Assembly (NCBI GenBank): GCA_003279635.1
Contig: QCHK01000016.1
Span: 1-35,118 of the forward strand
Direction: 5' to 3'
Origin: Prochlorococcus sp. AG-402-B05
GTDB lineage: Bacteria > Cyanobacteriota > Cyanobacteriia > PCC-6307 > Cyanobiaceae
Length of the DNA stretch: 35,118 bases
The position numbers and the translations under genes were made by a program. The notes beneath the pieces are model-generated. The model saw only the letters and a list, made by a program, of their open reading frames with translations. It was not told the DNA's origin and searched no databases. Positions 1 through 35,118 of the stretch are shown piece after piece (the first letter of the stretch is position 1; each line of letters starts with the position of its first letter).

Positions 1-657
1 GGAACGACTAAAAACATATATTCCCATAGAAGCCAAATAAGGTTTTTCTTTTGCCTCATTTGCTTCCAATCCAAACCTTGATGTATCTACAGCCATTGCT
101 TTCAATGAATCACCAGTTGGTTTTTCACGAAATTCTTTAATATTGCCTGTTTCATCAGTACGCATTAAACCAAATGCTTCCGCTTGTGCTGAGTCAACTG
201 GCAAAGCTGCAACCGTTAAATCAGCTCCTGTTTTTCTATGCTGCTCAACAAATAAGCTGTAATCCATTCTATAAAGTTGATCTCCAGAGAGAATCAAATA
301 TTCATCAACATCCCACTCTTGAAAAAGCCATTGATATTTTCTTACCGCATCAGCAGTACCCTCAAACCAAGAGGGGGTTTCAGGTGTTTGCTGAGCGGCT
401 AAAACCTCAACGAAACCCTGGCCAAAAGGACCGCTCAGATTATAAGTCTGTGCAATATGCCTGTTAAGTGATGCGCTATTGAATTGCGTAAGAACATACA
501 TTTTACTGATGTCCGAATTTATGCAATTACTTATAGGAATGTCTATTAGTCGATATTTCCCCGCTAATGGAACTGCGGGTTTTGCTCTCATTTTTGTTAA
601 TGGATATAGGCGTGATCCTTTTCCACCGCCAAGAATGATGGCAAGTACTCTCTTCAT
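1..657 (-). CDS. glgC: Glucose-1-phosphate adenylyltransferase (ADP-glucose pyrophosphorylase), N-terminal 219 residues; 3' part beyond the window
   Basis: Makes ADP-glucose from glucose-1-phosphate and ATP, the committed step of glycogen synthesis in the cytoplasm. The protein starts [20 protein letters not shown], the nucleotidyltransferase glycine-rich loop. It continues with the family signatures [34 protein letters not shown] and [13 protein letters not shown]. The ATG at 655-657 is the first residue of the conserved region, so the start is firm. The frame is open to base 1, so roughly the C-terminal half, including the left-handed beta-helix domain, lies outside. It is the last gene visible in a minus-strand series with glpX and hemA, 105 nt after hemA. 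Allosteric control by 3-phosphoglycerate is known for the family but cannot be judged from this part. Confidence 0.96.
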
Positions 658-762
658 GAAGGCACTATTAATCGGCTATTCGGAGCAAACCTACTGGATA
701 GAGTGCTCATTAATCTAGTAAAAAGTGATAAGTAGTAAGAATTTCAAAAGTAAATAACAATA

Positions 763-2088
763 TCAGTTATTTTTGGGCTTGTTTAAAGAACTAGAAACAT
801 CAAGATTAAAAAGTTTTTCAATCACATCAAGAGAATCTCTACGATCATTCCTCGATTGAGGCGCTCTTAATTTTGTTACTGGAGTATGAAGTATTTTGTT
901 AATGATTCCCTTGCTTAATGCCTCAACAACTTTTCGTTCTCTAGCGGAGAAATCAGGTCCCATTCTGCTTAATGCCTTCTGAAGTTCTTCTTTTCTGATT
1001 GACTCCAAACCAGATCTAAGGCAATTAATTGTCGGAACAGCCGCTAAGCTATCCCACCATTCTAGAAAAACACGACATTCTTCCTCTATCAATCCTTCTG
1101 CTTCTAGGGCGAGCTTTTGTCTTGCCTCTTGATTTCTTGAAACAACCTCTTGAAGATCATCGACATCATGAGATTCAATTCCGGAAACTGATTTTGCATC
1201 AGAAGAAATGTTCCTCGGAACTCCAATATCAATAAGTCTAAGTAAAGGCTTTCTATTAATCTTTATCAATTTTTCGGCATCAATAATAGGTTCATTTGCA
1301 GCTGTGCTCGTAAACACAAGAGTACTGAGAGAGAGACAACGATCAAGCTCATCTATTAATTGACAATCAATTTGAATATCTGGGAACGCGGCTGAAAGAT
1401 CCTCAGCCCTTTTTTTTGTTCTATTTAGAAGCGTAAGTGAACAACATCCTTTTGATTGGAGATGCTGAAGCAACAAACGACTCATTCGCCCAGCTCCAAC
1501 AACAGCGACCTTTTCAGTTTCTAAAGTCATTAATTTATCTTTTCCGTGCGCTTGGCCAAGTTTCAATTGAGCTAGTTCTACAGCTGCAGAACTTATAGAA
1601 ACTGCTCCCGTTCCAAGATTTGTCTCGCTTCTTACGCGCTTGCCTGTACTAACGGCTTGAGTTAATAATCTATTCAAGATTGGACCTAGACTTTGATGAT
1701 CTTGGCCAAGACGTACCATTTTTTTTACTTGAGAAAGGATCTGTCCCTCTCCTAAAACCAAACTATCCAAACCCGCAGAAACCCTCATCACATGAGAGAC
1801 GGCTTTCTCTTGAACGTAATTAAATAAGTGAGGTGAAAGAATCTCATCCTCAAGGCCAGAGAATTCAAGAAGAAAAGATCTAATTGCTTCTATTCCCAAT
1901 TGCGGGTCCTTAACTAAGCTGTAGATTTCAAGTCTGTTACATGTGCTCAATATGGAAACTTCTAATATTTGATCAATTTTCTTTAAATTATTAAACGATC
2001 TCTCAACTAGTTCTTCTGGAATACTTAGCTTTTCACGCACTTCAACTGGGGCCGTGCGATGGCTAAGACCGACGACAGCAATATGCAT
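763..2088 (-). CDS. hemA: Glutamyl-tRNA reductase
   Basis: Reduces glutamyl-tRNA(Glu) to glutamate-1-semialdehyde with NADPH, the first and regulated step of the C5 route to heme, chlorophyll and bilins. The 441-residue length is normal. The protein begins MHIAVVGLSHRTAPVEVREK. The catalytic cysteine is C50 in STCNRLEIY, and the NADPH-binding Rossmann motif follows as VAVVGAGRMSRLLLQHL. A C-terminal helical dimerisation region ends the protein. The start is ATG, 30 nt after the glpX stop, so the two are probably co-transcribed. Its product feeds the pathway that ends with ChlP, also in this window. Confidence 0.97.
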   Translation of the reverse strand: MHIAVVGLSHRTAPVEVREKLSIPEELVERSFNNLKKIDQILEVSILSTCNRLEIYSLVKDPQLGIEAIRSFLLEFSGLEDEILSPHLFNYVQEKAVSHVMRVSAGLDSLVLGEGQILSQVKKMVRLGQDHQSLGPILNRLLTQAVSTGKRVRSETNLGTGAVSISSAAVELAQLKLGQAHGKDKLMTLETEKVAVVGAGRMSRLLLQHLQSKGCCSLTLLNRTKKRAEDLSAAFPDIQIDCQLIDELDRCLSLSTLVFTSTAANEPIIDAEKLIKINRKPLLRLIDIGVPRNISSDAKSVSGIESHDVDDLQEVVSRNQEARQKLALEAEGLIEEECRVFLEWWDSLAAVPTINCLRSGLESIRKEELQKALSRMGPDFSARERKVVEALSKGIINKILHTPVTKLRAPQSRNDRRDSLDVIEKLFNLDVSSSLNKPKNN

Positions 2089-2118
2089 AAATAGCCCCTT
2101 ACTTCATTTACTTAACTA

Positions 2119-3123
2119 TCACTTCAAAGAGATGCTTTGAGCACCATCTTTGATGTGAACTGTATTGGTAAACCTTGCTGTTTGATCAAGCGTACTGATC
2201 ACAAGACTGCTAGTTCTGGTGCAATCTTTTTCAAATTTAACCCCATCGAAGAGCAATCCATCTGTAATTCCACTCCCCGCAAAAGCTACATTTTCTCCTG
2301 AGGCAAGTTCATTCGCTTCATAGATCTTGTCAATATCAGTTATGCCCATTTCATTCAATCTTTTTATATTTCCCTCTTTTGTATAGTCTGCCCACTCTGA
2401 TGTTTGAGCTATTGCAGGATCATAAACAAGTTGTCCCTGGAAATGCCCTCCAAGTGCCCTCATAGCCGCTGCTGAAATAACTCCCTCAGGAGCAGCTCCA
2501 ATGCCCATTAAGCAATGAGTACCAGTCCCTTGAAAGCCGCAGGCAATTGCTGCTTGGACATCTCCATCTGAAATAGGCTGAATCCTGGCACCAGTAGATC
2601 TAATTTCGGAAACTAGATTTTTGTGTCTAGCTCTATCCATAACAACAATAGTTAATTCACTAATTGCGATACCAAGACAGTCACTCAATATTTTTATATT
2701 TTCCGTGGGAGTTTTTCTGATATCAACTTTGCCTTTAGCTGCTGGAGGAGCAGCTAATTTATTCATGTAAAAATCTGGAGCGTTAAATAATCCCCCCCTA
2801 TCTGACGCTGCTAAAACAGCCATCGATCCACGCTGACTGTTTGCACATAAATTTGTCCCCTCACAAGGATCTACAGCGAAATCAACTCCAGGACCTGTTC
2901 CTGATCCAACTTCTTCTCCTATATAAAGCATTGGAGCTTCATCTCTTTCTCCTTCTCCAATAACGATTCTTCCTTGCATTTGAATCGTTCCCATTCTCTT
3001 TCGCATTGCCTCTACGGCAGCGGCATCAGCCTCATCTTTTTGACCCAAACCAGTCAATTGAGCCGAAGCAATTGCAGCTTGCTCAACTACTTCAAGAATT
3101 TCTTGGACGAGAGTACGATCCAC
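2119..3123 (-). CDS. glpX: Class II fructose-1,6-bisphosphatase / sedoheptulose-1,7-bisphosphatase
   Basis: GlpX-type phosphatase. In cyanobacteria this family hydrolyses both fructose-1,6- and sedoheptulose-1,7-bisphosphate in the Calvin cycle. The protein has 334 residues. Metal and phosphate-binding motifs are visible: [20 protein letters not shown], then DPCEGTN, and later [18 protein letters not shown]. The predicted start is GTG at 3121-3123 and gives the expected N-terminus [20 protein letters not shown]. It is the first gene of the minus-strand series glpX-hemA-glgC and is divergent from rpe, another Calvin/pentose phosphate enzyme, across a 199-nt gap. Class II enzymes of this type are known to be redox- and AMP-sensitive; nothing in the sequence settles that here. 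Confidence 0.96.
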
Positions 3124-3261
3124 TTTTTGCAGCTAGGTAAAGAAATTTACGCCTTAAGGCAGACAATATTGTAAGTAATTGAGGGCATTGAAAAATGCTC
3201 AGAAAAAAGTACTCACAAAAAACTTATTATCTGTTGATAAGCAATAATTACTGTATCAGTG

Positions 3262-3289
3262 CATGGTCACACTAGAACTTGTGACCATG
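3262..3289. promoter_or_regulatory. Perfect 10-bp inverted repeat in the glpX-rpe divergent gap
   Basis: CATGGTCACA (3262-3271) and TGTGACCATG (3280-3289) are exact reverse complements around the 8-nt spacer CTAGAACT. The element sits 33 nt before the rpe ATG. It has no U tract after it, so a simple terminator is unlikely. It could be an operator for a dimeric regulator or a hairpin in the rpe leader. It does not match the NtcA consensus GTA-N8-TAC. Confidence 0.5.
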
Positions 3290-3322
3290 AATCAATAGAA
3301 TCTCTGCCACAAGACAAAAACA

Positions 3323-4075
3323 ATGATCCAATCCATTTCTTCAGCAATTTTTTCTGAACACCGTCCAGTTCAGATAATCCCTTCAGTATTGCCAGCGGAC
3401 TGGGCAAATATGGGTCAGTGCGTAAAAGATCTTGAATTAGCGGGTGTAGACAGAATTCAATTTGATGTGATGGATGGGAACTTCGTTCCCAATCTCACCT
3501 TCGGCCCAGAAATGATTTCCGCCTGCAGAAAGTATTGCAACGTACCATTTGAGACACAGTTAATGGTTAGTCAATACAACTGCGAAACCATGCTTGAGGG
3601 CTATGTAGAGGCAAGCAAGGGTGCAAATGGAGAGCCAGGAGTTGTAATTGCTCATGCTGAGGCGAATGTTCACCTTCATCGAATTCTTGGCAAAATTCGA
3701 CAACTGGGAGGGTCCCCTTCCGTAGCTCTCAACCCTCATACTCCAATGGAGATGGTTAAGGATGTGCTCGATATGGTTGATCACGTATTGGTAATGACTG
3801 TTAACCCTGGATTTGGTGGCCAAGCCTACATACCAACAATGCTAAACAAAATCACTCAATTAAGGAAAACAATTTTAGACAAGGGCCATAACGTAGATAT
3901 AGAAGTTGACGGAGGAATAAAAGCTGATTGGTCACTATCGCAATGCTGCGCTGCTGGAGCAAACTGCTTTATTGCAGGAAGTGGTATGTTTGCTTATCCA
4001 ACACTTAAAGAAGGTTGTGAGGCACTAAGAAAAGTTGCCAATGACGCACAGAATGGAATAATTGTTGAAAAATAA
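3323..4075 (+). CDS. rpe: Ribulose-phosphate 3-epimerase
   Basis: Interconverts ribulose-5-phosphate and xylulose-5-phosphate in the Calvin and pentose phosphate cycles. This is a 250-residue TIM barrel. Visible family motifs are IIPSVLPADWANMG, RIQFDVMDGNFVPNLTFGP with metal and catalytic aspartates, VMTVNPGFGGQ for phosphate binding, and EVDGGIKADW. The ATG at 3323 has no clear Shine-Dalgarno sequence; the conserved part starts about 17 residues in, so a slightly different start is possible. It converges on ccsA with a 19-nt gap. Confidence 0.97.
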   Translation: MIQSISSAIFSEHRPVQIIPSVLPADWANMGQCVKDLELAGVDRIQFDVMDGNFVPNLTFGPEMISACRKYCNVPFETQLMVSQYNCETMLEGYVEASKGANGEPGVVIAHAEANVHLHRILGKIRQLGGSPSVALNPHTPMEMVKDVLDMVDHVLVMTVNPGFGGQAYIPTMLNKITQLRKTILDKGHNVDIEVDGGIKADWSLSQCCAAGANCFIAGSGMFAYPTLKEGCEALRKVANDAQNGIIVEK

Positions 4076-4094
4076 TTAGCCTAGTTGTTAATCA

Positions 4095-5042
4095 TTATGT
4101 ATCAAAGAACCAACCATAACTATGTAAACCGACCCCAAGAAGGTTCACTCCAATATAGCAAACAATAACAACAAAAAAGCCTGCTACAGCTAGTATTGCA
4201 GGCTTTTTACCTTGCCATCCTCTTGTCAACCTAGTATGCAAATAAGCCGCATAAACCAACCAACATATTAAAGCCCAAGTTTCTTTAGGGTCCCAACTCC
4301 ACCAACTACCCCAAGCCTCATTAGCCCAAACAGCGCCGCTAATAAGACCAACGGTAAGCAACAAAAAACCAGCAGTTATTGATCTATAACTTAAAGAATC
4401 AAGTTGCTCAGCATTTGTAAATTCGATAGGTTGTATTGAATTTACGTTTTCATTCCTGTCAACAAAATATAGCTCAGAACCTTGCCTAAACGAACCAGAC
4501 CCAAAGGAACTATTACGGATATTGAATTGCTTTTTTCCATCAACAAAAAAGACACCTAAAGACAAAATCGAACCTATTAGTAATGCAGCGTAAGAACACA
4601 TAATTACACTTACATGCATTACCAACCAACTAGAACGAAGCGCTGGAACTAAAGGAGCAGAAGATTGTAAATTCTCTGGTAAAACAAAGCTGGCAAAACC
4701 TATTGAAAGCAATGAGATAGGGGTTGCAACTGCAGCAACGATTGGAGACCGCCAAGCCCTTTCGACAAAAAGTTGAGTCAACGTACAACCCCAAGTCAAA
4801 AAGCAAAGTGACTCATAGAGATTACTAATCGGGAAATGGCCAGATTGCCACCATCTCAGGATCAATTGACTAGCTAGAAAAAGATTGGATGTTGCAACTA
4901 AAAATCTAACTTTGTTGGAATTACTGCTACCAGCAACTGACCAAAATGAAATAGGTAGTGCGATTAATAAGGTGAAAAAGGCTACAAATCCAAAAAGAAC
5001 AACAGGATCAAGAGAAAAATTATTTAATTGAAAATCAACCAT
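4095..5042 (-). CDS. ccsA: Cytochrome c biogenesis protein CcsA (system II heme handling)
   Basis: Integral membrane partner of Ccs1/CcsB in system II, which delivers heme to apocytochromes c on the lumenal/periplasmic side. About eight hydrophobic segments are visible. The tryptophan-rich heme-handling WWD motif is present as [20 protein letters not shown], with histidines in flanking loops (LVMHVSV, LHTRL, LHSYGW). I chose ATG at 5042 (MVDFQLNN), giving 315 residues; an in-frame TTG at 5054 would add four. It follows lptF by 36 nt on the same strand. The Ccs1 partner is not in the window. Confidence 0.95.
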
Positions 5043-5078
5043 TGATAAAAGCAACTAAACAATATTTAGAGAGACCAG

Positions 5079-6266
5079 TCATTTGCTTGCTTGTTTTAAC
5101 AAAAAACCTCCTCCTAACATAGACAAAAAAACAGGAGACCAAGCAGCCAAGAAAGGATTTATTATTCCTTTGACTCCAAGAGAGCTAAAACTGAAACTCA
5201 AAATATAATACATAAGTATCAAAATAATACTTAATCCAAAACTTTGACTTCTACCTCCTCCTCTTTTCTTCATCACACCAAAACTACAACCAATCAAAGC
5301 AAAAACCGAACAAGCGATTGGTAAAGTAAATTTTTCTTGAATTCTTACCTTCATTCTTCTGGCTTCTTTAATATTTCCACTACTTTGATATAACTCCATA
5401 GCCGTAGTTGCTTCTCCAAGGTTCATATCATTTGCATCTTTTGGCAATTGCGCAATACTCGTAAGTTCACTGCCTAATGGATAGAAAAAGCTCAAGAATT
5501 TGGTTCTCGCATTACTTCCATTAGGACTCAGAGTCAAAACATCACCATCAAAAAATTCCCAATTTTTTTTATCATTATTCCAAATACCTCTTTTCGCCTT
5601 AAGCATTTGAGTAAAACCAAGTTTTGAAAAATCAATTATGGTGACATCTAACATCTTTCCTTTTTCAAATTTCCTAGCATAAAAAAGATGGCTTACACCT
5701 CTTTTTATATAATCAGAATAAGGATCTTTAATTTTACCTTTCTTTGTAAAAATAATATCCTTACCTTGTTCATTATAAAAAGACTTTCCAAACGAAGCAG
5801 CCATAATGATATCAGCCTGTTTATTTGAACTTGGGACAATATTATTATTAAAGATAAATGTCAAAGACGACATTAATATGGATAGAATTAATCCAGGCAA
5901 AATAATTCTATATATCGAAATACCAATACTTTTAAGAGCCTTTATTTCACTGTTCTCATTAAGATTTCCATAAGTAAGCAAAGTTGTTAGTAACGTAGCC
6001 ATAGGGAATGAAATAACAATAAAACTAGGAAGTTTTAGGATCAAAATATTTATTGCAACAGAGACAGGAAGTCCTATTTCCACAATTTTTCTAACCAAGT
6101 CAAAAACAAGGCCCAAAGAAAGAGAAAAGACAGTAAAAGAAGCTATTGAAAATAATAATGGAGTTAATAATTCAAGAAATAACCACCTATCTAATAGTGG
6201 AATTAATAACAATTTTTTCCCTATTAAATTCTGTATTTTTGTAAAAAAATCAAAAGATTCAAACAT
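5079..6266 (-). CDS. lptF: LptF/LptG family permease of lipopolysaccharide export
   Basis: A 395-residue protein of the YjgP/YjgQ family. It has N-terminal membrane helices (about residues 27-130, including the coupling-helix region LLTYGNLNENSEIKALKSIG). A soluble periplasmic domain of about 150 residues follows, then three C-terminal helices (about 310-390). With LptB it forms the ABC transporter that extracts lipopolysaccharide from the inner membrane. The family is known to use LptF and LptG together, but only one permease gene is seen here, as is common in cyanobacteria. The ATG at 6266 lies 3 nt after the lptB stop, so the two are almost certainly co-translated. Confidence 0.9.
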   Translation of the reverse strand: MFESFDFFTKIQNLIGKKLLLIPLLDRWLFLELLTPLLFSIASFTVFSLSLGLVFDLVRKIVEIGLPVSVAINILILKLPSFIVISFPMATLLTTLLTYGNLNENSEIKALKSIGISIYRIILPGLILSILMSSLTFIFNNNIVPSSNKQADIIMAASFGKSFYNEQGKDIIFTKKGKIKDPYSDYIKRGVSHLFYARKFEKGKMLDVTIIDFSKLGFTQMLKAKRGIWNNDKKNWEFFDGDVLTLSPNGSNARTKFLSFFYPLGSELTSIAQLPKDANDMNLGEATTAMELYQSSGNIKEARRMKVRIQEKFTLPIACSVFALIGCSFGVMKKRGGGRSQSFGLSIILILMYYILSFSFSSLGVKGIINPFLAAWSPVFLSMLGGGFLLKQASK

Positions 6267-6269
6267 CGT

Positions 6270-6998
6270 TTATATCTGAAAAGATGTACCAAGATAATTT
6301 TCTTTTACTTGTAGGTTTTGGGCAACTTGCTCTGGAGTTCCGCTAGCAATAATTCTACCTTCATTAAGAATATAAGTTCGATCGGTAATAGCCAGGGTTG
6401 CTCTAACATTATGATCTGTTATCAAAATACCTATACCTCTTTGTTTTAAACAATCTATTAACTTTTGCAGATCATTAACAGCAATTGGATCAACACCTAC
6501 AAAAGGCTCATCTAGTAGTAAATATTTGGGTCCACATTTCCCAACAGCAAGAGATCTAGCTACTTCACATCTTCGTCTTTCACCACCTGAAAGTTGAAAA
6601 CCTAAACGATCAAGAAAAGAAACAAGGTTAAATTCCTCAATCAATTCCTCGCACCTTTTTCTACGGAAAGATTTAGGCAAACCTGAATGAGATAATGCAA
6701 TTTCTAAGTTTTCTCTAACCGTTAGATTTCTAAAAACACTAGGTTCTTGAGCTAAATAACCTATACCTAAACAGACTCTTTCAGTCATTGAAAAATCAAT
6801 TATTGATTTTCTATCTAGATAAATAGATCCTAATCGAGGTTTAATCAAACCAACAATCATATTAAAAGTAGTTGTTTTACCCGCACCATTAGGACCCAAA
6901 AGGCCAACGACCTCGCCAGCCTCAATAGTTAGATTTACATCTTTTACAATGCATCTTTTTGAAAGGGTCAAATTCATCCCTTCTACAACAAGGCTCAT
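6270..6998 (-). CDS. lptB: LPS export ABC transporter ATP-binding protein LptB
   Basis: A 242-residue ABC ATPase. It has Walker A GPNGAGKTTT (about residues 35-44), signature LSGGERRRCEVARSLA, Walker B LLLDEPFVGVDP and H-loop ITDHNVRATLAI. The arrangement IVGLIKPRLGSIYLD and the closing ENYLGTSF are typical of LptB rather than other ABC ATPases. It powers the LptF permease encoded 3 nt downstream. No lptA/ostA-like gene is adjacent: the upstream gene on this strand encodes a polytopic membrane protein. Confidence 0.93.
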   Translation of the reverse strand: MSLVVEGMNLTLSKRCIVKDVNLTIEAGEVVGLLGPNGAGKTTTFNMIVGLIKPRLGSIYLDRKSIIDFSMTERVCLGIGYLAQEPSVFRNLTVRENLEIALSHSGLPKSFRRKRCEELIEEFNLVSFLDRLGFQLSGGERRRCEVARSLAVGKCGPKYLLLDEPFVGVDPIAVNDLQKLIDCLKQRGIGILITDHNVRATLAITDRTYILNEGRIIASGTPEQVAQNLQVKENYLGTSFQI

Positions 6999-7068
6999 AT
7001 CAATAGATAGATTTTAGAAAAAAATAAACATTAAAATTATCTGATAAATTATTATACAGAACAGAAAG

Positions 7069-8625
7069 TTAATTAATCCTTCTCTCAACCCAGTAAAGAT
7101 AAAAAACTTCAGAAGTATGGAATGAATTTTCAAATTTCTTATCTGCTGTTAATGTGAATTTGTCAAAGCTAATTGAATCACCTATTTCTAAATTCTTAAC
7201 AGCAGAACGTTTACTTAGGATTAGTAAAAATCTATCAACCTCAGGAAATTTATTTAAGTAAGCTTTAACTTCATCTAATATTTTATTACTATAAACATCA
7301 ACTCTATTATTCCATTTCACGTAACTACCAAAATCCTGCAGCTCAGGGATATAAAACTCTCTGTCAAGATAACCAGCGACAGTTGATACTTCTGAATCCC
7401 TAGTCGCAAATATTGGAAAATCTTGCCATCCTTTAGCTTCTATATATTTTGCAGTTTCTTTCCCACTTGAATATGGCAAAAGAAAATCACTAAATGACAT
7501 ATGAAGGCCTACTGACATATGTATTGCCAAACAAAAAGTTAGAATTCTAGGAAAGTAAAATGCTTTTCCCTTTAAAAAGATAGAAGGTTGACTTGAAGTA
7601 GGTAAATTAAACTTTTTATTAGACTTGAATAACCATAAAGATGAAATAATAATAAGAAAGTAATATCCGCAATACCTTAAACCATTTCCAAAAAACAAAA
7701 AATAATTAAACAAAAGCAAAAAGATAATTCCACTCAGAAAAAATATTAAGGCTTGACGATAAGACTTAATAAAATAAATAGTGCTAGAAATTAAAATCAA
7801 GGTAATTAAAGCACAAACTCCTAAATCAAGGAATCTACTAGAATTAGGAATAATAAGAACATAAGCACTAAAAATCTGTCCAAAGACACTAAAAAGATGA
7901 CGAAAATCTACGTACGTTGCCAAAGTTCTAACTGAATCTTTTACTTGAAAAAGACTAAAGGCTCCAAAGCTTAATAATGAGAACGTTATAGAAATACTTG
8001 TTATCAAATCAAGAATCCAATTTTTATTTCTTTTATAATTTTTTCTTTGATCAGTATTCAAAAACCAATCCATAACAAGCGTCATTCCAATTGCAAATGA
8101 CAACGACCAAGACAAAGCTTGTGTATTAGCCAAAAGTCCAATACATAAAGAAAATGGTATGTAAGTTTTATCTTTTAAATGATAAATAGAACAAAAAATA
8201 AATATTATTAATTCTGCAATCACGTAATGACGGCACACAAAGAAATATTCCCAAAAAGGGAAATATCCAAAGGTAAATAAAGCTTTAGTTATCAGATTAA
8301 AAGGACTAAATCTCCAAAAAATTACAATCGCAGAACTACCTAAAAACCAATGCATAAGCTGCATACTTATGGGTGTTCCAGTAATATTTTTCGATAAGTA
8401 AATTAATGATGACCATAGGACTGGATGTCCAGATGGAGCGTTATTTTTCCATAAATCTATTAAGTTATCACTTTGCCAAGCCACCAGCCATCCTTGCATT
8501 TCATCTCTCCAAAGAGCATGATTAAATGCACCAAATAAACCTATAATTATAAATAAAGTAGGTAAAAATATCTTATAAAAACGATGATCAGGTAACTGTA
8601 TTTGATTGATTCTTCTAAATTTCAT
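7069..8625 (-). CDS. Polytopic membrane protein, probable GT-C fold glycosyltransferase
   Basis: 518 residues with about 10-12 hydrophobic segments and a C-terminal soluble tail of about 130 residues. The first loop, directly after helix 1, contains LWRDEMQGWLVAWQS (D41-E42) and then NAPSGHPVLW. An acidic pair after the first helix is the hallmark of GT-C glycosyltransferases (PMT/ArnT type), which use polyprenyl-phosphate sugars. I recognise no exact family and infer the function from topology and this motif. The gene lies between DUF309 and lptB on the same strand, with 161 nt upstream and 70 nt downstream, both AT-rich and without clear coding. A role in glycosylating envelope polymers or proteins is plausible but unproven. 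Confidence 0.7.
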   Translation of the reverse strand: MKFRRINQIQLPDHRFYKIFLPTLFIIIGLFGAFNHALWRDEMQGWLVAWQSDNLIDLWKNNAPSGHPVLWSSLIYLSKNITGTPISMQLMHWFLGSSAIVIFWRFSPFNLITKALFTFGYFPFWEYFFVCRHYVIAELIIFIFCSIYHLKDKTYIPFSLCIGLLANTQALSWSLSFAIGMTLVMDWFLNTDQRKNYKRNKNWILDLITSISITFSLLSFGAFSLFQVKDSVRTLATYVDFRHLFSVFGQIFSAYVLIIPNSSRFLDLGVCALITLILISSTIYFIKSYRQALIFFLSGIIFLLLFNYFLFFGNGLRYCGYYFLIIISSLWLFKSNKKFNLPTSSQPSIFLKGKAFYFPRILTFCLAIHMSVGLHMSFSDFLLPYSSGKETAKYIEAKGWQDFPIFATRDSEVSTVAGYLDREFYIPELQDFGSYVKWNNRVDVYSNKILDEVKAYLNKFPEVDRFLLILSKRSAVKNLEIGDSISFDKFTLTADKKFENSFHTSEVFYLYWVERRIN

Positions 8626-8786
8626 TGTGATTTATTCATAATGTCGATTTTATATAATTTGAATTAATCAAAGTTGTACTTTTATTCTGTTCTTAAAATC
8701 GAAGAAAATCAAAAAAGTATAACAAGAAAAATAATATGAAATCATCTCTCTTTCAACAGAAAAACTGTGAGAGGCTTAACAAGTTA

Positions 8787-9167
8787 TCAAAGAAAATTGA
8801 GAACGGGAATGGAGGAACAAGCTAGGTCCTTACCAACTTGTAGCAATTCCAATCTTTTTGAAACACATTTAGAAAGTCCTTCAATATCTAATCCTAAATT
8901 AGATAATTGAAATTTTTTCAATCTACCTAATGCTTCTCCATAAAGTATGGTCGCCCCATTTATATTGCTATTTTCTAAATGAACTTGTGCAACAGCTACT
9001 TGCAATATTCCCTGTAACAACTGCCTTTCAGGACCACCAGTCTCATGCCATATCTCTTCAAAAACATCATGGGATTTGTACCACTGACAAGAATTAAATA
9101 ATTTCATTCCTATTTTAAAACGAGCATCATTTATAAATAAATTATCTTCACTATCCATAGGGTTCAT
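8787..9167 (-). CDS. DUF309 domain protein
   Basis: 126 residues matching the small helical DUF309 family. The signature is visible as WYKSHDVFEEIWHETGGPER, then QLLQGILQVAVAQVHLENSN and GATILYGEALGRL. The family is widespread in cyanobacteria, plastids and bacilli, but its biochemical role is unknown to me. ATG start at 9167. Its ATG is 5 nt from the typA stop, so it probably follows typA in one transcript. A 161-nt gap separates it from the next gene downstream. Confidence 0.88.
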   Translation of the reverse strand: MNPMDSEDNLFINDARFKIGMKLFNSCQWYKSHDVFEEIWHETGGPERQLLQGILQVAVAQVHLENSNINGATILYGEALGRLKKFQLSNLGLDIEGLSKCVSKRLELLQVGKDLACSSIPVLNFL

Positions 9168-9172
9168 TATCT

Positions 9173-10969
9173 TTACAAATTTTTCTTTGCTTTAATTTTT
9201 CTAAGCCTTATAGATTCAGGAGTAACTTCCAACATCTCACCTGGTCCAATGTATTCAAGAGCTCTTTCTAATGTCATTTCAATTGGGGATTGCAATTGAT
9301 CTAGCTCCTCTGCACCAGCTGATCGCATGTTGGTAAGTTGTTTAGCCCTACAGATATTTAATTCAAGATCCTGTGGGCGTTTATTCTCCCCAATAATCAT
9401 TCCTTTATAAACCTTGGCGCCAGGAGTAATAAAAAATTGTCCACGGTCTTCTGCATTCTTTAGGGAATAGAACGTAGCGACACCCTCTTCAAATGAAATA
9501 AGGACTCCATTTCTCCTTTGCTCAAAATCTCCTACAGATGGTCTGTATTCAAAAAATGAATGACTCATAATCCCTTCTCCTCTTGTTGCACGAATAAATT
9601 CACCCCTAAATCCAATCAAGCCTCTTGAGGGAATAACAAACTCAAGTTGAGTTCGATGATCAGTACCAGTTTCCATGTTTTGCATTTCACCTTTTCTTAC
9701 CCCAAGGCTTTCAATACAAGCACCAATCGAAGCTTCAGGGACGTCAAGGACAAGAGTTTCAACAGGTTCACATTTAATTTCATCTATTGTCCTGAAAATT
9801 ACTTGTGGTTGAGAAACTTGAAATTCATACCCCTCTCTTCTCATTGTCTCTATAAGAATTCCTAGATGTAACTCTCCCCTTCCACTAACAGAAAAACGGT
9901 CAGGAGAATCCGTATCTTCAACTCTTAAAGCAACATTCGTTAGAAGTTCTTTATTTAAACGATCCTTCAACTGCCGACTGGTTACGAACTTGCCCTCTTT
10001 TCCTGCAAAAGGAGAATCATTGACAACAAAAGTCATCTGCAAGGTTGGCTCATCTACCTTGATTAGAGGTAAAGGTTTCGGCTCATCAGGGCAGGCTACA
10101 GTTTCACCAATAGAAACTTCATCAAAGCCAGCCAAGGCAACTATATCTCCAGCATTTGCTTCTTCAATTTCAATTCTTTTTAATCCTTTAAATCCTAATA
10201 ATTTATTAATCCTTCCTTTTTTTAAACTACCGTCTTCCTTTATCAAACATGTCCTTTGGCCGTTTTTAATTACACCATTATGTACTCTTCCAATAATAAT
10301 TGTTCCTAAGAAATCTGAGTAATCTAGGGTCGTGACTTGTAATTGTAAAGGCTTATTCACATCGCCAACGGGAGGAGGAACTTGTCTAATAATTGCTTCA
10401 AATAAAGGTTTCATATTATCGTTTTCACTTTTTACTTCAGTCTTGGCAAACCCCCCTAATCCACTCCCAAATAGATAAGGAAAATCACATTGATCATCAT
10501 CAGCGCCTAACTCCAAAAACAGATCTAAAACTTTGTCTACCGCGGTTTCTGGTTCTACCCTTGCACGATCAATTTTATTCACAAAAACAATAGGTCTCAA
10601 GCCTTGCTCTAAAGCTTTTTTCAGAACGAATCGAGTTTGTGGCATTGGTCCCTCGTTAGCATCAACAACAAGAAGACAGCCATCTACCATTCCCAAAACC
10701 CGCTCGACTTCTCCTCCAAAATCAGCGTGGCCTGGTGTATCAACAATGTTTATCCGAGTATCGTTATAAGTAACAGCTGTGTTTTTCGAGAGAATTGTTA
10801 TACCTCTTTCACGTTCCAATTCATTCGAATCCAATGCACAAGTTGGGACTTCCTCGTTATCTCGAAAAGTGCCAGATTGATTTAAAAGAGCATCAACCAA
10901 AGTTGTCTTACCATGATCAACGTGAGCAATTATTGCGATATTCCTAATAGCTTGTATATCAAAACTCAT
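9173..10969 (-). CDS. typA: Ribosome-associated GTPase TypA/BipA
   Basis: A 598-residue translational GTPase of the EF-G-like BipA group. G motifs are clear: [38 protein letters not shown] and NKIDR. The EF-Tu-like domain 2, EF-G-like domains III and V, and the BipA-specific C-terminal region ([17 protein letters not shown]) follow in order. It acts on ribosomes under stress and in assembly. The ATG at 10969 begins [20 protein letters not shown]. It is first in a minus-strand series leading to DUF309; the 135-nt upstream gap should carry its promoter. Confidence 0.97.
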
Positions 10970-11064
10970 AATTTAAAAAAAATTAAAATTCTTTTTGGTT
11001 AATAGAAACATAAAGAATATCTCACGATGACTTCATTTAGCTCTTTTAAATGCCAATCAAAATA

Positions 11065-11081
11065 TCGAATATAAAATTCGA
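11065..11081 (-). terminator. Weak hairpin after the VanY-type peptidase gene
   Basis: TCGAAT (11065-11070) and ATTCGA (11076-11081) form a 6-bp AT-rich stem with a 5-nt loop. On the minus strand it is followed by TATTTTG. It lies 24 nt past the stop of the gene at 11105-11815 and may end that transcript, but the stem is weak. Confidence 0.3.
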
Positions 11082-11104
11082 AGTAAAAAAAAGTTAAGTC
11101 ATAA

Positions 11105-11815
11105 TTATTTGAATTTTATAATTTTATTGGCAGCGTCAAATTCCCTCAAAGCATTAACAGTTCCCTCAAATCTCCAATGCCAAGGCTCATAAGTTACTCC
11201 CTGTTTGTTGTTGGGTGGAAAAGAGAGAACGAAATGATATTTAGAGGCAAACCTCTTCATCCATTTAAAAGCAGGCGTTTGTTCAAATTCAACCTCAAAA
11301 TGAGTATCTGGATAATTTCCATCACCAACATCGATTGCATACCCTGTGCTGTGTTCAGAATAACCAGGAGGAGCTGAGTCCCTTGAGCGCTCAACAGCAG
11401 TTTGATTTCTAATAGATTTATTTTCATAAAAAATATCTCTTTGCAAATTTATTGATCTATAACCACTTAATAGTTGAAGAGAAACCCCTCTTTGTGCAGC
11501 CATAAATTGCATTTCCTTAAATTTTTCATAGATATCTTTATGAACGTAAATACCTGGAGAAAAAAGAATTAAATCTTTTTTGGAAGCCTCTGTATAAGGA
11601 AGATGACCTAACAAGCTTTTATTTTGCGTTGTCTCAATGGAGTTACTCGAATCATCTAAGGATTTTCTTTGACTTAAAAATGATTTATTAGCTAAAAACG
11701 TAACCGATATACCAAGGCCAAGGAATAGAAGTCCCATACGCAAAAAAGACTTGGTAGTAATGGTTTTAATGGATTTAATCCTTCTTGCTGGCGGGATGTC
11801 ATCTTGATAATTCAT
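11105..11815 (-). CDS. VanY-type D-alanyl-D-alanine carboxypeptidase, membrane anchored
   Basis: 236 residues. An N-terminal membrane anchor spans about residues 25-43 (FLRMGLLFLGLGISVTFLA) and is followed by a periplasmic M15B zinc peptidase domain. Motifs are SGYR at 117-120, the zinc ligands H155 and D162 in SEHSTGYAIDVGD, and catalytic E210 with zinc ligand H213 in EPWHWRFEG. It should trim D-Ala from peptidoglycan stem peptides. Start ATG at 11815; it is divergent from chlP over a 137-nt gap. No vanA/vanH-type resistance genes are near, so housekeeping or recycling is more likely than glycopeptide resistance. Confidence 0.9.
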   Translation of the reverse strand: MNYQDDIPPARRIKSIKTITTKSFLRMGLLFLGLGISVTFLANKSFLSQRKSLDDSSNSIETTQNKSLLGHLPYTEASKKDLILFSPGIYVHKDIYEKFKEMQFMAAQRGVSLQLLSGYRSINLQRDIFYENKSIRNQTAVERSRDSAPPGYSEHSTGYAIDVGDGNYPDTHFEVEFEQTPAFKWMKRFASKYHFVLSFPPNNKQGVTYEPWHWRFEGTVNALREFDAANKIIKFK

Positions 11816-11952
11816 ACGATCTGCTTATGGTCAAAACAATTGGAATTCGCAAAAATGATGTTTCGATAGTAACGAGTATCTTTAATCTTTATACTTTCTA
11901 TTAGATAACGATGTAAGTTTTAAATATAAAGAACTAAATTTTTCATCCAAAG

Positions 11953-13284
11953 ATGTTAAGAGTTGCTGTTATTGGCGGTGGACCTAGTGGGTCATGCGCT
12001 GCAGAAATTTTAGCTAAGGCAGGAATTAAAACTTGGATTTTCGAGAGAAAGCTTGATAACGCAAAACCATGCGGAGGAGCGATTCCATTATGTATGGTTT
12101 CTGAATTTGATCTTCCCGAATCAATTATTGATAGGAAAGTCAGGAACATGAAAATGATATCCCCATCAAACAGAGAAGTAGATATTATTTTGGATGATAT
12201 TTATCCAGGAAGCGACAAAGAATATATAGGTATGTTGAGGCGTGAGGTGATGGATTCATTTATGAGAAATCGCGCCGCTGAACTTGGAGCAACATTAGTA
12301 AATGGATTGGTATCAAAAATAGAAACTGGTAATAACAAACAAGGTCCCTATACACTTCATTACAACGAAATCCTTAACGACAAATCCGAAGAGAAAGGTA
12401 AGCAACTTGAAGTGGATTTAATTGTTGGAGCCGATGGCGCAACAAGCAGAGTTGCAAAAGCAATGGATGCTGGTGATTACAACTATGCAGTAGCAATTCA
12501 AGAAAGGATAAAGCTTCCTAAAGAGGAAATGAAGTATTACGAAGATAGGGCCGAAATGTATGTAGGCACAGACGTATCGCCAGATTTCTATGGTTGGGTC
12601 TTTCCAAAATATGACCATGTAGCAGCTGGGACAGGAACAATGAAACAAAATGGTGGTTTAATAAAAAGTCTCCAAATTGGCGTCAGAGAAAGAGCCAAGA
12701 AGAGACTCGTAAATGGAGAAGTCATCAAAGTAGAAGCTCATCCAATTCCTGAACATCCCAGACCAAGAAGAGTTGTTGGAAGAATGGCTCTAGTCGGTGA
12801 TGCCGCTGGTTATGTAACCAAAAGTTCAGGAGAAGGAATTTATTTTGCGGCCAAAAGTGGAAGGATGTGTGCTGAGCAAATTGTCGAATCAAGTCAAAAT
12901 GGAAAAATTATACCTACGGAAAATGATCTCAAAAAATATCTAAAAAAATGGGATAAAAAGTATGGAATTACATATACAGTTTTAGATATTCTCCAAAGAA
13001 TTTTCTACACCAGTGATGGAGCAAGAGAGGCCTTTGTAGAGATGTGTGGTGACATGGATGTTCAAAGACTTACATTTGATAGTTATCTCTACAAAACTGT
13101 AGTTGCAATGAAGCCGCTTCAACAATTAAAACTTACCCTACTAACAATTGGTTCTGTTTTAAGAGGGAAAGCATTAGCACCAAGCACATATAAGCCAGTA
13201 CCTAGTGCAGTCAGAGACGATAAAGAAGTTAATAAAATGTTAGCGGTAAGTTCAATGAAAGGTGGTATTAAAGCCAGTAAATAA
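11953..13284 (+). CDS. chlP: Geranylgeranyl reductase (chlorophyll side-chain)
   Basis: 443-residue FAD-dependent reductase that saturates the geranylgeranyl group to phytyl for chlorophyll, and makes phytyl diphosphate for tocopherol and phylloquinone. The N-terminal dinucleotide motif is VAVIGGGPSGSCAAEILA, followed by CGGAIP. The second FAD motif is GRMALVGDAAGYVTKSSGEGI, and GWVFPKYDHVAAGTG lies in the catalytic domain. The start ATG at 11953 leads directly into the FAD motif. It converges on glyS with 18 nt between stop codons. Together with hemA it links this window to pigment synthesis. Confidence 0.97.
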   Translation: MLRVAVIGGGPSGSCAAEILAKAGIKTWIFERKLDNAKPCGGAIPLCMVSEFDLPESIIDRKVRNMKMISPSNREVDIILDDIYPGSDKEYIGMLRREVMDSFMRNRAAELGATLVNGLVSKIETGNNKQGPYTLHYNEILNDKSEEKGKQLEVDLIVGADGATSRVAKAMDAGDYNYAVAIQERIKLPKEEMKYYEDRAEMYVGTDVSPDFYGWVFPKYDHVAAGTGTMKQNGGLIKSLQIGVRERAKKRLVNGEVIKVEAHPIPEHPRPRRVVGRMALVGDAAGYVTKSSGEGIYFAAKSGRMCAEQIVESSQNGKIIPTENDLKKYLKKWDKKYGITYTVLDILQRIFYTSDGAREAFVEMCGDMDVQRLTFDSYLYKTVVAMKPLQQLKLTLLTIGSVLRGKALAPSTYKPVPSAVRDDKEVNKMLAVSSMKGGIKASK

Positions 13285-13302
13285 CAATACCAAATTAAAT
13301 AA

Positions 13303-15465
13303 TTAACCAAGCTTGCTGAAATCAGCAAGCTTTAAAGATTGATTCCTAAGTATCGTCAATAGATTAAGTCTATTATTTCGTAGATTAACATCTTCCGTCA
13401 TAACCATTACACTTCCTTCTCCATCAAAAAAGTTGGATAAAGTTTCAGTACTTGAGACTAGCCCATCAGCTAAAAACTTATATTTATCACGATCACAATT
13501 TACAGCTAGAGGTTTTAATTTCTCCAACACATCAAACATTTCTCTTTCACAATCCTTTTCAAATAGTGACCTATCAACAAGATCTAAAGGATCAATAACA
13601 TCTTTGGAGATAGAACTTTTAGCTGCCAACTTAGAGGCCCGAGTCACTACAGCTTGCAACAAATTAAGTGTATTATTTTTTCTCATTTCCATCAATAATG
13701 AAGTTCGAAAATAGACGTCTGTTGGATCATTTAATAATTTTGATGTTGAAGTGGTATCTCCTGCAACTGACTGAATGATATCAAATTCAACATCTTTCTC
13801 TTCTAATAAACTAATAATTCTTTGACGAAAGAATTCCTTTAACTCGGACAAAAGATTACTGATATCAAGAGAGAGAGAAGGAAAAAGTTGCTGCCAATAA
13901 ATCAGTGAATCATCTAGTGTTTTGTTAATATTTAATTGCCAATCTTTGTTCCACAAAATCAATAATATTCCATTAGCAGCCCTTCTCAAGGCATATGGAT
14001 CAGATGAGCCAGAAGGCCTTTCGCCCTTGGCATAAATGCTGATAAGCAATTCAAAACGTTCGGCTAATGAAACCGCATTACCAAGGTTATTTGAAGGAAG
14101 CGAGTCAGAAGTTCCTTTAGGTTTATAATGTTCCAAAACACCAAGGCATACATCTCTTGATTCTCCCTCGTGAAGTAAGTATTTAGATCCAATTATTCCT
14201 TGCAACTCTGGAAATTCATCAACCATGTTACTAACTAAATCATGTTTAGAGAAATGTGCAACTTTTACAGATTTTTGAATATCCTCTTGATCAAATTCAA
14301 GTTTTAGTGTTAATAAATTAACAAGCCATTCAATTCGATTTACACGCTCATATAAAGAACCTAATCCTTCAGCAAAAGTTACATCTTTCAACTTATTAAT
14401 ACGTGAAGAACTACTGATTAATAAATCAGATTTTATGAAAAATGAGGCATCAGCAAACCTTGCCTTTAAGACTTTTTCATTTCCTTTGATAATTTTCTCT
14501 TTTGCTGAAGGTAATCCATTACTAATACACAAAAAAGTAGGAAGTAAAGTATTTTTAGAGTCAAGTGATAATGGATCAAACTCAACATTCACTTTGTATA
14601 AGGGGATGTACCTTTGATGAACCTTCATCACAGTGGACAAAACTTCAGGGGGTAACTCAAGAAAAGTTTCATCAAAACACCCAGTCACAAGTAAAGGAGA
14701 CTCAATTAAATCTGTCAGTTCATTTAAAAGGGGATCAGTTAGATCTGGCTTAACTTTTTTATCTATTTCGTGAGTAAGAACTAAATCATTGATACAGGAA
14801 AGGCGACGATCCCTATCAACTGTGACTCCCACATCTTGCAATTGATCAAAATAAGTTTTTGCATCATTTATTTCTAATTTTGCTCCATACAACCTATGAG
14901 GTCTTGAGATATTACCTATTTGTATTTCTGGATCACACCCTGAAATTTTAAAAGGTAGGACTTCTGAATCAAGCAAAGAAACAATCCAACGAATAGGTCT
15001 TGAAAAGCGAAAATCACCTTTGCCCCATCTCATAAACCTCCTTCCTTGAATCTTGCTGATCCATCTAGGTAAATAGTCAGACAATAAAATATTAACTGGC
15101 TTGCCTTTCTCAATTGATTTAGCAAAAACGAATGAACCCTTCGAGGTTTCTCGAATCTCTAATTTTTCAGGAGATAGTTCATATCTTTTAGCAAAACCAA
15201 TTGCTGCTTTTGTAGGTTTTCCATCATGAAAAGCTTGAGAAACAGGAGGCCCTTTTCGTTCTGCAATATTGTCCTCAGAAAATGGAGCGATCCCTTCAAT
15301 CGTCAATGCAATTCTTCTGGGGGTAGTAGTTACACTTATTTCACTAAATTTTATTTGAGCAGAATTCAAGTCATTGTTTACACTCAACTCAAGCTGGGAA
15401 ATAACAGATTCAGCCAAATCAGCTGGTAGTTCCTCAGTCCCGATTTCTAAAAGGTAGGTAGACAA
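13303..15465 (-). CDS. glyS: Glycyl-tRNA synthetase beta subunit
   Basis: 720 residues, normal for the beta chain of the bacterial alpha2-beta2 enzyme. The N-terminus STYLLEIGTEELPADLAESV and the motifs GPPVSQAFHDGKPTKAAIGF, RFMRWGKGDFRFSRPIRWIV and SGSSDPYALRRAANGILLIL are diagnostic. The beta subunit binds tRNA(Gly); the alpha subunit (glyQ) is elsewhere. The start is a TTG at 15463-15465 preceded at good distance by AAGGAAA. No in-frame ATG lies before the conserved N-terminus, so TTG is well supported. A transcription-stop hairpin overlaps the last codons. Confidence 0.96.
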   Translation of the reverse strand: MSTYLLEIGTEELPADLAESVISQLELSVNNDLNSAQIKFSEISVTTTPRRIALTIEGIAPFSEDNIAERKGPPVSQAFHDGKPTKAAIGFAKRYELSPEKLEIRETSKGSFVFAKSIEKGKPVNILLSDYLPRWISKIQGRRFMRWGKGDFRFSRPIRWIVSLLDSEVLPFKISGCDPEIQIGNISRPHRLYGAKLEINDAKTYFDQLQDVGVTVDRDRRLSCINDLVLTHEIDKKVKPDLTDPLLNELTDLIESPLLVTGCFDETFLELPPEVLSTVMKVHQRYIPLYKVNVEFDPLSLDSKNTLLPTFLCISNGLPSAKEKIIKGNEKVLKARFADASFFIKSDLLISSSSRINKLKDVTFAEGLGSLYERVNRIEWLVNLLTLKLEFDQEDIQKSVKVAHFSKHDLVSNMVDEFPELQGIIGSKYLLHEGESRDVCLGVLEHYKPKGTSDSLPSNNLGNAVSLAERFELLISIYAKGERPSGSSDPYALRRAANGILLILWNKDWQLNINKTLDDSLIYWQQLFPSLSLDISNLLSELKEFFRQRIISLLEEKDVEFDIIQSVAGDTTSTSKLLNDPTDVYFRTSLLMEMRKNNTLNLLQAVVTRASKLAAKSSISKDVIDPLDLVDRSLFEKDCEREMFDVLEKLKPLAVNCDRDKYKFLADGLVSSTETLSNFFDGEGSVMVMTEDVNLRNNRLNLLTILRNQSLKLADFSKLG
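13309..13332. terminator. Hairpin shared by chlP and glyS, embedded in the last glyS codons
   Basis: AAGCTTGCTGA (13309-13319) and TCAGCAAGCTT (13322-13332) form a perfect 11-bp inverted repeat with a 2-base centre; the real loop would open to 4-6 nt. It starts 24 nt after the chlP stop and also encodes the glyS C-terminus KLADFSKLG. Short T-rich stretches follow on both strands, so it may act as a bidirectional terminator. Confidence 0.55.
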
Positions 15466-15620
15466 AAAAATTTCCTTGCATTTATAACAAGAGTAGATCT
15501 AAATATGAATTACTTCTACACTCTGTGTCCTAGAAAAAATTAAACTTCAAGGAATGGATTTTTAATAACACATAGCTTTATTTCAACAATTAAGCACTTA
15601 ACAGCACTAAGAATGATACA

Positions 15621-15644
15621 GTGTAGGTACCGGTGTAGGTACCA
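15621..15644 (+). repeat. Tandem 12-bp repeat just upstream of the sir reading frame
   Basis: GTGTAGGTACC occurs at 15621-15631 and again at 15633-15643, a 12-bp period ending directly before the TTG at 15645. Each copy carries the palindrome GGTACC. The interval GGTACCGGTGTAGG differs at one base from the cyanobacterial LexA-type consensus RGTACNNNDGTWCB, as I recall it. It may be an operator. The copies contain in-frame TAG codons, so translation cannot start further upstream. Confidence 0.55.
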
Positions 15645-15983
15645 TTGCCTAAGATCATAGAAATACCAGGAAGATCGGGTTTTTACCTCAGGGTTGCCGT
15701 ACCAAGAGGTAAATTAAGGGATGCTTTTGGAACATGTGATGTAGTAAAAAAAATAGGTAACACTAAAGAAGAAGCCGAAGAGAACATAAGCTCAGCAGAA
15801 ATAGCTATTCAACAAAAGTTCGATGAAAAGCTCAGAGAAGAAGATGCAAAACAAATTAACAAATCTTTGCCCAAAGGAATAAGACTAGAGGCAATTAAAA
15901 ATAGTAATGCAAAAGAACCTCCAAAAAACATAGAAAAAGACTTAAAAGATGCTGGATTTAGTAATGCAGCTATTGAAGCTCTG
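15645..15983 (+). other. Integrase-arm-like N-terminal segment fused in frame to sir
   Basis: Residues 1-113 of the sir frame are not part of known sulfite reductases. Residues 13-65 follow the pattern of the N-terminal domain of many tyrosine/phage integrases (DUF6538-like): FYLRVAVPRGKLRDAFG, then VVKKIGNTKEEAEE and a Lys/Glu-rich helix to about residue 72. Next comes a Lys/Asn-rich linker, and residues 100-114 (LKDAGFSNAAIEALM) look helical. No integrase catalytic domain (R-H-R-Y) is present. The frame stays open through 113 codons of AT-rich DNA, which suggests it is translated. The domain assignment is by eye and needs a profile search. Confidence 0.5.
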
Positions 15984-17789
15984 ATGAATTTTGATGAAAA
16001 GGAAAGTACCAATATTGAAGAGATAGAACAAACTGTTCCATCACCTTGCATAGCTAATAATTCACCTCGGGCAAAATTTGAGCAATTTAAAGCCGATAGT
16101 AATTATTTAAATGAACCCCTACATAGTGAGTTATTAAATGACAGCGATCACTTTACAAACGACGCAGTACAACTTTTAAAATTCCACGGTAGTTATCAAC
16201 AAGACGATCGAGAGCATAGAAAAAGAGGGGGCACAGGTAAAGATTGGCAAATGATGCTGAGGCTAAGAAATCCAGCTGGTTATGTACCTGGCCCACTCTT
16301 TGTGGCATTAGACGAGCTATCTGATCGACTAGGGAATCAAACCCTTAGAGCGACCACTCGCCAATGCTTTCAAATGCATGGAATAAAAAAAGAAAACATT
16401 AAAGAAGTAATTGGAACAATAGTCAAATCAATGGGATCTACACTTGCAGCTTGTGGAGATGTCAATAGAAATGTAATGGCTCCTGCAGCCCCCTACGAAC
16501 AAGGGTCCTATCCTGCCGCGAGAAAATTAGCTAATGATATTGCCGATGTTTTATCGCCCCAAAAAGCAGAAAAAACCTACATTGATTTATGGGTAGATGG
16601 CGAGATGAAATATGCTATTAAGCCTTCTTCTGAAGTTAAAAAGAATAGAAAGCTCCAACTAAAGCCTGGTGTTTTTAGTGGGGATAAAAAAGAACCTTTA
16701 TATGGTGCAACCTACTTACCAAGAAAATTCAAATGTGCAACTACAGTCCCTGGAGATAACTCTGTGGACATTCTTACTCATGACATAGGTTTGGTGACGT
16801 TTACAAACAAAAAAGGAGTTTTAGAAGGATGTAATATCTATGTGGGAGGAGGCATGGGTAGAACACACAACTTAGATACGACATTTGCGAGGATAGCAGA
16901 CCCAATTGGTTATGTAGAAGGTGAACATATCTTAGAACTTGTTCAATCTATACTCGCTCTTCAAAGAGATTATGGAGATAGAAAGACAAGGAGACATTCA
17001 AGACTAAAATACGTTTTGCATGACATGGGTGTGGATTGGTTTAAGAAACAGTTAATAACTAAATATTTTACGGGAAAAATTAAAAACCTTAGGCACGAAG
17101 GGGATACAATACTTGAAGATTATTTAGGTTGGCATCAACAATCTGAGAAGCTATGGTTTGTTGGCCTACCTTTATTGTCAGGTAGACTTACAGGAAAGGT
17201 AAAGAAAGAGATTAGAAATATAGTTGAAAAATATGCATTGGATGTGCGTTTAACTCCCAACCAAGATCTTTTATTGTGCAATATCGGTAATTATCAAAAA
17301 GCCAGTGTAAAGAAGGCACTGATTAATATAGGTATTATAAATCCAGGGACTCCTGACTCATTGACCAGACATGCCATGGCTTGTCCAGCTCTTCCATTAT
17401 GTGGGCTGGCAATGACTGAAGCAGAAAGATTTTTACCTGAGCTTTTGGAGCGAATAAACAATCAATTAAAAATTCTAGAAATCAATAAAGCAATCCTAAT
17501 CAGAGTAACAGGTTGTCCGAATGGATGTGCTCGCCCTTATATGGCTGAATTAGCACTTGTTGGTAGTGGTTTAAATCAATACCAACTTTGGCTTGGAGGC
17601 AGCCCTAATTTAAAAAGGTTAGCGACTCCATATCTACAAAAAATGCCTATCGATGACTTAGAGAAGACATTAGAGCCATTATTCCTTAGTTGGAAAAATA
17701 CTGGAACCTCATCAAGTCTTGGGGATCATGTGACTAAACTTGGCACTGAAAGTGTACTGTCTTTACTTACTTCAAGTGCAACTCCATAG
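15645..17789 (+). CDS. sir: Ferredoxin-sulfite reductase with an unusual integrase-like N-terminal extension
   Basis: The main part is a ferredoxin-dependent sulfite reductase, which reduces sulfite to sulfide with six electrons using siroheme and a 4Fe-4S cluster. Signatures are FHGSYQQDDREHRKRG, LRATTRQCFQMHGI, ACGDVNRNVMAPAAP and the cluster cysteines C580, C586 (ACPALPLCG), C624 and C628 (GCPNGCARP). Sir homology begins near PRAKFEQFKADSNYL (residue 141). An internal ATG at 15984 would give 601 residues, the usual length. The open frame, however, extends without a stop to a TTG at 15645, giving 714 residues; an in-frame TAG at 15636 blocks anything longer. The extension is described separately. 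The 3' end overlaps the convergent vanX-like gene by 64 nt. Confidence 0.93.
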   Translation: MPKIIEIPGRSGFYLRVAVPRGKLRDAFGTCDVVKKIGNTKEEAEENISSAEIAIQQKFDEKLREEDAKQINKSLPKGIRLEAIKNSNAKEPPKNIEKDLKDAGFSNAAIEALMNFDEKESTNIEEIEQTVPSPCIANNSPRAKFEQFKADSNYLNEPLHSELLNDSDHFTNDAVQLLKFHGSYQQDDREHRKRGGTGKDWQMMLRLRNPAGYVPGPLFVALDELSDRLGNQTLRATTRQCFQMHGIKKENIKEVIGTIVKSMGSTLAACGDVNRNVMAPAAPYEQGSYPAARKLANDIADVLSPQKAEKTYIDLWVDGEMKYAIKPSSEVKKNRKLQLKPGVFSGDKKEPLYGATYLPRKFKCATTVPGDNSVDILTHDIGLVTFTNKKGVLEGCNIYVGGGMGRTHNLDTTFARIADPIGYVEGEHILELVQSILALQRDYGDRKTRRHSRLKYVLHDMGVDWFKKQLITKYFTGKIKNLRHEGDTILEDYLGWHQQSEKLWFVGLPLLSGRLTGKVKKEIRNIVEKYALDVRLTPNQDLLLCNIGNYQKASVKKALINIGIINPGTPDSLTRHAMACPALPLCGLAMTEAERFLPELLERINNQLKILEINKAILIRVTGCPNGCARPYMAELALVGSGLNQYQLWLGGSPNLKRLATPYLQKMPIDDLEKTLEPLFLSWKNTGTSSSLGDHVTKLGTESVLSLLTSSATP

Positions 17790-18481
17790 ATAGGATTACC
17801 TTGATTGCTTAACCAAGACCATAATTGATCTCCATAGCTAAAATGCCACCATTCGTTTGGGTGTTGAACAAATCCAGCCTGTTCCATAACTGAAAACAAA
17901 AGAGATCTTCTATTATGAAAAACTTGATGTTTTGAACAAGGCATCCCTAAATTGTCTTTCTTATAGAAGTCAGGACTAGATTCAGCACCAATAAAATCTA
18001 TTTCTCCACCAAGATCTAATGGATTTCCGTTCATATCAGAAAGAGTCAAATCTATTGCAGCGCCTGTACTATGAGGAGGAGGTGTAAGGGGATCAGATGA
18101 AGGTTTTGCCCAGAAACGTCCAACCTCCTCAATCACATCATTGATGTCTCCTTTATTTGAGATATCATCAATATTTATACCTTTCGACCTACAAGTTTCT
18201 TGAATAGTGTAATTAAACATGAACTTCTGGACAGAGATAGGTCTCCACGCATCAAACAAAGCAAGCTGTAAATGAGGACTAATATCGAAAAGATATTGTT
18301 GCGCTTGTATCAGTCTTTTTAAAACACTGAGGCGTAAAACCCATGGATCTACTCCAGTTGCATATGGTGCACCTAACGATATATAAGGATGAGGTGTTAG
18401 TCGAAAAATAGATTCAGGGATAGAAACTAAAGGCTCATTACATTCATTTATTTTTATATTATTCCAAGGTCTCAAATTCAT
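17726..18481 (-). CDS. VanX-type D-alanyl-D-alanine dipeptidase
   Basis: 251 residues of the M15D family. The order and spacing of active residues match VanX: R80 in FDAWRP, zinc ligands H137 and D144 in HSTGAAIDLTL, catalytic E210 and zinc ligand H213 in NEWWHFSYGD. It hydrolyses free D-Ala-D-Ala, probably in the cytoplasm since no signal peptide is visible. ATG start at 18481. Its last 21 codons overlap the 3' end of sir on the opposite strand. Without vanA/vanH nearby it is more likely involved in cell-wall turnover or D-Ala salvage than in vancomycin resistance. Confidence 0.9.
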   Translation of the reverse strand: MNLRPWNNIKINECNEPLVSIPESIFRLTPHPYISLGAPYATGVDPWVLRLSVLKRLIQAQQYLFDISPHLQLALFDAWRPISVQKFMFNYTIQETCRSKGINIDDISNKGDINDVIEEVGRFWAKPSSDPLTPPPHSTGAAIDLTLSDMNGNPLDLGGEIDFIGAESSPDFYKKDNLGMPCSKHQVFHNRRSLLFSVMEQAGFVQHPNEWWHFSYGDQLWSWLSNQGNPIYGVALEVSKDSTLSVPSLVT

Positions 18482-18545
18482 GATTTGTATGAAATATTAG
18501 GGTAAAGTTTCATTCACAAAAAAATTCTTTCCTTAAGTCTATCTT

Positions 18546-18577
18546 AAAAAGGAATGAGTTCAATAGTAATAACTCAT
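18546..18577 (-). terminator. Likely Rho-independent terminator of recG
   Basis: On the minus strand, ATGAGTT and AACTCAT (18571-18577 and 18554-18560) form a perfect 7-bp stem with a 10-nt loop, followed by TCC and a run of five T (18546-18550). It begins 8 nt after the recG stop codon. Confidence 0.55.
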
Positions 18578-18584
18578 CAAAAAA

Positions 18585-21125
18585 TTAATTTAATTTATTA
18601 GCAATTTTTAGTCTCTCCCACTGCTCTTTGATTAGCGACCGAAGCATTGAGTTGTTTGAAAGCAAAGGATCGGAATCTAAAATAATTCGAGCCTCATTCC
18701 GTGCAATTTCAAGGACATCAGCATCATCAGCTAATGATGCCAAAGCAAAGTCAGGCAAGCCTGATTGTTTAGTACCTAAGACTTGTCCAGGTCCACGAAA
18801 ACGCAAATCAATTTCAGAAATTTCAAATCCATCATTAGAGTTCACAAGAACGTCCAATCTTTGTCTAGATAATTTATTTTTATTTTGATGACTCAGGAGA
18901 CAGTATGACTTGGATGCTCCCCTTCCTACTCGGCCCCTTAGTTGATGCAATTGAGCCAAACCAAAACGATCAGAATCTTCTATCAACATTACACTAGCAT
19001 TTGGGACATCAACACCTACTTCGATGACCGTAGTAGAAACCAATATATCGCTTTTTTTATTAATAAAATTCTGAATAACCTTCTGCTTTTCTACACTCTT
19101 CATTTTGCCATGAAGTAATTCAACATTAAATTCTGAAAAGACTTCAGTAGACAATTGATGATATACATCTATAGCTGCACTAAGTTCAAGTTTTTCAGAC
19201 TCTTCAATCAAAGGTAAAACAACATAAATTTGATGTCCTTTCTTAATTTCAGTCCTGATCAGATCATATGCATACTTTTTATCTTTTGGTGATATCAACT
19301 GAGTATCAATAGGGGTTCGGCCAGGTGGAAGCTCATCTAATTGACTAACATCCAGATCGCCATGCAAAGTAAGTGCCAAGGTTCTAGGGATGGGTGTAGC
19401 CGTCATCGTTAGCAAGTGAGGTTGTAAGCCTTTGTTCAACAATTTATTTCTCTGCTTAACACCAAAGCGATGTTGTTCATCGACAACTACAAGGCCAAGT
19501 CGCTCGAAGACAACTGGGTCTTCAAATAAGGCATGAGTTCCCACAAGAATTTTTGTAGAGCCATTGACCAAATCAGTCAAAATTTGTTTACGACGAGACT
19601 TTGGCGTAGAACCAGTTAACAAATCAACGTTTAACTCAAGTTGAGGAATCCATTTACTTAGTGTTTGAAAGTGTTGTGATGCAAGCACCTCAGTTGGCGC
19701 CATAAAAGCACCCTGCCATCCTGATTGAACTGCAGTGAGAAGTGCTGAAATAGCGATAACAGTTTTTCCACTCCCAACATCGCCTTGTAATAGTCGAGAC
19801 ATTGGCTCTGTTTTTACTATGTCTGATTCAATTTCCTTTAAAACCCTTCTTTGAGCATTAGTAAGAGAAAAAGGAAGAATACTCAAGAATTTTCCAACTA
19901 GGCTATTAATATTTGGCTCAATACTTAGTTGAGGAGAATTTGATTTCTTATGTAAATCACGTCTTAAAAGAAGACTAAGCTGCAATAGTAAAAACTCATC
20001 AAATACAATTCTTCTTTTTGCTTTAGCTAAAGTTTTTGAATTCTCAGGACTATGAATATGAAAAAAAGCTTGTTTCCTAGTAGGTAAATCAAGTCTACTT
20101 AATGTCTCTTTAGGCAATGGATCTTTAATATTAAATGTCAAATAAAGTATGGATTGTATTAAATCTCTGAATTTATCAGCGGTAATACCTTCGGTTAAAG
20201 AATACACAGGCAATATCTGACCAATAACTCTAGATTTCAAATAACTGCTGGGGCTATTGATAATTTCTATTAAAGGATCATTTAAAAATTTACCATATTT
20301 ACTTTCCTTAACTAACCCGCTTACCGCAACAGTTGCACCAACTTGATACAAACTTTGTTGAGATCTTACATACGTAATACTGCTACTCCGACGACCTGCG
20401 AAAAATCTAGTAACTTTCATTCCTCCTGTCTTATCTTTTATAAACAACTCAAGAATTGAAAGATTTGGATTTTTAGGACTTTTAAATGAACTGCATCGTC
20501 TAACTTTTGCCACAATCGTTACATTCTGACCTGCTTGAGTTTTATCTATCGTTTTTAATGAAGAATAATCAATATAATCGCGAGGAAAATAATTAATGAG
20601 ATCCCGAATTAAGATAAGGCCTAATGTAGATAATCTCTCGGCTTGCTTAGAACCAACACCTTTAACAGAAGAAATCGAACTTCGTAAACTTAGTGAATCT
20701 GTAGAAGAACTCCTCTTATGCAAAATAGAGTCTGTAGATCTTCTTATTTTTAATTTTTTAGACTCAATTTGCTCTTCACCTTCCTTATATTTACATAGGG
20801 TATGAAGAGCCTGTCTAGTTTGAACTATTATTTTACGTCTATCATCTGTAGACATAGTTGGATATTTTTCATAATCTAAAGCTAATTCCTGTAATCTAGA
20901 AAAATCAAATTCGTTAACAGCTCTAGAAGGACCGCTTGATAAATATCCACTTACAAAATAAGAAAATTTATTTGTTCTCCCTTGAATATTAGTAAAGCCG
21001 TGATCGACCTCAACTGTTAAAGCTTGTTGCAAAGATCGAATCCAAGTTATCAGTTCACTTGATTGGCTATCAGGAGTAGTTTTCGAATCAGAGCTGGTTA
21101 TATTTTTGTTGTATCCTTCCACCAT
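18585..21125 (-). CDS. recG: ATP-dependent DNA helicase RecG
   Basis: An 846-residue superfamily 2 helicase that remodels stalled forks and branched DNA. The first 150 or so residues are an extra N-terminal region, common in cyanobacterial RecG but absent from the ~690-residue enterobacterial form. A helix-hairpin-helix-like VKGVGSKQAERLSTLGL (about 154-170) and the OB/wedge domain follow. Helicase motifs are GDVGSGKT (about 448-455), VVDEQHRFGVKQR, TATPIPRTLALT and FGLAQLHQLRGRVGRG. ATG start at 21125, overlapping the upstream unknown gene by 28 nt. It is the last gene of the rpsB-tsf-unknown-recG series and is followed by a hairpin with a T run. Confidence 0.96.
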   Translation of the reverse strand: MVEGYNKNITSSDSKTTPDSQSSELITWIRSLQQALTVEVDHGFTNIQGRTNKFSYFVSGYLSSGPSRAVNEFDFSRLQELALDYEKYPTMSTDDRRKIIVQTRQALHTLCKYKEGEEQIESKKLKIRRSTDSILHKRSSSTDSLSLRSSISSVKGVGSKQAERLSTLGLILIRDLINYFPRDYIDYSSLKTIDKTQAGQNVTIVAKVRRCSSFKSPKNPNLSILELFIKDKTGGMKVTRFFAGRRSSSITYVRSQQSLYQVGATVAVSGLVKESKYGKFLNDPLIEIINSPSSYLKSRVIGQILPVYSLTEGITADKFRDLIQSILYLTFNIKDPLPKETLSRLDLPTRKQAFFHIHSPENSKTLAKAKRRIVFDEFLLLQLSLLLRRDLHKKSNSPQLSIEPNINSLVGKFLSILPFSLTNAQRRVLKEIESDIVKTEPMSRLLQGDVGSGKTVIAISALLTAVQSGWQGAFMAPTEVLASQHFQTLSKWIPQLELNVDLLTGSTPKSRRKQILTDLVNGSTKILVGTHALFEDPVVFERLGLVVVDEQHRFGVKQRNKLLNKGLQPHLLTMTATPIPRTLALTLHGDLDVSQLDELPPGRTPIDTQLISPKDKKYAYDLIRTEIKKGHQIYVVLPLIEESEKLELSAAIDVYHQLSTEVFSEFNVELLHGKMKSVEKQKVIQNFINKKSDILVSTTVIEVGVDVPNASVMLIEDSDRFGLAQLHQLRGRVGRGASKSYCLLSHQNKNKLSRQRLDVLVNSNDGFEISEIDLRFRGPGQVLGTKQSGLPDFALASLADDADVLEIARNEARIILDSDPLLSNNSMLRSLIKEQWERLKIANKLN

Positions 21126-22303
21126 TTTTTATTAACCTCTTCTGCTATGGAGCGAGCTTGCCAGTAACGTTGTTGTTTAATCATACCTAGGAGTACATTT
21201 TGATAATGTTTCATGTTAATTCTATTTTTTCTAAGTCTTGGATTATCAAATTCCATATCAGCAGGAGTAATTAGCAAGCAATCAATCTCTAAACCACCAG
21301 TATCTAATGGATTATTCGTTGGTAATCTAAAAGTAAGAATATTGGATATGGATTTAGAAGAAATTAATTGTCCAGATATAGCAGCATCTAAAATGTTAAT
21401 GGGGACAAGTGTATTTACCAAGCCAGATTTTAGAAGCTCAGTATTAATGGAATGTGAAAGATCACGCAATCTTCTAACCAAAGCTGTATCTATAGAAATC
21501 ATCCACTCATACAATTCAATTGGTGATTGAGGTAAAAACCGATTATTTCTCGACTCTTCAAAAGAGTTCAGATCATTTTTTGGATCTTCTGTTTTTGTAT
21601 CTAAGTCGCTTAAATTAGACTCATCAGTCAATTCAAATATTGATTGTAAAATTTCAATATCTTTACTTCTCAACTGCAAATTATCGAAATTCTTAACATC
21701 ATCTTTTAATGGATCATGATCATTATTTATATTTTTAATAGGTTTGTTATTTTCTGATATTTTACTTTTAAGATAAGGTTGTTTATCATCTATTGTATAT
21801 GGAGCTTTTAATTCGCAATTCCATCCTTCAGTAATTGATAATTCCTCCAATGGCGGAATGGGACTTATATTTATTGAATTAGCACCTTTAAATGATTCTG
21901 ATTTTTTAGAATCATTTTTTATATTTGAAGCATTTGATATTTCGTCTTTAGCATTATTTAAATGATGAATATTTTCTTCATCAATCTTCTTAGCCAATTC
22001 ATTTAAATGTTCAATTGTTATAAGTGAAATATTATCTGAAACTAATTTATCAATTTCTAACTGAAATTTTTTTCTTGAACTAACTGTTGACAAGCCAAAA
22101 TTATCTCCATTCCTATCAGTAATTAGAGAAAATAATGACGTTTTTATAGTTTGAGGGAGGTAGTTTCTTATTTCCTCGAGATAAAAAGAATTTACCTTAT
22201 ATAAATGAGGAGATATATTATTACATTTTTCTTTAAGAAGACTTATTTGATCTAAAGGATCAAAATTAGAGTCAAATAAATGCTTTTTTTTAGACAAGAT
22301 CAA
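21098..22303 (-). CDS. Conserved-position protein of unknown function between tsf and recG
   Basis: 401 residues, not recognised. The N-terminal ~100 residues are helical and charged. Residues ~110-250 form an Asn/Asp/Ser/Lys-rich low-complexity linker. Residues ~265-401 look like a folded domain ([20 protein letters not shown], then LRLPTNNP-like and [16 protein letters not shown] segments) ending in a basic tail WWKDTTKI. No signal peptide or membrane helix is visible. The only in-register start is a TTG at 22301-22303 that overlaps the tsf stop as TTGA, so translation is probably coupled to tsf; its 3' end overlaps recG. Location in a translation/repair operon suggests, but does not show, a nucleic acid or ribosome role. 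Confidence 0.8.
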
Positions 22304-22956
22304 CCTGAAGTCATAGATGCGACCTCTTCTGCAAAGTCAGGTCCTTGAACCTCAATTCCCTCTCCAAGTATATATCTGGTAAATCTACGAACTCTTATGT
22401 TTTCTCCGATTTTCCCAGCAACTTGTTTTACCAACTCTTCAACATTTATTGAACTATCTTTTATAAATGGCTGTTCTAAGAGAGCCATTTCTTTCAATCT
22501 CTTTCCTATTCGTCCTTCAACGATTTTAGCTTTTATTTGATCAGGCTTACCAGAGAGGTCATCTCTTCCCATTTCTATTTCTTTCTCTTTGTTGGCAATT
22601 GGTTCTGGAATTTGATCAACACTTACATATTCAACACTGGGACAAGCAGCTACTTGCATAGATAAGTCTCTCAAAAGGCCTTGGAATAAATCCCCTCTGG
22701 CAACAAAATCAGTCTCGCAGTTCAATTCTAGAAGAACACCTACACGAGAACCTGTATGAATGTAACTGCCTACAGCGCCCTCAGCGGCAACTCTACCTGA
22801 TTTTTTTTCAGCGCTGGCAATGCCTTTTTGTCTTAACCACTCAATAGACTTATTCATATCACCCTTATTTTCAATAAGGGCTTTTTTACAATCCATCATT
22901 CCTGCAGATGTCTTATCTCGCAGTTCTTTAACGAGTTTAGCTGTTATTGCCGCCAT
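22300..22956 (-). CDS. tsf: Translation elongation factor Ts
   Basis: 218 residues, the short form of EF-Ts, which recycles EF-Tu by releasing GDP. The N-terminal domain motif [20 protein letters not shown] and the core [20 protein letters not shown] are diagnostic, with [14 protein letters not shown] at the C-terminal end. ATG start at 22956, 57 nt after the rpsB stop, the near-universal rpsB-tsf pairing. The stop overlaps the start of the following gene by 3 nt. Confidence 0.97.
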
Positions 22957-23013
22957 TTTATTTTGGGTTAGTGAGAAAAAGGTAAGTAAAAATCTATTAA
23001 TTGAATATGCTAA

Positions 23014-23706
23014 CTACTCATTGGGGCCATGTCTCCCTTCATTGATAGCATCAGCTAATCTCCCCAAAACCAGTTGAACAGATCGAACAGCATCGTCATT
23101 ACATGGTATGGGAATCTCGCAAAGATCTGGATCACAATTAGTATCAAGCATTGACACCAAAGGAATATCGAGTTTTCTGGCCTCTAAAACAGCGTTTGTT
23201 TCTCGCCTTTGATCAACTAAAACAACAACATCAGGAAGACGTCTCATTCCTTTAAGTCCACCCAGATATTTTTGCAATCGTTCCAATTCTCTTCGTAATA
23301 CGGCTCCTTCCTTTTTGGGTCGCATTGCAATAGCACCACTCGATTCCATTCGTTCAAGATCTTTTAGCCTGTCAATTCTTGCTTTCATTGTTGTCCAATT
23401 TGTAAGCATACCTCCTAACCATCTTTGATTGACGTAAGAAGCTCCGCACCTAATAGCTTCTTGGGCAACTACTTCGGAAGCTTGTTTCTTAGTACCTACA
23501 AAAAGGAATCTTTTACCGCTTCTTGCAGCTCCTCTTGTCCATTTATAGGCGCTGTTCATACAAACAGCTGTTTTAACTAGATCAATTATATGAACCCCAT
23601 TACGAGCAGAATAGATGTAACGGGACATCTTGGGATTCCATCTTCTTGTCTGATGCCCAAAGTGAGCACCAGCTTCCATCATCTCTGAGAGAGAAACTAC
23701 AGCCAT
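23014..23706 (-). CDS. rpsB: 30S ribosomal protein S2
   Basis: 230 residues. The N-terminus [55 protein letters not shown] and [14 protein letters not shown] are S2 signatures. It binds the head/body junction of the small ribosomal subunit and is needed for S1 docking. ATG start at 23706 after an A-rich stretch. A GC-rich leader with a possible hairpin lies directly upstream. It is the first gene of the rpsB-tsf-unknown-recG series. Confidence 0.98.
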
Positions 23707-23741
23707 GTTTTTTTGTGGGTTCCGGGTTCGCCTCCACCAAA
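23707..23741 (-). promoter_or_regulatory. GC-rich rpsB leader with a possible hairpin
   Basis: The last 35 nt before the rpsB ATG are much richer in G+C than the surroundings. On the minus strand TTTGGTGG (23741-23734) can pair with CCACAAA (23718-23712), with one bulged G. The loop contains the direct repeat GAACCC-G-GAACCC (23729-23717). The placement at the ribosome entry site would fit feedback by S2, as known for rpsB leaders in other bacteria; that is an inference. Confidence 0.35.
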
Positions 23742-23844
23742 CAGGGATAACTTAAATAATGATCAAACAATCACTACTTATTTATCACCCGAAACAGTCA
23801 GGTGTGCGGTTTTAGATTGCAATACTAATCTAACAAACCATGGC

Positions 23845-24777
23845 TCATCGAAGTCTAATTAATGATGCTTCTCTAAAAATTTGTCTCACTCCAATCAAAT
23901 TGAGAGGGAGTCTTAACAATTCCATAGCCAAACCAGATTGACCATTCTTAATTAGAAAAGCCAAAAGAGGTCTCAGTGACTTCGTATTAATAAGTCCACC
24001 AAAAGTTAAAAATTCCCAAAGACAACGATGAAAAAAAGTAAATTGAATTATAAATTTCACTCTCAAACTTGGGTGCTTACGATAAAAGACTAATCCCATC
24101 TTTGCTCTCTCTTTTTCAATTCGAATCAACTGAGGAATTTGATCAAGAGCTAAAGCAGGATGCCAATGATATCCAATAGCTCTTGGACATTTGATAAGTT
24201 TAACCCCCATATTTCTTAGTCTTTCTCCAAGTTCCAAATCTTCCCAACCATATAGACGAAAAGAGGTGTCAAAAAGGCCAGAATTTTCTAAAACCTTTTT
24301 ATCAATAGCAACATTTCCAGTAGCGAAATAAGCCCAAGACAAGTCTTGAAGTTTAAAAGGTTCAGAATTTGGATTATTAAAATTAGAAGTATTTATGACA
24401 GATCCATAGGTAAAACATTTTCTATTACCAAGCTTTTTCCAGGCTCTGAACAAAGAATCAATATGGTTCCTTAGGAAAAATTTATCAACAACTAGATCAC
24501 TATCTATAAAAACAATTAATTCACCTATTGACTTTTCTACTCCAAGATTTCTTCCTAGAGCAGGTCCTCCATGAGATTGTTCAAAAAGTCTTAAATGAGG
24601 ATAAGTCTCAATATTATTTCTTAGCCAATCAACTGTCCCATCTGTTGATCCGTCATCGACAATTACAATTTCAAAAGCATGAATTTCAAAATTCAAAATT
24701 TGATTTTCTAATGCATCTAGACACTTTTTTAGTATCGGAAGTCTGTTGTAAGTTGGTATAACAACGCTGATTAACAT
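23845..24777 (-). CDS. Family 2 glycosyltransferase
   Basis: 310 residues with a GT-A fold. The N-terminus is ISVVIPTYNRLPILKKCLDA. The nucleotide-sugar aspartates are in IVIVDDGSTDGTVDWL (residues 41-47), the metal-binding DxD-like motif is VFIDSDLVVD, and the acceptor-side acidic motif is YGWEDLELGERL. It is followed by a chondroitin-synthase-like C-terminal helical part. The sugar and acceptor cannot be named from sequence; extracellular polysaccharide or lipid glycosylation is likely. ATG start at 24777. It is separated from rpsB by 138 nt and from the next upstream gene by 90 nt. Confidence 0.9.
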   Translation of the reverse strand: MLISVVIPTYNRLPILKKCLDALENQILNFEIHAFEIVIVDDGSTDGTVDWLRNNIETYPHLRLFEQSHGGPALGRNLGVEKSIGELIVFIDSDLVVDKFFLRNHIDSLFRAWKKLGNRKCFTYGSVINTSNFNNPNSEPFKLQDLSWAYFATGNVAIDKKVLENSGLFDTSFRLYGWEDLELGERLRNMGVKLIKCPRAIGYHWHPALALDQIPQLIRIEKERAKMGLVFYRKHPSLRVKFIIQFTFFHRCLWEFLTFGGLINTKSLRPLLAFLIKNGQSGLAMELLRLPLNLIGVRQIFREASLIRLR

Positions 24778-24867
24778 CCTATATTAAAAAATAAAATCAT
24801 ATTTTTTTCTTCAAACACTTTAAATTAAAGGATTTAAAAAAATATTTTTCGAATTCATTTCGATTAA

Positions 24868-25023
24868 TTAATCAGCAGCTCCACCATTATTTGCCGTTCC
24901 GGTAACGCCATTACCTGCGCCTTCTCCTCTACCATCATTGCGAAGCTTACGTTTCTTAAATTTCCTAGCATAAGCTCTGTTTCTCTCTTGCTTCTCTTTC
25001 TTAAGATTTCGTCTTTTGGACAT
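24868..25023 (-). CDS. Small basic protein, 51 residues, unknown function
   Basis: A short gene whose product begins MSKRRNLKKEKQERNRAYAR and continues KFKKRKLRNDGRGEG, then a Gly/Asn/Ala-rich tail ending NNGGAAD. The first 33 residues are strongly basic and predicted helical, and the last 20 are flexible. ATG at 25021-25023 is preceded by AAAGGAAC at a suitable distance, a good Shine-Dalgarno sequence for this genome. I believe similar short proteins occur in other marine picocyanobacteria but cannot confirm that here. The composition suggests binding to RNA, ribosomes or DNA. It sits between devA (38 nt upstream) and the glycosyltransferase on the same strand. Confidence 0.75.
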   Translation of the reverse strand: MSKRRNLKKEKQERNRAYARKFKKRKLRNDGRGEGAGNGVTGTANNGGAAD

Positions 25024-25061
25024 ACTAAGTTCCTTTGAATTTTATATATCTAACTAACTTA

Positions 25062-25754
25062 CTAAACAGAGGGCAATATTTGACCATCTTCCATTTGCAA
25101 GAGACGATCTGCCACATCCAATATTCTCGGATCATGCGTAACCATCAACACTGAACAGGATTGTTCTGAGGCTAGTTTCTTTAACAAATCAACAATTTCT
25201 CTACCAGTTGAACTATCTAATGCAGATGTTGGTTCATCCGCTAATAGTAATTTAGGTCTGGCTGCAAGGGCTCTGGCAATAGCAACTCGCTGTTTTTGCC
25301 CACCTGACAAATCATGTGGCAGCTTAGATAAGTGGTCTTCTAATCCAACAGCTCTAAGCCATTCTCTAGACTGATCCCTTCGGACTTTGTATGAAAATCC
25401 ACTTAAAAGGTCGGCACCCATTTGGACATTTTGTTCAGCGGTTAAACATCTCAAAAGATTATGCCCCTGAAAAATCATTCCGATATTTTTTCTGAGATTC
25501 TGTCTAGTTTTTCTGCTTGCTCCATAAAGTTGTTTACCAAATACTTTAAGTTCACCATCTTGAACTTTCCGAAGAGCTCCAATCAAAGTCAAAAGAGTAG
25601 TTTTTCCACATCCGGAAGGTCCCGTCAGCAAAACAACCTCACCAGGAGAAATTTCCATTGAGACAGACTGGAGAACATGCCTTCTCATTTCTCCATGCCC
25701 ATACCAATGATTCAAAGAAGAAATATTTAAAGTATTATTGTTTATATTTTTCAT
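25062..25754 (-). CDS. devA: ABC exporter ATP-binding protein, DevA/LolD/MacB type
   Basis: 230 residues. It has Walker A GPSGCGKTTL (residues 45-54), Q-loop MIFQGHNLLRCLTAEQNV, signature LSGGQKQRVAIARALA, Walker B LLLADEPTSALD and H-loop VTHDPR. This is the MacB/LolD-like subgroup that pairs with FtsX-type permeases. It is the third gene of a devB-devC-devA set and starts at ATG 25754, 33 nt after the devC stop. In filamentous cyanobacteria DevBCA exports envelope glycolipids together with a TolC-like protein; the substrate here is unknown. Confidence 0.92.
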   Translation of the reverse strand: MKNINNNTLNISSLNHWYGHGEMRRHVLQSVSMEISPGEVVLLTGPSGCGKTTLLTLIGALRKVQDGELKVFGKQLYGASRKTRQNLRKNIGMIFQGHNLLRCLTAEQNVQMGADLLSGFSYKVRRDQSREWLRAVGLEDHLSKLPHDLSGGQKQRVAIARALAARPKLLLADEPTSALDSSTGREIVDLLKKLASEQSCSVLMVTHDPRILDVADRLLQMEDGQILPSV

Positions 25755-25787
25755 AAATTTTTAAATTTAAAACATTCAATTTATTCA

Positions 25788-26963
25788 TCAAAATATCTCA
25801 GCAGGATCAGCATCTGCCAATTTCTTCATAGCTGCTAATGCTGATCCCATACACATAAAAAGTATCAAGCAAAATATAATTGATGCCCTACTAAAGCTCA
25901 TTTCTACAGGTAATTTAGTTGATGATCTAACCAAAGCATACAAAGCTTGTCCAGAAACATAAGCAGGAATATATCCCATTATTGACAAAATGAATCCTTC
26001 TCTAGCTACAACTCCTAATAAGCTTCTTAAGTTATACCCCATAGCCATTAAGGTTGCATATTCAGGTAAATGATCACTGACATCACTATAAAGAATTTGA
26101 TAAACAATTACACAACCAACAATAAATCCCATTGCAGCTCCCAATGTAAAAATAAATCCAATTGATGTACTACTTTTCCAATAATTTTTTTCAAAATCTA
26201 TAAAAGATTTCAAGGACATGACCTTAACGTCACTAGGCAAACTTATATTTAAAGAGCGAACAACTTTTTCAATATCCGATCCCTTCGCTAATCTTACCAA
26301 ACCAATTTCAATACTTCCTTTAGGATTACCCGGAGATAATTCTAAGTATGTCTCATCGCTAGTTATTAAATTCCCATCTGCGCCAAAGGAAGGACCTAGA
26401 CTGACTATGCCAGAAACTCTAACTCTTTTCCCTGCAACTTCAGTTTCAACTACTTTCCCTGATTTAAACCATGACGATATAGGTCCAAATTCATCTCTAG
26501 AAAGATCATCAAATAATACCCTTCCTTTGTTTTTTAAAGTTTTAGCCTTTCTCTCAAAATCAGAATCAATCAACAATGGCTTACTTGGCTCAAAGCCTAA
26601 AGCAAGTATTGATCTTGTTGATAAATTTTCAGGGTTTCGCCAAAGCAGAAAATTCCAATTAACCGCAGTTGTTCCAGTCACATCCTTATGAGCCATTGCT
26701 TGAACTAATCTTCTTCGAGGAAACCCACTCATACTTATTGAACTTTTTGAGCGAGGACTAATTAATACCAAATCTGCGTCAAACAACTTATGAACAGTAA
26801 CACTTGCGTCGAATAGACCATCTCTGAAACCTAATTGCATGAACATCAAGATTCCAGCAAATGCTATTCCTGCAATAGCTACCAATATTCTTAAAGGTTG
26901 TCTTGTGAGTAAAAGCCAAGCTAGAGGTATTTTTCTTTTTTTAAAGAAATTTTTAAATTCCAC
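25788..26963 (-). CDS. devC: ABC exporter permease, DevC type (FtsX-like)
   Basis: 391 residues. The first membrane helix is at about residues 24-45 (LRILVAIAGIAFAGILMFMQ). A periplasmic domain of about 210 residues follows, then three C-terminal helices (about 270-295, 320-340 and 362-382), which is the FtsX/MacB topology. The last residues, KKLADADPAEIF, match the family ending. The start is GTG at 26961-26963 and shares one base with the devB stop (TAGTG), so translation is coupled. It acts with DevA (ATPase) and DevB (adaptor). Confidence 0.92.
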   Translation of the reverse strand: MEFKNFFKKRKIPLAWLLLTRQPLRILVAIAGIAFAGILMFMQLGFRDGLFDASVTVHKLFDADLVLISPRSKSSISMSGFPRRRLVQAMAHKDVTGTTAVNWNFLLWRNPENLSTRSILALGFEPSKPLLIDSDFERKAKTLKNKGRVLFDDLSRDEFGPISSWFKSGKVVETEVAGKRVRVSGIVSLGPSFGADGNLITSDETYLELSPGNPKGSIEIGLVRLAKGSDIEKVVRSLNISLPSDVKVMSLKSFIDFEKNYWKSSTSIGFIFTLGAAMGFIVGCVIVYQILYSDVSDHLPEYATLMAMGYNLRSLLGVVAREGFILSIMGYIPAYVSGQALYALVRSSTKLPVEMSFSRASIIFCLILFMCMGSALAAMKKLADADPAEIF

Positions 26964-27880
26964 TACGGCTGAAAACGAGCAATGACTTTCATTCCAGTTA
27001 GGTGAGAAACCTTTTTAGCTGATGAATTATCAAGCTTGACTCTAACCTCAACAACCCTTGAGTCAGCATCGCCAGTAGGATCGGTTGAGAGCACTCTTCT
27101 TTGCCTTACTTGTGGGCTAATCAAATACACTTGACCACTTAAAGACCCATTAAATCCTCCATTCTCACTGATTAATTCAACAGCTTGACCCATTTGAACT
27201 CTATCTATATCGGATTCATACACTTCAATAAGCGCTTCCATTAATTGGTTAGCGCCAACATTAATTACACCAGACGAATTTGGCCTCTCTCCCTCGCGAA
27301 CCAAGATTTGCAAAACAATTCCATCAATTGGACTTTTTAATTGTGTTTGTTCTAAATCAACGTTAATTGCATCGAGAGCAGATTTAAGCTTTAAAATCCT
27401 AGTCTCAGAAATAAACAAATCATCTTTCATCTTGTCTAAAACAATTTCCGCCACTGCTCCTTTCTCAACAAGCGTTTGATATCTATTAATTTCTCTTTTT
27501 TTTATACTGATTTCACTCATTAATATATTTAAATTAGCTTGAGCAGATTTCAAATTAGCTTCAAGTTTAGGACGATTATCAAAAACAGCTAGTATTTGAT
27601 CCTTAATAATAGAGTCACCTTCTCGAATTAATAATTTAGATAATCTTGGCGTGCCACCCTTTCCACTATTTGGAGCTCCTAATTTTCTTACTTCGCCAAG
27701 AGGGTTTAACTGGCCCAAAGCCGCTACACCTTCAATCCTATCAACAACTTCAATCTCCTTTAGACTTTGATTTACTTCAAAATCTATTTTTTCACATCCA
27801 CTAATTAAGAGCACGAATAAAGGGGATATGCCAAGAAGAAATAAAACTTTCAAAGATAAATATTTCAACATCACTGACAT
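26963..27880 (-). CDS. devB: Membrane fusion protein, DevB/HlyD type, likely a lipoprotein
   Basis: 305 residues. A signal peptide with a lipobox is visible: hydrophobic residues 10-27 followed by LISGC with C29 as the likely lipidated residue. Then come the beta-barrel/lipoyl half-motif (GVAALGQLNPLGEVRKLGAP), a coiled-coil hairpin of about residues 105-170, the second lipoyl half (LKSPIDGIVLQILVREGERP) and the beta-barrel domain. It bridges the inner-membrane permease to an outer-membrane channel. The ATG at 27880 overlaps the pcyA stop by 10 nt. Maturation would need LspA, encoded at 32326-32808. Confidence 0.9.
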   Translation of the reverse strand: MSVMLKYLSLKVLFLLGISPLFVLLISGCEKIDFEVNQSLKEIEVVDRIEGVAALGQLNPLGEVRKLGAPNSGKGGTPRLSKLLIREGDSIIKDQILAVFDNRPKLEANLKSAQANLNILMSEISIKKREINRYQTLVEKGAVAEIVLDKMKDDLFISETRILKLKSALDAINVDLEQTQLKSPIDGIVLQILVREGERPNSSGVINVGANQLMEALIEVYESDIDRVQMGQAVELISENGGFNGSLSGQVYLISPQVRQRRVLSTDPTGDADSRVVEVRVKLDNSSAKKVSHLTGMKVIARFQP

Positions 27881-28599
27881 TCAAAAAGGATTCTATTTAT
27901 GTATTCATCGGCCCAAGAAGAACCAAAGAATTTAGTTAAAATACCTCTGGTTTTATCATTAAGTTTTTGATTTTGGCAATATCGTTTTTGATATTTAAGT
28001 CTATACATTGTATCCAACGAATTAATTTCGTCTCTTTGTACCTTAACTAACAAGGACAAAAGAAGTGACAAATATTGGTCAATGAGTTCTAAAAATGATT
28101 TTTCTTCGAGAAAATCAACTGGTCGAATAAAGGCTACATAAGGAGAAAAGATAAATCCCCATTCTGGCAGCTTCCCAGGTTCAGTAAATTTAGAGACTTT
28201 TAATGATCTCATTTGAGAACTCAGGGAATCAGGCAAATGTTTACCTACAGGTGACAAATCAACAATCCCTGCAGAAATATTATTTGAATTAACTACCAAA
28301 TCAGCCCCAAATATAGGAATTTCATAGCAAGGGTCAGGGAAAAAGACACAATGGAGTACTTGGAATGATTTCCCAAGCTTTGCAACCTCCAAATGAATTT
28401 TTCTAAATCCTTTTGCTTGATAAAATTCATTGATAATAAATAATTCCTCTTTATTTGATTTGCTGTAAAGCCTGCTTAACGTAGGGTCAATGTATAGAGG
28501 CTCTAAATCAGTCAACGAATTGATTCTATTTTTAATAAGTTCGAAAGCCTCTAGCAAAAGAGGATTCAATTCACTTTGAATGCAAAAAACTGACTCCAA
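27871..28599 (-). CDS. pcyA: Phycocyanobilin:ferredoxin oxidoreductase
   Basis: 242 residues of the ferredoxin-dependent bilin reductase family, which reduces biliverdin IXalpha to phycocyanobilin by four electrons. The three catalytic residues are present with the exact spacing known from Synechocystis PcyA: E71 (HLEVA), H83 (LHCVFFP) and D100 (FGADLVV). AGIVDLSPV and YVAFIRPVDF also match. The C-terminus is YQKRYCQNQK...ILTKFFGSSWADEYI. The start appears to be TTG at 28597-28599; no in-frame ATG precedes the conserved part and an in-frame TAG lies 18 nt upstream. It is first in a run with devB-devC-devA. Phycocyanobilin could serve phytochrome-like photoreceptors or residual phycobiliproteins. 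Confidence 0.93.
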   Translation of the reverse strand: MESVFCIQSELNPLLLEAFELIKNRINSLTDLEPLYIDPTLSRLYSKSNKEELFIINEFYQAKGFRKIHLEVAKLGKSFQVLHCVFFPDPCYEIPIFGADLVVNSNNISAGIVDLSPVGKHLPDSLSSQMRSLKVSKFTEPGKLPEWGFIFSPYVAFIRPVDFLEEKSFLELIDQYLSLLLSLLVKVQRDEINSLDTMYRLKYQKRYCQNQKLNDKTRGILTKFFGSSWADEYINRILFECQ

Positions 28600-28931
28600 A
28601 ACTAAGAACTCAGGCTAAAAGGGATTGGCTAAGATTCATAGAAACTATTTATTTATAACTATGCTTACTCAATATTATATGATTGTTAAGGCTCAAAAGA
28701 ACTAAATAAGAAAATTTTATGTAAAGGCAAGTGAATGAGAACAAAGGTTTCAAATGTCAAATTTAGAAAAAGAATAAGATACTCATAATAAAGCAAGTAA
28801 AAAAGGATAATTTAAATATTTAATAAATTATAAATATAAAATCAATCTTTTTTAATTAAATAAATTTAGAATCAATTGAATTTAAATTTATTTAATCTTA
28901 TTATCATATATTAATATAGCACAATAATTTA
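28600..28931. promoter_or_regulatory. Divergent AT-rich gap between pcyA and the M16 peptidase genes
   Basis: 332 nt with no convincing coding sequence on either strand; the right half is almost pure A+T. It must hold the promoters of both divergent units. Several TATAAT-like hexamers can be drawn, too many to choose one. The one distinct structure is the long inverted repeat listed separately. Confidence 0.5.
28855..28896. repeat. Perfect 14-bp AT-only inverted repeat before the M16 gene pair
   Basis: ATTAAATAAATTTA (28855-28868) and TAAATTTATTTAAT (28883-28896) are exact reverse complements around the 14-nt spacer. The repeat ends 35 nt before the upstream ATG of the first peptidase gene. 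It could be an operator or a weak hairpin, though AT-only repeats arise readily by chance in such DNA. Confidence 0.35.
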
Positions 28932-30185
28932 ATGTGCTTTAAGATATTCAGAATGAAAGTAAAACATTGGTCATTATCTAATGGTGCTACATGTGTTGTA
29001 GCTGATATAGAAGATTCAACTTTGACTTGTATTGACTTTTGGTGCAAAGGGGGAAGTCTATATGAAATGAAAGATGAAGAAGGTATGGCACATTTCTTAG
29101 AGCATATGATATTTAAAGGGAGCAAGAACCTTAAAGAAGGTGAATTTGATTTAAAAATTGAATCTCTTGGTGGAAGTAGTAATGCAGCTACTGGGTTAGA
29201 CGATGTTCACTATCACGTTCTTGTACCCCCTGAAAAAATAGAAGAAGGACTAAAACTTATATTAGAATTATTATTATTTCCTGAAATTGAACTAGATGCC
29301 TTTGAAATGGAGAAAGAAGTTGTTTTAGAAGAAATCGCACAAAATATTGATCAGCCAGATGAAATTATTTATATGAAATTGTTAAAGGGATGTTTAACAC
29401 CACATAGATATTCGAAACCAATACTAGGTGATGAAAAAACTGTTAAAAATATAAATCCAAAACAAATGAAACTATTCCACAAAAATCATTATGTAGGTAA
29501 AAACTGTACCCTATGTATAGCAGGAGAGTTGCCTCACGAAGTTCAATCAATAATTAACAATAGTAAATTTAAGGAATTAAAAACAATCTCAAATGAGACC
29601 ACAATAAGTAACACAATTACTTTTAACAAAGGCTATAAAAAAGAAACCATTCCAAGACTTGAGGGAGGAAGAATATTAAAAGCCTGGAAACTTCCCCCTG
29701 CAAAAGAGCAGATCTTAATTTTAGGAGCAGAAATTGCTGCGACAATGTTATGCGAAGGTAAAAGTAGTCTTATTGTTAAGGAATTAAGAGAAGAAAAACG
29801 TATTATTGAATCAATAGATATAGATTTACAAATCCTTGAAGAGGGTGGATTAATTCTTCTAGATGTCAGTTGTCCAGAAGAAAACCTTAAAACTGTAGAA
29901 AGTGAAGTCAATAGCATCCTCAAGGAATTAACTAAAGATTTAGTTACTAATAAAGATTTAGAACGTGCAAAAAAATTAGTCGTTAATAATATTTATTTTG
30001 GTTTAGAGTTAAGCTCTCAAATTGCCTCAACATTAGGGAATCAAGCACTATGGGGGCGGCACAACTCAATCCTACAATCAATAGATGATATTTCATATTG
30101 GACAACAAAACGATTAAATGAATTAATATTCCCATTATTTGATCCAGAAAATGCATTTACATTAATTGCTGAACCTGAGAAATAA
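28932..30185 (+). CDS. M16 family zinc peptidase, catalytic subunit
   Basis: 417 residues, the M16B (processing-peptidase-like) fold. The inverted zinc motif HFLEH is at residues 54-58, in GMAHFLEHMIFKGSKNL. The third ligand is a glutamate in the following helix, VVLEEIAQNIDQPDE. Half-domain repeats follow (KQMKLFHKNHYVGKNCTLCI). Such enzymes usually act with a second, inactive subunit, encoded directly downstream. The start could be ATG 28932 or ATG 28953 (MKVKHWSLSNGATCVV); the latter fits the usual family N-terminus slightly better, and neither has a Shine-Dalgarno sequence. No signal peptide is seen, so it is probably cytoplasmic. Confidence 0.92.
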   Translation: MCFKIFRMKVKHWSLSNGATCVVADIEDSTLTCIDFWCKGGSLYEMKDEEGMAHFLEHMIFKGSKNLKEGEFDLKIESLGGSSNAATGLDDVHYHVLVPPEKIEEGLKLILELLLFPEIELDAFEMEKEVVLEEIAQNIDQPDEIIYMKLLKGCLTPHRYSKPILGDEKTVKNINPKQMKLFHKNHYVGKNCTLCIAGELPHEVQSIINNSKFKELKTISNETTISNTITFNKGYKKETIPRLEGGRILKAWKLPPAKEQILILGAEIAATMLCEGKSSLIVKELREEKRIIESIDIDLQILEEGGLILLDVSCPEENLKTVESEVNSILKELTKDLVTNKDLERAKKLVVNNIYFGLELSSQIASTLGNQALWGRHNSILQSIDDISYWTTKRLNELIFPLFDPENAFTLIAEPEK

Positions 30186-30187
30186 AT

Positions 30188-31432
30188 ATGAACATAATTC
30201 TAGACAAAATTGATAGCAAAAATATAATGTCAGCGAAGCTATGGATAGAAGATGGGAGTAGGAATGATCCAAAAGATAAAAAAGGAATTCATCAACTCTT
30301 AAGCTCAACAATGCTTAGAGGTTGTGGACCATACAATAATAAGCAAATCTCTGAAATTGTAGAAAATTGTGGGGCTAATTTAAACTGTGATACATACGAA
30401 GATGGTCTTTTAATAAGTCTTAAATGTGTCGAAACTGATGCGTATAAACTTCTTCCTTTAATTGGTTGGATGATTACAAAACCTATACTTCAAATAGATC
30501 AGTTTGAATTAGAAAAAGATCTAACAATAAAAGCCATTAAAAGACAAAAAGAGAGTACATATCAACTAGCTTTTGATGGCTGGAGAAAGATGGTATATGG
30601 AGATGGACCCTATGGACATGATCCACTGGGGTCAATCGATGATATAAATAAAATCAATAAAGAACATATATTGCCAATCGCAAGCTCATTAATTCACAGA
30701 AAAAAGAACTTAGTAGTTTCAGGAAAGTTTCCAGTTAACCTAGAAAATTATATAGAGCACTCAATTGAGTTCAAGGGGATTAGTAATCATAATAATCAAA
30801 ATAAGGCATTTAAAAATGTTAATAGAATAGAAACTCTAAGCAAGCAAAGTAGATGTATTTGCACACGTTCATTGAATACGAAGCAAGTCATTCTTCTTCT
30901 TGGTAAAGCAACAATTAGATATGATAATAAATCTGATATTTTGCTTAGATTATTATCATGTTACTTAGGTTATGGAATGTCAAGTTTATTATTTAAGGTT
31001 CTCAGGGAAAAGTATGGAGTAGTTTATGAAGCAGGAATTTATCATCCTATTAGAGAAAATCAGACTCCATTCATTATGCACGCTTCTACAAGTGAAGAAA
31101 AAGGGATCATTACTCTTCAATTACTAAACCAGTGTTGGGAGAAAATCATCAATAGTGAAATCTCTCCTGAAGAATTAGATCTTGTAAAAATAAAATATCG
31201 AGGTCAAATGGCTCATTCTTTGCAAAGTATTAGTCAAAGAGCTGAACATAAAGCTCATCTTTTAGGGATTGGGCTAACACAGGATCACGATAAAGAAATT
31301 CTGCAAAGACTAGAAAGTATAACTAGTAAAGAAATCAAGGATGCTGCAAATAGATATTTAAAGAGCCCATTGCTAAGCGTATGTAGTAACAAAGAAGTTA
31401 TTCGAAAAATCCTTAAAGACTGGAAAGCTTAA
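30188..31432 (+). CDS. M16 family peptidase-like protein lacking the zinc motif (partner subunit)
   Basis: 414 residues with the same M16 fold, but the HxxEH motif is replaced by HQLLS (residues 35-39), so both the catalytic Glu and the second zinc His are gone. The C-terminal half keeps the Arg/Tyr region REKYGVVYEAGIYHP that in M16B heterodimers contacts substrate. Only 2 nt separate the stop of the first gene from this ATG, so the pair is surely one operon and likely a heterodimer. Its own promoter is not needed. It converges on sipA with an 18-nt gap. Confidence 0.9.
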   Translation: MNIILDKIDSKNIMSAKLWIEDGSRNDPKDKKGIHQLLSSTMLRGCGPYNNKQISEIVENCGANLNCDTYEDGLLISLKCVETDAYKLLPLIGWMITKPILQIDQFELEKDLTIKAIKRQKESTYQLAFDGWRKMVYGDGPYGHDPLGSIDDINKINKEHILPIASSLIHRKKNLVVSGKFPVNLENYIEHSIEFKGISNHNNQNKAFKNVNRIETLSKQSRCICTRSLNTKQVILLLGKATIRYDNKSDILLRLLSCYLGYGMSSLLFKVLREKYGVVYEAGIYHPIRENQTPFIMHASTSEEKGIITLQLLNQCWEKIINSEISPEELDLVKIKYRGQMAHSLQSISQRAEHKAHLLGIGLTQDHDKEILQRLESITSKEIKDAANRYLKSPLLSVCSNKEVIRKILKDWKA

Positions 31433-31450
31433 TCAAGTAATACTGAATTG

Positions 31451-31672
31451 TTAGTCATCCATCCCAAAAATTTTAAGTCTTTCAGAAGGAATCAAGAAAT
31501 TACCCCTTCTAAATTTTACTTCTAATAAATCATTAGCTCTTATTCCAATAATTACTCCAACTTCATCAAGAGATACTAAATCTGGAGGTCTGAGCATTGA
31601 GATAGGATCAGCTGTCTTTAAATATGGTAAAGGAACTTGTAAGGATACTTTTTCTCCAACTGAAAATTTCAT
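31451..31672 (-). CDS. sipA: SipA-like DUF3148 regulatory protein
   Basis: 73 residues, an SH3-like small beta protein. The sequence FSVGEKVSLQ, then PYLKTADPISMLRPPDLV and VKFRRGNFLIPSERL matches the cyanobacterial SipA/DUF3148 family. In Synechococcus elongatus SipA is known to bind the sensor kinase NblS and influence high-light and nutrient-stress responses. ATG start at 31672; divergent from bioY, with a probable promoter sharing a palindrome in the 84-nt gap. Confidence 0.88.
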   Translation of the reverse strand: MKFSVGEKVSLQVPLPYLKTADPISMLRPPDLVSLDEVGVIIGIRANDLLEVKFRRGNFLIPSERLKIFGMDD

Positions 31673-31689
31673 TATGACTAAATAGTTCT

Positions 31690-31718
31690 ATATAATAATA
31701 TTGACATATCAGTCAATT
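31690..31718. promoter_or_regulatory. Divergent sipA/bioY promoter region with a shared -35 palindrome
   Basis: ATTGAC (31701-31706) and GTCAAT (31713-31718) form a perfect 6-bp inverted repeat with a 6-nt spacer. Read leftwards it gives TTGACT, 16 nt from TATATA (31695-31690), a good -35/-10 pair for sipA with a very short leader. Read rightwards it gives TTGACA towards bioY. One palindrome could thus hold two back-to-back -35 boxes. Confidence 0.45.
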
Positions 31719-31756
31719 TGTAAATAATAATGAATGAGATCAGCTAATTAAATTAA

Positions 31757-32329
31757 TTGCACAAATTAACAAGCTGGGTACAGGCAATAACAGGCGTAAT
31801 GCTAATCATAATATGCTCAATGATACCGTCATCAATAATTTCCCCTCAAGAAGACCTATCTCTATCAATTATTCCACTACAAAGCAATTGGCAAATACAG
31901 GGGGTCCTTTTGACTTCACTGCTTTGCGGACCACAAGTAGGAACAATTTCTGCATTTTCCTATCTAATTATAGGTTTATTCTATTTACCTGTTTTTCATG
32001 GAGGAGGTAGTGTTGGTTATATCTTAACTCATGAATTTGGGTACTTGTTAGGATTTATTCCTGCGGCATGGCTATGTGGTTTATTAGCGAAAAAAGATAC
32101 CAAAGCTAATTTAATTAATTATTCATTCTATACGGGCATGTCATTATGTGTTGTACATATCATAGGTATTATTTATCTAATTATTGGTAAAGTATTTGGG
32201 AATTGGTTAGAAAATTTATCCGATCTTATTTTAATAAATACTTTTATACCTTTTCCAACTCAACTATTACTATGCATAGCAATAAGTCTATTATCTATAT
32301 TCTTAAGAAGAGTCTTAATAATAAAATGA
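31757..32329 (+). CDS. bioY: BioY-family biotin transporter (ECF S component)
   Basis: 190 residues with about six membrane segments. BioY signatures are visible: LLTSLLCGPQVGTISAFSYLIIGLFYLPVFHGGGSVGYIL and FGYLLGFIPAAWLCG read as short motifs in order. It is the substrate-binding S component for biotin in energy-coupling factor transport; EcfA and EcfT partners are not in the window, though some BioY proteins work alone. The start is TTG at 31757 (HKLTSWVQAITGVMLII), supported by the family N-terminus; the next ATG, 31799, would cut the first helix. The stop overlaps the lspA start as ATGA. Confidence 0.86.
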   Translation: MHKLTSWVQAITGVMLIIICSMIPSSIISPQEDLSLSIIPLQSNWQIQGVLLTSLLCGPQVGTISAFSYLIIGLFYLPVFHGGGSVGYILTHEFGYLLGFIPAAWLCGLLAKKDTKANLINYSFYTGMSLCVVHIIGIIYLIIGKVFGNWLENLSDLILINTFIPFPTQLLLCIAISLLSIFLRRVLIIK

Positions 32330-32808
32330 CTTCTATTAACAGAAAAAGTATTAAGGTCATCACTTACTCTTTTTACATTGTTTTATTAGATCAAGTCAGT
32401 AAGTTCTTGATATTAAATACATTAGGATTTGAAAAATCTCAAAATATTATTCCTAATTTATTAAATTTCACCCTAGTAAAAAACAGAGGAGCTGCATTTA
32501 GTCTTCTAAGCAATTCAACAATGCTTCTTACTATTATCAGTATTCTAGCCTCATTATTATTAATCACCGTTATAATAAGATTCCCGCCAAGATCTTATTG
32601 GAATTTGACTGGACTTGGCTATCTTTTAGGTGGTACTTTAGGCAATGGAATTGATAGATTATTTAAAGGTTATGTTCTAGATTTTTTCGATCTAGTTCCA
32701 ATTAATTTTCCTATTTTTAATGTAGCAGATATATCAATAAACATAGCTATAATTTATTTTATAATTGATATAATTAAAACTAAAGACAACTCAAAATTAA
32801 AGTATTAA
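32326..32808 (+). CDS. lspA: Lipoprotein signal peptidase (signal peptidase II)
   Basis: 160 residues, four membrane helices. It cleaves signal peptides of prolipoproteins before the lipidated cysteine. Motifs are LLDQVSKFLI, VKNRGAAFSLL, GGTLGNGIDRLFKGYVLDFFD and FNVADISINI, with the catalytic aspartates D119 and D135. I chose the ATG at 32326, which overlaps the bioY stop (ATGA) and gives the normal length; a longer frame from 32203 would run inside bioY. A likely client is the DevB lipoprotein of this window. Confidence 0.95.
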   Translation: MTSINRKSIKVITYSFYIVLLDQVSKFLILNTLGFEKSQNIIPNLLNFTLVKNRGAAFSLLSNSTMLLTIISILASLLLITVIIRFPPRSYWNLTGLGYLLGGTLGNGIDRLFKGYVLDFFDLVPINFPIFNVADISINIAIIYFIIDIIKTKDNSKLKY

Positions 32809-32826
32809 ACGAATGGTAATTATCAA

Positions 32827-34380
32827 ATGAAAATACGTAACTCTAGAAAAATAATATTTTATATATTGATAATTTTCATTAGCTTGATAATTATAGGTTT
32901 GGTCGGAGCAATAATTAGATTGATAAATATACCTGCAATATTAATTACAGTCTTAATAATAGGTGGTTTAAGTTATTCAAAAAAGATAGATTGGTTGCAA
33001 CATAGTCTAAGATCAATATTAAAAATAAAGAATGAGAAGAAATTATTAGATTTATCGCTAGTTAGCAAAAAAGAAGCCGCAGATAAATCATTAAAAAGTA
33101 TTGATCATCTAATCATATTAATCAATGACAAAGTCAAGGCTAAGGCCTTAAAGGATGAAAAGGATAGGGTTTCATTAGAGTTAGATAGAGGAGATATTAT
33201 TTTAGTAGTTTTTGGAATTGGCTCAAGCGGTAAAACATCATTAATAAGAGCTCTATTAAAAAAAATAGTAGGCAAAGTTAGTCCTGAAATGGGCTCAACA
33301 AGAGGGAAAGAAATCTTCCGACTAAAACTTAAAGGACTTACAAGGGGAATAAGAATCATTGACACGCCGGGCATACTAGAAGCTGGTAGAGGGGGTAGAG
33401 AGAGGGAAAAAAGTGCTTTAATAGAAGCACGTAAATCTGATTTAATGTTAGTAGTAATTGAAGGTGATTTACGTTCTGAAGAAATAAGAACAATTAGGAG
33501 TTTGTCGAAATTAGGAAAAAGACTTTTACTTGTTCTAAATAAAATAGATTTAAGAGGAGAAAGTGAAGAAAAAAGATTAATTGAGATACTAAATACTAGA
33601 TGTAATGATTTTATTGATCCAAATGACATTATTTGTACATCAGCATCACCTCAGACAATTGCAGTCGCTGGCAAAAAGCCCTATCAACCAGCCCCAGAAA
33701 TCAATAGTTTAATTAGAAGATTAGCAAATATCCTACATGAAGAAGGTGAAGAATTAATTGCAGATAATATTTTAATTCAATGCAGCAATATTGGGAAAGA
33801 AGGGAAAAAGTTATTAATCAAACAAAGAACTCAATCAGCTAAAAAATGTATAGACAAGTATGGTTGGCTTAGCAGCGGTGCATTAATATTAACTCCACTT
33901 CCTGTCTTAGATATGATCGCTGCAGCGGCTGTAAATGCACAAATGGTAATAGAGATAGCTAAAATACATGGTGTTAAACTTACAAATGAAAGAGCAAAGA
34001 ATTTAGCGCTTTCAGTAGGAAAAATACTTGCAACTATGGGTTTGGTAAAAGGTGGAGTTTCTCTAATAAGTTCAACATTAAGTTTATCACTACCAACATT
34101 AGTTATTAGCAAAGTAATTCAAGGTATTAGTGTATCTTGGCTTACTAGAATTGCTGGAGCAAGTTTCATTACTTATTTCCAACAAGATCAAGATTGGGGA
34201 GATGGAGGAATACAAGAAGTTGTTGAATATCACTACAACTTAAACAAAAGGGAGGAATATTTTAAAAGTTTTATTCGGAGAGCATATGAAAGAGTTATTG
34301 ATCCGCTAGTTGAAAAGAATTTGAAAAAACTACCACCGAGATCAAGGCCTCCGAAGGAGGAGGACTCATCGGTCCTCTAA
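32827..34380 (+). CDS. Membrane-associated GTPase with C-terminal DUF697 domain
   Basis: 517 residues. Two membrane helices at about 8-30 and 35-48 are followed by a TRAFAC GTPase domain: G1 GIGSSGKTS (130-138), G3 DTPG (179-182), G4 NKID (238-241) and G5-like CTSASPQ. The C-terminal ~180 residues are the DUF697 hydrophobic domain (SSGALILTPLPVLDMIAAAA, then VGKILATMGLVKGG). Proteins with this architecture are common in cyanobacteria but their role is unknown to me; membrane or photosystem assembly is only a guess. ATG start at 32827, 18 nt after lspA, so it may be the third gene of that operon. The 3' end overlaps a convergent small gene by 86 nt. Confidence 0.9.
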   Translation: MKIRNSRKIIFYILIIFISLIIIGLVGAIIRLINIPAILITVLIIGGLSYSKKIDWLQHSLRSILKIKNEKKLLDLSLVSKKEAADKSLKSIDHLIILINDKVKAKALKDEKDRVSLELDRGDIILVVFGIGSSGKTSLIRALLKKIVGKVSPEMGSTRGKEIFRLKLKGLTRGIRIIDTPGILEAGRGGREREKSALIEARKSDLMLVVIEGDLRSEEIRTIRSLSKLGKRLLLVLNKIDLRGESEEKRLIEILNTRCNDFIDPNDIICTSASPQTIAVAGKKPYQPAPEINSLIRRLANILHEEGEELIADNILIQCSNIGKEGKKLLIKQRTQSAKKCIDKYGWLSSGALILTPLPVLDMIAAAAVNAQMVIEIAKIHGVKLTNERAKNLALSVGKILATMGLVKGGVSLISSTLSLSLPTLVISKVIQGISVSWLTRIAGASFITYFQQDQDWGDGGIQEVVEYHYNLNKREEYFKSFIRRAYERVIDPLVEKNLKKLPPRSRPPKEEDSSVL

Positions 34381-34486
34381 AATCTAAAGCAAAAACTAAT
34401 GCTAAATAAATTAGGCCAACGAAAATTGATATTAAAGCTGTTGTTAAAGCCAATATATTTTTTTTATTAAAAAAATCCTTATTCAT
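34295..34486 (-). CDS. Small single-pass membrane protein, unknown function
   Basis: 63 residues with one hydrophobic helix (about residues 12-34, ALTTALISIFVGLIYLALVF). It is followed by LDFRGPMSPPPSEA and a short tail. The proline-rich motif after the helix looks like a constrained feature, and I believe short proteins of this shape occur in related genomes, but I cannot name one. ATG at 34486 lies 8 nt after the stop of the decarboxylase gene, suggesting co-transcription. Its last 28 codons lie antisense to the end of the GTPase gene. Confidence 0.6.
   Translation of the reverse strand: MNKDFFNKKNILALTTALISIFVGLIYLALVFALDFRGPMSPPPSEALISVVVFSNSFQLADQ
34348..34377. repeat. Two abutting GC-rich hairpins in the GTPase/small-gene overlap
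   Basis: CCTCC-GAA-GGAGG (34348-34360) and GAGGAC-TCATCG-GTCCTC (34360-34377) are perfect inverted repeats sharing one base. They end directly before the GTPase stop codon and also encode RGPMSPPPSEA of the opposite small protein. The plus-strand sequence after them has no T run, so a standard terminator is doubtful. Confidence 0.45.
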
Positions 34487-34493
34487 ATTAAAA

Positions 34494-35118
34494 TCAACTA
34501 ATCGAATTATTAATAAGATTAGCTAACATTTTTAAATCATCAAATTTAGTATTAGGGTTTCCCATAACAGCTTTTAAATAATATCTATCTCCATACATTG
34601 GTCTAGAAAGCATAAACTTATTGGCTAACAAACAGTTTCTTGTTTTCATAGACCAATCGGATGCTTGAGAAGAACTATAATTAATAGGTGTAAAAGCTAA
34701 AAGATGAAGAGGTCCTGAGATTATTTTAAATTTTGATTGATCAATTCTTGCTTCTAAATAACATCTTCTTTTAATTGAGCCCAAAAGTATTTTTTCAATA
34801 CCATCTTCACCTAATTGTCTTAATCCAATCCACAATTTCAATACCTCGGCGGATCTAGTACCTTGAATTCCAAGTTCTCCTCCATGAAAGTCATTTCCTG
34901 TAATTGGTTCGGCATAAGGGAGTCCGGTTGAAAAGGTAGAGGAAAGATGCTTTTTATTTGCTACGAGTAATAGAGAAGAAGTTTTTGGGATTCCCAATAA
35001 TTTCTGTGGATTAATAGTTAAAGAGTCAGCGAAACCTAAGCCTTGAACAATTTCTGAAGTCATTTCTGATAAACCAAAAATACCACCAATTGCGCCATCA
35101 ACATGAAGCCAAACATTC
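34494..35118 (-). CDS. PLP-dependent group II decarboxylase, C-terminal 207 residues; 5' part beyond the window
   Basis: The frame is open to the right edge. It begins NVWLHVDGAIGGIFGL, where the Asp of HVDGA pairs with the PLP ring nitrogen. The Schiff-base lysine is in INPQKLLGIPKTSSLLLV; family members usually have His, here Gln, before this Lys. GNDFHGGELGIQGTRSAEVLKLW matches the conserved region around the substrate and dimer interface. Relatives decarboxylate glutamate, cysteine sulfinate, diaminobutyrate or aromatic amino acids; NPxKLLGIP is closer to the glutamate/sulfinate type than to the aromatic type. Substrate not settled. Confidence 0.85.
   Translation of the reverse strand, partial: NVWLHVDGAIGGIFGLSEMTSEIVQGLGFADSLTINPQKLLGIPKTSSLLLVANKKHLSSTFSTGLPYAEPITGNDFHGGELGIQGTRSAEVLKLWIGLRQLGEDGIEKILLGSIKRRCYLEARIDQSKFKIISGPLHLLAFTPINYSSSQASDWSMKTRNCLLANKFMLSRPMYGDRYYLKAVMGNPNTKFDDLKMLANLINNSIS

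Follow-up and report, generated by a model that had tools for sequence, protein, structure and literature searches.

An integrase-like N-terminal domain on a Prochlorococcus sulfite reductase and paired repeats at its promoter: a possible captured self-regulating unit

Why a sulfite reductase should begin with a sequence resembling the start of a recombinase was the question raised by one locus in the window, the 35,118-nucleotide stretch of DNA from Prochlorococcus sp. AG-402-B05 analyzed here. The open reading frame at 15645-17789 (+ strand) starts with TTG and encodes a protein of 714 amino acids, sulfite reductase (Sir) with an N-terminal extension of about 134 extra codons. The ferredoxin sulfite reductase model TIGR02042 (NCBIfam) matched residues 139-706 with 732.7 bits, just above its cut-off of 731.5, and the Sir models together covered residues 135-706. 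An earlier note had read 15645-15983 as the 5' end of a recombinase that sir had taken up in frame, and the residues that it quoted from the extension were present in the sir frame. The explanation that we prefer, and consider probable, is that sir took over the DNA-binding domain of an integrase, along with the integrase gene's operator and start codon, and that Sir now represses its own promoter. The features on which this explanation draws were as follows.

15614..15622, + strand: presumed extended -10 TGATACAGT, identified by eye; TACAGT in 28 of 30 sequences, the other 2 each differing at one base
15622..15631, + strand: direct repeat 1, TGTAGGTACC, a proposed half of the operator; identical in all but one of the 30 sequences, which has a single change
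15632..15633, + strand: variable 2-bp spacer; GG in 21, AG in 3, GC in 3 and GT in 3 of 30
15634..15643, + strand: direct repeat 2, TGTAGGTACC; identical in all but one of the 30 sequences, which has a single change
15645..15647, + strand: start codon TTG; of 31 distinct sequences, 29 start with TTG and 2 with GTG
15645..15836, + strand: integrase arm-binding-like domain, residues 1-64; homology to integrase N-termini, predicted fold, dN/dS 0.063
15927..15998, + strand: second conserved segment, residues 95-118; dN/dS 0.071; the alignment with integrase subgroup A extends through residue 114
15984..15986, + strand: internal ATG, unconserved as a start; ATG in 26 of 30, CTA in 3, ATC in 1
15999..16058, + strand: weakly constrained junction, residues 119-138; dN/dS 0.345
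16059..17789, + strand: ferredoxin sulfite reductase core and stop; TIGR02042, residues 139-706

The capture itself was well shown. Alignment of the extension with two integrase subgroups gave hhalign probabilities of 99.4 (residues 2-114) and 98.8 (residues 1-65), thirty column-shuffled profiles reached 2.4 at most, and BLASTP against nine integrases returned E-values from 7e-14 to 3e-4, supporting the in-frame capture of a recombinase 5' end. The stretch first described was a real feature but an incomplete one: integrase-like sequence reached approximately residue 114, weakly past residue 64, and the repeats at 15622-15643 belonged to the picture as well. Residues 95-118 are probably also integrase-derived; taken alone, this segment reached a probability of 25.6 for one subgroup and of 0.05 for the second.

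The earlier note had counted a missing integrase-profile hit against the capture. Pfam, NCBIfam and PHROGs named no integrase domain in residues 1-152 of the window protein, Pfam found no Phage_integrase match and hence no catalytic integrase domain in the 714-residue Sir, and the window extension did not match DUF6538 (PF20172). That model matched 6 of 16 Sir extensions with a best E-value of 0.12, short of its gathering cut-off, and two integrases themselves, L061 and L096, scored 22.3 and 17.2 against a cut-off of 27. As the standard profiles miss the extension, the link to integrases rests on related integrases, which did match. One of them came from genome G006, where a second match to the extension fell within a 424-codon frame. 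Its product is a tyrosine recombinase, with Phage_integrase at E 1e-7 and, below cut-off, DUF6538 at E 1e-4 over residues 10-60.

When the domain profile A2 was run against 400 genomes of the family, 119 were matched at E ≤ 1, many of these being short chance matches; 31 of the matches with E below 1e-3 were sir. Of 26 further loci examined, a set that leaves out one weak match in a 195-codon frame (G294), 18 held integrase frames of 399-466 codons, 6 held frames that were short or broken, and 2 held other fusions. The whole-integrase Pfam scan covered L061 and L096, and the other integrases were named from their translations. Five loci (L098, L100, L104, L105 and L093) held shortened or frame-broken integrases that retained the N-terminal domain, and such broken integrases are raw material for fusions. 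Across the class, the domain was matched in 5 of 338 genomes at E ≤ 1e-4, all within the bacterial family, and by its sequence the subfamily was seen only in this family. Searches for a phage source returned only two Sulfolobus virus records for the extension (E 5) and four distant phage records at E ≤ 1e-3 for the L061 integrase; among viral contigs, 62 stretches fit a pattern and none was confirmed. Literature searches of titles and the beginnings of abstracts, outside subscription journals, found nothing naming a sir-integrase fusion, and a search for DUF6538 likewise found nothing.

The predicted structure of the extension was consistent with the arm-binding (AB) domain of tyrosine recombinases. 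The AlphaFold model placed strands at residues 3-5, 13-18 and 32-38 and helices at residues 23-28 and 41-74 (pLDDT 87 to approximately 90), a predicted order of strand, strand, short helix, strand and long helix that contains three strands and one long helix. The AB domain of Tn916 is described as three strands followed by one helix (PMC8138268). Structural matches to 3rmp_C, a P4-like integrase structure, were weak (Z 3.4 with rmsd 3.6, and Z 3.2 with rmsd 3.7, 54 residues aligned in each) and sat among unrelated structures of equal Z. Foldseek gave nothing at E ≤ 0.001 for either model, and the sequence search for solved relatives gave three meaningless matches with E above 7. In its N-terminal homology and predicted strand-strand-strand-helix order, the extension thus resembled a DUF6538-like AB domain; unlike tyrosine recombinases, the protein has sulfite reductase in place of the core-binding and catalytic domains, and its DUF6538 score stayed below cut-off.

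The conservation of the extension indicated that it is translated. Over residues 2-62, dN/dS was 0.063, with 0.125 for the linker (63-94), 0.071 for residues 95-118, 0.345 for the junction (119-138) and 0.082 for Sir residues 139-630, as calculated from 27 of the 30 genus sequences, those that were full-length or of 634 codons. The extension is under strong purifying selection. That Sir instead begins at ATG 15984, leaving the extension as an untranslated relic, is highly improbable: a Sir of normal length would begin near that ATG and TTG is a weak start codon, but the low dN/dS of residues 2-62, a frame that stays open across the whole extension in each of the 30 genus matches, and the absence of the ATG in 4 of 30 sequences (CTA or ATC) all argue against it. 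Because it was missing from those four, ATG 15984 is unconserved as a start, and three of the four had no in-frame ATG within the first 135 codons. Some relatives carried a 1-base insertion just before the start and retained TTG. Capture and translation of the extension are, in our judgment, near certain. A chance open frame was also considered and was rejected by the presence of the extension in 30 of 41 genus genomes and by its dN/dS of 0.063.

The 30 genomes matched by the 134-residue extension (E ≤ 0.01) included all 17 genus genomes that were at least 90% complete. Of the 11 genus genomes without it, 10 gave no match to the Sir core (E ≤ 1e-50), and in the eleventh the core was a 113-residue 3' piece at a contig edge, so that every genus genome with an identified sir 5' end (n=30) carried the extension. 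It was also present in a sister lineage, L023 (identical in sequence to L092 of genome G082), with 68% identity over the protein, whereas sir was unfused at six other loci (L020-L022, L024, L026 and L029). Other picocyanobacteria have, at this locus, an unfused sir that lacks the extension. Presence of the extension in all cyanobacterial Sir proteins, raised by the earlier note as a possible objection, was not observed: in genus g18, the Sir core was matched in 36 of 41 genomes (E ≤ 1e-100), with frames of 602-603 codons in 32 and of 588, 563, 544 and 350 codons in the other four, and since none exceeded 603 codons, none was of fused length. Fused and unfused sir shared the same flanking genes, which we take to be glyS, ddpX and recG, in 8 of 8 loci compared, and the piece was therefore joined at the native place. 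The fused protein resembled other ferredoxin-dependent sulfite reductases (TIGR02042) in its whole core and its place in the glyS-sir-ddpX-recG order, and differed from the unfused ones by approximately 134 additional N-terminal residues and by the promoter repeats.

Those repeats lay directly before the TTG codon as TGTAGGTACC-NN-TGTAGGTACC, a pair of 10-bp direct repeats at 15622-15643 with GG as the spacer in the window, and the first base of repeat 1 was also the final T of the presumed -10. Among the 30 genus sequences, changes occurred in 2 of 600 repeat cells versus 9 of 60 spacer cells (Fisher p 1e-8), and conservation was lower across the 80 alignment columns upstream, where block means were 0.75-0.87 apart from a single block at 0.94. 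A search allowing up to 3 mismatches returned 46 pairs in the 41 genomes, versus 10 for a backward control pattern; 30 were exact and 16 had 3 mismatches. The exact pair occurred once in each extension-bearing genome (n=30), just before sir in every case. The sister lineage carried repeats of its own, TGTTGGTACC, also 12 bp apart, and the pair was absent before the unfused sir loci compared.

At the same place, fused sir had GATACAGTGTAGG and unfused sir GCTAATGTATAA or GCTACGGTGTA, the last two being sequences that the presumed -10 resembled. Because this -10-like sequence was common to fused and unfused sir, we infer that the native -10 was kept and that the repeats were laid over the transcription start. 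The suggestion that sir had gained a new promoter was thus half right: repeats were added on top, but the -10 region resembled that of unfused sir. A sigma-70 promoter scan returned nothing on the + strand at the presumed -10. Separately, a second conserved block at approximately 15494-15546 in the glyS-sir gap lay nearer to the divergent glyS and is probably the glyS promoter. A regulon was considered as a further possibility and rejected: the exact pair was found only at sir, the remaining 16 matches all had 3 mismatches, and no regulon was found.

Similar pairs preceded most of the related integrases compared. A significant direct repeat (one reached by fewer than 5% of shuffles, with 300 shuffles per member and 100 per control) was found in the 90 bases before the start in 16 of 24 integrases versus 4 of 83 control genes; the other 8 integrases had none in those 90 bases. 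All 16 pairs were spaced by 12 or 13 bp, and 13 of them ended within 15 bases of the assigned start, although some repeat-start distances may be off since integrase starts were assigned by rule. The set of 24 left out L098, L100, L122 and L124-L128 (broken, or near-identical copies of L123), L104, L105, L130 and L131 (broken), and L118, L133, L135 and L136 (second copies of loci already used); it kept L093 and L109, though short, and L097, with 45 upstream bases only. Domain identity and repeat similarity were correlated among the 19 members with repeats (Mantel rho 0.37, p 0.0004), with a rho of 0.27 for pairs under 55% domain identity, which are not independent of one another. The integrase nearest to Sir in its domain, L096 (48%), also had the repeat nearest to that of sir among 18 others, matching 13 of 16 letters; L023 matched 10. 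By eye, a TANNNT hexamer met repeat 1 in 3 of 3 sir genes compared and in at least 6 of the 16 repeat-bearing integrases.

These paired sites of integrase type at sir's own promoter suggested that Sir can turn its own gene down. In the proposed mechanism, the 5' end of a family-specific tyrosine recombinase would have been joined in frame to sir in the ancestor of one Prochlorococcus genus, bringing the paired repeats by the promoter, the TTG start, the arm-binding domain and approximately 50 further residues, with the junction made before sir at its native locus. Sir would thereafter have borne a sequence-specific DNA-binding domain whose only exact genomic site was its own promoter. With repeat 1 overlapping the presumed -10, accumulated Sir would bind the repeats and block RNA polymerase, a feedback by the enzyme itself, like that of integrases on their own genes. 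The captured unit seems to include its operator; DNA binding, repression as the sign of regulation, and sensing by the catalytic part are inferred. As the integrase catalytic core is absent, binding might need dimer contact supplied by Sir.

KplE1 provides a precedent (PMC2951348). There, intS is expressed at a lower level under the action of IntS, and the -10 is overlapped by the arm-type site P'1, which its authors were unable to tell apart from the -10 by mutation. Fused sir resembled that self-repressed gene, as it is described there, in having binding-site-like repeats at or over the promoter of the domain-encoding gene; unlike intS, the regulated product is a metabolic enzyme with no recombination function left, and repression in Sir is only proposed. 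The fused Sir is neither an integrase, having no catalytic integrase domain, nor a proven repressor. PutA exemplifies enzymes whose fused DNA-binding domain lets them act as repressors of their own genes. Like PutA, Sir joins an enzyme to a putative DNA-binding domain within a single chain, and its own promoter carries a candidate site; unlike PutA, its domain came from a mobile-element integrase and apparently arrived with its operator.

Conserved domain and repeats are silent on the sign of regulation, and the domain could instead activate the gene or tether Sir to DNA or the nucleoid without feedback repression; plastid Sir is said to bind DNA. We regard this as unlikely, as a single exact site per genome argues against a general nucleoid role, and protein bound at repeat 1 would lie over the presumed -10, where it would usually block polymerase. 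Doubtful to a similar, marginally greater extent is an account in which the repeats act in mRNA or serve another regulator and the domain is kept for Sir folding or partner contacts. The repeats, all within 24 bases of the start codon, could make up most of the leader, but the repeats were gained along with the domain and vary in step with it among integrases, and the same arrangement preceded a second fused gene, that of a Rieske oxygenase.

In two Prochlorococcus genomes of g18 (G365 and G384), the domain headed a Rieske ring-hydroxylating oxygenase, identified by Pfam Rieske (E 9e-13 and 5e-13) and also by NCBIfam, at the following positions.

L099, 2984-4333: Rieske fusion
L102, 1089-2408: Rieske fusion

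The domain occurred in 13 of 266 g18 genomes, and the oxygenase part in 2 of the 400 family genomes (E ≤ 1e-40), fused in both. Before L099, a perfect repeat pair ended 2 bases before the ATG; the pair before L102 was decayed (8/10, p 0.55). TANNNT met repeat 1 in L099 and not in L102, by eye. Sir and Rieske sequences lay on opposite sides of the domain tree with modest support (84/78), and a single Sir and Rieske clade passed the topology test (p-AU 0.12). One origin for the two domains was tried and not rejected; two fusion events are claimed because the enzymes and loci differ, and two donors are not claimed. With these fusions taken together, we lean slightly toward the broader proposal that integrase 5' ends make up a transferable unit of self-regulation (an arm-binding domain with paired sites and, in many cases, a weak start codon) captured whole by sir and by the Rieske oxygenase separately, making self-repressors of both. 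Self-repression would perhaps be tuned by the state of the catalytic part, such as siroheme, an iron-sulfur cluster or substrate.

If true, a mobile-element integrase can seed new gene regulation in a single step, since the operator travels with the DNA-binding domain. Regulators are few in the streamlined genomes of Prochlorococcus, so an enzyme that regulates itself would be an inexpensive replacement. Because many domain-repeat pairs occur in nature, the rules by which these variable domains recognize DNA can also be tested directly. The earlier note had not described the repeats, the conservation across the clade or the Rieske fusion.

Several minor observations were made at these loci. 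A block ending like CGACCTGA..AACCA recurred roughly 60-150 bases before the integrase start at L061, L093-L095, L101, L108, L123 and others; it was unexplained by tRNA or Rfam matches and is perhaps an attachment site or the end of an RNA gene. No tRNA lay beside the integrases at 13 loci scanned, and an Rfam scan of 10 integrase loci gave one riboswitch match, a Glutamine-II riboswitch at the locus edge (L123, 3130-3174). By eye, from translations, FabH-like synthase frames lay near both Rieske fusions, and a chain-length-type polysaccharide protein lay near L099. In the window, sir and its downstream neighbour were convergent frames with a 64-base 3' overlap at 17726-17789.
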